A stretch of 64,000 nt of DNA from assembly GCF_001813675.1 (NCBI RefSeq), contig NZ_KV813675.1:400823-464822 (forward strand), written 5' to 3'. How positions within the stretch are numbered: the first letter of the stretch is position 1; each line of letters opens with the position of its first letter. Both the position numbers and the translations under genes were made by a program. Under the pieces are notes generated by a model that searched no databases, was not told the origin of the DNA, and saw only the letters and a list, made by a program, of their open reading frames with translations. The DNA comes from Streptococcus sp. HMSC078D09 (lineage in GTDB: Bacteria; Bacillota; Bacilli; Lactobacillales; Streptococcaceae). Positions 1-64,000 of this stretch are shown here, piece after piece.

Positions 1-46
1 CTCGACAATCCAAAAACAATTAAGAGGCTATGATTTCTGTCCCACT

Positions 47-90
47 CTCACTTTTCTCACAGCGGAAAGTTTTCTATAGATGATTAATTA
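47..90 (+). repeat. Partial right end of the foldback repeat
   Basis: The stretch CACTTTTCTCACAGCGGAAAG followed after a few bases by TAGATGATTAAT matches the right terminal arm of the two full repeats at 24359-24531 and 54512-54683. The left arm and the internal hairpins are not recognisable upstream, where the window begins. As in the full copies, AT-rich DNA and a terminator hairpin follow. Confidence 0.55.
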
Positions 91-177
91 ACTCTAGCAA
101 GTAGGAATATATAACACTTTTTAAAATCGATCTAATTGATTTTATCTTATAAAAATTATTTCTTTATTTTCTAAGAT

Positions 178-203
178 TGAGATTTCATGATCTCAGTTTT
201 TTT
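178..203 (+). terminator. Intrinsic terminator of a gene upstream of the window
   Basis: The stem TGAGAT/ATCTCA with a 6-nt loop is followed by a run of T. It lies downstream of the partial repeat and upstream of the vicR promoter, so it probably ends a transcript that starts outside the window. Confidence 0.65.
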
Positions 204-257
204 GCTTTGTCTTATTGGAAAGTCCAGCAATTGAGACTCCACATTTCTTCATAAGTT

Positions 258-266
258 TGATATAAT
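258..266 (+). promoter_or_regulatory. vicRKX promoter (extended -10)
   Basis: An extended -10, TGATATAAT, lies about 50 bases before the vicR start. No convincing -35 was found at 17-bp spacing. The predicted leader is about 45 nt. Confidence 0.6.
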
Positions 267-317
267 AAGAAGATAGAGATTGATAAGGAAAAGTAGCATT
301 AGAAACAGGTATGTAAG

Positions 318-1019
318 ATGAAAAAAATATTAGTAGTTGATGATGAAAAACCAATTTCAGATATTATCAAATTTAACATGGCAAAAGAAGGCTATGAGGT
401 ATTGACAGCCTTTGATGGTCGGGAAGCTTTAGAGGTCTTTGCGGCTGAGAATCCGGATATTATTATTCTAGATTTGATGTTGCCAGAGATTGATGGTTTG
501 GAAGTGGCGCGTACGATTCGTAAGACTAGCAATGTGCCGATCATTGTCCTATCTGCTAAGGATACGGAATTTGATAAGGTCATCGGGCTTGAAATCGGTG
601 CGGATGACTATGTCACCAAACCCTTCTCAAATCGGGAATTGCAAGCGCGTGTGAAAGCCCTGTTGCGTCGTTCTGAGTTTGCGGCTGATCCTCAGCTTGA
701 AAATGAGGCCGATACGGAAATTGTCATTGGTGATCTTCACATTCTTCCAGATGCCTTCTTGGTTCAAAAAGGCAACAAAGAATTGGACTTGACCCATCGC
801 GAATTTGAATTGCTCTATCACCTTGCGACCCATGTCGGTCAAGTGATGACCCGTGAACACCTTCTTGAGACGGTGTGGGGCTATGATTACTTTGGTGATG
901 TTCGGACAGTGGACGTGACAGTTCGTCGTTTGCGTGAAAAAATCGAGGACACACCGGGACGTCCAGAATATATCTTGACCCGCCGTGGTGTCGGATATTA
1001 TATGAGAAACAATGATTGA
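318..1019 (+). CDS. vicR: Response regulator VicR (WalR/YycF)
   Basis: OmpR-family response regulator of the essential WalRK/VicRK cell-wall homeostasis system. The receiver domain (about 1-120) has the acidic pair D8-D9, the phospho-acceptor D52 in [11 protein letters not shown], and a conserved K in [11 protein letters not shown] winged-helix DNA-binding domain (about 135-230) ends in RRGVGYYMR. The length, 233 aa, is normal for the family. It overlaps the kinase gene by 8 bp, so the two are probably translationally coupled. In streptococci this regulator controls peptidoglycan hydrolases such as PcsB and surface proteins. Confidence 0.97.
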
Positions 1020-2364
1020 TCAACTAAAACAATTTGTAATGTCGTCGAACTTTGTCTTTGTTCTGATTACGGTTGGGTTTATCATTGTGGTAGCCTTGCT
1101 TTTGCTAGAAAACCGTAGGGACAATATCAAGCTCAGACAATTAAACGCCAAAATTAAGGATCTGATTGCAGGGGACTATTCCGAAGTGGTCGACATGCAA
1201 GGAAGTCCAGAACTGACGGATATGACCAATAGTATCAATGATCTGTCGGAGGTTATTCGCCTGACGCATGAAAACTTGGAACAAGAAACCAAGCGTTTGA
1301 CCAGTATCCTTTCTTATATGACAGATGGGGTGCTTGCGACCAACAGACGCGGTCAGATCATCATGGTCAATGAAATGGCAGCCAAGCAATTGAATGTTAA
1401 TCCAGATGAGGTGCTCAATACCAGTATTCTAGATTTGCTTTCACTTGGAGATGACTATGATCTACGAAGCTTGATTACAGAAGTACCAGAGTTGACCATT
1501 GATTCCCAAGATGAAAATGGGGAATACTTAAGTCTTCGTGTGCGCTTTGCTTTGATTCGTCGCGAGTCAGGTTTTATTTCTGGTCTGGTAGCTGTTTTGC
1601 ACGATACGACAGAGCAGGACAAGGAAGAGCGGGAGCGTCGCCTCTTTGTCTCCAATGTGAGTCATGAATTACGGACTCCTTTGACCAGTGTGAAATCCTA
1701 TCTGGAAGCCCTTGACGATGGTGCTTTGTCAGAGCCAGTAGCACCAGATTTTGTCAAGGTTTCACTCAATGAAACCAACCGCATGATGCGCATGGTCACA
1801 GATCTATTGAGCTTGTCACGAATCGACAATGAAACTAGTCAGTTGGACATCGAGTTGACCAACTTTACGGCCTTTATCACCTTTATTTTGAACCGCTTTG
1901 ATAAGATCAAGAGTCAATCGCAAGAAGATACCAAGAAGTATGAACTGATTCGTGAATACCCGATCACTCCAATTTGGGTTGAAATTGATACGGATAAAAT
2001 GACCCAGGTGATAGACAATATCTTGAACAATGCCATCAAGTACTCACCTGATGGTGGAAAGATCAAGGTAGGGATGAAAACGACAGATGCTCAGTTGATT
2101 ATCTCTATCTCAGATGAGGGCTTGGGGATTCCAAAGAAAGACTTGCCACGTATTTTTGATCGCTTTTACCGAGTGGATAAGGCACGAAGCCGGGCCCAAG
2201 GTGGGACTGGTCTGGGCTTAGCCATTGCTAAGGAGATCGTTAAGCAACACAAAGGCTTTATTTGGGCCAAGAGTGAATATGGCAAGGGATCTACTTTTAC
2301 CATTGTCTTGCCGTACGACAAAGATGCTATTAAAGACGACTGGGATACAGAAGAGGAAGAATAA
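1012..2364 (+). CDS. vicK: Sensor histidine kinase VicK (WalK)
   Basis: Membrane sensor kinase partner of VicR, 450 aa. It has one N-terminal transmembrane segment (about residues 10-30) and no large extracellular loop, the streptococcal architecture, unlike the two-TM Bacillus WalK. HAMP and PAS regions follow. The dimerisation/phospho-acceptor helix has [11 protein letters not shown] with H218, and the ATPase domain shows the N box ([10 protein letters not shown]), G1 (DEGLGIP) and G2 ([11 protein letters not shown]). The start codon overlaps the vicR end. Confidence 0.97.
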
Positions 2365-2371
2365 GGAGTCA

Positions 2372-3181
2372 ATGACAGAAGAGGGATTTAAGTACAGTAT
2401 TTTAGCTTCAGGTTCTAGTGGGAATTCTTTCTACCTTGAGACACCAAAGAAAAAACTGCTTATTGATGCAGGGCTATCAGGGAAAAAGATTACGGGACTA
2501 TTGGCTGAAATTGATCGCAAACCAGAGGACTTAGATGCCATTTTGATTACGCACGAACACTCAGACCATATCCATGGTGTGGGTGTTTTAGCGCGGAAAT
2601 ATGGCATGGATCTATATGCTAATGAAGCAACTTGGAAGGCTATGGAAGGCACCAAGTATCTAGGAAAGGTCGATGATGCTCAAAAACACATCTTTGAAAT
2701 GGGGAAGACCAAGACATTTGGCGATATCGATATCGAAAGTTTTGGGGTCAGTCACGATGCTGCTGCCCCTCAATTCTATCGCTTTATGAAGGATGGCAAA
2801 AGCTTCGTCATGCTGACGGATACGGGCTATGTGAGTGATCGCTTGGCAGGTATCGTCGCGGATGCGGATGGCTATCTGATTGAGTCCAACCATGATGTAG
2901 AGATCCTTCGAGCAGGTTCTTATGCGTGGCGCTTGAAGCAGCGGATCTTGTCAGACCTAGGCCACCTTTCTAACGAAGATGGTGCGGATGCCATGATCCG
3001 AACCTTGGGAAATCGCACCAAGAAGATTTATCTGGGACATTTGTCAAAAGAGAACAATATCAAAGAATTGGCCCATATGACGATGGAGAATCAACTGGCT
3101 CGAGCAGATCTAGCTGTTGGCCATGATTTTGAGGTGCTAGATACCTCGCCAGATACCGCGACCCCTTTGACGAAGATATAA
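2372..3181 (+). CDS. vicX: MBL-fold hydrolase VicX (YycJ/WalJ)
   Basis: Metallo-beta-lactamase-fold protein, third gene of the vic operon, 269 aa. The metal motif THEHSDHIHG is intact and other histidines follow (VSHDA, LGHLS). The start at 2372 is chosen because it follows a GGAG ribosome site just after the vicK stop; a longer in-frame extension would run inside vicK. VicX homologues affect cell-wall and DNA-related phenotypes, but the substrate is not settled. Confidence 0.93.
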   Translation: MTEEGFKYSILASGSSGNSFYLETPKKKLLIDAGLSGKKITGLLAEIDRKPEDLDAILITHEHSDHIHGVGVLARKYGMDLYANEATWKAMEGTKYLGKVDDAQKHIFEMGKTKTFGDIDIESFGVSHDAAAPQFYRFMKDGKSFVMLTDTGYVSDRLAGIVADADGYLIESNHDVEILRAGSYAWRLKQRILSDLGHLSNEDGADAMIRTLGNRTKKIYLGHLSKENNIKELAHMTMENQLARADLAVGHDFEVLDTSPDTATPLTKI

Positions 3182-3188
3182 GGTAGAG

Positions 3189-3210
3189 AACCACCCGTGG
3201 GTGGTTTTTT
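3189..3210 (+). terminator. Terminator of the vic operon
   Basis: AACCAC/GTGGTT stem followed by six T, directly after the vicX stop. Confidence 0.85.
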
Positions 3211-3329
3211 ATATGCCTATTTGAGGAAATCTATACCTAGTAATGAATTTGCTCTTTACCCAAAATTCGTGTATGATAGGAAAGAATGAATTCTGAGTGA
3301 GAGTCACGAGAGTAGAGGAGAAATAATAA

Positions 3330-3875
3330 ATGAAAAAAATGATGTTATTACTGGCTAGTTTGGTTGCTTTAACAGCTTGTAGTCAGTCTAAGCAAGATAC
3401 GAAAGAGTCGACTTCCAATCAAACGACGAAGGAAACAAAAGTATCAGAGTCTTCTAAAGAAGAAAAAGGTTTGAAATTTGTAGTAGCACCTCAGTATGAA
3501 GGTAAAACATCTGAGCTAATTGAGTTAGGAAAAAAATTGGTCAAGGAACATCCTGAACTCGGAAGTGAAGGTAATATGGCGCTCTACTTCACGGGAGCTA
3601 TTTCTGAAGGAAGAGCAGCGCTCATGTTGGTCAATAAGACAGATGTGGATATCAAGAAAGATTTGAATTTTTCAATTACGTGGTCTTATGATAGCAAGAC
3701 TATTTTTGAGAATCAAAAGGTTAGCTATTTCATCAAAGATAGTGGTGAATTACCCTCTCATACAGCAACTATGATATTATTACCATTGAACGAGGAGCAA
3801 ATGAAGATTGTCGATGGAATGTCAGACCCTTCTAAGATGATACTTCGAATGTCAGATGTGAATGCTGTAGAGTGA
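3330..3875 (+). CDS. Putative lipoprotein of unknown function
   Basis: 181 aa with a lipoprotein signal peptide: MKKMM, a hydrophobic core, and the lipobox LTAC, giving a predicted lipidated Cys at residue 17. A low-complexity Ser/Thr/Lys linker (about 18-48) precedes a compact domain (about 50-180) that I do not recognise. A strong ribosome site (GAGGAG) precedes the ATG. It is probably surface-anchored and co-transcribed with the DUF454 gene 33 bp downstream. No function can be assigned. Confidence 0.85.
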   Translation: MKKMMLLLASLVALTACSQSKQDTKESTSNQTTKETKVSESSKEEKGLKFVVAPQYEGKTSELIELGKKLVKEHPELGSEGNMALYFTGAISEGRAALMLVNKTDVDIKKDLNFSITWSYDSKTIFENQKVSYFIKDSGELPSHTATMILLPLNEEQMKIVDGMSDPSKMILRMSDVNAVE

Positions 3876-3908
3876 TTACGAAAAAAGAAACATACAAAGG
3901 AGAAGTAA

Positions 3909-4295
3909 ATGCGCCTTGTTTATCTTACGATTGGTTTTGTGTCTTTGGGATTAGGAATTATTGGGATTCCTTTGCCGATTTTACCGACGACTCCCTTTTT
4001 ACTGCTATCGATGGCCTGCTTTGCTAAAAGTTCCAAACGCTTTGAAACTTGGCTCTACCAAACCAAGCTTTATCAAACCTATGTAGCGGATTACCGAGAG
4101 ACCAAATCGATTGCCAAAGAACGGAAGAAATGGATCCTTCTTCAGATCTACATTCTGATGGGCATTTCCATCTATCTGGCCCCGATTATTTGGGTGAAGC
4201 TCGCTTTAGGAACTTTGACGATTTTTATCACCTTTTATCTCTTAAAAGTGATCCCCAATAAGCCTGAAAAACCAACAGAAGAACATCCTGAGTAA
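3909..4295 (+). CDS. DUF454 (YbaN-like) small membrane protein
   Basis: 128 aa integral membrane protein. An N-terminal hydrophobic hairpin contains the PLPILPTTPFLLLS segment typical of DUF454, followed by the FAKSSKRFETWLY motif, a basic cytoplasmic region and two further C-terminal hydrophobic segments. The family has no established function. AAAGGAG precedes the start. Confidence 0.85.
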   Translation: MRLVYLTIGFVSLGLGIIGIPLPILPTTPFLLLSMACFAKSSKRFETWLYQTKLYQTYVADYRETKSIAKERKKWILLQIYILMGISIYLAPIIWVKLALGTLTIFITFYLLKVIPNKPEKPTEEHPE

Positions 4296-4324
4296 AAATA
4301 GAGAATTCAGGACCTAGAACTAGG

Positions 4325-4352
4325 AAAAGAAGTGCGTTCGTGCTTCTTTTTT
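4325..4352 (+). terminator. Terminator after the DUF454 gene
   Basis: AAAAGAAG/CTTCTTTT stem with a 10-nt loop and trailing T. It marks the left edge of the accessory island. Confidence 0.75.
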
Positions 4353-4390
4353 GGTATCTGAAACTTACAGTGAAGGAAAAAGCCAAATGC

Positions 4391-4465
4391 ATGAAATTAA
4401 TGGCCAACGTTGCTCACGAAATTGAACTGCGAGCGCTTGAATCAAAAATTGAAAAAGAGGTGTAG
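4391..4465 (+). pseudogene. Short phage-like ORF remnant
   Basis: A 24-codon reading frame ending AHEIELRALESKIEKEV. The frame stays open upstream (GTG at 4370) without a good ribosome site. The segment around AHEI resembles the ASHEI segment of the ORF at 5302-5460 in protein and DNA (gccaa...tcacgaaat), so it may be the C-terminal end of a related small gene. Too short for certainty. Confidence 0.3.
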
Positions 4466-4470
4466 AAAAA

Positions 4471-4638
4471 ATGGCAAATGAAGTAGAAAAAACAGCCATC
4501 AATGAAGTGTTGAGGACTGTTACACTAATTAATAAAAGGTTTGAAGAAATCATTGAATTACAACGTCAACAAGATCTAGCTATTTTTATCTTCGTGGTGT
4601 TCTTGATGCAAAAGATCAAGACCCTTAATGCTCGATAA
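4471..4638 (+). CDS. Small hypothetical protein with C-terminal hydrophobic stretch
   Basis: 55 aa, ATG five bases after the preceding small ORF, with AAAAAGAGG upstream. The N-terminal part is amphipathic/charged (VEKTAINEVLRTV...) and the C-terminal part hydrophobic (LAIFIFVVFLM), as in many small phage proteins. The last 63 bases run antisense into the 3' end of the minus-strand gene at 4576-5226, so the last residues probably derive from that junction. Confidence 0.4.
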   Translation: MANEVEKTAINEVLRTVTLINKRFEEIIELQRQQDLAIFIFVVFLMQKIKTLNAR

Positions 4639-5226
4639 AATAAGACCATTTTCTTTATAATCAGAATCTCGAAAACGTAAAGTATTAGATGTGATCAGAT
4701 TGTAATCTGAACGTTCTAGCAATGATAAAATTTTATCTAACTTTTGATTTAACTTTTTATCAATAGATTCGAGAGTTGTAGCTTTGTCAAGACGGCTAAT
4801 AGGCATTTTAAAGTTTTCAAAACTTTGCATTTTAGATTTGAGGTCAACTTTTGATTCTTCGATTCTTGACACATCTGTATCATAAAAAGTAGTACGGGTC
4901 GTGATGACATCAAAAGGAAGTTTTCCACCAGATTCTATGATCGGTTCAAGCGGAAGCTCTAGCGCTTGTCTAAAACCTAGTTCGTAAAATGCATTTGGAT
5001 TGTGTTCTGTCATATCCGCAACAACCATATGAGCAGTTTTTAGGTAGTTTATAATCGTTTCATTGATATTGTCTACTGCATTGACATGGTCAACGCGAAT
5101 CGGTTTATAACCTAAATCTTCGCAAACTGGAGCAATAAGGTATTTATATACTTTGTCAGCCCGTTCTCTTGTGGGAGTACCAGATTCCCCAATTGCGCTT
5201 ATAATGAAACAAACTTTATCAGACAT
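4576..5226 (-). CDS. TIR/nucleoside 2-deoxyribosyltransferase-like protein
   Basis: 216 aa. The N-terminal half has the layout of the nucleoside 2-deoxyribosyltransferase/TIR-like superfamily: a first beta strand FIISAIG (7-13), ERADKVY, then DMTEHNPNAFYELG (71-84), in which E82 sits where the catalytic glutamate of this superfamily is expected. The C-terminal half is charged and probably helical (about 140-180). The ATG at 5226 is preferred over an upstream TTG (5241) because the family-like sequence begins MSDKV. It is a lone reverse gene in a phage-like island with its own promoter (-10 near 5255-5260). Similar proteins occur in phages and defence islands as NAD- or nucleotide-processing enzymes, but activity here is inference. 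Confidence 0.7.
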   Translation of the reverse strand: MSDKVCFIISAIGESGTPTRERADKVYKYLIAPVCEDLGYKPIRVDHVNAVDNINETIINYLKTAHMVVADMTEHNPNAFYELGFRQALELPLEPIIESGGKLPFDVITTRTTFYDTDVSRIEESKVDLKSKMQSFENFKMPISRLDKATTLESIDKKLNQKLDKILSLLERSDYNLITSNTLRFRDSDYKENGLILSSIKGLDLLHQEHHEDKNS

Positions 5227-5240
5227 AAATACTAACCCCA

Positions 5241-5272
5241 ATCGTTTTTAGTTTATTATACCAAATAACGAT
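5241..5272 (-). promoter_or_regulatory. Promoter and dyad for the TIR-like gene
   Basis: On the minus strand an extended -10 TGGTATAAT (TATAAT at 5255-5260) lies inside an inverted repeat ATCGTT (5241-5246)/AACGAT (5267-5272). A protein bound to this dyad would cover the promoter. The leader would be about 22 nt. Confidence 0.5.
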
Positions 5273-5301
5273 AGGGAATTAAATAATAAGAAGGTGAAAG
5301 A

Positions 5302-5460
5302 ATGAAACCTAAACGATATCCGTATAGCGGAAAAAGAAAAAAGCCTATCGAGGTGTCGATAGACTTACTAACAAGAATTAGCGCTCTTGAAGTAAAAGCA
5401 GCCAATTTGGCAAGTCACGAAATATTCAGAATTCCATCTTCACATTCTTCAACTGTATAA
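5302..5460 (+). CDS. Small hypothetical protein, probably 3'-truncated
   Basis: 52 aa with a clear ribosome site (AAGGTGAAAG) before the ATG. The N terminus is basic (MKPKRYPYSGKRKK), followed by a helical segment (IDLLTRISALEVKAANLASHEI). The final 46 bases lie antisense to the end of the minus-strand gene 5415-5633, and the tail FRIPSSHSSTV looks unrelated. The gene probably lost its own 3' end when the reverse cassette was joined. Phage-like small ORF, function unknown. Confidence 0.45.
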   Translation: MKPKRYPYSGKRKKPIEVSIDLLTRISALEVKAANLASHEIFRIPSSHSSTV

Positions 5461-5633
5461 CCTGCACTTATGCACTCGGAAATAATTTCATCTTTAGGAA
5501 TTGCATAAAGCGATGGATCTATGTGACAAACCTTATATAATGGATCGCTTAGAATTGTTTGAATGGTGCGATCTAAATCATCCCAGTTATAGTTAGGATA
5601 ATTCTTTTGAGGTCTAGGTCGTAATTTTGACAT
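5415..5633 (-). CDS. Small hypothetical protein (reverse cassette)
   Basis: 72 aa, begins MSKLRPRPQKNYPNYNWDD. A start six codons upstream exists, but the ATG at 5633 is preferred because GGAAAGGAGAA lies at ideal spacing. It is acidic at the C terminus (VEECEDGILNIS), with no signal peptide or TM and no recognised domain. It has its own promoter upstream and no partner gene on its strand. Its stop codon falls in sequence that appears to belong to the forward gene 5302-5460. Confidence 0.55.
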   Translation of the reverse strand: MSKLRPRPQKNYPNYNWDDLDRTIQTILSDPLYKVCHIDPSLYAIPKDEIISECISAGYTVEECEDGILNIS

Positions 5634-5691
5634 AGTGTTTCTCCTTTCCATTGAAATCTTGACTAAAACTGTGAGAGGCCTTAGCCAAGAT

Positions 5692-5703
5692 ACATTATAA
5701 TGT
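5692..5703 (-). promoter_or_regulatory. Palindromic -10 of the 72-aa gene
   Basis: The perfect 12-bp palindrome ACATTATAATGT contains the minus-strand -10 TATAAT, about 60 bases ahead of the start at 5633. Being self-complementary it also offers a -10-like hexamer on the plus strand. It resembles the dyad-over-promoter arrangement of the two neighbouring reverse genes. Confidence 0.45.
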
Positions 5704-5745
5704 AAAAGCTTTTGTTTTTCAATATATAGTGATAAAAAGGATTAA

Positions 5746-5769
5746 ATATGTTGCGCATACACAACATAT
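5746..5769 (+). promoter_or_regulatory. Operator-like inverted repeat before the XRE gene
   Basis: ATATGTTG (5746-5753) and CAACATAT (5762-5769) form a perfect 8-bp dyad with an 8-bp spacer, directly upstream of the XRE reading frame and overlapping a -10-like TATAGT (5767-5772). This is a typical size and position for autoregulation by a Cro/CI-type repressor. Confidence 0.5.
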
Positions 5770-5779
5770 AGTGTTTAAA

Positions 5780-5965
5780 ATGTAGGAAAAGATTGAACAA
5801 CAATTAAAATCAAGGGGCTGGTCGGTGTATCGACTAGCTAAAAAGTCAGGTATTTCTCAATCGAATTTTTCTAACTTAAAGGCTGGAAAATTGAAAGAGA
5901 TGTCTTGGACGAATATGTGCAAATTAGCTGATGCACTAGAGGTCAGCTTGGACGAATTTAGATAG
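5780..5965 (+). pseudogene. XRE/Cro-type repressor with a stop at codon 2
   Basis: The reading frame after the ATG encodes a complete small helix-turn-helix protein of about 60 residues: EKIEQQLKSRGWS, then the HTH core VYRLAKKSGISQSNFSNLK, then CKLADALEVSLDEF, as in phage Cro/CI-like regulators. Codon 2 is TAG, so no ATG-initiated product is possible, and no upstream start is in frame. An ATT at 5792 is the only near-by non-canonical start. The body is otherwise intact, suggesting recent inactivation or an unusual start. The next small ORF follows 14 bp downstream with its own ribosome site. Confidence 0.6.
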
Positions 5966-5979
5966 GAGGTGAAAATTAC

Positions 5980-6186
5980 ATGGCTAATGCAAATGTTGAT
6001 ATTGTATATGAAATTTATGCAAATAATATTAATGATGCTATCGACGCAAAAAATAAAATCATCGCCAACACGCTTGACGATGAAAAAGTACATATCAATA
6101 TTAAAACAAGTGGAGATGTTTGAACTGTAGTTCATTATGACAATGGAACTAAAATTAGCGAAACGCACGTAACAGCGCCATTGTAG
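5980..6186 (+). pseudogene. Small phage-like ORF interrupted by an in-frame TGA
   Basis: The ATG at 5980 follows a strong ribosome site (GGAGGTGAAAA). The first 47 codons (MANANVDIVYEIYANNINDA...) end at TGA 6121-6123, but the frame stays open for 20 more codons (TVVHYDNGTKISETHVTAPL) to TAG at 6184-6186. The continuation has normal composition, so the TGA probably interrupts a 68-residue protein. The last 32 bases overlap antisense the end of the minus-strand gene 6155-6679. Function unknown. Confidence 0.4.
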
Positions 6187-6679
6187 ATTGTCTTATAGTA
6201 CTTGGAATCTCATCTGTTTTGTTAGATTCATTTAAAGTGTATGACATAGTCAAACCTATATTTGTATCCAGTGTAAAAGTATCTTGGTATACTTTCCTAT
6301 TGTTATCTCTGTATGAAATCGTGATTTTCGATGATCCTTTAAAATCATCTTCAATATTAGAAGTGAATTTTTGACCAGGAGCAATCATGTTTCCAATAAG
6401 AGATTTAAAATTATGCTGATTATAGATACCTAGATCTCCATTGACGGTTATGTCGGTAATATAGGCAGGCGTCTTACCAAAATTTTTAATAACATAAACT
6501 CTTTGTCGGTCCTTTATTTCAAATAAATCGACAAAGACATTTACATATGGCCTAGCCATATCTTCCTCGGCTCGCTTTGTACGATGAAGGGATACAATGT
6601 TAAAAAAGAACCCTACTAGAGCAATAACTACAGTTGTATACAATGTCCAAGTTTGGACTTCAAGTTCAGTAAAAGGCAT
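6155..6679 (-). CDS. Single-pass membrane protein of unknown function
   Basis: 174 aa. A short N terminus is followed by one hydrophobic helix (about 13-32, TTVVIALVGFFFNIVSL), a charged stretch (HRTKRAEEDMARPYV) and a beta-rich domain of about 120 residues. AAAGGAGGG lies at good spacing before the ATG. It is a single reverse gene with its own promoter. Membrane-anchored proteins of this size occur as prophage-carried genes (for example exclusion proteins), but no family is recognised and that role is only inference. Confidence 0.65.
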   Translation of the reverse strand: MPFTELEVQTWTLYTTVVIALVGFFFNIVSLHRTKRAEEDMARPYVNVFVDLFEIKDRQRVYVIKNFGKTPAYITDITVNGDLGIYNQHNFKSLIGNMIAPGQKFTSNIEDDFKGSSKITISYRDNNRKVYQDTFTLDTNIGLTMSYTLNESNKTDEIPSTIRQSTMALLRAFR

Positions 6680-6690
6680 ATAAAGCCCTC

Positions 6691-6716
6691 CTTTCTGTGA
6701 CTATTATATCAGAAAG
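6691..6716 (-). promoter_or_regulatory. Promoter and dyad for the membrane-protein gene
   Basis: The minus-strand extended -10 TGATATAAT (TATAAT at 6703-6708) lies between inverted arms CTTTCTG (6691-6697) and CAGAAAG (6710-6716). The right arm partly contains the bases used by the ribosome site region. Confidence 0.5.
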
Positions 6717-6789
6717 GGGTAAAAAAATAAGGAGGTGAAGAAATAAAGCCTACCATAAGAAAAGTGCGTTAAGTTGGTAAGATATAGAA

Positions 6790-6885
6790 ATGCGAAAGTT
6801 GAAGAAACTTAAAATTCATGAAGCAAACTTACAAAACGTGATATTCAACTTATTGGATCGATATTTAAATACACCTAAAATATAG
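6790..6885 (+). CDS. Possible 31-aa peptide
   Basis: A short reading frame MRKLKKLKIHEANLQNV...TPKI in the AT-rich gap between the island and rnc. No good ribosome site lies immediately upstream; the nearest, GGAGGTGAAG at 6731, precedes a degraded frame (ATA AAG CCT...). Probably a remnant. Confidence 0.2.
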   Translation: MRKLKKLKIHEANLQNVIFNLLDRYLNTPKI

Positions 6886-6902
6886 CAAAAGCAATCAACT
6901 GT

Positions 6903-6923
6903 ATCTAATGGATATCTAATGGT
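6903..6923 (+). repeat. Short tandem repeat
   Basis: TATCTAATGG occurs twice, separated by one base, just upstream of the rnc promoter region. It may be a remnant of the island end or a small operator. Confidence 0.35.
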
Positions 6924-6939
6924 AATCGTATTAAAATTT

Positions 6940-6948
6940 TGGTATACT
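6940..6948 (+). promoter_or_regulatory. rnc promoter (extended -10)
   Basis: TGGTATACT lies 7 bases before an ATG at 6956 and 34 before the preferred start at 6983. The transcript would start at about 6954-6956. Confidence 0.55.
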
Positions 6949-6982
6949 TAAAGGTATGAATTTATTAGAAAGTAGGCTTCCT

Positions 6983-7684
6983 ATGGAGAAATTACAAGCC
7001 CTGTTATCGGAACGGTTTCAGATCGTTTTTTCAGATAGCAGTTTATTAGATACAGCTTTTACACACACCTCTTATGCCAATGAGCACCGCCTCTTAAAAA
7101 TTTCACATAACGAACGTTTGGAATTTTTAGGAGACGCTGTTCTTCAATTAGTTATTTCCGAATATTTGTATAAGGAACACCCAAACAGACCTGAGGGAGA
7201 TTTGTCTAAATTCCGTTCCATGATTGTCCGTGAAGAAAGTTTGGCTGGTTTTTCTCGGGATTGCCAATTTGACCGTTATATTAAACTAGGCAAAGGCGAA
7301 GAAAAATCAGGCGGTCGGGACCGCGATACGATTCTTGGCGATTTGTTTGAAGCCTTTTTAGGTGCCTTGCTCTTAGATCAAGGTGTGGAAGCGGTCAAGC
7401 GCTTTGTCTATCAGGTCATGATTCCCAAGGTGGAAACGGGTCAATTTTCCCAAGTTATTGACTACAAGACCCGTTTGCAAGAACTGTTGCAGGTTCACGG
7501 GGATGTGGAAATTCAGTACCAAGTGGTAAATGAGTCTGGTCCCGCTCATGCAAAGGAGTTTGAAGTGGAAGTGTTCGTGAACGGCAAAACCCTAGGACAC
7601 GGTCATGGTCGCTCCAAGAAATTAGCGGAACAGGAAGCAGCCCGCAATGCAGTTGAAACGAGGAATGATGGCTCATGTATCTAA
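6983..7684 (+). CDS. rnc: Ribonuclease III
   Basis: Double-strand-specific endoribonuclease that processes rRNA precursors and structured RNAs. 233 aa from the ATG at 6983. The RNase III signature [12 protein letters not shown] is present, followed by [14 protein letters not shown] with catalytic acidic residues, and a C-terminal dsRNA-binding domain ending in the [16 protein letters not shown] motif. The 6983 start gives [12 protein letters not shown], matching streptococcal RNase III length. The alternative ATG at 6956 would add nine residues and read from a leaderless message. Overlaps smc by 10 bp. Confidence 0.95.
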
Positions 7685-10600
7685 AAGAGATTGAAATCCA
7701 AGGCTTCAAATCCTTTGCGGATAAGACCAAGGTCGTATTTGACAAAGGGGTTACTGCCGTTGTAGGGCCTAATGGATCTGGAAAATCAAATATCACAGAG
7801 AGCCTACGGTGGGCCTTGGGTGAATCCAGTGTCAAGAGTCTACGTGGGGGCAAGATGCCCGATGTCATCTTTGCAGGGACAGAATCGCGTAAACCGCTGA
7901 ATTATGCTTGTGTCACGGTTGTCTTAGATAATCAGGATGGTTTTATCCAACAAGCGGGGAAAGAAATTCGGGTCGAACGCCATATTTATCGCTCGGGTGA
8001 CAGCGAGTACAAGATCGATGGCAAGAAAGTACGTCTCAGAGATGTGCATGATTTGTTCATGGATACGGGATTAGGACGGGATTCTTTCTCGATTATCTCC
8101 CAAGGTCGTGTAGAGGAAATCTTTAACTCCAAACCGGAAGAACGCCGGGCCATCTTTGAAGAAGCTGCCGGTGTCTTGAAATTTAAGACGCGGCGCAAGG
8201 AAACGGAGACCAAACTCAACCAAACCCAGGAGAATTTGGACCGTCTAGAAGACATCCTCTATGAATTAGAAGGACAAATCCAGCCTCTTGAAAAGCAAGC
8301 GACGGTTGCTCGTCGTTTCTTGGAATTAGACCAAGAACGCCAGGTTCTCTTACTGGACGTTTTGGTCGCTCAAGTAGATCTGACAAAGGATCTCTATGAA
8401 AAGGCTGATCAAGAAGAAAAAGCCATTCAAGAACAGTTGGCCTCTTATTACCAACGTCGTCAGGTCTTGGAAGAGGATAACTTGCGCATTAAGAAAGCCC
8501 GCCATCAGTTGGATGCAAGTCTAGCTGAGGACCAGGCAAGTTTGCTAGAGGTCACTCGTTTGATCAGTGATTTGGAAAAGCAAATCGAAGTCGCTAAGTT
8601 GCAATCGAGTCAAGCAGCCCATAGTCGCAGGGAAAATCTTGAGCGGCTGGATGCTGTTTTGGCCCGTCTGGAAGAAGCAAAAAAAGAGCTGGCTCAAAAA
8701 CAAGAGAAGCTAGCTGTGCTTCAACAAAGACTGGCAGAGAACCGTCAGCAACAAGAAGAGTTGGAAAAAGAATTAGCCAACTATGAAGAAGATCCGGAAC
8801 AAGTCATTGAGCATCTACGTGAGCAGTATGTCGCGCTCTTGCAGATGGAGGCTGAAAAATCTAATGAGCGGACAGCTATTGAGAGCCGGATCCAAGCACT
8901 CCTACAAGAATCTAGTCATCGTCAAGAGGACTTGACCAAGGCGCAATCCAATTTTGAAGCTGCCAAGGAAAAAGAAGTTCGACAATTGGAAGAGTTGGAT
9001 CAGGCACAAGCGACGGTCAAAGGTCTATTAGTAGAATACCAAGATCAATTGGTAAAAGTGGAGCAGGCCAAAGCTGCCTACCAAGAGGCTCAAACTACCA
9101 TGTTTGACTTGATGGATGAGAGCAAGAATAAGCGGGCGCGGATTAATAGCTTGGAAGCTATTCAGAAGAATCATAGTAACTTCTATGCAGGCGTCAAGAG
9201 CGTTTTGCAAGAAGCAGAACGGTTAGGAGGCATCTGTGGGGCTGTTAGTGAGAATTTGAGTTTCTCAAAAGACTACCAGACAGCGCTTGAAATTGCTCTG
9301 GGAGCTAGCAGCCAACAGATCATTGTCGAGGATGAAAAGGCTGCAACGCGAGCGATCGATTTCTTGAAACGCAATCGCTTGGGACGGGCAACTTTCCTTC
9401 CGCTAACGACCATCAAAGCCCGTCAACTATCCCCTCGGAATCTGGAATTGATTCAAGCCAGTGCAGGATTTCTAGGAATTGCGAGTGACTTAGTGACCTA
9501 TGAGCATCGGTTTGAACAGATTTTCCAAAACCTGCTTGGCGTAACGGCCATCTTTGACACGACGGAGCATGCGCGTGAGGCGGCTCGTAAAGTCAACTAT
9601 CAAGTTCGTATGGTGACCTTGGATGGGACCGAATTGCGGACCGGAGGATCGTATGCCGGTGGTGCCAATCGCTCCCAAAATACGGTCTTTGTCAAACCAG
9701 AATTGGATAGTTTGAAGCAGGAAATGCAAGCTCTGGATGCTCGTTTAAGAGAAGCAGAGCAGGAGGTTGAGGCCAAGGACAATCTGCTCAAGCAGGCGCA
9801 AGAATACTTGGCTTCTATTCAAAGCCAGGGTGAGCAAGCGCGTCTGGAGCAACAGCGGGCCCAATTGGCCTACCAACAAAGCCAAGAGCAACTGAAAGAA
9901 ATTCAGGAACTCTTAGAAGCTTTGAAGTCAGAATTGGCAACAGATGCGACCCAGTCTCTCCAAGAAGAGCTGGAATCCCTTACTGAGCAATTGGCAAAAA
10001 TTGAGCTTCAAAAAGAAAATTTGAATCGCGACATTGAAACCATGAAGTCGGACAAAGATGTTCTGCAACAAAAAGTGCAAAACCTGCAAGAGCAATTGGC
10101 AGAATTGCGACTTCAACAGACGGAATGTAAGAGCCAACAAAGCTATGAGCAAACAGATGCTCGTCGCTTGGAAGAAACGATCTCCCAGTTGGAAGTAGAA
10201 GAGCATCAGTTACAATTGCTGATTGAACAAGGCGAGGCCCAAGTTCAGACGGTGGATGTGGAGCAACTAGCCAATCAATTGGCACAGGCACAAGCCAAGA
10301 AAACGGACTTGGAACAAGGAGTCATTCGGAAACGCTTTGAGCTGGATGATTTGGAAGGCCAGGCCGAAGATGTTGCTGAACAGATGGAACAAGCGCGCAA
10401 GAAAAACGAAGAGTGGATTCGTCAACAAGCCAAGGCTGAAGCGACACGTGAAAAGCATGCGGATCGTTTGAACAAGCTCTTAACGCAAATTACCGATGAA
10501 TTCATGCAAAGCTTTGACCAAGCCAAAGAGCAGGCCAAACCTGTTGAAAATCTTGCTGCAGCTGAAAACCAGCTCAAGAGCATCGAAAAAGATATTAAGG

Positions 10601-11211
10601 CACTTGGTCCAGTCAATGTGGATGCGATCGAGCAGTACGATGAGGTGAAGGGGCGCTTTGATTTCCTTTCCAGCCAGCGCGAGGATGTCTTGGCTGCGAA
10701 AAATATGCTTCTGTCTACCATTAACGACATGAATGACGAAGTCAAGGAACGTTTTAAATCAACTTTTGAAGCCATTCGTGAATCCTTTAAAGTCACTTTC
10801 CGTCAAATGTTTGGTGGGGGTTCTGCTGATTTGATTCTGACAGAGCCAGATCTTCTGACAGCTGGTGTTGAGATTTCTGTGCAGCCACCTGGTAAAAAGA
10901 TCCAATCCTTAAACCTTATGAGTGGTGGAGAAAAGGCCTTGTCTGCCTTGGCTCTCTTGTTCTCGATTATTCGTGTCAAGACCATTCCATTTGTCATTCT
11001 GGATGAGGTAGAGGCTGCCCTAGATGAGGCCAATGTCAAGCGCTTTGGGGATTATCTGAACCGCTTTGATAAGGAAAGCCAATTTATTGTCGTGACGCAC
11101 CGGAAGGGAACTATGTCGGCTGCAGATTCCATCTATGGGGTGACCATGCAGGAATCTGGGGTTTCTAAAATCGTCTCAGTAAAATTGAAAGACTTAGAAA
11201 ATGAAGAATAA
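7675..11211 (+). CDS. smc: Chromosome segregation protein SMC
   Basis: 1178 aa condensin ATPase that organises and segregates the chromosome with ScpA/ScpB. The N-terminal head has Walker [10 protein letters not shown] (31-39). Two long coiled-coil arms (about 165-500 and 670-1000) flank a hinge with Gly-rich [13 protein letters not shown]. The C-terminal head has the [14 protein letters not shown] signature and the Walker B region [15 protein letters not shown]. Full length. It is in the conserved rnc-smc-HAD-HAD-ftsY operon. Confidence 0.98.
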
Positions 11212-12007
11212 TGATATTAAATTGATCGCTACGGATATGGATGGAACCTTTCTAAATGACCAACATCAGTACGATCAAGACCTTTTACGCAAGGTATTAG
11301 CAAGCTGCAAAGAAAAAGGCATCTATTTTGCTGCTGCAAGTGGCCGTGCCCTCCTTTCACTCAAATCCCTCTTTAAAGGATTTGAGGACCAGATGATTTT
11401 CATTGCTGAAAATGGTAGCGTGGTAGAATTTCATGGAGAAGATCTCTACGAAGCGACCATGTCCAAAAACTTTTATTTGAGTGTTTTTGAGGCTTTGAAA
11501 GCTTCCCCTTATGCAGACCCGAATAAATTGCTTTTGACTGGGAAAAAAGGAAGCTATGTCTTAGAAACAGTAGATCCCGACTATCTGGCCTTGAGTCAGC
11601 ACTACAATGAAAACATTCAAAAAGTGCAAAGCCTAGCAGATATTCAGGATGAAATCTTCAAATTGACCACCAACTTTGATGCAGCTCTGGTATTAGAAGG
11701 TGAACAATGGGTCACTGAGAATATCCCAGGTGTCAAAGCGATGACGACAGGTTTTGAATCGATTGATATTGTCCTCGATTATGTCGATAAGGGAGTGGCC
11801 ATTACCGCCTTAGCGGATAAACTAGGGATCTCGATGGATCAGGTGATGGCTTTTGGAGATAACCTAAATGACCTCCATATGATGCAAGTCGTGGGCCATC
11901 CTGTAGCGCCAGAAAATGCACGTCCTGAAATCTTAGCGATTGCTGAAACAGTCATCGGCCACCATGCGACGGGTTCTGTCCTCCGCTATATGGAGGAGAT
12001 TGTATGA
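11201..12007 (+). CDS. Cof-type HAD-IIB phosphatase
   Basis: 268 aa, haloacid dehalogenase superfamily, Cof/YidA type. Motif I DMDGTFLND (nucleophile and acid/base Asp) is near the N terminus, and the C-terminal motif GDNLNDLHMM supplies Mg-binding aspartates. The C2-type cap lies between. Probably hydrolyses small phosphorylated metabolites; the substrate cannot be read from sequence. Overlaps smc by 11 bp and the next HAD gene by 4 bp (ATGA). Confidence 0.92.
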   Translation: MKNNDIKLIATDMDGTFLNDQHQYDQDLLRKVLASCKEKGIYFAAASGRALLSLKSLFKGFEDQMIFIAENGSVVEFHGEDLYEATMSKNFYLSVFEALKASPYADPNKLLLTGKKGSYVLETVDPDYLALSQHYNENIQKVQSLADIQDEIFKLTTNFDAALVLEGEQWVTENIPGVKAMTTGFESIDIVLDYVDKGVAITALADKLGISMDQVMAFGDNLNDLHMMQVVGHPVAPENARPEILAIAETVIGHHATGSVLRYMEEIV

Positions 12008-12825
12008 GTAAGATTTCCTTGATTGCGCTGGATTTAGATGGGACCCTTCTCAATTCTGAAAAAAAGATCTCCTCTCGCAATAGAGCAGCCCTCGCTGCTG
12101 CACAGGCCCAAGGTGTCAAGGTGGTTCTAACCACTGGTCGCCCCTTGAAAGCCATGGATTTTCTTTTGGAAGAATTGGGAACAGCAGGCCTCAAAGAAGA
12201 GTATACGATTACCTTCAACGGTGGTCTAGTGCAGCGAAATAATGGAGAAATCCTCTCAAAAGTTGTCTTGGCGCCAGAAGATGTCGCAACCATTCATGCT
12301 GAAACAGCTCGTCTAGGCCTTCCGCTGGATGCTATCAGTGAGGGAAGGGTTTATGAGATTCATGCAGATCGAAAGTCTCTCTATTCCCTTTACAATCCCT
12401 ACCTGAACTTTATTGAGACAGATTTTAAAGACCTGCCATCCACGATTTCCTACAACAAGTGTGTGACAGCCGTTGATCAAGACTTTTTAGATGCAGCGAT
12501 CAAGGAGATCAAGCCGGACTTATTTCAAGACTATGAAATTTTTAAATCTCGGGAAATGTTGCTGGAATGGTGCCCCAAAAATGTTCACAAGGCGACAGGT
12601 TTAGAGGCGCTGGCTTCTATTTTGGGTCTTAAGGCAGATCAAGTCATGGCCTGTGGAGATGAAGCCAATGACCTGTCTATGATACAATGGGCTGGACTGG
12701 GGGTTGCCATGGGCAATGCGATTCCAGCAGTGAAGGAAGTTGCAGCGCTTGTGGCCCCTGTGACAAATGACCAAGATGCCGTCGCATGGGCGATTGAAAA
12801 TTATGTGCTAAAGGAGAGTGAATAA
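12004..12825 (+). CDS. Cof-type HAD-IIB phosphatase
   Basis: 273 aa paralogue of its upstream neighbour. Motif I is DLDGTLLNSEKK, the Thr motif is TTGRPL, and the C-terminal metal motif is GDEANDLSMI. The start overlaps the previous stop (ATGA) and its stop abuts the ftsY start with no gap, so all are probably translated from one message. Likely a sugar- or nucleotide-phosphate phosphatase. Confidence 0.92.
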   Translation: MSKISLIALDLDGTLLNSEKKISSRNRAALAAAQAQGVKVVLTTGRPLKAMDFLLEELGTAGLKEEYTITFNGGLVQRNNGEILSKVVLAPEDVATIHAETARLGLPLDAISEGRVYEIHADRKSLYSLYNPYLNFIETDFKDLPSTISYNKCVTAVDQDFLDAAIKEIKPDLFQDYEIFKSREMLLEWCPKNVHKATGLEALASILGLKADQVMACGDEANDLSMIQWAGLGVAMGNAIPAVKEVAALVAPVTNDQDAVAWAIENYVLKESE

Positions 12826-14472
12826 ATGGGATTATTTGATCGTTTATTTGGAAAAAAAGAAGAAACTGAAAAAGTGCTTCCGTCTTCGGAAGAAGTGACG
12901 GAAAGTACGGAGGTTGAAGAAACTGTCAAAGAGGAGCCGGCGGCTACCTTAAATGACAAGGAAGAGCAAAAAATTGCAGATATGGAGGCTTATTACCAAG
13001 AGCTCAAAGCGCGAATTGCAGCCACTCATCAACCTGTTTCAACCCTCGCTCAAGAAGAGCCGGCAGAGGAACCTCTTGTAGAAGAAAAAGTGACATCAGA
13101 GACTAATGAAGACCAAGTACCAGTAGAGGAGTCTCCAGTTGTTTTTGAACCTGTTCAAACAGAAGCAAGTCCTGAAGAAGTTTCACCACTAGCTGATGAA
13201 ACGGAGACTGAGCCTCTTGAAGAAGCGGAAGAAACTGAAAATGGTGAGGAAGCAGATGGGGCTGATGGTTCAGAAAGGAAAGAAGAGTCACCAATTGCCT
13301 CTCCATCATCTGATGCTGAGCTAGTAGAAGGGAGCACGACAGAAGAGGAGGTTCCAGAACTAGTAGAAGCTCAGGATGAGGTCCCAGAACCTGAAGTATC
13401 AGAAGCGATTGCTCAAGTGGAGGAAACTTCAGAAGTGGCAGAAGCCGAGTCCAGAATTCCTCAAGGAGAAGCTGCATCAACCGTTGAGGAAAGAACTGTT
13501 GAAGAGGCAGAGGAGCCAATTCCAGATGAGGTTGAGCCAGAGCAAGAAAACATTCAGGAAAAATACGATCGTAGCTTGAAAAAGACACGGACTGGATTTG
13601 GAGCACGCCTCAATGCCTTCTTTGCCAATTTCCGTTCAGTTGATGAAGAATTCTTTGAAGAATTGGAAGAACTCTTGATCATGAGTGACGTTGGGGTTCA
13701 AGTGGCCTCTAATTTAACCGAAGAGCTGCGTTATGAAGCCCGTTTGGAAAATGCCAAAAAACCAGATGCTCTCAAGCGCGTGATCATCGAAAAATTGGTG
13801 GACTTGTATGAAAAGGATGGCCAATTTAATGAAGCCATTCGTTTTCAAGATGGTCTTACGGTCATGCTCTTTGTTGGGGTCAATGGAGTTGGTAAAACAA
13901 CATCTATCGGGAAGTTAGCCCACCGCTACAAACAAGAAGGCAAGAAAGTCATGCTGGTTGCAGCAGATACTTTCCGTGCAGGAGCAGTAGCTCAACTGGC
14001 AGAATGGGGACGCCGCGTAGATGTTCCTGTTGTGACAGGTCCTGAAAAATCAGATCCTGCCAGCGTCGTATTTGATGGAATGGAACGCGCGATCGCTGAA
14101 AACATTGATGTTCTGATGATTGATACAGCTGGTCGTCTGCAAAACAAGGACAACCTCATGGCGGAGCTTGAAAAAATCGGCCGGATTATCAAACGTGTTG
14201 TACCCGATGCACCGCATGAAACCTTGCTGGCCCTCGATGCATCAACCGGTCAAAATGCCTTGGTGCAAGCTAAAGAATTTTCAAAAATTACACCTGTGAC
14301 AGGAATTGTATTGACCAAGATCGATGGAACGGCTCGAGGTGGGGTCGTCCTTGCGATTCGAGAAGAGTTGGATATCCCAGTGAAGTTGATTGGATTCGGA
14401 GAAAAGATTGATGACATCGGACCATTCCACTCAGAAAACTTCATGAGAGGCCTCTTGGAAGGCTTGATTTAA
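12826..14472 (+). CDS. ftsY: Signal recognition particle receptor FtsY
   Basis: 548 aa SRP-receptor GTPase that docks ribosome-SRP complexes at the membrane. After a short N-terminal segment (MGLFDRLFGKKEE) comes a long low-complexity acidic A domain (about 15-245) rich in Glu, Pro, Ser and Val, then the NG domain: P-loop GVNGVGKTTS (about 352-361), AADTFRAGAV, DTAGRLQNK, LTKIDGTARGG and a C-terminal GFGEKIDDIGPF. The A domain is long compared with Bacillus FtsY. Last gene of the rnc operon. Confidence 0.97.
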   Translation: MGLFDRLFGKKEETEKVLPSSEEVTESTEVEETVKEEPAATLNDKEEQKIADMEAYYQELKARIAATHQPVSTLAQEEPAEEPLVEEKVTSETNEDQVPVEESPVVFEPVQTEASPEEVSPLADETETEPLEEAEETENGEEADGADGSERKEESPIASPSSDAELVEGSTTEEEVPELVEAQDEVPEPEVSEAIAQVEETSEVAEAESRIPQGEAASTVEERTVEEAEEPIPDEVEPEQENIQEKYDRSLKKTRTGFGARLNAFFANFRSVDEEFFEELEELLIMSDVGVQVASNLTEELRYEARLENAKKPDALKRVIIEKLVDLYEKDGQFNEAIRFQDGLTVMLFVGVNGVGKTTSIGKLAHRYKQEGKKVMLVAADTFRAGAVAQLAEWGRRVDVPVVTGPEKSDPASVVFDGMERAIAENIDVLMIDTAGRLQNKDNLMAELEKIGRIIKRVVPDAPHETLLALDASTGQNALVQAKEFSKITPVTGIVLTKIDGTARGGVVLAIREELDIPVKLIGFGEKIDDIGPFHSENFMRGLLEGLI

Positions 14473-14482
14473 GAGTCAAATA

Positions 14483-14521
14483 GAAAAAGACAAATTGTTT
14501 AAAAGACAATTTGTCTTTTTG
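14483..14521 (+). terminator. Terminator of the rnc-smc-ftsY operon
   Basis: A long stem AAAGACAAATTG/CAATTTGTCTTT with trailing T, 12 bases after the ftsY stop. Confidence 0.9.
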
Positions 14522-14535
14522 TTTCCTTGCGCTAT

Positions 14536-14558
14536 CAAAAAAACCACCCGAAGGTGGC
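14536..14558 (-). terminator. Terminator of zwf
   Basis: CCACC/GGTGG stem with a CGAA loop; read on the minus strand it is followed by a run of T. Confidence 0.85.
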
Positions 14559-14563
14559 TTTCC

Positions 14564-16030
14564 TTAATTCTTAGGTTCAGGTTTCCAAACCCATTCGGCT
14601 CCGTATTCTGCAAGGAGATCATCGGATGCAGTTGGTCCCATGGATCCAGACTTGTATTCATAGAGCGGTGCTCCATTTTCGGCCCATAGTTTTTCAATCC
14701 GGTCAATCAATTGCCATGAAGCACGGACTTCGTGCCAGTGGCTGTAATTGGTTGAGTCATTGTTCAAAACGTCGAAAATTAATTTTTCATAAGGCTCTGG
14801 TGAAGCCCCAGTTGCAGTCGCATCTGTTTCATAATCAAAGGAAATTGGTGCGATGCTGAATTTTTCTCCGACCTCTTTTCCGTTGATGCTCAATGAGAAA
14901 CCTTCATTTGGTTGGATATAAATTGTCAAGACATTTGGTTGCAAGCTATGTCCAAAGATGGAGTCGGTTTGCTTGAAGACCACATTGACCATGGTTCCTT
15001 TTTGCGTCAAGCGTTTTCCGGTACGGAAGAAGAAAGGCACACCGCGGAAGCGATCGCTATCAACAAAGAACGTACCAGAAGCATAGGTCTCCGTAGTAGA
15101 TTCAGGGTCGACATTGGGCTCACTGCGATAAGAGATATCTTTTTTCCCTTCGATCGTACCTGAATGGTATTGACCACGGATAAAGAATTTCTTCAATTCG
15201 TCATCTGTTGGATTGTGCAATTGCTCAAATACTTTTACTTTTTCAGCCCGAATCGTATCCTTGGTAAAGGTAGCTGGTTTATCCATGGCAAGCAAAGACA
15301 AAAGCTGAAGGGTATGGTTTTGCACCATATCTCGAAGGGCCCCCGAGTGATCATAGTAGCCACCGCGTTCTTCAACTCCTAAGCGTTCAGCGAAGGTAAT
15401 TTGGATATTGTCAATAAAATCTCGGTTCCAAAGATTATCAAAAATAAGATTTCCAAAACGAATGGCAAAGATATTTTGGATCATTTCTTTTCCAAGGTAA
15501 TGGTCGATACGGAAGATTTGTTCTTCATCAAAGGTTTCTTCCAATTCCTTGTTGAGCTGACTAGCCGTTTCTAGGTCTGTACCGAAAGGTTTTTCAACGA
15601 TCAAGCGCTCAAAACCTTGTCCATCCACAATGCCTTCTGATTTGAGGTGTTTAGCAATGGTTCCAAAAAATTGAGGAGCCATGGACAAGAAGAAGACCTT
15701 GTTGTGTTCCGTTTGGTATTTTTCATCCAAGCTATTTTGCAATTCGCGCAGGGCGATGTAATGTTCGGTATCATTAACATCATGACTTTGGTAGTAGAAA
15801 TGACTGGCGAATTCTTGGGCTTGTTGAGGGCTATCTGCCAGGTCTGTGATGGATTCTACCACGACTGATTCAAAGTATTCCTTGCTCCATGGTCTGCGGG
15901 CTGTTCCGATAACCGCAAAGTTTTCAGATAGATTTCCTGATTTATAGAGTCTAAAAAGGGATGGATAGAGTTTGCGCTTGGCTAAATCTCCACTGGCCCC
16001 GAAAATGGTTACAATAACTTTTGAAGACAT
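14564..16030 (-). CDS. zwf: Glucose-6-phosphate 1-dehydrogenase
   Basis: 488 aa. Oxidises glucose-6-phosphate to 6-phosphogluconolactone with reduction of NADP, the first step of the oxidative pentose phosphate branch. The N-terminal Rossmann motif is TIFGASGDLAKRKL, and the active-site signature RIDHYLGKE lies at about 174-182. Normal length. The upstream region carries an extended -10 (TGGTAAAAT on the minus strand near 16059-16067) and a GGAAATAGG ribosome site. Confidence 0.97.
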   Translation of the reverse strand: MSSKVIVTIFGASGDLAKRKLYPSLFRLYKSGNLSENFAVIGTARRPWSKEYFESVVVESITDLADSPQQAQEFASHFYYQSHDVNDTEHYIALRELQNSLDEKYQTEHNKVFFLSMAPQFFGTIAKHLKSEGIVDGQGFERLIVEKPFGTDLETASQLNKELEETFDEEQIFRIDHYLGKEMIQNIFAIRFGNLIFDNLWNRDFIDNIQITFAERLGVEERGGYYDHSGALRDMVQNHTLQLLSLLAMDKPATFTKDTIRAEKVKVFEQLHNPTDDELKKFFIRGQYHSGTIEGKKDISYRSEPNVDPESTTETYASGTFFVDSDRFRGVPFFFRTGKRLTQKGTMVNVVFKQTDSIFGHSLQPNVLTIYIQPNEGFSLSINGKEVGEKFSIAPISFDYETDATATGASPEPYEKLIFDVLNNDSTNYSHWHEVRASWQLIDRIEKLWAENGAPLYEYKSGSMGPTASDDLLAEYGAEWVWKPEPKN

Positions 16031-16152
16031 TTAAGTACCTATTTCCTATTTTATTAACCATATTTTACCATAAAATCCACAAGATTTCTTTGATGGAATC
16101 GTTGTTCCGAATATTTTCCGCTTGGATTAGAGGATTTGAGAGGAAAGCATAG

Positions 16153-16183
16153 AAAAAGCTAGAATCAATGTGGATTCTAGCTT
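16153..16183 (-). terminator. Terminator of the permease operon
   Basis: An 11-bp stem (AAGCTAGAATC and its complement) with a 6-nt loop. Minus-strand reading gives a T run after it, 40 bases past the stop of the TIGR03943-type gene. Confidence 0.85.
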
Positions 16184-16223
16184 GAACAGTTATAAGATGT
16201 TTGGATCTACAATGAAAGCTCCA

Positions 16224-17039
16224 TCAGAATACGCGGTAGACATATGGATTAGCCGGTTTCGTAATGGTCTGGCAATCGCTAATGTGGAGAACAGGCAAGC
16301 TTTGCTTGAGCTGCTTGTGGTATTCAATGGACAAGGTTCCTTTCGCATGGATCCAAGTATTGTTTTCGAAATGCTGCGGAGCACCCGTCGTTAAGAGACC
16401 GTAGACGCCGGAATCTGCGATACAGTGGATGATCCCAAAGCGAAAGAGAAATTGGCTGTCCTTGTTATTGGGATCATTGTATACAAAACCGGTCAGCTCG
16501 ATCGTCTTTCCTGCAAATTGGTCAGGATAATCATAAATCACTTCCATGACTTCCATGTAATTCTCAGTGGTCACCTGAATCACTTTTTTATCAACATATT
16601 TCTTTGCCGCCTGCTTCATTTCTGACTCATAGGCAGATTTGGTAAAATAGCTACTAGTATCTGGTTTGAGATACTGGGTTGTTGTCCCTTCGTCCTGCTG
16701 GATTTCCTTGGAAGATCCAGCCGCAACCGGGAAGTGGTAGCCTTTGGCAGAGACTGTTTGGGAATCCAGTGTCACTGTAGGAAAAAATAGCCCGACAAAC
16801 AAAGGAATACAGAGCAAGAAAATACTCGCCACTTTTGCCCAGAAGCCAGAGAGATGACTGTGGATCTTCATCTGCTTGACCCAGATGATCAGCTGCACAA
16901 GAGCTAAAACAAAGGACAAGAACATGGAAATATAAGCCAAGTAAGAATAGTGTAAGTTGATGTATTGATTGAGCTTACCAGATAATTGCAGGTACATGGT
17001 GAGCTCAAAATAGCCAGCTAATATCAAGAAACGAATCAT
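16224..17039 (-). CDS. TIGR03943/DUF1980-type membrane protein, permease partner
   Basis: 271 aa. The N-terminal region has hydrophobic segments (about 1-25, 35-55, 70-95) and a C-terminal domain contains the family-like TIELTGFVYNDP, FGIIHCIADSG and WIHAKGTL segments. Family members (YcgQ type) are found beside YraQ/YcgR permeases. The ATG at 17039 is chosen because it overlaps the permease stop as ATGA; an upstream in-frame ATG exists inside the permease. A metal or small-molecule export role is likely but not proven. Confidence 0.85.
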   Translation of the reverse strand: MIRFLILAGYFELTMYLQLSGKLNQYINLHYSYLAYISMFLSFVLALVQLIIWVKQMKIHSHLSGFWAKVASIFLLCIPLFVGLFFPTVTLDSQTVSAKGYHFPVAAGSSKEIQQDEGTTTQYLKPDTSSYFTKSAYESEMKQAAKKYVDKKVIQVTTENYMEVMEVIYDYPDQFAGKTIELTGFVYNDPNNKDSQFLFRFGIIHCIADSGVYGLLTTGAPQHFENNTWIHAKGTLSIEYHKQLKQSLPVLHISDCQTITKPANPYVYRVF

Positions 17040-17941
17040 AGCACTACCCCCACAAACCAAGCATAAAGGAGCACAACTCCACTCACAATTCCGATAAATT
17101 GCCAGATAAAACGGGTCTTGAGATAATTTTTCATCATGAGGAGATTTTTGACATCAAGCATAGGCCCAATCACCAGAAAGGCAAGAACAGGCGCTACTCC
17201 AAAACTTGTTAGAAGAGAGGATCCAACAAAGGCGTCCGCCTCGCTACAAAGTGAGAGGAGAAAGGACAAGACCATGAGAAGGAGAATAGCAATAACCGGT
17301 GTCGCACTGATCGAAGTGAGGATCCGTGTTGGGACATAGACTTGGACGAGGCTGGCAAAGAGACAACCAAATACCAAGTAGCGTCCTGTATCAAAGAATT
17401 CATCAATGGCTTGCACCAAGACTTGAAAGAGCTTTTGGCCTTTGCTCAAGTCCCTAAAATCATGTTCATGCACAGGTTTGCGATGTTCTTTTTGGATCGA
17501 ATCTGTCTGAATAAAGCCAAGGAAGATCCCTAGTACTGTTGCGACAAGCAAGGAACCAAGGGCGCGGTAGAGGGCCATCTTAACAGAATTCCCAAAGGCT
17601 GAGTAGGTCGCAAAGAGAACGATGGGATTGATGACCGGTGCTGTCACCAGAAAGGGAACAGCAGTATAACTTGGGACTTTCTTTTCTAGAAAGCGATTGA
17701 TAATGGGAACAATTCCACATTCACAGGAAGGAAAGATAAAGCCGATAAAAGTCCCAAAGAAGATCCGCCCAAATTTATTTTTGGGAAGAAAGCGGTAGAC
17801 CCTCTCGGGGGTGATATAGACCTCAATAATCCCTGAAATGATACTTCCGATTAGGACAAACGGTAGGGCCTCGATAATAATCGAGAGAAAAATAGCCCCA
17901 GCCTGCAAGACGCTAGAGGGAAGGTGTTGAAAGAATGTCAT
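17036..17941 (-). CDS. YraQ/DUF318-family permease
   Basis: 301 aa polytopic membrane protein with about eight hydrophobic segments. Two family landmarks are visible: FIFPSCECGIVPIINRF, with the paired cysteines of the CEC motif, and a second half with CSEADAFVGSSLLTSF. The middle is hydrophilic and His-rich (HRKPVHEHDF), as in transition-metal or metalloid transporters. Coupled at both ends: its start overlaps the stop of the 49-aa gene (TAATG) and its stop overlaps the partner start (ATGA). Confidence 0.88.
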   Translation of the reverse strand: MTFFQHLPSSVLQAGAIFLSIIIEALPFVLIGSIISGIIEVYITPERVYRFLPKNKFGRIFFGTFIGFIFPSCECGIVPIINRFLEKKVPSYTAVPFLVTAPVINPIVLFATYSAFGNSVKMALYRALGSLLVATVLGIFLGFIQTDSIQKEHRKPVHEHDFRDLSKGQKLFQVLVQAIDEFFDTGRYLVFGCLFASLVQVYVPTRILTSISATPVIAILLLMVLSFLLSLCSEADAFVGSSLLTSFGVAPVLAFLVIGPMLDVKNLLMMKNYLKTRFIWQFIGIVSGVVLLYAWFVGVVL

Positions 17942-18090
17942 TACTTAACCTTCTTTGCTTCTTTAGTGGTAGCAGTTTCTGCCTTCTTTTTCTCTTCAGG
18001 AAATTCTACTTTCTTTTCTACATCCGGAAAACTCGCAAAATTTTCAAACATTTTATCAAGATCATCTGTTTTTGAGAATTTAATAGCCAT
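17941..18090 (-). CDS. 49-aa charged protein, SPJ_0845-like
   Basis: Begins MAIKFSKTDDLDKMFENFA and ends in a Lys/Glu/Ala-rich tail (EEKKKAETATTKEAKKVK). A strong AAGGAGG ribosome site precedes the ATG at 18090. The TAA stop shares a base with the ATG of the permease, implying translational coupling. It resembles a small streptococcal family annotated as SPJ_0845 (from memory, not searched). No TM segment; function unknown. Confidence 0.75.
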   Translation of the reverse strand: MAIKFSKTDDLDKMFENFASFPDVEKKVEFPEEKKKAETATTKEAKKVK

Positions 18091-18252
18091 TGTTGGGCCT
18101 CCTTTTTATTTTCTTTCATTATAACAAAAAGGAAAGAGCAAGGGGGAAATGGAGCATAAAAGGAAGGATCCATAGGGTCAAAATTATTCTATGAAAAATC
18201 CCTGAAACAGAGACCAGAACAGGCGATCTCACCCCTTGATGGCAGCAAAATA

Positions 18253-18261
18253 TGCTATAAT
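18253..18261 (+). promoter_or_regulatory. tex promoter with start at the ATG
   Basis: Extended -10 TGCTATAAT ends 7 bases before the ATG at 18269, which places the expected transcription start on or next to the start codon. Confidence 0.55.
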
Positions 18262-18268
18262 AGAAGCT

Positions 18269-20395
18269 ATGGATAAATATGAAAAAATAGCCCAAGAATT
18301 GGGTGTTAGCTTAAAACAAATCGATACCGTATTGAGTCTGACCGCAGAAGGCTCAACCATTCCCTTCATTGCTCGCTATCGAAAAGATATGACGGGAAAT
18401 TTAGATGAAGTAGCGATTAAGGCCATTATTGACCGGGACAAATCGTTAACGGCTCTGGCTGAACGAAAGGAAACCGTCCTTGCTAAGATTGAGGAACAGG
18501 GCAAACTGACAGAGGCGCTCAAGCAGGCTATTGAGGCTGCTGAAAAATTAGCGGATGTCGAAGAGCTCTATCTCCCTTATAAGGAAAAACGGCGGACCAA
18601 GGCGACGATTGCTCGAGAAGCAGGACTTTTTCCTTTGGCACGTCTCATTTTGCAAAATAGTCCAGACTTGGAAGCAGAGGCTCAGAAATTTACCTGTGAG
18701 GCCTTCCCAACTGAAACTGCGGCTTTAGCTGGTGCAGTGGATATTCTGGTAGAAGCTATTTCAGAGGATACCCAATTACGGGCCCTCACCTATCAAGAAA
18801 TTCATGGGCATTCCCTCATGACGTCAACCTTGAAGGATGAAAGCTTAGATCCTAAGAGAACCTTTGAAATCTACTATGATTTTTCTGAGAAGATCAAGAA
18901 TATGCAAGGCTACCGGACTCTAGCTCTCAATCGTGGAGAAAAATTGGGCGTTCTCAAAGTCGGATTCGAGCACCATTTGGATCGGATCATTCGTATTTTT
19001 GAGGCTCGTTTTAAAACTAAAAATGCCTATGTGGATGAGGTTATTCAACAAGCGGTTAAGAAAAAAATCGTTCCTGCGATTGAACGTCGGATTCGGACAG
19101 AGTTGACGGAGGTGGCAGAAGACGGGGCCATTCAATTGTTCTCTGAGAATCTACGGAATCTATTGCTCATTCCTCCGTTAAAAGGGCGCGTGGTCCTTGG
19201 ATTTGACCCAGCCTTTCGGACTGGTGCTAAACTAGCCGTTGTCGATGAGACAGGAAAGATGCTCGCTACCCAGGTTATCTATCCAGTTGCTCCTGCAAAA
19301 CCAGCTCAGATCGAGCAGGCTAAAAAGGATCTGTCCTCCTTGATCAAGGAGTTCGGAGTAGAAATTATTGCGATTGGAAATGGAACCGCCAGCCGTGAAA
19401 GTGAGGCCTTTGTCGCAGAGGTCCTCCATGACCATCCAGGAGTTCGCTATGTTATTGTCAATGAAAGCGGAGCCTCTGTCTACTCAGCTAGTGAGTTGGC
19501 CCGTCATGAGTTCCCAGAGCTAACCGTTGAAAAACGCTCGGCCATCTCGATTGCCCGCCGCTTGCAAGATCCGCTAGCAGAATTGGTGAAAATCGATGCC
19601 AAATCCATCGGTGTCGGTCAATACCAACACGATGTCAATCAGAAAAAACTGACAGAAAGCTTGGATTTCGTGGTAGATACCGTAGTCAACCAAGTTGGGG
19701 TCAATATCAATACGGCTAGTCCCTCTCTCTTAGCGCATGTAGCAGGACTCAATAAGACCATCTCTGAAAATATTGTGAAATACCGGGAAGAAGAAGGAAT
19801 GATTCTTTCACGAGCGCAAATAAAAAAAGTCCCTCGTCTCGGTGCCAAGGCTTTCGAGCAGGCGGCTGGATTCTTACGCATTCCTGAAAGTAAAAACATC
19901 TTGGATAATACCGGCGTTCACCCTGAAAGTTACAAGGAAGTTGAAAAACTTTTTCAACTTCTTGAAATTACCGACCTCGATGCATCAGCTCAGGAAAAAT
20001 TAAAAGCTGTGAACATCGAGGAGATGTCTACTCAGCTGGATCTGGGGCCAGAAACTCTGAAAGATATCATTGCCGATCTCCTAAAACCAGGTCGCGATTT
20101 GCGGGATTCCTTTGATGCACCTGTGCTCCGTCAGGATGTCTTGGATATTAAAGACTTGCATATTGGCCAAAAATTAGAAGGGGTTGTGCGCAATGTGGTT
20201 GACTTTGGAGCCTTTGTCGATATTGGCATTCACGAAGATGGCTTGATTCATATCTCCCATATGAGCAAGCAGTTTATCAAGCATCCAAGCCAGGTCGTCT
20301 CAGTAGGTGATTTGGTTACCGTCTGGGTGAAGAAGATTGATGTGGAACGCGAAAAAGTCAATCTCAGTTTGGTAGCTCCGAATGAATCTGACTGA
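18269..20395 (+). CDS. tex: Tex-family RNA-binding transcriptional accessory protein
   Basis: 708 aa. Order: N-terminal Tex helical region ([14 protein letters not shown]...), a YqgF-like RNase H-fold domain ([19 protein letters not shown]...), helix-hairpin-helix repeats ([17 protein letters not shown]), and a C-terminal S1 RNA-binding domain ([20 protein letters not shown]). Tex binds RNA and influences gene expression and stress tolerance. The ATG at 18269 is chosen because conserved sequence starts there; a TTG 33 bases upstream lacks a ribosome site. No Shine-Dalgarno precedes either start. Confidence 0.95.
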
Positions 20396-20837
20396 GTATG
20401 TACGCCAAGTATCCCTAGAAGATTTTGGGAGAGAATTCCGTCATCGAGCAGAGTGGAATTCACGTCTTCAAACCACTGGAGGCCGTTTCTTTCCCAAGGA
20501 TCGACACCTTGATTTTAACCCGAAAATATACCAAGCTTTCGGGTTAGAGGTCTTTCGCAAAATCGTCCGCCACGAACTCTGCCATTACCATCTTTACGAT
20601 CAAGGTAAAGGATATCGCCATAAAGATCTAGCCTTTAAGCAACTCCTCCAGCAAGTGGACGGTCTTCGTTTCACACCTCCTCTACCAGATAGAACTAGGC
20701 GAGTCAAGCGGATCTATCTCTATCAATGTCCCCATTGTGGCCAAGAGTATAGACGAAAGCGAAAAATCGATCTGAAGAAATATGCTTGTGGTCGCTGTCG
20801 CAGCCACCTGCAATTCCTTGAAATGAGACAAGAGTAA
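20382..20837 (+). CDS. SprT-like zinc metalloprotein
   Basis: 151 aa, SprT-like family. The zinc protease motif [10 protein letters not shown] (HExxH) with a downstream His (YRHKD) makes the active-site region, and a C-terminal zinc ribbon has CPHCGQEY and CGRC. SprT/Spartan proteins in other organisms cleave DNA-protein crosslinks, but bacterial SprT-like function is not established. Overlaps tex by 14 bp and is probably expressed with it. Confidence 0.9.
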
Positions 20838-20911
20838 GAATCGGTCTTTAGGCGGATCTCTTTCCAGTTCGACTCTGCTAAAATAGGTCTAACTAGAAAG
20901 AGGAAAATCAA

Positions 20912-21193
20912 ATGACAGCATCATTTTACAAATTAAAACGACATCGCCTGGTTTCAGGTGTGCTAGCTGGCTTAGCCGATAAATTTGGTCTTAGCGTAAC
21001 TCTCCTACGCTTCTTGTTTATTCTTTTTACGGTTTCTCATGCCTTTATCGGTGTGATTATCTATTTACTGTTAGATACGACCTTGCCTTATAAGGACGAG
21101 GAGGAGCAGGAAATGTTTGACTATGGCCCTCGACCTCGTCGAAGAAAAGAGGCTGAACCCATCCATGATCAGAATGATAGTCCGTTTTTCTAA
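20912..21193 (+). CDS. PspC-domain membrane protein
   Basis: 93 aa. An N-terminal PspC domain (FYKLKRHRLVSGVLAGLADKF, then a hydrophobic segment) is followed by an acidic and basic tail (KDEEEQEMF, RPRRRKEAEP). PspC-domain proteins associate with envelope stress responses. Ribosome site AGAAAGAGGAAA precedes the ATG. Confidence 0.88.
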   Translation: MTASFYKLKRHRLVSGVLAGLADKFGLSVTLLRFLFILFTVSHAFIGVIIYLLLDTTLPYKDEEEQEMFDYGPRPRRRKEAEPIHDQNDSPFF

Positions 21194-21205
21194 AAGGAGA
21201 TCCGG

Positions 21206-21580
21206 GTGAAGCAGAAGTTCTATTTCCTTGCTTTTATTCTATATCTCTTCTTCAGTTTTATAGGACAGTTTTTCATTTTAAATCGTGTTTTTGGGGAAGG
21301 AGTTGGAACAGTTTTGATCGGAATGCTCCTTTTTCCACTGGGCATTTGGAATAGTCTCTTCTACCTCTTGTTTCTGCCAACAGAAATGGCTAGAAAGCCA
21401 CAAATTTATCGGTTTTCGATTTTATTTCTGCCGGTTTTGTATTTGGTTTTCTCCTTGTTGGGGGGAGGACCTTACGTCTTTATGCTCGGCTTGATCGCAT
21501 TTCCTTCAAATGCGGTGGTCTATGCGGTCTCTACCGGAATCAAATCTATGATTAAAGATTTTTTGCAAGGCGAAGGCTAG
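21206..21580 (+). CDS. Hypothetical four-segment membrane protein
   Basis: 124 aa, strongly hydrophobic with about four transmembrane segments. It starts at GTG (21206), preceded by AAAAGGAG and only 12 bp after the PspC gene, so the two are probably co-translated. No recognised domain. Confidence 0.75.
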   Translation: MKQKFYFLAFILYLFFSFIGQFFILNRVFGEGVGTVLIGMLLFPLGIWNSLFYLLFLPTEMARKPQIYRFSILFLPVLYLVFSLLGGGPYVFMLGLIAFPSNAVVYAVSTGIKSMIKDFLQGEG

Positions 21581-21610
21581 AGCATTCTTCATATGTTACC
21601 ATCATTTCCT

Positions 21611-21643
21611 AGAGGTTGAAGACCTTTGTCTTGGCCTCTTTTT
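21611..21643 (+). terminator. Terminator after the PspC operon
   Basis: Stem AGAGG...CCTCT with an inner GAAGAC/GTCTT, followed by five T. Confidence 0.75.
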
Positions 21644-21714
21644 GCTTGCCTTAAAAAGGAGTTGAAAATGGATCTTTCAAATGACACTTCAGTCTCTCGT
21701 CTGAAGAGAAAATC

Positions 21715-21723
21715 TGCTATAAT
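21715..21723 (+). promoter_or_regulatory. hprK promoter (extended -10)
   Basis: TGCTATAAT, 29 bases before the hprK ATG. The predicted short leader contains AAAAGGGAG. Confidence 0.65.
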
Positions 21724-21752
21724 AGAGAGAGAATTTGAAAAGGGAGAATGAT

Positions 21753-22685
21753 ATGGCAGTTACTGTTCGCGATCTACAGGAAAAGCTTCGTCTATCGGTT
21801 GTTTATGGGGATGATAGCCTCTTAAGCAAGGAAATTACGACTGCGGACATTTCACGTCCAGGTCTTGAAATGACGGGCTATTTCGACTATTACACACCTG
21901 AGCGGATTCAACTTGTAGGAATGAAAGAATGGTCCTACCTGGTGAAGATGAGCTCTCACAACCGTCATCAGGTCCTGCGCAAGATGTTCCAGCCAGAGAC
22001 ACCTGTCATCATTGTTGCGCGGAATTTAGAAATTCCAGAAGAAATGTTGCGTGCTGCGGAAGAGAAGCAACTAGCCATTTTAAAGAGCAATGTTGCAACC
22101 AGTCGTTTATCTGGAGAGCTTTCTAGCTATTTGGATAGTCGGCTAGCAGAACGTACGAGTGTACACGGTGTCTTGATGGATATTTATGGGATGGGTGTCT
22201 TGATCCAAGGAGATAGCGGAATCGGAAAAAGCGAGACAGGTCTGGAACTTGTCAAGCGGGGTCACCGCCTTGTAGCAGATGACCGGGTCGATATCTATGC
22301 GAGAGATGAGATGACCCTTTGGGGAGAGCCAGCTGAAATCCTACGCCACTTACTAGAGATCCGTGGTGTCGGGATTATCGATGTCATGAGTCTCTACGGT
22401 GCGAGTGCTGTGAAGGATTCTTCACAAGTCCAAATCGCCGTTTACTTGGAAAATTATGCTAAGGATCAGGTTTATGATCGTCTTGGTAATAATGCAGAAG
22501 AGTTGGAAATCGGTGGCGTGACCATTCCTCGGATTCGCATCCCTGTGAAGACTGGTCGGAACATTTCGGTCGTGATCGAAGCAGCGGCGATGAATGTTCG
22601 TGCCAAAGAAATGGGCTATGATGCCACTAAAACCTTTGAAGAACGTCTGTCCCAGTTGATTAGTCAAAATGAGGTGAAGGAATGA
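21753..22685 (+). CDS. hprK: HPr kinase/phosphorylase
   Basis: 310 aa bifunctional enzyme that phosphorylates HPr on serine and removes that phosphate, controlling carbon catabolite repression. The P-loop [14 protein letters not shown] lies at about 153-166, the catalytic His in [11 protein letters not shown], and the family signature [16 protein letters not shown] follows. The start at 21753 (MAVTVRDLQ) has a ribosome site AAAAGGGAG; an upstream in-frame ATG six codons earlier is less well placed. Overlaps lgt by 4 bp. Confidence 0.96.
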
Positions 22686-23464
22686 ATCCAGTAGCCCTTC
22701 AATTAGGTCCGATCAGTATTCGTTGGTACGCAATTTGTATTGTCTCTGGCTTGATTCTAGCCGTTTATCTTTCTATGAAAGAAGCACCTCGTAAGAAAAT
22801 TGATCCAGATGATATCATTGATTTCATTTTGATCGCTTTTCCGCTTGCGATTGTGGGGGCTAGGCTCTATTACGTTATTTTTGAATGGGGCTACTATAGC
22901 CAGCACCTGGGTGAGATTTTTGCTATCTGGAACGGAGGAATCGCGATTTATGGTGGCCTCTTGACAGGTGCCCTTGTCCTCTACCTATTCTCTCGTAGAC
23001 GCTTGATTGAGCCAATTGATTTCTTAGATATTGCGGCCCCAAGCGTCATGATTGCACAGAGTATTGGTCGCTGGGGAAACTTCTTTAACCAGGAAGCTTA
23101 TGGAGCTGCTGTCAAAAGTCTTAACTACCTGCCCTCTTTTATTCGAGACCAAATGTATATAGATGGCAGTTATCGTCAGCCAACTTTCTTATATGAATCC
23201 AGTTGGAATCTGTTAGGATTTCTCTTGATCTTGATTCTTCGTAGGAAGGCCCAATTTTTGAGGCAAGGTGAGATCACAGCCTTTTACCTTATCTGGTATG
23301 GTTTTGGTCGGATGATCATCGAAGGAATGCGGACGGATAGCTTGATGTTTGCGGGCTTACGTGTTTCCCAGTGGTTATCGATGATCCTGATTTTAGTTGG
23401 ACTCGCCATCATCATCTACCAACGTCGCAAAAAAGCCCCTTATTATGTAGAAGCAAAGGAGTAA
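22682..23464 (+). CDS. lgt: Prolipoprotein diacylglyceryl transferase
   Basis: 260 aa membrane enzyme that adds diacylglycerol from phosphatidylglycerol to the lipobox Cys of prolipoproteins. About seven TM segments. Family landmarks are [18 protein letters not shown] and the Lgt signature [13 protein letters not shown], with a conserved Arg at [11 protein letters not shown]. The start overlaps hprK as ATGA. The window itself encodes a lipoprotein substrate (3330-3875). Confidence 0.97.
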
Positions 23465-23467
23465 TAT

Positions 23468-23851
23468 ATGTTTATTGAAATTGCATACGGCCTCCTAGGC
23501 CTTGCCTTAGTAGCGCTTGTCATTTATATGATTTTTTTCCTTTCAAAGATTGGAAAAGTTGTAGATGAGACGCAAAAAACGATCCAAGTGTTGACATCAG
23601 ATGTCAATGTCACCTTGCATCAGACCAATGATCTATTGGCAAAAGTCAATGTTTTAACGGATGATTTGAATCAAAAAGTGGCAACGATCGACCCCTTGTT
23701 TACAGCTGTAGCGGATCTTTCCGTGTCAGTTTCAGATTTGAATGATCAAGCGCGTCAATTGAGTGTTAAAGCTGCATCAGCTGGTGGGAAAACTGTAAAA
23801 GCCTCTATCGGATTAAAAGCGATTCAGATGGCTTCAAAATTATTTAAATAG
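23468..23851 (+). CDS. DUF948 membrane protein
   Basis: 127 aa. A single N-terminal TM segment (about 3-25) is followed by a long amphipathic/coiled-coil region with heptad-like spacing (VVDETQKTIQVLTSDVNVTL...). This is the DUF948 (YtxG-like) layout, usually next to a YtxH gene as here. Starts 3 bp after the lgt stop. Confidence 0.88.
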   Translation: MFIEIAYGLLGLALVALVIYMIFFLSKIGKVVDETQKTIQVLTSDVNVTLHQTNDLLAKVNVLTDDLNQKVATIDPLFTAVADLSVSVSDLNDQARQLSVKAASAGGKTVKASIGLKAIQMASKLFK

Positions 23852-23865
23852 AATCGAGGAAAAAG

Positions 23866-24324
23866 ATGGGACGTTTATCTAGTTTATTAATTGGTGTGAT
23901 TTCAGGTGCTTCAGCAGCCTACTATTTGTCAACAGAGCAAGGTAAGAAAGTTACTAAAAAAGTTGTGCGCTTTGTAAAAGACTATCAAGAAGATCCTCAA
24001 GAAGTGCATGAATCAGTTAAACAAACTGCTAAAGATGTTTCAAAACAAGCAGCAGAAGTGATCCAACAAACCAAAGAAAAAGTTGGATCTGGAGAAATTA
24101 CGACAGGAACTGTTTTGGAATCTGTCAAAGAAAAAACGCAAGATGTGGTTGAAAAATCTCAAGAAGTCTATCACTCATTTAAGGATAGACTTCAAAAAGA
24201 AAATCTAAGTGGCAATGACTTGGTTCAATCCATTCGCAAACAAACAGAATCAGAAGACATCGTGCTAGACTTGGATGAAAAAGATCCTAAAGAAGCGGCT
24301 GAAGAAGAAACAAAAGAAGCATAA
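23866..24324 (+). CDS. YtxH-domain protein
   Basis: 152 aa. The N-terminal hydrophobic/Gly-rich segment LLIGVISGASAAYYLSTEQ with GKKVTKK is typical of YtxH; the rest is a charged helical tail (repeated KE/VK pattern) ending in an acidic stretch. General stress or envelope role by family association. Last gene of the hprK operon. Confidence 0.88.
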   Translation: MGRLSSLLIGVISGASAAYYLSTEQGKKVTKKVVRFVKDYQEDPQEVHESVKQTAKDVSKQAAEVIQQTKEKVGSGEITTGTVLESVKEKTQDVVEKSQEVYHSFKDRLQKENLSGNDLVQSIRKQTESEDIVLDLDEKDPKEAAEEETKEA

Positions 24325-24352
24325 AAAAATGAGGCCCAGTAGGCCTCGTTTT
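24324..24352 (+). terminator. Terminator of the hprK-lgt operon
   Basis: GAGGCC/GGCCTC stem with a 5-nt loop and TTTT after it. A second near-equivalent terminator lies beyond the foldback repeat (24605-24634). Confidence 0.85.
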
Positions 24353-24358
24353 AGATTG

Positions 24359-24531
24359 AGGACAAAGTCATCTAAAAAACTTTCCTTAGGTGAGTGCGGA
24401 CGTCAGCGAACTTCAAAGAAGTTCTATGACTTAGTTTTGAACCTAAAGTTTCAAAACTCCCGAGTGCCTGAAACAATTATGTTTCAGGCACTTTTCTCAC
24501 GGCGGAAAATTTTAGTAGATGATTGAATAAT
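24359..24531. repeat. Foldback repeat, copy 1
   Basis: About 173 bp with imperfect terminal inverted arms: left AACTTTCCTTAGGTGAG, right CTCACGGCGGAAAATTTTAG, with GTCATCT and AGATGATT further out. Inside are hairpins GAACTTC/GAAGTTC, AGTTTTGA (24433-24440)/TCAAAACT (24451-24458), and GTGCCTGAAAC (24464-24474)/GTTTCAGGCAC (24481-24491). It is the reverse-orientation match of 54512-54683. No ORF is supported inside, and no transposase is present, so it is MITE- or structured-RNA-like. Confidence 0.85.
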
Positions 24532-24604
24532 TCAAACGAATAAATTTTTTTATTTTTGTAGAATTTTTCAGATTTATAAAAAAGAACAGTTTGTCTACGC
24601 TCTC

Positions 24605-24634
24605 AAAATGAGGCTCTCGGAGCCTCATTTTTTT
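24605..24634 (+). terminator. Second terminator beyond the foldback repeat
   Basis: TGAGGCTC/GAGCCTCA stem with a short loop and a run of seven or more T. It closely resembles the hprK-operon terminator at 24324-24352. Confidence 0.85.
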
Positions 24635-24708
24635 GGAAGTGAAACGATCAGTTGGTAGTTAGAAGTTATTTTTGAACTTTTATTTTTGTAAAAAAATTCG
24701 ACTAAAAT

Positions 24709-24738
24709 AAAAAAATCAGGCGAACCTGATTTTTAATT
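24709..24738. terminator. Bidirectional terminator
   Basis: AAAATCAGG/CCTGATTTT with a CGAA loop and A/T runs on both sides. It serves the minus-strand DUF3270-like gene and probably also read-through from the left. Confidence 0.8.
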
Positions 24739-25026
24739 TTTTCGTTTATTGTAGTAAATTCGGAATCCTTGAATACTAGCAAAGCTAGAACCAATAGCTA
24801 AGGCAAACGCAAAGAAGGTATTCATTTTCGTTGCTAAAAAGATAAAACTAAACACAACTGTCAACACACAGAAAATAGCGATATTTAAAAAATATAGCAA
24901 TTCACTTAATTGAGGCGCGGGTTCAACTTCAGGAGCGTAGTCCTGAATAGGGGTTTCTTGGGTTTGTTTAGTTAATTCGATATAATCGAATTCTTCATCA
25001 TAGTGTCTTAAATTTCTTACGGGCAT
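24733..25026 (-). CDS. DUF3270-like small membrane protein
   Basis: 97 aa. A charged N-terminal half (MPVRNLRHYDEEFDYIEL...) precedes two adjacent hydrophobic segments (about 45-67 and 69-88) and a basic C terminus (YYNKRKN). It resembles the streptococcus-restricted DUF3270 family, from memory. AGGAGAGAAAA precedes the ATG. Function unknown. Confidence 0.7.
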   Translation of the reverse strand: MPVRNLRHYDEEFDYIELTKQTQETPIQDYAPEVEPAPQLSELLYFLNIAIFCVLTVVFSFIFLATKMNTFFAFALAIGSSFASIQGFRIYYNKRKN

Positions 25027-25140
25027 TTTCTCTCTCCTAACAGTACTCTATTATTCTATCATGAATTCAGCTATATAAATGTTACAAAAATGTTACAATT
25101 TTTACAAAATAAATAAATTTTTCTAGAATATCGGAATTTT

Positions 25141-25149
25141 TGTTATAAT
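25141..25149 (+). promoter_or_regulatory. U32 operon promoter with start at the ATG
   Basis: Extended -10 TGTTATAAT ends 6 bases before the ATG at 25156; the predicted transcription start coincides with the A of the start codon. Confidence 0.55.
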
Positions 25150-25155
25150 GGTTTT

Positions 25156-26085
25156 ATGAAAAATATTATGATTACAGCAACAGCAGAGAGTGTTGAGCAA
25201 GCACAAGCCCTGATTGATACAGGGGTTGACCGAATCTATGTCGGTGAAAAAGATTACGGATTACGATTGCCTCAAACTTTAAGCTATGACGAAATAAATC
25301 GAATTGCCCAATTAGTCCATGCTGCTGGCAAAGAATTGACAGTGGCTGTAAATGCACTCATGCACCAATCGATGATGGATTCAATCAAGCCTTTCTTAGA
25401 TTTTCTAAAGGAAATTCAGGCTGATTATATTACTGTCGGAGATGCGGGCGTTTTTTATGTCTTGAAACGAGATGGCTATCCATTCAAAACGATTTACGAT
25501 GCATCAACCATGGTCACTTCTAGCCGCCAGATCAATTTCTGGGGAAAACAAGCAGGAGCTTCTGAGGCTGTTTTGGCTCGTGAGATTCCATCTGCCGAAT
25601 TATTCGTAATGGCTGAGAATCTTCAGATTCCAGCAGAAGTATTGGTTTACGGTGCTAGCATTATTCACCATTCAAAACGACCTCTTCTTCAGAACTATTA
25701 CAACTTCATCAAGACAGAGGACTCTGTGACCAAAGATCGCGATCTGTTTTTAGCAGAACCAGGAGATCCAAATTCTCACTATTCGGTCTACGAAGACAAA
25801 CATGGAACTCATATCTTCTCAAATAATGACTTGAATATGATGACCAAATTGTCTGAGTTGGTAGAACATGGCTTTGATCATTGGAAACTCGACGGTGTCT
25901 ACTGTCCGGGTGAAAACTTTGTCAAGATTACAGAGTACTTTATCAAGGCCCGTGATTTGATTCAAAAAGGAACATTTACACAGGATCAAGCCTATCTGTT
26001 TGATGAAGAAATCCGTAAATTGCATCCAGCAAATCGTGGTTTGGATACTGGTTTCTATGATTATGAACCAGATCGTGTAAAATAA
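25156..26085 (+). CDS. U32-family protein (TrhP1/YrrN-like)
   Basis: 309 aa, annotated historically as a U32 peptidase. Landmarks: ALIDTGVDRIYVGEKDYGLRL, AAGKELTVAVNALM, and CPGENFVKI near the C terminus. In Bacillus the YrrN/YrrO (TrhP1/TrhP2) pair is needed for 5-hydroxyuridine at tRNA wobble position 34. This shorter member lacks the Cys-rich segment of its partner at 26180. No Shine-Dalgarno precedes the ATG; a second ATG four codons in also lacks one. Confidence 0.85.
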   Translation: MKNIMITATAESVEQAQALIDTGVDRIYVGEKDYGLRLPQTLSYDEINRIAQLVHAAGKELTVAVNALMHQSMMDSIKPFLDFLKEIQADYITVGDAGVFYVLKRDGYPFKTIYDASTMVTSSRQINFWGKQAGASEAVLAREIPSAELFVMAENLQIPAEVLVYGASIIHHSKRPLLQNYYNFIKTEDSVTKDRDLFLAEPGDPNSHYSVYEDKHGTHIFSNNDLNMMTKLSELVEHGFDHWKLDGVYCPGENFVKITEYFIKARDLIQKGTFTQDQAYLFDEEIRKLHPANRGLDTGFYDYEPDRVK

Positions 26086-26097
26086 TAAAAAACTAGG

Positions 26098-26141
26098 GCT
26101 TCTTCGTTTGAGAGTTTTCCTTTTTCAGGGAACGAAGAGGC
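26098..26141 (+). promoter_or_regulatory. Inter-cistronic hairpin between the two U32 genes
   Basis: GCTTCTTCGTT (26098-26108) and AACGAAGAGGC (26131-26141) form an 11-bp stem with one G-U pair around a T-rich loop. No T run follows, so it is more likely an mRNA processing or stabilising element than a terminator. Confidence 0.5.
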
Positions 26142-26179
26142 TATTCATTATATCGACAATCTTGTAAATTGGAGAAAAC

Positions 26180-27466
26180 ATGACAAATACAAAAAAACGT
26201 CCAGAGGTTTTGGTACCTGCTGGAACCTTAGAAAAACTAAAAGTTGCCGTTAATTATGGGGCAGACGCTGTGTTCGTTGGTGGACAAGCCTATGGTTTGC
26301 GGAGCCGTGCCGGAAACTTCACCATGGATGAGCTTCGTGAAGGAATTGAATACGCTCATGCACGTGGAGTTGATGTACACGTAGCCTCGAACATGGTAAC
26401 ACATGAAGGAAATGAACAAGGTGCTGGTGAGTGGTTCCGTGAATTGCGGGATATGGGCCTTGACGCCGTGATCGTCTCAGACCCTGCCTTGATTGAAATC
26501 TGTGCAACTTATGCACCTGGACTCAATATTCACTTGTCTACGCAAGCTTCTGCAACCAATGTGGAGACTTTCCATTTTTGGAAAGAATATGGCTTGACCC
26601 GTGTCGTCTTGGCCCGCGAGGTATCCATGGAAGAGTTGGCAGAGATTCGTAAGCGTACCGATCTTGAGATCGAAGCCTTCGTTCATGGAGCCATGTGTAT
26701 TTCCTATTCCGGACGTTGTACCCTTTCTAACCACATGTCTGACCGGGATGCCAACCGTGGTGGCTGTTCTCAATCTTGCCGTTGGAAATACGACCTTTAC
26801 GACATGCCATTCGGCCAAGAACGTAAGAGTATCAAAGGGCAAGTTCCAGAAGAATACTCTATGTCAGCCGTTGACATGTGTATGATCGAGAATATTCCAG
26901 ACATGATTGACAATGGGGTTGATAGCTTGAAGATTGAAGGCCGAATGAAATCTGTCCATTACGTATCAACAGTTGCCAACTGTTACAAGGCTGCTTGCGA
27001 TGCTTATATGGAAAGTCCAGAAGCCTTTTATGCCATTAAAGATGATTTGATCAATGAATTGTGGAAAGTCGCTCAACGTGAATTAGCAACTGGATTCTAC
27101 TACCAAACACCGACTGAAAATGAACAATTGTTTGGGGCACGTCGGAAGATTCCTCAATACAAATTTGTAGGAGAAGTAGTCGACTTTGATCCATCTACCA
27201 TGACCGCGACGATTCGTCAACGGAATGTGATCAATGAAGGGGACCAAGTGGAATTCTACGGACCAGGCTTCCGACATTTTGAATGCCAGATCCAAGACTT
27301 ACATGATAAGGATGGAGTGAAGATTGATCGCGCACCAAATCCGATGGAACTCCTTACCATTACCGTTCCGCAGGAAGTCAAACCAGGAGATATGATCCGT
27401 TCTTGTCAAGAAGGTTTGATCAATCTCTACTCAAAAGATGGGGCAAGTAAAACTGTTCGAGTATAA
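26180..27466 (+). CDS. U32-family tRNA hydroxylation protein (TrhP2/YrrO-like)
   Basis: 428 aa. The N-terminal U32 barrel starts RPEVLVPAGTLEKLKVAV with GADAVFVGG; the U32 signature EAFVHGAMCISYSGRC is followed by GGCSQSC, giving clustered cysteines proposed to hold an iron-sulfur cluster. A C-terminal beta domain (about 330-428) follows. Family members act in prephenate-dependent tRNA 5-hydroxyuridine synthesis rather than as proteases. Ribosome site TTGGAGAAAAC. Operon with 25156-26085. Confidence 0.88.
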   Translation: MTNTKKRPEVLVPAGTLEKLKVAVNYGADAVFVGGQAYGLRSRAGNFTMDELREGIEYAHARGVDVHVASNMVTHEGNEQGAGEWFRELRDMGLDAVIVSDPALIEICATYAPGLNIHLSTQASATNVETFHFWKEYGLTRVVLAREVSMEELAEIRKRTDLEIEAFVHGAMCISYSGRCTLSNHMSDRDANRGGCSQSCRWKYDLYDMPFGQERKSIKGQVPEEYSMSAVDMCMIENIPDMIDNGVDSLKIEGRMKSVHYVSTVANCYKAACDAYMESPEAFYAIKDDLINELWKVAQRELATGFYYQTPTENEQLFGARRKIPQYKFVGEVVDFDPSTMTATIRQRNVINEGDQVEFYGPGFRHFECQIQDLHDKDGVKIDRAPNPMELLTITVPQEVKPGDMIRSCQEGLINLYSKDGASKTVRV

Positions 27467-27468
27467 CA

Positions 27469-27498
27469 AAAAAAGAGAGGGTTAAACCTCTCCTTTTT
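27469..27498. terminator. Convergent terminator
   Basis: GAGAGG/CCTCTC stem flanked by an A run and a T run. It serves the U32 operon and the minus-strand gene 27482-27799. Confidence 0.85.
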
Positions 27499-27799
27499 GT
27501 TGGGCGATGCGAATATTATTGGGGACCAAACTGATTTTCTGGATCTCAGAAATCCGAATAATCGTGGACATACTCTTTTTAAAATTTTTCACGATCAGTT
27601 GTCGGCGTTCTTGGTCATACTTGACAATATCGCCTGTAAAACTCTTGTTTGAAAAAATAACATGAACCCCTTGTTTTTTTCGCAATGCTTGTTGAATGAT
27701 TTCAATAATTCTCTCATCTTCTAATGGGGCAGGGGTACTGACTTTTCCATTGAAAAATTCATTTGCTCGGTCTTTAACGATCTCGAGAAATTTTTTCAT
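27482..27799 (-). CDS. Hypothetical protein, possible YolD-like fold
   Basis: 105 aa. The C-terminal half alternates short strands (GVHVIFSNKSFTGDIVKYD, then LIVKNFKKSMSTIIRISEIQKI), reminiscent of small SH3/YolD-like barrels, but the resemblance is weak. The N terminus is basic and helical (MKKFLEIVKDRANEFF). The ATG at 27799 is preferred over one nine codons upstream because TGGAGAATTT precedes it. Confidence 0.65.
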   Translation of the reverse strand: MKKFLEIVKDRANEFFNGKVSTPAPLEDERIIEIIQQALRKKQGVHVIFSNKSFTGDIVKYDQERRQLIVKNFKKSMSTIIRISEIQKISLVPNNIRIAQQKGEV

Positions 27800-27904
27800 A
27801 GCTAAATTCTCCATAACTTGATACAATATATTATAGATAATTTCAACGATTTTGTAAATGATTTACGAATAATAGAGATGAGAAGGCAAGAAAGGAGTCG
27901 TGAA

Positions 27905-28117
27905 ATGGCAGAATTTTCATTCCAAATCGAAGAACATCTACTGGTCTTGTCAGAAAATGACAAGGGTTGGACCAAGGAATTGAACCGTGTAAGTTTTAAC
28001 GGTGCTCCAGCTAAGTATGATATCCGGACCTGGAGTCCCGACCATACAAAGATGGGGAAAGGCATTACACTCACGAACGAAGAGTTTCAAGTTATGCTCG
28101 ATGCATTTAAAAATTAA
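27905..28117 (+). CDS. YdbC/PC4-like ssDNA-binding protein
   Basis: 70 aa: MAEFSFQIEEHLLVLSEND, then WTKELNRVSFNG, KYDIRTWSPDH and GKGITLTNEEFQVML. This is the pattern of the YdbC family, prokaryotic relatives of the transcriptional coactivator PC4, which bind single-stranded DNA as dimers. AAAGGAG precedes the ATG. Monocistronic. Confidence 0.85.
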   Translation: MAEFSFQIEEHLLVLSENDKGWTKELNRVSFNGAPAKYDIRTWSPDHTKMGKGITLTNEEFQVMLDAFKN

Positions 28118-28120
28118 AAT

Positions 28121-28152
28121 AAAAAAGAGGTCCTTCAAAGACTTCTTTTTTG
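28121..28152 (+). terminator. Terminator of the YdbC-like gene
   Basis: AAAGAGGTC/GACTTCTTT stem with trailing T. Confidence 0.8.
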
Positions 28153-28153
28153 T

Positions 28154-28170
28154 TATAGTCTAAGACTATA
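28154..28170 (+). promoter_or_regulatory. MET box (MtaR/MetR-type site)
   Basis: TATAGTC TAA GACTATA is a perfect 7-bp palindrome with a 3-bp centre. It differs by one symmetric base pair from the streptococcal MET box TATAGTTtnaAACTATA recognised by the LysR-family regulator MtaR. It sits 34 bp upstream of the -35 of the MetE-like gene. Confidence 0.7.
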
Positions 28171-28203
28171 TAGATGTCAAAGATATTAGATTATCCCAAA
28201 CCC

Positions 28204-28232
28204 TTGTTTATCAAGTGTTGGACTGCTATAAT
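28204..28232 (+). promoter_or_regulatory. Promoter of the MetE-like gene
   Basis: TTGTTT (28204-28209), 17-bp spacer, TATAAT (28227-28232) with TG one base before the -10. The leader is about 43 nt. Confidence 0.75.
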
Positions 28233-28281
28233 GGTTGCATTGGTGAATTAATGTAAAATTTATAGGAAAGAGGAATTCATA

Positions 28282-29424
28282 TTGACACATACACATGCAC
28301 CTTATCGCATAGACCATGTTGGGTCATTCCTTCGTCCAGCAGCTTTGGTTCAAGCTCGTGAAGATTTCGCAGCTGGAAAAATCAGTCAGGCTGACTTAAC
28401 AAAAGTAGAAGATCAAGCGATTCGTGACCTCGTTGAAAAAGAAATTGCTGCGGGTCTGAAGTCAGTAACAGATGGAGAATTCCGCCGTGCTTATTGGCAT
28501 TTGGATTTCTTCTGGGGCTTTGGTGGCATTGATCACGTCCAAGCTGCACAAGGCTATCAATTCCATGATGAAACAACCAAGGCGGACTCAGCACTTGTCG
28601 TTGGAAAAATCACAGGAGCCAATCATCCATTTGTAGAGCATTACAAGTTCTTGCGTGATCTTGTAGCAGATGTAGATGGTGTAGAACCTAAATATACTAT
28701 TCCAGCGCCTGCGCAATTCTATTTTGAATTGATCCGTGATGCAGAACATGTAGAGCAATTGAATACCATCTATCCTGATTTTGCGGCTGTTCGTGAAGAC
28801 ATCAAGCAAGCCTATCTTCAAGTGATTCAAGATTTGTATGATGCAGGACTTCGGACACTTCAGGTAGATGATTGTACGTGGGGTGTCTTGGTAGACGATC
28901 ATTTCTTGACGGCTTGGGGAGCAGCTCAAGGCAAGTCAAAAGATGAGGTTCGCCGGGAACTCGCTGATCTCTTCTTGACCTTTAACAACGATGTCTACCA
29001 ACATATTCCAGCTGGTTTGACCGTCAATACACACGTTTGTCGTGGGAACTTCCATTCCACCTGGGCTTCATCAGGTGGCTATGCACCGATTGCCAAAGAA
29101 CTCCTTGGAGAAGAAGCGGTCAATGCGTACTTCCTTGAGTTTGACACCGATCGTGCTGGTGGTTTTGAACCACTTGCAGAAGTGACCCCTGGAAAAGGAG
29201 TGGTGTTAGGCCTCTTGACATCTAAGAGTGGTCAATTGGAGAACAAGGATGAAGTCATCGCTCGTATTAAAGAAGCGAGTCAGTATGTACCGTTGGAAAA
29301 TCTTTACCTGTCTACTCAGTGTGGATTTGCTTCAACAGAAGAAGGAAACATTTTGACAGAAGAAGACCAATGGAAAAAAATCGGTTTGATTAAAGAAATT
29401 GTCGCTGAAGTTTGGGGCGAATAA
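28282..29424 (+). CDS. MetE C-terminal-like methyltransferase (YxjG/YxjH type)
   Basis: 380 aa, cobalamin-independent methionine synthase C-terminal barrel family. HVGSFLRP and the zinc-ligand-like segments are present (NTHVCRGNF; STQCGFAST near the C terminus). The start is TTG, chosen because GAAAGAGGA lies at good spacing and no in-frame ATG is near; the product begins MTHTHAPYRIDHVGS. Stand-alone proteins of this kind are methionine-related methyltransferases whose methyl donor is uncertain. The MET box upstream supports methionine control. Confidence 0.88.
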   Translation: MTHTHAPYRIDHVGSFLRPAALVQAREDFAAGKISQADLTKVEDQAIRDLVEKEIAAGLKSVTDGEFRRAYWHLDFFWGFGGIDHVQAAQGYQFHDETTKADSALVVGKITGANHPFVEHYKFLRDLVADVDGVEPKYTIPAPAQFYFELIRDAEHVEQLNTIYPDFAAVREDIKQAYLQVIQDLYDAGLRTLQVDDCTWGVLVDDHFLTAWGAAQGKSKDEVRRELADLFLTFNNDVYQHIPAGLTVNTHVCRGNFHSTWASSGGYAPIAKELLGEEAVNAYFLEFDTDRAGGFEPLAEVTPGKGVVLGLLTSKSGQLENKDEVIARIKEASQYVPLENLYLSTQCGFASTEEGNILTEEDQWKKIGLIKEIVAEVWGE

Positions 29425-29436
29425 GGAGGAAGAAAC

Positions 29437-30168
29437 ATGTCAGATTTACTAAGTATTTATAAAGAATTGCAAGCTAAAAAATGGGTGGATTTGAGTCATC
29501 AGATCAATGCGGAAAGTCCACACTTCCCAGCCCTTCCTGCTTTACAACAAGAAGATCTCTTCACACTAAAAGATGGTTTCCATGTTCAAAAATTTACAGT
29601 GGTTGGTCAATACGGTACGCATATCGATGCACCAATTCACTTTGTAGAAGGTGGTCGTTGGTTAGATGAGATTGCCCTTAAAGATCTCCTCTTGCCACTC
29701 TATGTTATCGACAAGTCTAAAGAAGTTGCAGCCAATCCAAACTTTATCTTGAGCAAACAAGATATCTTAGACTTTGAAGCAGAGCATGGACAAATTGCAG
29801 AGGGTGCTTTTGTGGCCTTCCGTAGTGATTGGTCAAAACGTTGGCCGGATCAAGATGCTATGCGCAACCTTGATGAAAATGGGGTTCAACAAAGTCCAGG
29901 ATGGAGCCGTGAAGCTCTGGAATTCTTGATTCATGAACGTCATGTCAAAGCAGTGGGTCATGAAACCTTTGATACCGATGCAGGTATTCCAGTAGCAGAG
30001 CATGGCTTGGTCAATGAATACTACCTCTTGGAACAAAACATCTACCAAGTTGAAGTCTTGAACCAATTGGATCAAGTCCCAGCTGTAGGTGCCTTAATTT
30101 CGATTGCTTTCCCTCATTGGGACAAGGCAACCGGTTCACCGGTTCGTGCCATTGCCATCTTACCATAA
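29437..30168 (+). CDS. Cyclase-family (kynurenine formamidase-like) hydrolase
   Basis: 243 aa. The metal-binding signature GTHIDAPIHFVEGG and the later GHETFDTDAGIP and EHGLVNEY segments are typical of the cyclase family, metal-dependent amidohydrolases. Starts 12 bp after the methyltransferase stop with AAGGAGGAAG, so the two form an operon and are probably controlled by methionine supply. The substrate is unknown. Confidence 0.85.
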   Translation: MSDLLSIYKELQAKKWVDLSHQINAESPHFPALPALQQEDLFTLKDGFHVQKFTVVGQYGTHIDAPIHFVEGGRWLDEIALKDLLLPLYVIDKSKEVAANPNFILSKQDILDFEAEHGQIAEGAFVAFRSDWSKRWPDQDAMRNLDENGVQQSPGWSREALEFLIHERHVKAVGHETFDTDAGIPVAEHGLVNEYYLLEQNIYQVEVLNQLDQVPAVGALISIAFPHWDKATGSPVRAIAILP

Positions 30169-30169
30169 G

Positions 30170-30208
30170 AAAAAAGCTTGAAGTACAAAGACTTCAAGCT
30201 TATTTTTT
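30170..30208. terminator. Convergent terminator
   Basis: AAGCTTGAAGT/ACTTCAAGCTT stem with A and T runs on both sides, between the cyclase gene and gor. Confidence 0.9.
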
Positions 30209-31556
30209 ATCTCATGGTCACAAATTCTTCGGATCCAGTTGGGTGAATGGCGACAGTTGCATCGAAATCGGCTTTTGTCGCTCCCATCTTGATAGCAACT
30301 GCAAATCCTTGGATCATTTCATCCACTCCGTAGCCAAGACCGTGAAGGCCAACGACTCTTTCTTCTGGTCCTGCAGTGATGAGTTTAAATTTTGCTTGCT
30401 GGCGGTGTTGGGTAACAGCGGTGTACATAGAAGCAAATTGAGAAGTATAGACTTTGATATTCTCTTTTCCATAAGTTTGCTGGGCTTCTTCCTCTGTTAA
30501 GCCAACGGTACCGATAGCAGGGTGAGAAAAGACAACGGTCGGGATACTAGTATAATCCATTTTGGCATTGACTTTTCCATTGAATAGTCGTTCAGAAAGA
30601 GTGCGTCCAGCTTTAATAGCGACAGGTGTTAATTCTTTTTCTCCTGTGACATCGCCAAGGGCATAGATTCCTGGAATAACTGTATTCTGGTATTTGTCCA
30701 CTGCAATGAATCCTTTTTCATTTAAGGTGACACCTGCAGCTTCCAAATTGAGATCCTGGACGTTTGGTTTGCGCCCGGTTGCCCAGATGACATGTTCTGC
30801 CACGTGGCTGGTCATATCTTCAAAATATATCTTCACACGACCGTCTGCTAATTTTTCAAGCTTCATGGGAACCTTATGTTTGTGAAGTGGAAGGTTTTGT
30901 TTTTCCATTTCTTCCATTAAGCCATCGGTAATATAGGAATCAAAACTACGTAAAACCCGATCTTTTCGGATGAAGAGGTCTGTTTGAACGCCTAAATGGT
31001 GGAGCACACCGGCTAGTTCCACCGCGATGTAGCCTGCCCCAATAATGGCAACAGATGTAGGGAGTTCTTCCCAAGCAAAGACATCATCAGAAGTTTCGCC
31101 GAATTCTGCTCCAGGAACAGAAGGGATGAAAGGATGGGCACCGGTCGCAATCACGATATGCTTGGCCTTAATGGTTTCTCCATCTACCTCAACTGTATGA
31201 GCATCCACAAAACGAGCACGACCTTCAATCAATTCGACTCCATTGCGTTTAAAACTACCATCATAAGAATTCCGAGAACGATCTATATAGGCTTCGCGAT
31301 TTTTTCTTAAGGTTGCAAAATCAAATCTTGTTTGTTCAGAAGTAAAACCATAGTCTGGTCCATAATCGCGAATAGCTTCTGCAATTTGTGCACCATACCA
31401 CATAATCTTTTTAGGCACACATCCTCTGTTGACACAGGTGCCCCCCAATTGTTTTTCTTCAATGACGGCAGCGCGTGCTCCATGTTCTCCAGCTCGGTTC
31501 ATGGTAGCGATTCCTCCACTGCCTCCACCGATTGAAATAATATCAAATTCTTTCAT
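30207..31556 (-). CDS. gor: Glutathione-disulfide reductase
   Basis: 449 aa flavoprotein reducing oxidised glutathione with NADPH. FAD motif [17 protein letters not shown], redox-active disulfide [18 protein letters not shown] Rossmann motif [13 protein letters not shown], and C-terminal catalytic His in AIHPTGSEE. Full length. In S. pneumoniae gor is likewise next to the exporter genes found here at 31736-34909 (from memory). A strong AGGAGGAAAAC ribosome site precedes the ATG. Confidence 0.96.
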
Positions 31557-31581
31557 GTTTTCCTCCTAAATGGGATTTCAG

Positions 31582-31614
31582 ATTGATTGTAATATCAATT
31601 GTTACAAAAGTCAA
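31582..31614 (-). promoter_or_regulatory. gor promoter with a dyad on the -10
   Basis: On the minus strand TTGACT (31609-31614), 17-bp spacer, TACAAT (31586-31591). The inverted repeat ATTGAT/ATCAAT (31582-31599) covers the -10, a plausible repressor or redox-regulator site. Confidence 0.65.
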
Positions 31615-31686
31615 GAGTTTAGCATGTTCCCAAGCATTTAAATTTCATTTTGCTGTGTCAATTTTAGATAGAAAAGTAAGGAAATA

Positions 31687-31695
31687 TGGTATACT
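31687..31695 (+). promoter_or_regulatory. Exporter operon promoter region
   Basis: Extended -10 TGGTATACT, 40 bases before the adaptor gene. A near-repeat of the same sequence (TATGGTATA) follows ten bases later. Confidence 0.5.
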
Positions 31696-31735
31696 ATGGT
31701 ATAGAATAAAACGCTTTCGTTGATGGAGAAAAACG

Positions 31736-32893
31736 ATGAAGAAATTGAAAAAATGGCAACTATTTACAGCCGCAGGTGCGGCAATTGTGGTGATTGGAAC
31801 AGGAAGTGTGATGATGTTTTCGCACCCAAGTACTCCTGATCAGGCAATCACGAAAGAAACTCCAATGGTGCAAACGGTCAAGGATGGATCGATCGCTTCT
31901 TCAGTCTTGTTAACTGGGAAAGTCACTGCCAACCAAGAACAGTATGTCTATTTTGATGGAACCAAAGGGGATTTGCAGTCGATTTTGGTCAATGTCGGAG
32001 ATCAAGTGACGGCCGGTCAGCCAATCGTTCAATATAGCAGTACAGAGGCCCAAACCGCTTATGATGCAGCCGTTCGTGCTGTCAATAAGGCAGACCGTCA
32101 GTTAAATGATCTACTGACAAATGGTGTGACCATTGATACGACAGGAGATGAAGAGGCAGATGCCAAGTCAGCTTCACAGACCCAACGGACTGTCGATTCT
32201 CAAGCTAGCGATTTACGAGATGCCAAGTCTGATGCAGTCGATAATATGAACAAGGCTAAGGCTCTTCTGGATGCGACAACTGTCAAGAGTAATACAGATG
32301 GTACTGTGGTCGAAGTTAATAAAGATGTTTCAAAATCGACTACAGGGACCAACCAAACTCTGGTTCACATTGTGAGTAACGGAAATTTACAAGTCAAAGG
32401 GGAATTATCTGAATACAATTTGGCCAATATCTCTGAAGGTCAGGAAGTGGTTCTCACTTCCAAAGTTTATCCGGATAAAACCTGGACAGGAAAGATTTCT
32501 TATGTAGCGAATTATCCGACTGACGCGGCTCAAGCAGGTGCCAATGCAGCAGGTGGAACACAAGGAAGTGGTGGAGCCAAGTACCCATTCACAGTAGATA
32601 TTACTAGTGACATTGGGGAACTCAAACAAGGCTTTTCTGTCAATATTGAAGTCAAAAGTTCTACCCAACATCCCCTTGTTCCCGTGACCAGTGTCATGGC
32701 TGATGGGGATACGAGCTATGTATGGACGGTCGAAAATGGTAAGGCTAAGAAAGTAAAAGTGACGCTTGGTAACGCCGATGCAGAAAACCAGGAAATCTTG
32801 TCAGGCTTGAAGAAAGATGCCCAAGTTATTGTGAATCCTAATGAGAAACTGGAAGATGGAAAAGAGATCGGAAAATATGACAAAATTGATTGA
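31736..32893 (+). CDS. MacA/YknX-like efflux adaptor protein
   Basis: 385 aa membrane-fusion (HlyD/RND-adaptor) protein. One N-terminal TM/signal anchor (about 10-30), a lipoyl-like region (GDQVTAGQPIVQYSS), a helical hairpin (about 105-180), a second half-lipoyl (TVKSNTDGTVVEVNKDV), and a C-terminal beta-barrel and membrane-proximal domain. First gene of a three-gene MacAB-type exporter. Ends inside the ATPase gene (17-bp overlap). Confidence 0.9.
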   Translation: MKKLKKWQLFTAAGAAIVVIGTGSVMMFSHPSTPDQAITKETPMVQTVKDGSIASSVLLTGKVTANQEQYVYFDGTKGDLQSILVNVGDQVTAGQPIVQYSSTEAQTAYDAAVRAVNKADRQLNDLLTNGVTIDTTGDEEADAKSASQTQRTVDSQASDLRDAKSDAVDNMNKAKALLDATTVKSNTDGTVVEVNKDVSKSTTGTNQTLVHIVSNGNLQVKGELSEYNLANISEGQEVVLTSKVYPDKTWTGKISYVANYPTDAAQAGANAAGGTQGSGGAKYPFTVDITSDIGELKQGFSVNIEVKSSTQHPLVPVTSVMADGDTSYVWTVENGKAKKVKVTLGNADAENQEILSGLKKDAQVIVNPNEKLEDGKEIGKYDKID

Positions 32894-33572
32894 ACTAAAA
32901 GGAATCAATAAAACCTATAGAAATGGAGACCAGGAACTTCGTGTCTTAAAAGACATCGATTTAGAAGTCGAAGAGGGAGAGTTTGTGGCCATTATGGGCC
33001 CGTCTGGTTCAGGAAAATCAACCTTGATGAACGTCATTGGCCTGTTGGATCGCCCGACCAGTGGAGAGTATTTTCTAGAAGGTCAGGAGGTTGGAAATCT
33101 CAGTGAGAAAAAATTAGCGCGTGTTCGAAATGAACAGATTGGTTTTGTCTTTCAACAATTCTTTCTTCTCTCCAAGCTCAATGCCTTTCAAAATGTAGAA
33201 CTCCCTCTCATTTATGCAGGGGTTCATCCTGCTAAAAGAAAGGAATTAGCTGAGCAATATCTTGAAAAGGTAGAGCTTCATTCTCGCATGCACCATTTGC
33301 CTTCGGAACTCTCTGGAGGTCAAAAACAGCGGGTGGCAATTGCCCGAGCACTGGTTAATCAGCCCGCCATCGTCTTAGCAGATGAACCAACCGGTGCACT
33401 AGATACAAAGACGGGAGAGCAAATAATGGATTTGCTAACCAAGTTAAACCAAGAAGGAAAAACCATTATCATGGTTACACACGAGCCAGAAATTGCAGCC
33501 TTTGCGCATCGTCGCATCGTCATTCGTGATGGAGTGATCTCCTCAGATAGCAAGCTGGAAAGGGGGACCTAA
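32877..33572 (+). CDS. MacB-type ABC transporter ATPase
   Basis: 231 aa. Walker A GPSGSGKST, Q-loop FVFQQFFLL, signature LSGGQKQR, Walker B IVLADEPTGALD, switch His in MVTHEPE. The start at 32877 (MTKLIELKGI) overlaps the end of the adaptor gene; further-upstream in-frame starts lie deeper inside it. Couples ATP hydrolysis to the permease at 33572. Confidence 0.94.
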   Translation: MTKLIELKGINKTYRNGDQELRVLKDIDLEVEEGEFVAIMGPSGSGKSTLMNVIGLLDRPTSGEYFLEGQEVGNLSEKKLARVRNEQIGFVFQQFFLLSKLNAFQNVELPLIYAGVHPAKRKELAEQYLEKVELHSRMHHLPSELSGGQKQRVAIARALVNQPAIVLADEPTGALDTKTGEQIMDLLTKLNQEGKTIIMVTHEPEIAAFAHRRIVIRDGVISSDSKLERGT

Positions 33573-34909
33573 TGCAAAATTGGAAATTTGCGATCAGCTC
33601 GATTATGAGTCATAAATTACGGTCTTTCTTGACCATGGTAGGGATCATTATTGGGGTTGCTTCTGTCGTTGTCATCATGGCTCTGGGAGATGGTATGAAA
33701 GCTGGTGTCACCAAGACTTTTACCAAGGACCAAGAGTATGTACAAATCTCTTATTCTCCCAACAAGAGTGGCTATGTGACAGGAATCAATATTGGCCCTT
33801 CTGAAGATACAGGTGAGGGTGGAGGCGAAAGTGGCCCTGCAGCTGAAGATCGAGGGATGGCTGCTCCATCGGATATTGATGGGGAAAATGCTGAAGATAT
33901 TGATGGTCAAGTCCAAGAAGCACCACCAGTTGTGCAAGAATCTTGGGTTAAGGAATTAACCAAGATTCAAGGCATCGATGGTTACTATGTTAGCAATACC
34001 TCCAATGCAACCATTGCTTTTCAAAAGAAAAAAGCAGACGGAGTGAACATCCAAGGAGTAAATGAGACCTATTTTTCTGTCAAAAAGGTTGAGCTTTTAT
34101 CTGGACGAAAATTAACTCCTTCAGACTATAGTAATTTTTCACGGGTTGTGCTCCTTGATGAAGGATTGGCTCAACAATTATTTGGATCTGAGAATCCGCT
34201 GAATCAGGTGGTCTCTGTTGGAGACAATAATTATCGGGTTGTTGGTGTGTTTAAAGATCCAAATGCAGGGACAGCCCTCTATGGAGCTTCTTCAGGTGGA
34301 AGTGCCTTGATGGCCAATACCCAACTGGCTTCTGAATTCGGAACGGATGAAATTCAAAATATTGTCGTCTATGTACCGGATGTGAAGCAAATCAAAACCG
34401 TTGGGATCGAAGCTGCTCAAAAGCTAACAGAGCTATCAGGTGTTCGCCAAGGGGAATTCCAAATCTTTAATTTGGATAGCATCCTAGAGGAAACCAACAA
34501 AGTAGTAGGAATTATGACGACAGTGATCGGTGCCATTGCAGGGATTTCTCTCTTAGTTGGTGGGATTGGAGTCATGAATATCATGTTGGTTTCTGTCACT
34601 GAGCGGACGAGAGAAATTGGCCTTCGCAAAGCATTGGGTGCAACTCGGGGTAAGATTCTGGTTCAATTTTTGATTGAGTCTATGGTCTTAACCATCATTG
34701 GTGGGCTAATTGGACTTGGCCTTGCTTATGGTGTGAATAGCTTGATTACTACACTCGCAGTAGCCTCCCTAGAAGGACCACCGATTATTTCCTTAAATGT
34801 CGCTATCGGCAGTATTATTTTCTCTGCTTTTGTAGGCATTATCTTTGGAATTTTACCAGCGAATAAGGCTTCTAAGTTAAATCCGATCGAAGCCCTTCGT
34901 TATGAATAA
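33572..34909 (+). CDS. MacB-type ABC transporter permease
   Basis: 445 aa. N-terminal TM segment after ISSIMSHKLRSFLTMVGIIIG, a large extracellular domain (about 45-315) with a Gly/Glu/Asp-rich insertion (about 70-120), then three C-terminal TM segments including the FtsX-like VTERTREIGLRKALGATR motif. The start shares its first base with the ATPase stop. Likely exports peptides or antimicrobials; the substrate is unknown. Confidence 0.93.
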   Translation: MQNWKFAISSIMSHKLRSFLTMVGIIIGVASVVVIMALGDGMKAGVTKTFTKDQEYVQISYSPNKSGYVTGINIGPSEDTGEGGGESGPAAEDRGMAAPSDIDGENAEDIDGQVQEAPPVVQESWVKELTKIQGIDGYYVSNTSNATIAFQKKKADGVNIQGVNETYFSVKKVELLSGRKLTPSDYSNFSRVVLLDEGLAQQLFGSENPLNQVVSVGDNNYRVVGVFKDPNAGTALYGASSGGSALMANTQLASEFGTDEIQNIVVYVPDVKQIKTVGIEAAQKLTELSGVRQGEFQIFNLDSILEETNKVVGIMTTVIGAIAGISLLVGGIGVMNIMLVSVTERTREIGLRKALGATRGKILVQFLIESMVLTIIGGLIGLGLAYGVNSLITTLAVASLEGPPIISLNVAIGSIIFSAFVGIIFGILPANKASKLNPIEALRYE

Positions 34910-34913
34910 AAAA

Positions 34914-34961
34914 TAGGAGCGAGTCAGGATGAATGGTTCAAGATTCTCCACGCTCCTTTTT
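34914..34961 (+). terminator. Probable terminator of the exporter operon
   Basis: AGGAGCG/CGCTCCT with a long (29-nt) loop and five T. Reasonable but weaker than the other terminators. Confidence 0.5.
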
Positions 34962-35140
34962 GATGCTGTTGTGGAATAGCTTGTCGAAACCTTTTCAATC
35001 ATCTCGTCTTATACAGGTCAAACTATTTGGACAGTCAACGACGGTCTTCAGATGTTTTTGAGTATTCATTCAAGAAGCTGCATTTTTTCTTCCATCTTAT
35101 TTTTGTTTAATTGGCAAATATTAGTGAATTTCTGGTCTAA
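34962..35140. other. Intergenic stretch without recognised features
   Basis: No ORF with a ribosome site, no repeat matching others in the window, and no T-box-like structure ahead of lysS. A -10-like TAGAAT near 35147 with TG just upstream is the likely lysS promoter. Confidence 0.5.
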
Positions 35141-35164
35141 ATATGATAGAATAGGGAAGAATAA

Positions 35165-36670
<1,506 letters not shown>

Positions 36671-36675
36671 GCTAA

Positions 36676-36708
36676 AAGAAAACACTGATCGCAAGATCAG
36701 TGTTTTTT
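36676..36708. terminator. Convergent terminator after lysS
   Basis: AACACTGATC/GATCAGTGTT with a GCAA tetraloop and T run. Confidence 0.92.
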
Positions 36709-37330
36709 AGTCTTCCATATAAGAAGTGTCGTTCCAAGTGTCTAAGTGATAGTGCTCAAAATCATCTGTTGTCAAAATCGTCACGCTGGCATTGTCTAGT
36801 CCGCCATTTTTGCGGAGTTCTCCAGTTTCATAACCAAGCAAGGTTCGAATAGAAGCTGTCAAATTAGCTCCGTGTCCAACGATGAGAACAGTATCGAGCT
36901 CTTTTCCTTTCAGGCTTTTTACAAAATCACAGGTACGTTTAGTCGTTTCATAGACAGATTCTGCATCAAAGATTTCATTTTGAAAGCGAGCGAGGTTATG
37001 GCGAAATGCATCCATTTGTTGGGGATAGATAGCTGAAATGGTAGAAATTTTAGCCCCTTCCAGTTTTCCCAAATTCCACTCACGTAGAGCAGGCGTTGCT
37101 TGCAATTCTAGAGGTGTCTCCAATTGATCGAGGATGATCTGTGCGGTATGGACTGTTCGTGGCAGATCACTTGCAAATACTGCATCAAAAGGAACGGTAG
37201 CCAGGTGCTTTCCTAATTTTTCAAGCTGATGAATGGAGGCTGGTAACAACGGAGAATCGCCGTTTGATCCCTGAAAACGTCCCTCTTCATTCCATTCTGT
37301 CCGTCCGTGTCGAATAAAATATAGTTTCAC
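36707..37330 (-). CDS. Histidine phosphatase (phosphoglycerate mutase-like)
   Basis: 207 aa with the phospho-acceptor signature FIRHGRTEWN close to the N terminus and a second catalytic His in IVGHGANLTA. I choose the GTG at 37330 because GAAGGAG lies at ideal spacing; the ATG at 37372 is inside the upstream gene and would put 14 unconserved residues before the catalytic strand. Substrate unknown. Confidence 0.88.
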   Translation of the reverse strand: MKLYFIRHGRTEWNEEGRFQGSNGDSPLLPASIHQLEKLGKHLATVPFDAVFASDLPRTVHTAQIILDQLETPLELQATPALREWNLGKLEGAKISTISAIYPQQMDAFRHNLARFQNEIFDAESVYETTKRTCDFVKSLKGKELDTVLIVGHGANLTASIRTLLGYETGELRKNGGLDNASVTILTTDDFEHYHLDTWNDTSYMED

Positions 37331-37352
37331 AATCTTGGCTCCTTCTCTGTCT

Positions 37353-37826
37353 TTATTCCAAAATATCTGCAAAAGTCGCTTTAACGAAGTCTGCTAGAAG
37401 TTGTGGTTTGATTTGAATACTATGGCCGATTTCCCCAGCAGATACGATCATGGTTTCTAACTGAAGGGCAGATTCATCGATAAAGATAGGAAAAGGATGC
37501 TTTTGACGAATGCCTACCGGATTATTGGCACCATGAATATAACCTGTTGTTTTTTCGAGATCCTTTTGAGGAATCATTGCCACTTTCTTATTTCCCGATA
37601 ATTTGGCCAATTTTTTCTCTGAAAGATGCTCCGTGATAGGAATGATCCCAATCACGGGACCCGTTTTATCTCCTTTGAGAGCTAGGGTTTTGAAAATAGT
37701 AGAGCGATCAATACCTTCTGGTAAGATCCCTTCTAAAGCGTTGATTTGTAAGCCTATGTGCTCAATTTTTGCTTTTGTCAAGATCTGTTCGACCAAGGTT
37801 TTTTTTACTTTATTTTTTTTTGCCAT
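37353..37826 (-). CDS. YbaK/EbsC-type Cys-tRNA(Pro) deacylase
   Basis: 157 aa, YbaK/ProX editing-domain family. Landmarks are FKTLALKGDKTGPVIGIIP, KKVAMIPQKDLEKTTGYIHG and the NPVGIRQKHPFPIFID segment. Removes cysteine mis-attached to tRNA-Pro. Followed by the histidine-phosphatase gene after 22 bp. Confidence 0.9.
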   Translation of the reverse strand: MAKKNKVKKTLVEQILTKAKIEHIGLQINALEGILPEGIDRSTIFKTLALKGDKTGPVIGIIPITEHLSEKKLAKLSGNKKVAMIPQKDLEKTTGYIHGANNPVGIRQKHPFPIFIDESALQLETMIVSAGEIGHSIQIKPQLLADFVKATFADILE

Positions 37827-37921
37827 GGCTTTCTCCTTTTCTCTTTTTCTCTACAAAATCAGATTTCATTAGACCATTATAACATATAATAGCGGTGATA
37901 TTGCTTTCTCCTTTAAAAATA

Positions 37922-37966
37922 GAAAACAGCAGAAAAAGTGAAGATCACTTGATCTGCTGTTTTAAG
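37922..37966. terminator. Terminator of the muramidase gene
   Basis: AAAACAGCAGA/TCTGCTGTTTT outer stem with an inner AAGTGA/TCACTT stem; reads as a terminator on the minus strand just past the stop at 37968. Confidence 0.75.
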
Positions 37967-37967
37967 G

Positions 37968-38843
37968 CTATGAGGAAGAGCCATCTTTTTGTACCTTGAA
38001 AAGTTTCCGATAAATCGCTTCTTGGTCTTGCGTCGGAGCAATTTGGTTGAGATCCAAGTAGTGTGAGAATCCATTTAATTGCCCTTGAGAGGTATATTGA
38101 TGCAAGTCATATTCCGTATTGGTATCTGGCGCAGCATTATAATAGCCATCATCAAATCCATATGTTGGAATCCAAAGAGCAGTAAATTTATCAGTGGAGA
38201 TACTGTGTTCTTCCATGAAGTAGGTTCCGATATAGATTCCAATATTTTTTGCACCAAGAGCTTGTAGTTTTGCTCGGAAGGCTTCAACACCTGCATTCAT
38301 ATCCTTCATAGTTTTTTCCTCAACGTCTAACCAATAGTAGGTCGGCTTGTAAGGAGAAGCAGCCTTGTAAAATTCTTCTGCTTCTTTTTCCATTTCTTTT
38401 TTATCCTTAGCAGCGACATAAGCATAGACTGCGACAGGGATATTTTGTTTTTGGAATTCTTGGATATGGGTTTTAAAAGATTTATCCAGACCATTTAAGT
38501 AGGTTGCTGCATTTTCCTTTTTAGCTTGGGCTCCACTATGAACGCGAACAATCACACCTCCCACATTTTGGGAGAGGACATCGTAATCAATTTCGCTTGG
38601 TAATTGCCAGCCCGAGATATCAATGATGGGACGGCCAACCAGTTCTGGATTGATGTCTTCTTCTTTTTTTGAAGAAGAGCTTGCAGTAGTTGTTTTTCGA
38701 GGTGTATTGGAGTTCGGAATGGTTTTGGTTGTTTCTTGTCGCTCTCTTGCTTGCAGATCGGCAATCGTTCGTGAAAGAACGAGAAAAGAAATGATACCGA
38801 TAAAAAAGACCAAGAGAACAGCGGGTTTTATCCTTTTTCTCAT
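37968..38843 (-). CDS. Membrane-anchored GH25 muramidase-like protein
   Basis: 291 aa. One N-terminal TM anchor (about 8-27), a Thr/Ser-rich linker (about 35-62), then a glycoside hydrolase family 25 domain: IIDISGWQ, VIVRVHSG, the catalytic DxE segment YYWLDVEE, and ALWIPTYGFDD. No choline-binding or other wall-binding repeats follow. It probably cleaves peptidoglycan between MurNAc and GlcNAc near the membrane. No Shine-Dalgarno precedes the ATG. Confidence 0.88.
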   Translation of the reverse strand: MRKRIKPAVLLVFFIGIISFLVLSRTIADLQARERQETTKTIPNSNTPRKTTTASSSSKKEEDINPELVGRPIIDISGWQLPSEIDYDVLSQNVGGVIVRVHSGAQAKKENAATYLNGLDKSFKTHIQEFQKQNIPVAVYAYVAAKDKKEMEKEAEEFYKAASPYKPTYYWLDVEEKTMKDMNAGVEAFRAKLQALGAKNIGIYIGTYFMEEHSISTDKFTALWIPTYGFDDGYYNAAPDTNTEYDLHQYTSQGQLNGFSHYLDLNQIAPTQDQEAIYRKLFKVQKDGSSS

Positions 38844-38851
38844 ACAGAAAC

Positions 38852-38880
38852 ATTTTACCGTAAAAAAAACGAAAAGGCAA
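38852..38880 (-). promoter_or_regulatory. Muramidase promoter close to the start codon
   Basis: Minus-strand TTGCCT (38875-38880), 17-bp spacer, TAAAAT (38852-38857), then 8 bases to the ATG. Transcription would begin within two bases of the start codon. Confidence 0.5.
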
Positions 38881-39033
38881 AACTTAATGCTTAAAAGATG
38901 CTGATTTCAGCCATTATTTTTTAAAAAAAAGGAATATTTTCATCGAAAAAGGATAAAAATATATGAAAATAAGAAGAATCAATAGAATATTACTTAAAAA
39001 TAGAGAAGAAGCCGAATCTTTTCTGGCCTTTCC

Positions 39034-39062
39034 TTGGTTTTGCTTCTTAAAAATGATATAAT
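39034..39062 (+). promoter_or_regulatory. ftsW promoter
   Basis: TTGGTT (39034-39039), 17-bp spacer, TATAAT (39057-39062) with an extended TG. Confidence 0.75.
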
Positions 39063-39092
39063 GAAGGTTGAACATTAGGAATATGGTGAACT

Positions 39093-40334
39093 ATGAAAAT
39101 TGATAAAAGACATCTTTTAAATTATTCCATCCTCATTCCCTATTTGATTTTATCCATCATTGGTTTGATTGTAGTCTATTCGACAACAAGTGCCTTAGCG
39201 ATTCAAAGTGGAGTGAGTTCGATCCGGATGGTGCGGACGCAGGGGCTCTTTTTTATCCTCAGTCTCTTGACCATTGCATTGATCTACAAGTTTAGTTTAA
39301 ACTTTCTTCGAAATAAGAAAGTTTTAGCTGTTATTATCTTTATTGAGGTAATTTTGTTACTTCTTTCAAGGTTTGTTACTGATACGGTCAATGGGGCTCA
39401 TGGTTGGTTGACAATTCCTGGAGGCTTCAGTATCCAGCCAGCGGAGTACCTTAAGGTTATTTTAGTCTGGTATTTAGCTTTAATTTTTTCTAAACGGCAA
39501 GATGAAATACGTGACTATGATTATCAAGCCTTGACCCATAATGAGTGGATTCCTAGGAATTTAACTGATTGGCGTTGGTTGACTTTGATTCTCATTGGAA
39601 TCGTTGCTATTATGCCCGACTTAGGAAATGCAACCATCTTGGCTTTAACGGTCTTGATTATGATTACGGCTAGTGGAGTGGGGTACCGTTGGTTCACTTC
39701 TCTGCTTGGTTTAGTCGTTAGTGGATCGGCGATTATTCTTGGTTCAATTTGGATCATTGGTGTGGACCGTGTCGCTAAAATTCCTGTTTTTGGTTATGTA
39801 GCCAAACGTTTTAGTGCCTTCTTCAATCCATTTAATGACTTGACTGGTGCAGGTCACCAATTGGCCAATTCCTATTATGCCATGAGTAACGGTGGATGGT
39901 TTGGATTAGGCCTAGGAAATTCAATTGAAAAGCAAGGTTATCTACCTGAAGCACACACTGACTTTGTATTTGCGATTGTGATTGAAGAATTAGGTTTTGT
40001 TGGAGCTAGCTTGATCCTTGCACTCTTATTCTTCTTGATTCTTCGAGTGATCTTAGTAGGAATTCGAGCAAAAAATCCTTTTAATTCTATGATGGCCATT
40101 GGTATTGGTGGCATGATGTTGGTGCAAACCTTTATTAACATCGGAGGAATTTCGGGTTTGATCCCATCTACTGGGGTAACTTTTCCTTTCTTATCCCAAG
40201 GAGGGAACAGCTTATGGGTCTTATCTGTAGCTATTGCTTTTGTTCTTAATATTGATGCTAGTGAAAAAAGACTAAGAATGAAGCAGGAAGGAATCCTTTT
40301 TGAGGAAAAGGGTAAAATTAAATCTTATTACTAA
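39093..40334 (+). CDS. ftsW: SEDS peptidoglycan glycosyltransferase FtsW
   Basis: 413 aa with about ten TM segments. SEDS landmarks are VNGAHGWLTIPGGFSIQPAEY, DLGNATILAL, NGGWFGLGLGNS and the C-terminal GVTFPFLSQGGNS. Polymerises septal glycan with a class B PBP. Assigned FtsW rather than RodA because of its position before ppc, as in S. pneumoniae, and because a second SEDS gene at 62800 is the RodA-like one. Confidence 0.92.
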   Translation: MKIDKRHLLNYSILIPYLILSIIGLIVVYSTTSALAIQSGVSSIRMVRTQGLFFILSLLTIALIYKFSLNFLRNKKVLAVIIFIEVILLLLSRFVTDTVNGAHGWLTIPGGFSIQPAEYLKVILVWYLALIFSKRQDEIRDYDYQALTHNEWIPRNLTDWRWLTLILIGIVAIMPDLGNATILALTVLIMITASGVGYRWFTSLLGLVVSGSAIILGSIWIIGVDRVAKIPVFGYVAKRFSAFFNPFNDLTGAGHQLANSYYAMSNGGWFGLGLGNSIEKQGYLPEAHTDFVFAIVIEELGFVGASLILALLFFLILRVILVGIRAKNPFNSMMAIGIGGMMLVQTFINIGGISGLIPSTGVTFPFLSQGGNSLWVLSVAIAFVLNIDASEKRLRMKQEGILFEEKGKIKSYY

Positions 40335-40373
40335 ATTTGTATTTGCTAGACTACGATCAATAAAGGAGAAAAA

Positions 40374-43199
40374 ATGGTCTTACAAAAATTAGAGAACTTT
40401 AGAAATAAAGACATTGTCAAAGAAGAAGCCGAAATTCTAACAGATCTATTAGATGATATTACTAAAAATCTTGTTTGTCCGGAGACATTTGAAAAAATTT
40501 CACAATTAAAGGATCTATCGAAAACAAAGAATTACCGTGACTTGAACCAATTAGTAGAACAATTGTCTAATGAAGAAATGACGGTAATCTCACGCTATTT
40601 TGCGATTTTACCACTTTTGATCAACATCTCTGAAGATGTCGATTTAGCTTATGAAATCAATCATCTTAATAATGTGGATGGCGATTATCTTGGGAAACTT
40701 TCTTCAACGATTAAAGAAGTTGCAAAAAATGAAGATGCACAAGAAATTTTAGAAAATCTAAATATTGTACCCGTTTTAACGGCCCATCCGACTCAAGTGC
40801 AAAGAAAGACCATGCTGGATTTGACCAATCATATTCATGCTTTACTTCGCCAACATCGGGATGTTAAAGCAGGATTGATCAATGAGAATAAGTGGTATAA
40901 TAACCTTCGTTGTAATATTGAAATCATGATGCAAACGGATATGATCCGTGATAAAAAATTGAAGGTGACAAATGAGATCACCAACGTCATGGAGTATTAC
41001 AATAGTTCCTTCTTACAAGCTGTTCCAAACCTCGTGTTGGAATACAAACGTTTAGCAAAAGAACATGGTTTAGAGCTCGAACAACCACATCCAATTACAA
41101 TGGGAATGTGGATTGGAGGAGACAGGGATGGAAATCCTTTTGTGACGGCTGATACTTTAAAACGTTCAGCAACCATTCAAAGTGAAGTCATTTTGAACTA
41201 TTACATTGAAAAGATTTCTAAATTATACCGTCATTTCTCACTTTCAACTAGTCTCTCTAATACTAGTGAAGCGGTAGCTGAGATGGCTGCCTTGTCAAGT
41301 GATACGTCAGTCTTTCGCGAAAAAGAACCTTACCGTCGTGCTTTCCACTATATCCAATCAAAATTGATCCAAACCTTGGTTAACTTAAAAGAATGGACTA
41401 TGGTTGGTGAAACAAGGGAAGACCGCTATGCGGTAGAGAGATTATTGGGAGCAAGTAATCACCAACAAGGGCCCGTTTCTGATTATATTGATAATCGGAT
41501 TTCAGGCGCCTTAAAAGAGATTTCTGCTAAAGAATCTCCAGCTTATGCGTCCGCTCAAGAGTTTAAAGAAGATCTTGAAAAGATTAAAGATTCCTTGTTA
41601 GAAAATAAATCAGAGTATTTGATTTCCGGTGAGTTTGCAGAACTCCTAGAAGCTATCGATGTCTTTGGTTTTTACCTTGCATCTATTGATATGCGCCAAG
41701 ATTCTAGTGTGCATGAAGCCTGTGTGGCAGAATTGCTGAAATCAGCAGGGATTAATGATCATTATTCAGATTTATCAGAGGACGAAAAGTGTCAGATTCT
41801 CTTGAAAGAACTCTTAGAAGACCCACGTATTTTATCAGCAACCCATGCCGATAAATCTGAGTTGCTTGAAAAAGAATTGGCGATTTTCCAGACAGCGCGT
41901 GAATTGAAGGATCGCTTGGGTGAAGAAGTTATCCGTCAAAACATTATCTCCCATGCAACAAGCGTATCAGATATGTTGGAACTGGCAGTGATGTTAAAAG
42001 AAGTGGGCTTAATTGATACTGAAAAAGCACGTGTGCAAATTGTTCCATTGTTTGAAACAATTGAAGATTTGGATCATTCAGAAGAAACCATGAGAAGCTA
42101 CTTGTCACTTCCAATCGCTAAACGTTGGATTGCTTCTAAGAATAATTACCAAGAAATTATGTTAGGTTACTCTGATTCCAATAAAGACGGTGGTTATTTG
42201 TCTTCTTGTTGGACCCTCTTTAAAGCTCAACAACAATTGACCGCAATTGGAGATGAGTTTGGAGTGAAGATCACTTTCTTCCATGGCCGTGGTGGTACCG
42301 TTGGCCGTGGTGGAGGTCCTACTTATGAAGCCATCACGTCTCAACCATTGAAATCGATTAATGACCGAATTCGCTTAACTGAGCAAGGGGAAGTAATCGG
42401 AAATAAATATGGAAATAAAGATGCCGCTTATTACAACCTTGAGATGCTCGTCTCTGCAACCATTAACCGAATGATTGCCGAACAAAAGAGTCCATTCTCT
42501 ATGTTCGATCGTTTCGGGGAAGTCATGGATAAAGTCGTGAATCGTAGTTATGATATCTATCGTGATTTGGTCTTTGGAAATGAGCACTTCTATGACTACT
42601 TCTTTGAATCAAGTCCGATCAAGGCTATTTCTAGCTTTAATATTGGTTCGCGTCCAGCTGCTCGTAAGACCATTACAGAAATTGGTGGTTTACGTGCCAT
42701 CCCATGGGTCTTCTCTTGGTCACAAAGTCGTGTGATGTTCCCTGGTTGGTACGGAGTAGGTTCTAGCTTTAAGGAATTTATCGATGAGGATCCTGAGAAT
42801 ATCGAAACCCTTCGATACATGTATAAAAACTGGCCTTTCTTCCAATCTCTCTTGTCAAATGTGGACATGGTCTTATCAAAAGCCAATATGGATATTGCCT
42901 TTGAGTACGCGCAATTGTGTGAAGAAGAAGAAGTGCGCAATATTTATCAAATTATCTTACATGAATGGCAATTGACGAAGGATATCATCTTGATGATTGA
43001 GGAACAAGAAGAATTACTCGCGGAAAACTCTTATTTGAAAGAAAGTTTGGACTATCGGATGCCATACTTTAACGTCTTGAACTATATTCAGTTAGAATTG
43101 ATTCGACGTCAACGGACTGGACAACTACCAGCCGATCAAGACAAGCTGATCCATATCACCATCAATGGGGTTGCTACAGGACTACGGAATTCAGGCTAA
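40374..43199 (+). CDS. ppc: Phosphoenolpyruvate carboxylase
   Basis: 941 aa. Carboxylates PEP to oxaloacetate, an anaplerotic reaction feeding aspartate in streptococci with an incomplete TCA cycle. Motifs: [14 protein letters not shown] (catalytic His), [26 protein letters not shown], and a C-terminal [10 protein letters not shown] with the conserved Arg-Asn ending. AAGGAG precedes the ATG; 39 bp after ftsW. Confidence 0.97.
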
Positions 43200-43228
43200 A
43201 AAATCGGAACAATTGTTCCGATTTTTTA
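43197..43228 (+). terminator. Terminator of ppc
   Basis: AAAATCGGAAC/GTTCCGATTTT hairpin with a T run. Confidence 0.92.
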
Positions 43229-43375
43229 GCTTTGGAAGGAAGTGATAGAAGATGATTAACGAGCTTGAATAGCAGGTTTTAAATGAGAATTTTCAAAGCT
43301 TGATCAAGATCTTTCTGTAAGATGACAAAATAAAAGAAAAGAAGAGGAATAATTAAGAAAATATAGGTAAAAGGC

Positions 43376-43404
43376 TTGCAATTTTATCTAAAATTCGATA
43401 GAAT
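43376..43404 (+). promoter_or_regulatory. tuf promoter
   Basis: TTGCAA (43376-43381), 17-bp spacer, TAGAAT (43399-43404). The leader is about 65 nt. The region 43229-43370 upstream shows nothing recognisable. Confidence 0.75.
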
Positions 43405-43475
43405 AGTAAGGAAAGTTAGACTGTATTGCCTACTGTCTATCTATAAAATATATTTTATTGGAGGCTTTTACTCAA

Positions 43476-44672
<1,197 letters not shown>

Positions 44673-44710
44673 TTCGATCTAGTTCCCAGATTAACAATTA
44701 TATAGACAGA

Positions 44711-44740
44711 CAGAAAACCCCGTGAAGACGGGGTTTTTAT
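44711..44740 (+). terminator. Terminator of tuf
   Basis: AAAACCCCGT...ACGGGGTTTTT strong GC stem with a T run. Confidence 0.93.
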
Positions 44741-44836
44741 TTTGGTAAAAAGTAAAATGAGCTTGTGCAACCTTTCATTATGACGAAATTTATGGTAGAA
44801 TAGATAGTATAAAATTAGAAAAAAGAGGTATGTGAA

Positions 44837-45595
44837 ATGTCACGTAAACCATTTATCGCTGGTAACTGGAAAATGAACAAAAATCCAGAAGAAGCAAAAG
44901 CATTCGTTGAAGCTGTAGCATCAAAACTTCCTTCAGCTGATCTTGTTGAAGCTGGCATCGCAGCTCCTGCAGTTGACTTGACAGCTGTACTTGCTGCTGC
45001 TAAAGGTTCAAACCTTAAAGTTGCTGCACAAAACACTTACTTTGAAAATGCTGGTGCCTTCACTGGTGAAACTAGCCCACAAGTTTTGAAAGAAATCGGT
45101 ACTGACTACGTTGTTATCGGTCACTCAGAACGTCGTGACTACTTCCACGAAACTGATGAAGACATCAACAAAAAAGCAAAAGCAATCTTTGCGAACGGTA
45201 TGCTTCCAATCATCTGTTGTGGTGAGTCTCTTGAAACTTACGAAGCTGGTAAAGCAGCAGAATTCGTAGGTGCTCAAGTTTCAGCTGCTCTTGCTGGATT
45301 GACTGCAGAACAAGTCGCTTCAACAGTAATCGCCTACGAACCAATCTGGGCTATCGGTACTGGTAAATCTGCTTCACAAGACGATGCACAAAAAATGTGT
45401 AAAGTTGTTCGTGACGTTGTAGCTGCTGACTTTGGTCAAGAAGTGGCTGACAAAGTACGTGTTCAATACGGTGGTTCAGTTAAACCTGAAAATGTTGCTG
45501 AATACATGGCTTGTCCAGACGTTGACGGAGCTCTTGTAGGTGGTGCATCACTTGAAGCTGAAAGCTTCTTGGCATTGCTTGACTTCGTTAAATAA
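44837..45595 (+). CDS. tpiA: Triosephosphate isomerase
   Basis: 252 aa glycolytic enzyme interconverting dihydroxyacetone phosphate and glyceraldehyde-3-phosphate. Catalytic Lys in GNWKMN, His in IGHSERR, Glu in [12 protein letters not shown], and phosphate loop YGGSVKPEN. Full length with strongly biased codons. AAAGAGGTATG precedes the ATG. Confidence 0.99.
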
Positions 45596-45602
45596 TGACA
45601 TA

Positions 45603-45633
45603 TAAAAGGCGAGAGGTTTCTCGTCTTTTTTAT
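45603..45633 (+). terminator. Terminator of tpiA
   Basis: AAGGCGAGA/TCTCGTCTT stem with a T run. Confidence 0.8.
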
Positions 45634-45636
45634 AGT

Positions 45637-45668
45637 AGAAAAGACCAGCTACAAAGCTGGTCTTTTGA
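45637..45668 (-). terminator. Terminator of the murMN operon
   Basis: AAAAGACCAGC/GCTGGTCTTTT hairpin immediately after the murN stop on the minus strand. Confidence 0.85.
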
Positions 45669-45669
45669 G

Positions 45670-46905
45670 TTAGGAACGTCCTAAAAGTTTCTTAATGAGA
45701 GAAATCATTTTGTATTTAAGAGGACGGGGATAATAACGGAAGGTTCCCATCTTACGAACGATGTAGCCATTAAAGTTCTGTTTGAAACGAAGCACACCAT
45801 CTGACCCGTCAAAGATTCCTTGAATGCCAAGGAAGTTGTATCTTGGGATACCACGTTTGATGGTTTCAAGCATCATATATTCCTGGAGAACAGCAGGAGC
45901 ATAGAACTTATTAAATTCTGTATAAGAGCCACTGAATAAATAGGTGGATTCTTGTGGCATATAGACGAAGAGGCTACCTGCAAGAATGACGTCTTGATCT
46001 CCATATTTTTCAATATATTCTTTTGCGTCCCTCTTTCTCACCTCAAAGGTATCAAACTGGCTAGAGAATTCACGAAGTTGATTTTGTTTTTTCTCTGAAT
46101 TGGGGTTGACTTCAAGATCCTTCTGTAATTTCTCAATCTTCTGTGCTAGTTTTCCTTGGTCTTTTTCAAGATTCGTGTAGTAATGGTGGAAGTTCAGTGT
46201 TGCGATCATGAAATCTGCATTGTCGCCAAAACTGTCATAGAAAGTTTGGTAATAATCCAAGGTCTTATCCTGATAGTCGCGACGGTCACTGGTAGAGGAA
46301 GTAATATCCTTAAAGAGTTGCAGTTCATCTCGGTTTAATCGTTTCAGTTCAATACCGAAAGATTTGGCTTTCTTGACAAGTGGCTTTCCTTTTTTACTGA
46401 AGCTCTTGAGAAGATTTTTCTCGGTGATACCCTCCATATCTTTCACATAATGCCAATCACCTTCTCCACCTGGATAACCTGTTGTTAAACCATCATGCTG
46501 ATAGCCCAATTTTTTTAGGGTATCCATAAAATGGGTTTGCTCTTCACTGGTTGGATTGCCGTCACTGTCAAAGGTTTGATAGGTATCATAGGGCTTGATA
46601 ACGAGTTCAATAGCCCCATTTTCTTTCGCATAGTCTTTTAAGGCTGCATAGAAGGGTTCTAGCATAGATTCCTCTTGGTAAAGGGGGCCAGAATTGATTT
46701 CCATATGGAGACCACCTGTCATAGGAAGACTGTACAAGATTGCTGCCACTTGGACTTGATCTTCTTGCTTCCAAGCGATAAATTGGACGGTATTTCCTCG
46801 CTTTTTAAGCAGATCTGCCATTTCAGCAGACTGGATAAAAGAGCGATGGGAGACAGTATTTGCAAATGAGGTAAATTCTTCTTTTGAAATTGTCGTAAGA
46901 GTCAT
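45670..46905 (-). CDS. murN: FemAB-family alanyltransferase MurN
   Basis: 411 aa FemX/FemAB-type peptidoglycan branching enzyme with two GNAT-like lobes and a helical coiled-coil insertion (about 238-295). In pneumococcus MurN adds the second residue (Ala) of the dipeptide cross-bridge from Ala-tRNA. Follows murM by 6 bp. Conserved segments include KKGKPLVKKAKSFGIELK and YMMLETIKRGIPRYNFLG. Confidence 0.93.
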   Translation of the reverse strand: MTLTTISKEEFTSFANTVSHRSFIQSAEMADLLKKRGNTVQFIAWKQEDQVQVAAILYSLPMTGGLHMEINSGPLYQEESMLEPFYAALKDYAKENGAIELVIKPYDTYQTFDSDGNPTSEEQTHFMDTLKKLGYQHDGLTTGYPGGEGDWHYVKDMEGITEKNLLKSFSKKGKPLVKKAKSFGIELKRLNRDELQLFKDITSSTSDRRDYQDKTLDYYQTFYDSFGDNADFMIATLNFHHYYTNLEKDQGKLAQKIEKLQKDLEVNPNSEKKQNQLREFSSQFDTFEVRKRDAKEYIEKYGDQDVILAGSLFVYMPQESTYLFSGSYTEFNKFYAPAVLQEYMMLETIKRGIPRYNFLGIQGIFDGSDGVLRFKQNFNGYIVRKMGTFRYYPRPLKYKMISLIKKLLGRS

Positions 46906-46911
46906 GTAACT

Positions 46912-48123
46912 TTATTTACTCCTTAATTTTTTCCGGATCTTGTAGACTTTGTTTACAAGTGGATAGAGTGGACTGGTTGGGAGGTTGAATTCCCCAACAA
47001 ATTCTTCAATGACAGGATTAAATTTAGATTTAAAATGATAGAGACCACCATCGAGTGAATTTTCAATGCCCCCCATATTTTGCCAAGAAGCACCACGGTC
47101 GAAAGCGTGTTGGGCAGTTTCATACCAGGTGAGGATAGCAGGTTGGTAACGGCGGAATTCTTCATCCATCCCTGCATAAACATTTTCAGACGTCCCACCG
47201 AATTCAAGGGTTAAGGTCCCAGATAAAGGAACGATCTGTCTACCTGCTTGGAGATGCTGTTCAAGAAATTGCAGTTCTTCCTCTATCCGCTCTTTTTCTT
47301 TTTGGTTATTCTCAACCTTGCCAGGCTTTGTTTTTTCTGTGAATTTTTCAGCCTCTGCCTTGTTTTTTTCAAGATCTTTTGTAAGGGAGGTTTTCCGTTT
47401 CTCGAGATCTAGCGTAGACAAGGTAATGTAGGATTGTCCTTGGTAGGTTGTGAGCAGTTTTTCGTAGTAGTCTTTTCCACGTAAATGAATGCTTTTACGA
47501 GCCTCAGTCTTTTTCATGAGAGAAGCAAAGTCCTCTAACAATTCGGTTCCGCCAAATTGGACTTGGATTCCTTTGTTTCGAGCAGTTCGGATGGCTTGTC
47601 GAGTAGATTTTGAAAGATCTTGCTCGGTGAAAAACTCTTTGTGGATATTTGCTTGAAAGCGTGGTTGGATATTTTCTGCCATATCACTGGTTCGGCCAGT
47701 CCATTCAACCCCTTCTTTAGTTAAGGTGTCGATCATCGCTTGCACAGTAGGAGCTTCCGTCTTTTCTTGTCCAATCAAGTGTTTACTCAAGAAAAGACTT
47801 GGATCAAATTTCACAAACAAGGCCTTGTATTGTTTGGCTATCTTTTTAAGGGACTGGATCACAAATGAAACCAGCTCTTTGTTTTGGTAATCCATGATTG
47901 GACCTCGAGGAATGTAGAGCATGGAAAAGCCAAGTGGCAGGGGTTGAATCAAGATGCTAGCAACAGCGACTAATTGGTCTTCTTGATAAAAACCAACCCG
48001 TTCATTTCCCCAATTATCTTTGATTTTTGCCCATGAGCTGCTTTGTAAGAGATTAGTTTGGTCACTCTGAATAACAAAGTCATCATGCTCACTAGCAGAA
48101 ATTCCTAGCTGGTAATGGTACAT
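46912..48123 (-). CDS. murM: FemAB-family Ser/Ala transferase MurM
   Basis: 403 aa, same fold as MurN. Adds the first cross-bridge residue (Ser or Ala) to lysine of lipid II using aminoacyl-tRNA. Visible: SSSWAKIKDNW, FSMLYIPRGPIMDY, the FemX-like TRQAIRTARNKGIQVQF, a coiled-coil arm (about 238-290) and QNMGGIENSLDGGLYHFKS. MurM alleles influence beta-lactam resistance in related species. Starts 3 bp past the HAD gene. Confidence 0.93.
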   Translation of the reverse strand: MYHYQLGISASEHDDFVIQSDQTNLLQSSSWAKIKDNWGNERVGFYQEDQLVAVASILIQPLPLGFSMLYIPRGPIMDYQNKELVSFVIQSLKKIAKQYKALFVKFDPSLFLSKHLIGQEKTEAPTVQAMIDTLTKEGVEWTGRTSDMAENIQPRFQANIHKEFFTEQDLSKSTRQAIRTARNKGIQVQFGGTELLEDFASLMKKTEARKSIHLRGKDYYEKLLTTYQGQSYITLSTLDLEKRKTSLTKDLEKNKAEAEKFTEKTKPGKVENNQKEKERIEEELQFLEQHLQAGRQIVPLSGTLTLEFGGTSENVYAGMDEEFRRYQPAILTWYETAQHAFDRGASWQNMGGIENSLDGGLYHFKSKFNPVIEEFVGEFNLPTSPLYPLVNKVYKIRKKLRSK

Positions 48124-48126
48124 TTC

Positions 48127-48933
48127 TTATAATACCCACTTTCTAATGGCGTATGCAACGCCAGATTCATCATTTGATTTGGTAATAGTTGTAGCAATTT
48201 TTTTAAGAGCTGGATTGCCATTCTCCATAACGACGGCATGTCCCACGACTTCTAGCATGGAACGGTCATTTTCCTCATCTCCGATGGCCATGGTTTCTTC
48301 TTGCTGAATTCCAAGTCGTTCAGCTAGATGAAGAACAGCTGATCCCTTATTGGTTGTTTTCCCTAGAATTTCTAAATAAAAAGGGGCTGATTTGACCATA
48401 GTGAAGCGATCCTTGAATTCTTTAGGGATTTTTGCAATCGCAGCATCTAGAATATCTGGTTCATCGATATACATGGCCTTGACAAATTCTTTCTCACGAA
48501 CTTCTTCAGGCGTCCGGTAATAAAGGGGCATATTGACCAGTTGAGATTCATGAATGGTGTAGCGTCCGATATCGCGATTGCTGGTATAGATGCCGTCTTT
48601 AGTAATAGCATGAGAGTGGATTTGGAGTTTGTTAGCAAGAGACTCGATATCGAGATAGTCCTCATAATGTAAAAGGTCTTTGATGAGTTCTTTTCCAGTA
48701 GCAGTTTCTTGCACCAGACCGCCATTAAAGGTAATGACATAGTCTCCAGGATCCATCAAATGGAGTTCTTTTAAAAGTTTTGAGACCCCTGCGATAGGAC
48801 GACCGGTTGTGATCACGATTTTAACACCTGCGGCTTTAGCGTCTTGAATGGCTTCAAATACGGAAGGTGTGATCTCTTTTTTTGAATTGAGAAGTGTACC
48901 GTCGATATCGATCGCAACTAATTTAATGGACAT
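48127..48933 (-). CDS. Cof-type HAD-IIB phosphatase
   Basis: 268 aa. Motif I DIDGTLLNSKKE, TTGRPIAG, and C-terminal GDEENDRSMLEVVG. The ATG at 48933 has AGGAGAGACGG before it; an upstream ATG in the HD gene is not favoured. Overlaps the HD-domain gene by 11 bp and precedes murM by 3 bp, so it is probably in the same transcript. Confidence 0.92.
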   Translation of the reverse strand: MSIKLVAIDIDGTLLNSKKEITPSVFEAIQDAKAAGVKIVITTGRPIAGVSKLLKELHLMDPGDYVITFNGGLVQETATGKELIKDLLHYEDYLDIESLANKLQIHSHAITKDGIYTSNRDIGRYTIHESQLVNMPLYYRTPEEVREKEFVKAMYIDEPDILDAAIAKIPKEFKDRFTMVKSAPFYLEILGKTTNKGSAVLHLAERLGIQQEETMAIGDEENDRSMLEVVGHAVVMENGNPALKKIATTITKSNDESGVAYAIRKWVL

Positions 48934-50233
48934 CCGTCTCTCCTGTAAAATAATCATTGGTGATATAGGAAGTGAATTCCTCTACTTGCTTACTGAAAAG
49001 TCCATTAACCTCCAGCATTTCTTTTGGGAAATAGAAGCGGTTGTCCCCATAGCGAGTTCCTGCTAAAGCAGCGACGAGTGGAGACAACTGAGATAATTCA
49101 GCGAGACTCCCATCTTTTCGGATCATCTCGATCTGGGTCCGCGGTTTTTCAAGCTCTGGTCGATAAATATCGTAGGGCAGATCGAAATTTTGATGAATAG
49201 CTGTGTAGTAGGTTGGATTAAACCCAACCTCTTTAATCAGTTTTTCAAGGATTGCTAAGTCTTTTCGTTTATCTTCTGTAAATAGAATCGATTTAAAGAC
49301 TTTCCGATTAATATAGCGCTGAGCAAGATCAGACAAGATGGTATCCGGACTATCCATCCAGACTTGGAAATAGGTATTCATGACACCGTCATCTAGATTT
49401 AAGTAGTCTTGGATAGTGACTTCTTCTTCAAAAAATGGAATCAAGCGAGGTGAAGTCAGTTGAAAATACTCTTTCTGATCTGGATAAATGGTTCTAGCGC
49501 GTTTGAGTAGATTTTGAAGGAGGACTTCCATGGCACGAGTAGCCGGGTGGAAGTAGACCTGCATATACATTTGGTAACGGCTGACCACATAATCCTCGAC
49601 AGCGTGCATGCCATTTTGTTGGAAGGCAATGCCATTTTCAATCGGTCGAATGACGCGCAAAATACGGGTCAAGTCAAATTTTCCATAGGAAGCACCCGTA
49701 AAATAGGCATCCCGCAGTAAATAATCCATCCGGTCCACATCAATTTGACTAGAAATCAATTGCACCACTTGCTTATTGGGGTAGGTGTGGTCAATGACGC
49801 TGGCTACACGATTAGGGAAATCAGGTGCCACCTGTAAGAGGATCTGATTCACCTCTGTCTCTGGACTGGTGATGATCAGCTGGGTCATTTTTTCGTGATC
49901 GGTCCCAAAGAGTCCTTCGAAGGTATGGGAATAGGCACCATGCCCGATATCATGAAGAAGGGCCGCTGTCATGGTCAGTAGATTTTCATCAGAATTCCAT
50001 CGATCTGCATACTTTTCCTCAAAAATAGACAGAATTCGTCTTGAAATTTCATAGGCACCCAGACAGTGAGAAAAACGACTATGCTCCCCACCGTGGAAGG
50101 TAAAACCAGATGTCCCCAGTTGTTTGATGCGGCGTAGTCGTTGAAATTCTTTACTATTAATTAATTGATAAATGATCGGATGATCCACATGAACGTAATC
50201 ATGTACGGGATCGCGAAAGACTTTTTCATTCAT
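48923..50233 (-). CDS. HD-domain phosphohydrolase (YwfO/dGTPase-like)
   Basis: 436 aa. HD metal-binding residues are seen in EHSRFSHCLGAYE, ALLHDIGHGAYSHTFE and SQIDVDRMDYLLRD. Related proteins are nucleotide triphosphohydrolases; the exact nucleotide cannot be told from sequence. First gene of the minus-strand run ending with murN. The ATG is preceded by no Shine-Dalgarno; a TGCTATAAT lies 6 bases upstream. Confidence 0.88.
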   Translation of the reverse strand: MNEKVFRDPVHDYVHVDHPIIYQLINSKEFQRLRRIKQLGTSGFTFHGGEHSRFSHCLGAYEISRRILSIFEEKYADRWNSDENLLTMTAALLHDIGHGAYSHTFEGLFGTDHEKMTQLIITSPETEVNQILLQVAPDFPNRVASVIDHTYPNKQVVQLISSQIDVDRMDYLLRDAYFTGASYGKFDLTRILRVIRPIENGIAFQQNGMHAVEDYVVSRYQMYMQVYFHPATRAMEVLLQNLLKRARTIYPDQKEYFQLTSPRLIPFFEEEVTIQDYLNLDDGVMNTYFQVWMDSPDTILSDLAQRYINRKVFKSILFTEDKRKDLAILEKLIKEVGFNPTYYTAIHQNFDLPYDIYRPELEKPRTQIEMIRKDGSLAELSQLSPLVAALAGTRYGDNRFYFPKEMLEVNGLFSKQVEEFTSYITNDYFTGETDVH

Positions 50234-50239
50234 GGGTCT

Positions 50240-50248
50240 ATTATAGCA
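50240..50248 (-). promoter_or_regulatory. HD-gene promoter with start at the ATG
   Basis: Minus-strand TGCTATAAT (TATAAT at 50240-50245) ends 6 bases before the ATG at 50233, predicting a leaderless transcript. Confidence 0.55.
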
Positions 50249-50348
50249 AAAAAAAGCCTATTTTGCGATCTAGAGGCTAATAGGAGCAGTCAAAATGCGT
50301 TAAATTTGATAGAATAGTAGGGTAATGAAAGAAGAGAAGGAGAGAAAG

Positions 50349-50732
50349 ATGCAGATTCGCATTCAAAATACTATTCGATTTGGAGAAGAAATGGAAATCG
50401 TTGATCAGTACTATCAAGGTGAATGGAAGGAAAAAGCAGGTTTTCAATATCTCTTGTATACCAATGAAGAAGATGAAAAGGTTGCTTTGAAATTTTCCAA
50501 CGATGAATTGGTCATGACACGATTCTCAAGTCCTAAATCCATCATGCGTTTCTACAAAAATGAAGATGGTGGGGCAATCATCCCAACTCCGATGGGCATT
50601 CAGCAGTTTTTGATTACAACAGACCTCTTTCAATTAGAAGCAGGTCATTTGCAAGTCTCTTATCGCTTGTTAACTCTCGATGGAGAACAGGAATTTGCCA
50701 ATTATCAATTACTAGTGGAATGGGAAGAATAG
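50349..50732 (+). CDS. DUF1934 (YwiB-like) protein
   Basis: 127 aa beta-rich protein: MQIRIQNTIRFGEEMEIVDQ, then GFQYLLYTNEEDEKVAL, and FLITTDLFQLEAGHLQVSYRL. This is the DUF1934 lipocalin-like barrel pattern. The ATG at 50349 follows AAGGAGAGAAAG; an in-frame ATG 24 bases upstream lacks such a site. Function unknown. Confidence 0.85.
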   Translation: MQIRIQNTIRFGEEMEIVDQYYQGEWKEKAGFQYLLYTNEEDEKVALKFSNDELVMTRFSSPKSIMRFYKNEDGGAIIPTPMGIQQFLITTDLFQLEAGHLQVSYRLLTLDGEQEFANYQLLVEWEE

Positions 50733-50759
50733 ACCTCATTAAATTATTAGAGATCCCGC

Positions 50760-50787
50760 TTGCTTTATTCTATAAAAATGGTATAAT
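50760..50787 (+). promoter_or_regulatory. Promoter of the riboswitch-controlled ATPase
   Basis: TTGCTT (50760-50765), 16-bp spacer, TATAAT (50782-50787) with an extended TG. Transcription starts just before the riboswitch. Confidence 0.75.
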
Positions 50788-50790
50788 AAA

Positions 50791-50876
50791 ACCACTCAAG
50801 GGAGTAGCTGGCGGTTTTCCGCGATAGTGTCGTCATTACGAATTATTTCCGGCACTATATTAAACAGCGAGACTTG
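50791..50876 (+). ncRNA. yybP-ykoY (Mn2+) riboswitch
   Basis: The leader contains the class hallmarks: CAAGGGAGTAGC at the 5' side, the internal CGTCATTACG and CCGGCACTAT segments, and a 3' AACAGCGAGACTTG that closes the P1 stem with CAAG. The 3' P1 strand (GACTTG) is also the 5' arm of the following terminator, so Mn-stabilised folding should prevent termination and switch the exporter on. A pneumococcal Mn-exporting ATPase is known to be controlled this way. Confidence 0.88.
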
Positions 50877-50904
50877 TTTTTTTAAAAAACAGGTCTCTTT
50901 TTTT
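50869..50904 (+). terminator. Riboswitch-controlled terminator
   Basis: GAGACTTGTTTTTT pairs with AAAAAACAGGTCTC, followed by seven T (50898-50904). It overlaps the P1 3' strand of the riboswitch. Confidence 0.85.
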
Positions 50905-50917
50905 GTAAAAAGAGACC
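50892..50917 (+). promoter_or_regulatory. Extra hairpin sharing the terminator 3' arm
   Basis: GGTCTCTTTTT (50892-50902) and AAAAAGAGACC (50907-50917) form a perfect 11-bp stem with a 4-nt loop. Its 5' arm is the 3' arm of the terminator, so the two structures exclude each other. It ends four bases before the AAGGAGG ribosome site. Confidence 0.7.
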
Positions 50918-50935
50918 AAAAAGGAGGAGACTGTT

Positions 50936-53620
50936 TTGTCAAAAGAACAAAATAAAGATTTGTTTTACACGCAATCTTCTGAGGAAGTCCTAAAGAACTT
51001 GGACTCATCTGTCGAAGGTTTGTCAACCGCCCAGGCTCAAGAACGCTTAGCGAATTATGGTCGTAATGAGTTGGAAGAGGGTGAAAAACGTAGCCTACTA
51101 GCTAAATTCCTTGATCAATTTAAGGATTTGATGATTATCATCTTGCTTGTGGCAGCGACACTTTCTGTGATTACAGAAGGAATGGACGGTCTAACGGATG
51201 CCATGATCATCTTGGCCGTTGTTGTCTTGAATGCTGCCTTTGGGGTTTACCAAGAAGGGCAAGCAGAAGCAGCCATTGAAGCTCTGAAAAATATGTCTAG
51301 CCCCATGGCTCGTGTTCGTCGTGATGGCCATGTTATTGAGATTGACTCAAAAGAATTGGTACCCGGAGATATCGTCTTGCTTGAAGCGGGAGATGTCGTG
51401 CCTGCAGATATGCGTTTGTTTGAAGCAGCTTCTCTTAAAATTGAAGAAGCAGCTCTTACAGGGGAGTCTGTGCCAGTTGAAAAAGATGTGACAGGACTTG
51501 TTGAAGCAGATGCTGGTATTGGGGACCGCGTTAATATGGGTTACCAAAACTCAAATGTAACTTATGGTCGTGGTATTGGTGTCGTAACAAACACTGGTAT
51601 GTATACAGAAGTTGGTAAGATTGCAGATATGTTGGCTAATGCCGATGAGACTGAAACACCATTGAAGCAAAGCTTGGAACAATTATCTAAAGCCTTGACT
51701 TACTTAATTGTTGTGATTGCGGTCATTACTTTCTTAGTTGGTGTCTTCGTTCGTGGAGAGCATCCATTAGAAGGCTTGATGGTTGCGGTAGCCCTTGCGG
51801 TTGCGGCCATTCCAGAAGGACTTCCTGCCATTGTAACTATCGTTCTATCTTTGGGAACTACAACCCTTGCCAAACGCAATTCGATTGTTCGTAAATTACC
51901 AGCGGTTGAAACTCTTGGTTCAACAGAAATCATCGCATCTGATAAAACAGGTACTTTGACCATGAACCAAATGACGGTTGAGAAGGTTTATACAAATGGT
52001 CAATTGCAAAGTTCGGCAACTGAAATTTCTGCTAGCAACAATACCCTTCGTATCATGAACTTTGCCAATGACACTAAAGTGGATCCATCTGGTAAATTGA
52101 TTGGGGACCCAACGGAGACAGCCCTTGTACAGTTTGGTTTGGACCACAACTTTGATGTTCGTGAAGTCTTGAAGGATGAGCCACGTGTGGCTGAATTGCC
52201 ATTTGACTCTGACCGTAAGCTTATGTCTACTATCCATAAGGAAGCTGATGGTTCATACTTTATCGCTGTCAAGGGTGCTCCTGACCAATTGCTTAAACGC
52301 GTGACACGTATTGAAGTCAATGGGGAAGTTCGCCCCATCACAGAAGAAGATAAAAATGCTATCCTTGCCACTAACAAAGACTTGGCTAAACAAGCCCTCC
52401 GTGTCTTGATGATGGCTTATAAGACAAGCAACGAAATCCCAACCTTGGAATCTGAAATCGTTGAGTCTGACCTCATCTTCTCTGGTTTGGTCGGCATGAT
52501 TGACCCTGAGCGTCCAGAAGCAGCAGAAGCTGTTCGTGTCGCTAAGGAAGCAGGTATCCGTCCGATCATGATCACAGGTGACCACCAAGATACAGCGGAA
52601 GCTATTGCCAAACGTCTCGGTATCATCGATCCAAATGACACAGAAGATCACGTCTTTACAGGAGCTGAGTTGAATGAACTCTCTGATGAAGAATTCCAAA
52701 AGGTCTTCAAACAATACTCTGTTTATGCTCGTGTATCACCTGAACACAAGGTTCGGATCGTGAAAGCCTGGCAAAAAGAAGGTAAAGTTGTTGCCATGAC
52801 TGGTGACGGGGTTAATGACGCACCATCACTTAAGACAGCTGACATCGGTATCGGTATGGGGATTACTGGTACAGAGGTTTCTAAGGGAGCATCTGATATG
52901 GTCCTTGCTGATGACAACTTCGCAACCATTATCGTAGCGGTTGAAGAAGGACGTAAGGTCTTCTCAAATATCCAAAAATCTATCCAGTATCTCTTGTCTG
53001 CCAATATGGCTGAAGTCTTCACCATCTTCTTTGCAACCCTCTTTGGTTGGGATGTGTTGCAACCAGTTCATCTTCTCTGGATCAACTTGGTAACTGATAC
53101 TTTACCAGCTATCGCTCTTGGGGTAGAGCCTGCTGAGCCAGGCGTGATGACCCACAAACCTCGTGGACGTAAATCTAACTTCTTTGACGGTGGTGTCTTC
53201 GGAGCTATCCTTTATCAAGGAATCTTCCAAACTATGCTGGTTCTTGGTGTCTATGGTTGGGCTTTGATTTCTCCTGAACACTCTACCCGGGCAGAAATCC
53301 ATGCTGATGCTTTGACCATGGCCTTTGCGACTCTTGGATTGATCCAATTGCTCCATGCCTTTAACGTTAAATCGGTTTACCAATCGATCTTTAAAGTGGG
53401 ACTCTTCAAGAACAAAACTTTTAACTGGTCTATCCCAGTAGCCTTTATTCTCTTAATGGCGACGATTATGGTACCAGGATTCAATAAACTCTTCCACGTG
53501 TCTCATTTGAGCTTGACACAATGGTTGGTGGTTGCTGTAGGTGCCCTTATGATTGTTGTCCTTGTTGAAATCGTTAAAGCCGTTCAACGTGCACTTGGTA
53601 AGGATAAAAACGCCATTTAA
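50936..53620 (+). CDS. P-type cation exporter (MgtA/PacL-like ATPase)
   Basis: 894 aa P2-type ATPase. N-terminal cation-ATPase domain, TGES in the actuator domain (EEAALTGESVPVEK), the PEGLP motif in TM4, phosphorylation motif DKTGTLT, nucleotide-binding KGAPDQLL, hinge MTGDGVNDAP, and C-terminal TM helices. The start is TTG at 50936 after AAGGAGGAGA, giving MSKEQNKD. Exports Mn and/or Ca; the Mn riboswitch in the leader argues for Mn detoxification. Confidence 0.94.
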   Translation: MSKEQNKDLFYTQSSEEVLKNLDSSVEGLSTAQAQERLANYGRNELEEGEKRSLLAKFLDQFKDLMIIILLVAATLSVITEGMDGLTDAMIILAVVVLNAAFGVYQEGQAEAAIEALKNMSSPMARVRRDGHVIEIDSKELVPGDIVLLEAGDVVPADMRLFEAASLKIEEAALTGESVPVEKDVTGLVEADAGIGDRVNMGYQNSNVTYGRGIGVVTNTGMYTEVGKIADMLANADETETPLKQSLEQLSKALTYLIVVIAVITFLVGVFVRGEHPLEGLMVAVALAVAAIPEGLPAIVTIVLSLGTTTLAKRNSIVRKLPAVETLGSTEIIASDKTGTLTMNQMTVEKVYTNGQLQSSATEISASNNTLRIMNFANDTKVDPSGKLIGDPTETALVQFGLDHNFDVREVLKDEPRVAELPFDSDRKLMSTIHKEADGSYFIAVKGAPDQLLKRVTRIEVNGEVRPITEEDKNAILATNKDLAKQALRVLMMAYKTSNEIPTLESEIVESDLIFSGLVGMIDPERPEAAEAVRVAKEAGIRPIMITGDHQDTAEAIAKRLGIIDPNDTEDHVFTGAELNELSDEEFQKVFKQYSVYARVSPEHKVRIVKAWQKEGKVVAMTGDGVNDAPSLKTADIGIGMGITGTEVSKGASDMVLADDNFATIIVAVEEGRKVFSNIQKSIQYLLSANMAEVFTIFFATLFGWDVLQPVHLLWINLVTDTLPAIALGVEPAEPGVMTHKPRGRKSNFFDGGVFGAILYQGIFQTMLVLGVYGWALISPEHSTRAEIHADALTMAFATLGLIQLLHAFNVKSVYQSIFKVGLFKNKTFNWSIPVAFILLMATIMVPGFNKLFHVSHLSLTQWLVVAVGALMIVVLVEIVKAVQRALGKDKNAI

Positions 53621-53627
53621 TCGCGTA

Positions 53628-53657
53628 TCAAAAGTCATCTTCGGATGGCTTTTTTGC
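53628..53657 (+). terminator. Terminator of the ATPase gene
   Basis: AAGTCATC/GATGGCTT stem with a TTCG tetraloop and T run. Confidence 0.85.
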
Positions 53658-53743
53658 TTGCAGAGATGTCTGGGCATATTTCTTGAGCCCAGACTGGATT
53701 TTTGATAAACTAGACAACAGTTTGAAGAAAGGAAACTTATATT

Positions 53744-54412
53744 ATGAAAAAGTTTTTTGCTGAAGTTATCGGCACATTTATGCTTGTCTTTATCGGAACC
53801 GGTGCTGTTGTTTTTGGAAATGGGACTGAAGGTCTTGGGCATTTAGGAATTGCCTTGGCATTTGGTTTGTCAATTGTTGCAGCTGCATACTCTATTGGGA
53901 CTGTTTCTGGTGCTCACTTAAATCCTGCTGTTTCTATTGCTATGTTTGTCAACAAACGCTTGTCGTCTAAAGACTTGATTAACTATATCGCAGCACAAGT
54001 GGTTGGAGCAGTTCTTGCGTCTGCAACAGTATTCTTTCTCTTGTCCAATTCAGGTATGTCAACTGCTAGTCTTGGTGAAAATGCCTTGGCTAAAGGAGTG
54101 ACTCCATTTGGCGGTTTCTTGTTTGAAGTGATTGCATCCTTTATCTTTATCTTGGTCATCATGACAGTGACATCAGCTTCTAAAGGAAACGGGAAAATCG
54201 CTGGTCTTGTCATCGGTTTGAGCTTGACCTTGATCATTCTTGTTGGTTTGAACATTACAGGCCTTTCTGTTAACCCAGCTCGTAGCTTGGCTCCTGCACT
54301 CTTTGTAGGTGGTGCAGCCCTCCAACAAATTTGGATCTTTATCTTGGCTCCAATTGTGGGAGGAATTCTCGCAGCAATCGTTGCAAAAAATCTCTTAGAT
54401 ACAGAAGAGTAA
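53744..54412 (+). CDS. Aquaporin/MIP-family channel
   Basis: 222 aa with six TM segments and two half-helix NPA boxes, SGAHLNPAVSIA and GLSVNPARSLAP. The AEVIGTFMLVFIGTG start is typical of AqpZ-like water channels. The short C-loop and AqpZ-like sequence favour a water channel over a glycerol facilitator, but this is not certain. A -35/-10 pair and GAAAGGAAAC lie upstream. Confidence 0.92.
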   Translation: MKKFFAEVIGTFMLVFIGTGAVVFGNGTEGLGHLGIALAFGLSIVAAAYSIGTVSGAHLNPAVSIAMFVNKRLSSKDLINYIAAQVVGAVLASATVFFLLSNSGMSTASLGENALAKGVTPFGGFLFEVIASFIFILVIMTVTSASKGNGKIAGLVIGLSLTLIILVGLNITGLSVNPARSLAPALFVGGAALQQIWIFILAPIVGGILAAIVAKNLLDTEE

Positions 54413-54440
54413 AAAATGATTCCAGAGGAACAATTTTGAG
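54411..54440 (+). terminator. Weak terminator-like hairpin after the aquaporin gene
   Basis: GATTCC...GGAACAATTTT forms a short imperfect stem with four T. It resembles the stronger hairpin at 54688-54718 on the other side of the foldback repeat. Confidence 0.4.
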
Positions 54441-54511
54441 AACGTAGATAAAATGTTCTTCTTTGCAAATCTTATAAATTTTATAAAGACAAAAAAATTA
54501 ACTGTTAGCAT

Positions 54512-54683
54512 TATTCAATCATCAACTAAAACTTTCCTTTGTGAGAAAAGTGCTAGAAACACTCTTGTTTCTAGCACTCGGGAGTTTTGGAACCTTAGGT
54601 CCAAAACTAAGTCATGGAACTTCTTCGAAGTTCGCTGACGTCCGTACTCACCTAAGGAAAGTTTCTAAATGACTTTGTCTTCA
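54512..54683. repeat. Foldback repeat, copy 2
   Basis: About 172 bp, inverted relative to 24359-24531 and similar along its whole length. Arms (reverse strand) are AAACTTTCCTTAGGTGAG and CTCACAAAGGAAAGTTT. The internal hairpin GTGCTAGAAAC (54550-54560)/GTTTCTAGCAC (54567-54577) differs from copy 1 on both sides of the stem in a compensatory way. The AGTTTTGG/CCAAAACT stem also covaries. Confidence 0.85.
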
Positions 54684-54687
54684 GTCT

Positions 54688-54718
54688 GAAATTGGTTCCA
54701 GAGGGACCAATTTTTTAT
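54688..54718. terminator. Bidirectional terminator
   Basis: AATTGGTTCC AGAG GGACCAATT with one bulge and A/T runs on both sides. It ends the minus-strand metallophosphoesterase and backs up the aquaporin terminator. Confidence 0.7.
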
Positions 54719-55572
54719 AGTTCAAGGATAGTCATGGCTTGAGAAAATTCATGAGCAAGCTGTTTTTTCTTGTAGGCTTTAAATTCAGGAAGGTCTTTAA
54801 TTCTGCGATAGCGTTTGTAGGGGTCGTATCGTTTTGGAAAATCATATTCAGGAAAAACCTCAAAGAATTGTTTGCAGAGCTCCCATTCTCTGACATAGCC
54901 TAAAGGTCTGGCATGATAGGTGATCGTGTCAATAGTTGTTGCTGGCATTCGGTGGTGGCTATGACCAAAAATTACTTCTCTGACAGGAAATTGTCTAAAA
55001 AGCTCATGAAAGGCTTGGCTCCCTAAAAAAGCATTGAAACGTTCAAAATAAGGGTGGCGTAGGAGAAACTGACTATGGGGAACAAAGTGCATAGCGATGA
55101 TCAGGGGTTGATCCACTTGCATGAGTTCTGTTTCGAGCTCTCGCAACAAACGTTGGGTAATGGCTGGATCAGCTCCCATTCGTTGGAGGCGTCTGTCAAA
55201 CCAAAACAGATTCTTGGTTTGGAGATGTTTTTGGGGAGAGAGATTAGGAACAAAGCTGTAGTCATACCAGCCAGAAAAGGCAAGGAGTGTATGCTTTGAA
55301 AAAGGAATCTTTTGAAATTCAAAAGGTTTCATAGCTTCTTCTGATAGACCCAACATATCATGATTTCCCAAGCTAAAGGTCACAGGAAGCTGATATTGGA
55401 GTTGGGCCAAAAATTCTTGTGACGTCTTTTCAAAGCCGTTGGCAATATCTCCTGCAATATGGAGATGTTGAATTTTTCTGTCCTTGAAAAGAGTGATAAG
55501 GGTCTCTAATTCATCTTTTCCAAAGTTGTTTGAATCAATATGTAAATCGGACATAAAAGCTACTGTTGTCAT
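54715..55572 (-). CDS. Calcineurin-like metallophosphoesterase
   Basis: 285 aa. The five-block metallophosphoesterase signature is complete: FMSDLHID, HIAGDIANG, LGNHDM, AMHFVPHS and FGHSHHR. Probably hydrolyses phosphodiester or phosphomonoester substrates; the specific one is unknown. A TG-TAGACT -10-like element ends 6 bases before the ATG and no ribosome site is visible, as in several other genes here. Confidence 0.9.
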   Translation of the reverse strand: MTTVAFMSDLHIDSNNFGKDELETLITLFKDRKIQHLHIAGDIANGFEKTSQEFLAQLQYQLPVTFSLGNHDMLGLSEEAMKPFEFQKIPFSKHTLLAFSGWYDYSFVPNLSPQKHLQTKNLFWFDRRLQRMGADPAITQRLLRELETELMQVDQPLIIAMHFVPHSQFLLRHPYFERFNAFLGSQAFHELFRQFPVREVIFGHSHHRMPATTIDTITYHARPLGYVREWELCKQFFEVFPEYDFPKRYDPYKRYRRIKDLPEFKAYKKKQLAHEFSQAMTILEL

Positions 55573-55746
55573 GCTACCAGTCTAGCATAAGAGGATCTTT
55601 TTTTCTAACAATTAGGTTACAAATGAATGGAAAAATTTTGAAAATTAGCTGGCTTGGCAATGATCAACCAGCAGATCCAATATTGGAAGGTGGGCAAATA
55701 GTGAAGGTTATGATATAATAGACTAGATACATAGAAAGAGGTACTT

Positions 55747-56842
55747 ATGGACATTTCAGAAATTCGTCAAAAAATTGACGCAAATCGTGAAAAATTAGCT
55801 TCTTTCAGGGGGTCTCTTTGACTTAGAGGCATTGGAAGAAGAAATTGCCATTTTAGAAAATAAAATGACAGAACCTGATTTTTGGGATGATAATATTGCT
55901 GCACAAAAGACATCTCAAGAATTAAATGAACTCAAGCAGACCTATGAAAATTTCCATCAAATGGTGGATCTCTTTGATGAGTCAGAAATCTTACTGGACT
56001 TTTTGGCAGAAGACGATTCGGTCAAGGAAGAATTGATCGAAAAGTTAGAGGAGCTGGACAAACGCATGACCAGCTATGAGATGACCTTGCTATTGTCTGA
56101 ACCCTATGACAATAATAATGCCATCCTAGAAATCCACCCAGGTTCAGGAGGGACAGAAGCTCAGGACTGGGGTGACATGCTTCTTCGGATGTATACTCGT
56201 TTTGGAAATGCCCATGGCTTCAAAGTTGAAGTCTTGGACTATCAGGCTGGAGATGAAGCTGGAATTAAGTCTGTGACCCTATCCTTTGAAGGGCCACATG
56301 CATACGGTCTTCTGAAATCTGAAATGGGGGTTCATCGTTTGGTTCGAATTTCTCCATTTGATTCTGCTAAACGTCGGCATACGTCCTTTACATCAGTTGA
56401 GGTTATGCCTGAACTCGATGATACCATCGAAGTTGAAGTTCGTGATGATGATATCAAGATGGATACCTTCCGCTCTGGTGGAGCTGGTGGACAAAACGTC
56501 AACAAGGTTTCTACAGGTGTGCGCTTGACCCATATTCCGACAGGAATTGTAGTGGCATCCACCGTGGATCGGACCCAATATGGGAACCGTGATCGTGCGA
56601 TGAAAATGCTTCAAGCTAAACTCTACCAATTAGAGCAAGAGAAAAAAGCAGCAGAAGTGGATTCTCTAAAAGGGGATAAAAAAGAAATCACCTGGGGAAG
56701 TCAAATCCGCTCTTATGTCTTTACCCCTTACACCATGGTTAAGGATCACCGGACCAACTACGAAGTAGCACAGGTGGATAAGGTGATGGATGGAGATATC
56801 GATGGCTTTATTGATGCCTATCTCAAATGGCGTCTCCAATAA
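55747..56842 (+). CDS. prfB: Peptide chain release factor 2 with programmed +1 frameshift
   Basis: RF2 (about 364 aa after frameshifting) recognises UGA and UAA stops. The first 24 codons ([17 protein letters not shown]...) end at an in-frame TGA (55819-55821) preceded by AGGGGG TCT CTT, the classic shift site; +1 slippage at CTT-TGA-C continues into GAC TTA GAG. The catalytic GGQ is seen in [15 protein letters not shown]2 scarcity raises slippage, giving autoregulation. The 3' frame opens far downstream of the real start and should not be annotated separately. Confidence 0.96.
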
Positions 56843-56886
56843 CTTAGAGGAAATCAACCAGAAAAGAATGAAAGGAATTTCATTAC

Positions 56887-57579
56887 ATGTCAATGATTGA
56901 AATGAAAGATGTTGTCAAAAAGTATGACAACGGGACGACGGCCCTTCGCGGGGTCTCTGTCCAAATTGAACCAGGAGAATTTGCCTACATTGTAGGACCT
57001 TCTGGTGCAGGGAAGTCGACCTTTATTCGACTTTTATACCGTGAAGTTAAACACGATAAAGGAAGCTTAAAAGTAGCTGGTTTTGATTTGGATAAAATCA
57101 AAAAACGCGATATTCCTATGTTGCGACGCAATGTAGGAGTGGTTTTCCAAGATTATAAATTACTTCCAAAGAAAACCGTTTATGAAAATATTGCCTACGC
57201 TATGCAAGTTATCGGTGAGCGCCGTCGCAATATTAAAAAGCGTGTGATGGAAGTTTTGGATCTTGTTGGGTTGAAACACAAGGTCCGCTCATTCCCAAAT
57301 GAATTGTCCGGTGGGGAGCAACAACGGATTGCGATTGCTCGCGCGATCGTCAACAATCCGAAAGTCTTGATTGCGGATGAGCCAACTGGTAACTTGGACC
57401 CAGATAATTCATGGGAAATCATGAACCTTTTGGAGCGGATTAATCTGCAAGGGACAACAGTATTGATGGCGACCCACAATAGCCAGATTGTAAATACTTT
57501 ACGTCACCGTGTCATCGCGATTGAAAATGGTCGTGTAGTGCGTGATGAAGCGGAAGGAGAGTACGGATACGATGATTAG
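56887..57579 (+). CDS. ftsE: Cell-division ATPase FtsE
   Basis: 230 aa ABC-type ATPase. Walker A GPSGAGKST, Q-loop VVFQDYKLL, signature LSGGEQQR, Walker B LIADEPTGNLD. With FtsX it transduces a cytoplasmic signal to the extracellular peptidoglycan hydrolase PcsB in streptococci. Overlaps ftsX by 8 bp. Confidence 0.97.
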   Translation: MSMIEMKDVVKKYDNGTTALRGVSVQIEPGEFAYIVGPSGAGKSTFIRLLYREVKHDKGSLKVAGFDLDKIKKRDIPMLRRNVGVVFQDYKLLPKKTVYENIAYAMQVIGERRRNIKKRVMEVLDLVGLKHKVRSFPNELSGGEQQRIAIARAIVNNPKVLIADEPTGNLDPDNSWEIMNLLERINLQGTTVLMATHNSQIVNTLRHRVIAIENGRVVRDEAEGEYGYDD

Positions 57580-58498
57580 AAGATTTTTCCGACACTTAAT
57601 CGAATCGCTTAAAAGCTTGAAACGAAATGGTTGGATGACGATTGCAGCGGTCAGCTCGGTTATGATTACCCTTAGCTTGGTTGCTATTTTCGCCTCTGTG
57701 ATTGCTAATACCATCAAGCTTTCAGATGATATTCAAAATAGTGTGCGGGTTGTAGTATACATGCGCAAAGATATTCAAGACCAGAGTGAGCAAATTGAAA
57801 AAGACGGTCAAACCGTGACCAATGAAAACTACCATAAGGTCTACGATGCTCTGACAGCCATGAAACATGTTGACAAGGTTGATTTTTCTAGCAAGGAAGA
57901 ACAGTATGATAAACTGATCAAAACGGCTGGGAACAACTGGAAGATTTTTGATGGAGACGCAAACCCCCTCTACGATGCCTATTATGTAGAGACAACAGCT
58001 CCAAAATATGTGAAGCAAGTCTCGGCAGACGCTAAAAAAATTGAAGGGGTCTCTGAAGTGAAAGATGGTGGGGTTGATACCCAACGCTTGTTCGCCCTTG
58101 GAACCTTCATCCGAAACTGGGGCTTGATCGGTGTAGCTTTATTGATTTTCATCGCTGTCTTCTTGATTTCCAATACCATCCGGATTACCATCATTTCACG
58201 TAGTCGTGAGATTAAGATTATGCGACTGGTAGGAGCAAAAAATGGCTATATTCGTGCACCATTCCTTTTAGAGGGGGCTTGGATCGGTCTCTTGGGAGCC
58301 TTGGTTCCTTCGGCTTTGGTCTTCTATGTTTATAATGTTGTCTATACATCAATGAACAATAACTTGTCAGATCAAAACTTGTATCTCTATAGTCCACATC
58401 TTTTGGTACCGATTATGGTGGGTGGTCTCTTTGGATTAGGAATTTTGATCGGAGCGATCGGTTCTTCAATCTCCATGAGACGTTTTCTTAAGATATAA
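57572..58498 (+). CDS. ftsX: Cell-division membrane protein FtsX
   Basis: 308 aa with four TM segments: one after the N-terminal MIRRFFRHLIESLKSL, a large extracellular loop (about 50-165), and three C-terminal ones with the permease-like SRSREIKIMRLVGAKN motif. The start at 57572 is favoured over one 30 bases upstream because conserved sequence starts there and overlaps ftsE. Interacts with PcsB through its loop. Confidence 0.96.
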   Translation: MIRRFFRHLIESLKSLKRNGWMTIAAVSSVMITLSLVAIFASVIANTIKLSDDIQNSVRVVVYMRKDIQDQSEQIEKDGQTVTNENYHKVYDALTAMKHVDKVDFSSKEEQYDKLIKTAGNNWKIFDGDANPLYDAYYVETTAPKYVKQVSADAKKIEGVSEVKDGGVDTQRLFALGTFIRNWGLIGVALLIFIAVFLISNTIRITIISRSREIKIMRLVGAKNGYIRAPFLLEGAWIGLLGALVPSALVFYVYNVVYTSMNNNLSDQNLYLYSPHLLVPIMVGGLFGLGILIGAIGSSISMRRFLKI

Positions 58499-58499
58499 T

Positions 58500-58529
58500 A
58501 AAAAAGCAAGTTCACACTTGCTTTTTTTG
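58500..58529. terminator. Terminator of ftsEX
   Basis: AAAGCAAG/CTTGCTTT stem with A and T runs on both sides. Confidence 0.88.
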
Positions 58530-58568
58530 TATCCTTTTATGAGGACAGGAAGGAGGATACATGATTCT

Positions 58569-59210
58569 TTAAGATTGTCTAAAGAAGGGATTGAACATCT
58601 TCTCGTGACCGATAGAAGTTTCAGGGCCATGGCCAGGATAGACAGTGTAGGAAGATGGAAGGGTAAAGAGCTCTTCCCTGATACTGCTAAGCAACTGTGC
58701 CGCGTTCCCTGTTGGAAGATCGGTCCGTCCAATGGTTTCGCGAAAAAGGGCGTCACCGGATAGAACCAAGTGATCCTCAGGAAAGACGATGGAGACTCCT
58801 CCTGCAGAGTGGCCCGGTGTTTCTAGAACATAAAAGTGGAAATCGGCTATTTCGTAATCGGAGCGAATTTCATAAAGGAAGTCGGCCTCCTGACAGACAA
58901 CATCTTCTAAATCCGCATGACGATCCAAACCAGATAAATTATCGACAGGAGAAGACAACCAACTGGCTTCTGCCGAATGGACATAGACTGGTGGGAAATG
59001 ATACGTCTGACGAACCTTTTCAAGACTCATTATGTGATCGTAGTGCGTATGGGTTAAAAGAATCGCTACAATTGGTTTTTCAATGCGATCTATTTGTTTT
59101 TGAATGGTCGCCCAGTCGCTACCTGGATCAACAAGAATGAGGGAGTGTTCATTTTCAAGGTAGTAGGTGTTTTCATAAGCTACAGGATTAACAGTACGAT
59201 AGATTTTCAT
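58569..59210 (-). CDS. MBL-fold metallohydrolase (YqgX/glyoxalase II-like)
   Basis: 213 aa. Metal motif LLTHTHYDHI, then TPGHSAGGVSI, SGDALF and the C-terminal PGHGPETSIGHE. This layout is that of small hydroxyacylglutathione hydrolase-like enzymes. AAGGAGTCC-type ribosome site precedes the ATG. Substrate unproven. Confidence 0.9.
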   Translation of the reverse strand: MKIYRTVNPVAYENTYYLENEHSLILVDPGSDWATIQKQIDRIEKPIVAILLTHTHYDHIMSLEKVRQTYHFPPVYVHSAEASWLSSPVDNLSGLDRHADLEDVVCQEADFLYEIRSDYEIADFHFYVLETPGHSAGGVSIVFPEDHLVLSGDALFRETIGRTDLPTGNAAQLLSSIREELFTLPSSYTVYPGHGPETSIGHEKMFNPFFRQS

Positions 59211-59309
59211 AAGGACTCCTTTCTAGAATAGTGTATCAAATTGCGAAGAAAATAACTGGATTGAAGTCAGCCTCAAAGGAGAAAAAAATCTGCAGAGCTT
59301 GCTCAAACG

Positions 59310-59318
59310 TGATATAAT
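59310..59318 (+). promoter_or_regulatory. dinG promoter close to the start codon
   Basis: Extended -10 TGATATAAT, 10 bases before the ATG at 59329. The expected leader is at most 3-4 nt and no ribosome site fits. Confidence 0.55.
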
Positions 59319-59328
59319 TTTAAGTATT

Positions 59329-61782
59329 ATGACAAGACAGAAACGGAAATATGCCATTGTGGACCTGGAAGCCACCAGTGCCGGAAGTAATGCTAAGATC
59401 ATTCAGGTTGGGATTGTCATCATCGAAGATGGAAGGATTACGCAATCATATGAGACGGATGTGAATCCCCATGAACGATTGGATGAGCATATCAAACAAC
59501 TGACTGGCCTGACAGATGCTCGCTTACGGAAAGCACCAGAGTTTGCACAAGTGGCAAAGGAAATTTTTGAATTAATAGAAGATGCCGTCTTTGTGGCTCA
59601 TAATGTCAAATTTGATGCGAATTTATTGGCAGAAGCTCTCTTTTGGGAAGGATTCGAACTAACGACTCCTCGAATTGATACGGTTGAATTGTCTCAAATT
59701 TTCTATCCGACTTTAGAACGCTACAATTTAGGAGCGCTTGCGACTGAACTGGAAATTGAGTTACACCATGCTCACTCCGCTCTAGCGGATGCTATGGCAA
59801 CAGCCCAGCTGCTGTTGAAATTGAGAGAGAAAATTGCGAGCTTACCAAGAGGATTGATTGAAAAACTTCTTTCGATGGCAGATTGTTTGATTTATGAATC
59901 GCGACTCTTAATAGAAGATGCGCTTGAAGACAGTAGTCTTTTTTTACCAGCTCATTTAGTAGAAGTTCATGGACTCTACCTGCGAAAGCCACAGCAGTTC
60001 TTAGAAAGTCACTATTTGTCTGAACAGTTTGAACTCAATATGCAGTTGTTGGGAATGGAAGCTTATCCAGAGCAGAGTGAATTTGTTGCCTATATCGAGG
60101 ACAGTTTGCACCAGCCGCTTCCAAGTTTTATCGAGGCGCCAACGGGAATTGGGAAGACCTACGCTTATCTGTTAACGCTTTTGGCCAAAACCTCTAAGCG
60201 CATTCTTGTGAGTGTTCCAACTAAAATTCTTCAGGATCAAATTATGAAGAAAGAAGGAAAGACCATCCAGGATCTTTTCCAAATTCCCTTTCATAGCCTT
60301 AAAAGTCCCAAGGATTATATCCAACTCGATAAATTTTATGAGACCTTACAGAGTGAGTCAGATAATGGGATGATTCGACGCTTTAAAATGCAACTGTTGG
60401 TTTGGCTGACCATGACTGAAACAGGAGAGTTCAGTGAAATTGGCCAACTCTATCGTCATGTCCATTTTGTAGCTGACATTTGCCACGATGGTCAATTGTC
60501 GAAACGTTCACTATTTTATCAGGAAGATTTTTGGCGTCTTGGTCAGGAAAAAGTGAAAACCAGCCGGGTGATTTTGACCAATCATGCTTATCTGCTAACC
60601 CGTCTAGAAGATGATAAGAGTCTACTTCAAGAGTCTGTTCTGGTCGTGGATGAAGCGCAAAAACTCTTCTTTGCTTTAGAGCAATTTTCACAGAGAGAAG
60701 AAAACTTGCAATCTCTTCTTTTAAACTTGCAACACGCTATTGAAGAGGAAAAAGATCTTCTACAACGACGTTTGCTGGAGAGTATTCAATTTGAGTTAAA
60801 TGCCTGCTCCAAAGAAGTCGTGCAAGGAAAAACGGCAGTTTTATCAGATCAAACGGTGGCAAAAATTCGGCAGGATGTATCGGAATTGAAAACCGAATCT
60901 CTAGAGAATCTAAAGGAATTGTTTGATGAGCGCTACCAAACCTTTTGGATAGACAAAGAAGTGGTTGAAAGCCACCAGATTCTTCGTCTCCATGGAGGAG
61001 TGGAGGACTTACTATCCTTTAAGGAATTTGTACCTGAAGAAGTGACCGTGCTCTTTGTATCAGCGACGATCGCTATCAGTAAAAAAGTGCATTTACCTGC
61101 TCTTTTAGGATATCAAAAGCAGCAAATCTATCGGGTACCGATAACAGTCAAACAACACCAGGAATTGCTGGTGCCGATTGATTTTCCAGATGTTGTTTCT
61201 TTATCTTCAGTGGAATACGCAGGGGAGATTTGTCAGCTCGTCGGTGAACTCCTTCCTTTACGAAAGCCAATTTTTCTTTTGTTTACTTCAAAAGAATTGT
61301 TACTGGAGACGTCAAACGCATTGAAGTTTCCTCACTTGGCCCAGTATCGAAATGGGGATGCAGCCAATATTAAGCGACGATTTGACCGAGGAGAAAGCTC
61401 CATTTTATTGGGAACAGGAAGCTTCTGGGAGGGAGTCGATTTCTCCCAACAAAAAGAAGTGATTCAAATCATCACGCGCCTTCCTTTTGACAATCCTAAA
61501 GATTATATGGTTCAAAAGCTGAATACAAAACTCAGAGAACAGGGGAAAAATCCCTTTTACGACTATAGTCTTCCAGTCGCGATTTTAAGGCTAAAACAGG
61601 CTATTGGGAGAACCAGCCGTTTTCAAGATCAGGAATCTTTGGTGCTTTTATTAGATCAGCGGGTGGTAACCAAGCGATATGGAAAACAAATTTTGGATGG
61701 TTTGCAACAAGTGTTGCCCCTTCACACGACAGTGAGAGAGCGGCTTGTTGAGCAAGCAGCTGACTTTTTTGAAAGGAATTGA
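59329..61782 (+). CDS. dinG: DinG-family helicase fused to a DEDD exonuclease
   Basis: 817 aa. N-terminal DEDD exonuclease domain (about 1-165): YAIVDLEATSAG, VFVAHNVKFDANLL, HHAHSALADAMAT. Then an XPD/DinG-type helicase: Walker A EAPTGIGKTYAYLL, DEAQ box VVDEAQK, motif GTGSFWEGVDF and final QAIGRTSRF. No FeS cysteine cluster is evident, as for Gram-positive DinG. The ATG at 59329 is chosen because conserved sequence starts there; the upstream TTG is not conserved. Confidence 0.93.
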   Translation: MTRQKRKYAIVDLEATSAGSNAKIIQVGIVIIEDGRITQSYETDVNPHERLDEHIKQLTGLTDARLRKAPEFAQVAKEIFELIEDAVFVAHNVKFDANLLAEALFWEGFELTTPRIDTVELSQIFYPTLERYNLGALATELEIELHHAHSALADAMATAQLLLKLREKIASLPRGLIEKLLSMADCLIYESRLLIEDALEDSSLFLPAHLVEVHGLYLRKPQQFLESHYLSEQFELNMQLLGMEAYPEQSEFVAYIEDSLHQPLPSFIEAPTGIGKTYAYLLTLLAKTSKRILVSVPTKILQDQIMKKEGKTIQDLFQIPFHSLKSPKDYIQLDKFYETLQSESDNGMIRRFKMQLLVWLTMTETGEFSEIGQLYRHVHFVADICHDGQLSKRSLFYQEDFWRLGQEKVKTSRVILTNHAYLLTRLEDDKSLLQESVLVVDEAQKLFFALEQFSQREENLQSLLLNLQHAIEEEKDLLQRRLLESIQFELNACSKEVVQGKTAVLSDQTVAKIRQDVSELKTESLENLKELFDERYQTFWIDKEVVESHQILRLHGGVEDLLSFKEFVPEEVTVLFVSATIAISKKVHLPALLGYQKQQIYRVPITVKQHQELLVPIDFPDVVSLSSVEYAGEICQLVGELLPLRKPIFLLFTSKELLLETSNALKFPHLAQYRNGDAANIKRRFDRGESSILLGTGSFWEGVDFSQQKEVIQIITRLPFDNPKDYMVQKLNTKLREQGKNPFYDYSLPVAILRLKQAIGRTSRFQDQESLVLLLDQRVVTKRYGKQILDGLQQVLPLHTTVRERLVEQAADFFERN

Positions 61783-61786
61783 GAAA

Positions 61787-62766
61787 ATGAAAAATAAAGG
61801 ATTTGGACTTGCAATTGCATTTGTACTGGCACTTTGTGCTATGTTGTTGGGAACTTTCTTTCCCATTATTGGCTCCAGTGTTTTTGCCTTAATTTTAGGA
61901 ATTGTCCTTAATGAATTTGTGGATTTGCCGGAGAATTCACGACCAGGCTTGAACTGGTCCGGTAAGAAATTGTTGCAGTATTCGATTATCTTCATGGGAT
62001 TTAGCTTGCCCATTGCGACAGTTGCCTCTACAGGTTTGTCTTCTTTAAAGATTAGTCTGCCAACGATAACCGTTGCCTTTCTTGCAGCTATTATTTTTGG
62101 GAGAGTCTTCCACCTGAAATCTCATCTACGGACCTTAATTGGGTTTGGTACAGCTATTTGTGGTGGATCTGCTATTGCAGCAGCAGCGCCGATCATTGAA
62201 GCAGACGAAGAGGAAATTGCCTTGTCTATGTCAACTATCTTCTTCTTCAACATTTTGGCTGTCTTTATCTTTCCAGTATTAGGGCATGTATGGCATATGT
62301 CTAATTTTCAATTTGGCCTCTGGTCAGGAACAGCTATTAACGATACGTCATCAGTTGTAGCAGCAGCGTTTTCTTATAGTAAGGCGGCGGGTGAAATGGC
62401 GACCATTGTTAAGTTGACACGCGCCCTGATGATTGTACCAGTTTGTTTGGGCTTGATCGGTTTAAAATGGTATCGTAGCAAGCAACAAGGAAGAAACAAA
62501 GGAATGTTAAAGAAAATTATTCCTTGGTTCATCATTTGGTTTATTGTGGCTTCTATTCTTTCATCTATCGGCTTGTACCTAAAGTGGTTCTTCCTTACCT
62601 AAAGGACCTTTCTCACCTCTTTATGGCCATGGCCTTGGTCGGAATCGGAAGCAAGGTTTCTTGGAAACAGTTCCGTGCAGCAGGAGCAGCCCCCCTCCTA
62701 GTAGGGTTGATTGCTTGGTTTTGTGTAGCAGGATCTAGCTTGATTCTACAGATGTTGTTCTATTAA
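61787..62766 (+). pseudogene. YeiH-family putative sulfate exporter, frameshifted
   Basis: Reads through 272 codons of a polytopic YeiH/UPF0324-type membrane protein (MKNKGFGLAIAFVLALCAML..., GFGTAICGGSAIAAAAPI), then leaves frame at about 62575. The following frame encodes the rest (VPKVVLPYLKDLSHLFMAM to LILQMLFY). Adding one base restores a 326-aa protein of family length, so one G is missing from GGCTTGTACC. A real mutation or a sequencing error cannot be told apart here. Ribosome site AAAGGAATTG; starts 4 bp after dinG. Confidence 0.85.
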
Positions 62767-62799
62767 TTAATTTGATGATTCTCACAGAAAGGAACGTGA

Positions 62800-64000
62800 A
62801 TGAAGAAAAATCATTTTTGGACGATTCACCTGGATTATTCGATCATTGGGATTGTCTTCGCCCTTCTCATGATTGGGATTTTATCTGTTTATGTAGCAGT
62901 TTCTCATGACTATCCCCAAATGGTGTGGCCTTTTTTAGGGCGGCAATTGGCCTGGATTGGTGTGGGATGCGTCATTTGCCTGATTGTGACGATTTTTAGC
63001 ACGAAATTTCTTTGGAAAATCACTCCCTTTCTTTACCTGCTTGGTCTGGCCTTGATGGTTCTTCCCCTTGTTTTTTATAATCCCAACTTGGTAGCTTCAA
63101 CAGGAGCTAAAAACTGGGTGGCTTATGGGAACATCACCTTATTTCAGCCTTCAGAATTTATGAAGATCCCTTTCATCCTGATGCTGTCAAGCTCTATTGT
63201 CCGATTTTTACAAAGAAATAAGGGGCGTGAGCGATTATTACGACAAGATTGGTTTTTGATTCTAGAGTTGACCATCTATACGATTCCGGTCTTTGCCTTA
63301 TTGGCTCTCCAGCAGGACTTGGGAACGGCCTTAGTATTCTTGGCCATCTTTGCGGGCTTAGTGCTCGTTTCAGGAGTTTCCTGGAAAATTATCTTGCCGG
63401 TCATCTTGCTTCTGGCAGGTGGGCTAGCAGGCTTTCTCTTCCTCTTTCTTTCAGAAGGGGGGCGAGCTTTTCTGCACCAGCAAGTAGGGATGCCAACCTA
63501 TCAGATGAACCGTATTTTAGCCTGGTTAAATCCTTTTGACTATGCACAAACCACCACCTACCAGCAGGCACAAGGACAGCTAGCCATTGCAAGTGGTGGC
63601 CTCTTTGGTCAAGGCTTTAATGTCTCCAATTTATTGGTTCCCGTACGGGAAAGCGATATGATTTTTACGGTCGTCGCAGAGGACTTTGGCTTTGTTGGAG
63701 CTCTGGTACTGTTGATTTTATATGTGACCCTGATTTACCGCATTTTAAAAATCACCCTTCAGTCTAATAACCAGTTTTATACCTATATTTCCATCGGATT
63801 TATTATGATGCTGGTCTTTCATATTTTTGAAAATGTCGGAGCGGTAACGGGTCTTCTCCCTTTGACGGGAATTCCCCTCCCCTTTATCTCACAAGGTGGA
63901 TCGTCTATTATTAGCAACCTGATTGGTATTGGACTGGTCCTTTCAATATATAATCATAGTAGCAAAAAGAAAGAGCCAGAAGAAGGGCCTCCAATCCGTA
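62800..64000 (+). CDS. rodA: SEDS glycosyltransferase RodA, 3' end outside the window
   Basis: At least 400 codons without a stop, running off the window end. Polytopic SEDS protein: MKKNHFWTIHLDYSIIG, STGAKNWVAYGNITLFQPSEF, QQDLGTALVF, SGGLFGQGFN, and LTGIPLPFISQGGS near the end. Length and sequence fit streptococcal RodA (slightly over 400 aa), so only a few residues are missing. RodA polymerises side-wall glycan with PBP2b in ovococci. AAAGGAACG precedes the ATG. Confidence 0.92.
   Translation, partial: MKKNHFWTIHLDYSIIGIVFALLMIGILSVYVAVSHDYPQMVWPFLGRQLAWIGVGCVICLIVTIFSTKFLWKITPFLYLLGLALMVLPLVFYNPNLVASTGAKNWVAYGNITLFQPSEFMKIPFILMLSSSIVRFLQRNKGRERLLRQDWFLILELTIYTIPVFALLALQQDLGTALVFLAIFAGLVLVSGVSWKIILPVILLLAGGLAGFLFLFLSEGGRAFLHQQVGMPTYQMNRILAWLNPFDYAQTTTYQQAQGQLAIASGGLFGQGFNVSNLLVPVRESDMIFTVVAEDFGFVGALVLLILYVTLIYRILKITLQSNNQFYTYISIGFIMMLVFHIFENVGAVTGLLPLTGIPLPFISQGGSSIISNLIGIGLVLSIYNHSSKKKEPEEGPPIR

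Follow-up and report, generated by a model that had tools for sequence, protein, structure and literature searches.

We find that a foldback repeat occurring twice in a 64,000-nucleotide stretch of DNA from Streptococcus sp. HMSC078D09 (the window) is very probably a MITE of the IS1182 family that inserts at transcription terminators and is flanked by duplicates of the whole terminator hairpin. At 252 bp and lacking a transposase gene, it appears to be non-autonomous; its ends are of the IS1182 type, and a DDE transposase of that family would move it in trans. Read from the sequence, the case comprises family membership by the ends, terminator targeting, whole-hairpin duplication, variable but symmetric duplications, empty sites and an autonomous partner in the genus. 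The identity of the element and its insertion sites are well supported; the chemistry we infer.

The two segments of the window that an earlier sequence-only reading had aligned over their full length are indeed homologous, with 84% identity over 252 bp in a pairwise alignment (E 3e-76). Both copies are AT-rich foldbacks, with folding z-scores of −7.0 (copy 1) and −7.9 (copy 2) against shuffled sequence, and both are ORF-free, as had been noted, with no ORF of at least 100 aa inside the 252-bp element. The earlier description of a 172-bp element was right about a real repeat that folds back but misread its boundaries, as the 172-bp foldback is an interior part of the 252-bp element. The arms that had been taken for its ends (AACTTTCCTTAGGTGAG and CTCAC..GGAAAGTTT) are the closing stem of this internal foldback, and the similarity seen to run on into the AT-rich flanks is the remainder of the element. 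When the copies are aligned with their flanks, similarity spans AGATTGAAGACAAAG to ...TTTGTCTACRYTCTC. CAGATTGAAGACAAAG and GAGARYGTAGACAAA form the true terminal inverted repeats, pairing as (C)AGAYTGAAGACAAAG against GAGARYGTAGACAAA, and the element ends are AGATTGAGGACAAAGTC and, read inward from the opposite side, GAGAGCGTAGACAAAC. Both copies are bounded by a 25–27 bp duplication of the local terminator hairpin, giving the following features:

24326..24352, no strand: left-hand duplicate of the terminator hairpin, AAAATGAGGCCCAGTAGGCCTCGTTTT, a target-site duplication of 27 bp matching 24605–24631 and starting 2 bp past the stop codon of ORF 23866–24324
24353..24604, plus strand: element copy 1, complete, 252 bp, with terminal repeats, duplication and empty sites
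24353..24368, plus strand: left terminal inverted repeat AGATTGAGGACAAAGT, the same motif as at the ends of IS1182-type IS
24377..24513, plus strand: internal foldback core, a closing stem and three hairpins, with covariation over 46 copies
24590..24604, minus strand: right terminal inverted repeat (GAGAGCGTAGACAAA on the minus strand), the motif whose search led to an autonomous IS
24605..24631, no strand: right-hand duplicate of the terminator hairpin, AAAATGAGGCTCTCGGAGCCTCATTTT
54413..54437, no strand: duplicated terminator hairpin abutting the stop of the aquaporin-like ORF 53744–54412
54438..54688, minus strand: element copy 2, complete, 251 bp, at a locus where relatives lack the element or carry it in one or the other orientation
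54530..54666, minus strand: internal foldback core of copy 2
54689..54714, no strand: duplicated terminator hairpin by the stop of ORF 54715–55572 (minus strand)

A protein flanking the element is 91–99% identical to Streptococcus parasanguinis proteins, which places the organism in the S. parasanguinis group. Whole-genome search of the window's own assembly, which we covered by searches and selected stretches, returned about 40 full or partial copies, including the two of the window, and 76 of 197 Streptococcus genomes sampled contained matches, some of them short; plasmid and phage records gave no match to the element. At the copy 2 locus, six of 11 related genomes carry a single hairpin of type AAAATTGGTTCCTTCGGAACCAATTTTTTT without the element, one is occupied in the orientation seen in the window, three are occupied in the opposite orientation with the hairpin again on both sides, and one is too diverged for judgement. 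Three genomes (L110, L111 and L113) have one hairpin and no element at the copy 1 locus, and L119 (occupied) and L121 (empty) form a third such pair. The element is therefore mobile, and the same terminator has been hit in both orientations. Neither of the outcomes that the sequence-only reading had set as refuting it came about: orthologous loci are polymorphic, and the only match to a named repeat family is an Rfam sRNA model built on a relative. At the position corresponding to window 24353, L115 (G097) carries a different repeat, starting GAGAGTGGGACAGAAATCGG (partly masked), in the same terminator site, indicating that the copy 1 terminator has been struck by unrelated elements.

Terminator-like hairpins flank most copies; they match within a locus and vary from one locus to another. 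In an automated duplication scan covering all 79 copies, degraded copies whose right ends had been set wrongly weakened the signal, and we therefore used restricted copy sets. Among the 15 copies with the best-preserved ends, flank similarity exceeded the 95th percentile of mismatched flank pairs in 14 and the 99th in 12, and both terminal-repeat types together with duplicated hairpins were present in 14. In copies with degraded ends the duplication is often unrecognisable (28–33 of 78 under loose criteria). MITE insertions were centred on the hairpin dyad in nine of ten cases, the exception sitting in a T-run. A few well-preserved copies carry non-matching hairpins on the two sides, among them L066, which is perhaps a product of recombination between two copies. 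At L067 the loop is inverted between the flanking hairpins (GTTA against TAAC) while the stem is identical.

Searching the window's own genome with the right-end motif, mismatches allowed, gave mostly chance matches and no autonomous element. In G051 the same motif retrieved a second MITE of about 172 bp, which has the same ends, an unrelated interior and target duplications that are whole palindromes. One of its copies is adjoined by an autonomous IS of 1537 bp (L208) with ends CAGATTGAAGACAAAC and CAGATTGAAGACAAAGTCC and a 21-bp duplication of the hairpin AAAGCAGTTAAAAACTGCTTT. The 484-aa transposase of this IS matches NF033551 (IS1182 family) with 451 bits, well over the cut-off of 270, and contains the Pfam domains DUF772, DDE_Tnp_1 and DDE_Tnp_1_6. 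Partner IS of this kind are 1.53–1.55 kb long, belong to the IS1182 family, encode a DDE transposase and share both ends and targets with the MITE; the MITE-type ends CAGATTGAAGACAAA and CAGAACGTAGACAAAC recur at IS ends, and the sequence that MITE and IS have in common is only about 17 bp per end. G038 contains about 40 full or partial MITE copies alongside an IS1182 relic (L254, two stops) whose ends, CAGAACGTAGACAAAC and CAGATTGAAGACAAAGTC, match the two different MITE ends. Of the 197 genomes sampled, 63 encode an IS1182 transposase that passes the cut-off. A search for one in the window's own assembly (G000) gave no match, so the element may not be mobile in this strain at present, although a MITE family does not need an intact partner in every genome that carries it. 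The MITE-like, non-autonomous mobile element suggested by the sequence-only reading is thus borne out: the repeat is multicopy, with terminal inverted repeats and duplicated targets, relatives have empty sites, and an autonomous partner of the IS1182 family shares its ends.

The targets of the IS reveal how the duplication relates to the hairpin. We measured 34 IS insertions with these ends and found duplications of 18–38 bp, exact in 32 and centred exactly on the hairpin dyad in all 34, with symmetric pairing of 95% compared to 26% in random windows of the same loci. ISfinder summaries list widely varying direct-repeat lengths for IS1182. IS copies of the same length carry duplications of 30, 19, 20, 18, 29 and 18 bp in G157 and of 26, 18, 24, 22, 24, 24 and 21 bp in G063, and same-length copies in G167 differ as well. 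One G167 copy (L273) is without a duplication. As same-length copies differ in their duplications, a fixed stagger is excluded. An ordinary fixed-stagger transposase that merely prefers palindromic terminators could account for the many duplications clustering at 20–25 bp, but it would not yield 18 to 30 bp among the G157 copies, each centred on the dyad, or the full 18–38 bp range, and we consider it very unlikely.

Two further origins have been weighed against the IS1182 assignment, and we give each of them next to no credence. The pneumococcal BOX, RUP and SPRITE repeats, of which the element might be a form, are also short, AT-rich, intergenic, folded repeats of streptococci, but similarity to a BOX-like comparison repeat extends over at most 15 bp. 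RUP is a 107-bp repeat with IS630-Spn1-like ends and a TA duplication; neither this IS630 link nor the single hairpin of SPRITE fits the ends or duplications of the element. SPRITE consists of a single hairpin with AAAA/TTTT ends, and repeats of all three kinds are almost absent beyond S. pneumoniae and S. mitis (PMC3049150). The earlier judgement that the element is none of the three therefore stands, as ends, sequence and duplications all differ. Mobilisation by an IS of the IS1202 subgroup, known for 27–28 bp duplications in streptococci, would be in keeping with the duplication length of IS1202 and ISSeq2 (PMC10132070). However, IS1202-type IS in the genus have different ends (TGTCAATCGAAAATG) and duplicate non-hairpin sequence; ends and targets exclude this subgroup as the mobiliser.

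The interior of the element is a covarying multibranch foldback. Across 46 sequences, 97.5% of cells in the proposed structure of the core are paired, and changes on both sides occur in 24 of 45 pairs, compared with 12.1 in shuffles and at most five in slid controls. A copy from another species (L067) scores 83.3 bits against Rfam RF02616 (SSRC8_2), above the gathering threshold of 72, and window copy 1 reaches 56.7 bits on the minus strand, below it. Mismatches counted on the plus strand are A/C in 21 cases and G/U in nine, an excess that weakly favours a minus-strand RNA, which is the SSRC8 orientation. SSRC8 itself gave a Northern blot signal in S. pyogenes, where its ends were mapped by circular RACE (PMC3675131). 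A loop-arm pseudoknot (CCTTAGG/CCTAAGG) was not consistently supported across copies.

The covariation, the SSRC8_2 scores, the detection of SSRC8 and the mismatch excess speak for an alternative in which the repeat is first of all a family of conserved structured RNAs, for instance an sRNA like SSRC8, which spread in some way and looks mobile only secondarily. We regard this as unlikely, though less remote than the three alternatives above. At one site, genomes differ in whether they carry the element and in which orientation, and the second MITE behaves identically with an unrelated interior, which indicates that mobility is independent of the foldback RNA. Moreover, the arms of a palindrome can correct each other at the DNA level and so mimic covariation. 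The structured-RNA family raised by the sequence-only reading is thus partly right, as a property of the interior, which covaries strongly and has relatives filed under SSRC8_2 in Rfam. Within the IS1182-family MITE, the core may act as RNA, may act as a DNA structure, or may stay palindromic through DNA-level correction.

Elsewhere in the window, Rfam SSRC10 (RF02617) matches 50795–50902 on the plus strand with 74.1 bits (threshold 56), about 34 bp upstream of ORF 50936–53620, a P-type ATPase of the calcium type; no other Rfam family reached threshold around it. In S. pyogenes, SSRC10 likewise precedes a putative calcium transporter (PMC3675131), and by this analogy the match may represent a leader RNA and not a free sRNA.

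For the IS1182-family MITE and its partner IS, the sequences show cuts placed symmetrically about the hairpin dyad at a variable distance, near the stem base in the flanking A/T tract, with everything between them duplicated. We propose that there would be two such cuts, one per strand, and that repair of the long staggered overhangs would leave a full copy of the hairpin on either side of the insertion, so that the length of the duplication (18–38 bp) would be set by the hairpin and not by a fixed stagger. The geometry suggests that the transposase recognises its target in extruded form, as a cruciform or hairpin, with attack probably at the 5' feet of both stems. The upstream gene, and the convergent gene if there is one, would each retain a terminator hairpin, and insertions should therefore be nearly neutral and able to accumulate; each duplicated hairpin presumably still terminates. 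Such an element can avoid harm, since insertion at a terminator keeps the adjoining genes intact and leaves each neighbour with a terminator hairpin.

Other IS1182 lineages in the genus treat the hairpin differently. A second subgroup (L284–L299, in G095, G196, G071 and G151) has GAGGCTGGGC- or GAGTCTGGGA-type ends and a transposase of about 508–563 aa; we detected no visible target duplication, and in many copies a T-run lies just beyond the right end, which looks like hairpin replacement of the IS1272 type. The compared transposases with GAGGCTGGGC-type ends are about 24% identical to those of the duplicating group, and the latter are 66–99% identical among themselves. A third IS1182-type group (L300–L303, in G031) has GAGCCTACTG ends and 8–9 bp duplications; two of the four copies have theirs at a terminator-hairpin loop. 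Judging by this small sample, each transposase lineage may have its own cut position relative to the hairpin. It is conceivable, at somewhat less than an even chance, that IS1182-family transposases generally read their target as an extruded hairpin, in which case DNA secondary structure, and no ruler in the enzyme, would fix the duplication. Lineages within one genus would then differ in where they cut one and the same kind of hairpin: around the whole hairpin, without visible duplication as in IS1272-like replacement (GAGGCTGGGC-type ends), or at the loop to leave 8–9 bp (two of the four G031 copies).

Taken together, these results explain an abundant unannotated repeat of oral streptococci and tie it to its transposase, and they supply many natural cases in which the length of a target duplication is dictated by the target hairpin, so that one can test directly whether a DDE transposase chooses its target by structure. 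Our literature search found no description of the MITE family, its link to an IS, or the rule that the duplication equals the hairpin. Palindrome targeting by the IS1182 family is not itself new, since a review cited in PMC5678879 names palindromes as the target of some members. In a separate survey, IS1182 insertions were over-represented between convergent genes (PMC9208149), an excess that fits terminator targeting.

Among known systems, the SSRC8_2 family (Streptococcus sRNA 8; PMC3675131) is a relative in sequence and structure whose model ends hold a terminator hairpin on both sides; it was described as a single-locus sRNA candidate, whereas the element here is mobile. Experimental lists of streptococcal sRNAs should thus be read with care, as at least one of their families has a mobile element among its relatives. 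BOX, RUP and SPRITE (PMC3049150) resemble it as small folded intergenic streptococcal repeats and differ in sequence, ends and target duplications. The IS1202 subgroup (PMC10132070) shares long target duplications (16–28 bp) but differs in its ends and, in the copies examined, in targets that are not terminator hairpins. Closest are IS1272 and TnSha1, IS1182-family elements of staphylococci (PMC5678879, PMC4923244), which likewise have a DDE transposase and stem-loop targets; these are often terminators confirmed by RNA-seq, lack a primary-sequence consensus and can be entered in both orientations at one target. By contrast, insertion of IS1272 or TnSha1 deletes part of the hairpin or replaces it, without a target duplication; around the MITE and its partner IS a complete hairpin remains on either side. 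In the model of Fig. 13 of PMC5678879, pathway b predicts just this duplication of the stem-loop when an element joins the 5' feet of a cruciform, and what was only a theoretical branch in 2017 is now fitted by many natural cases.
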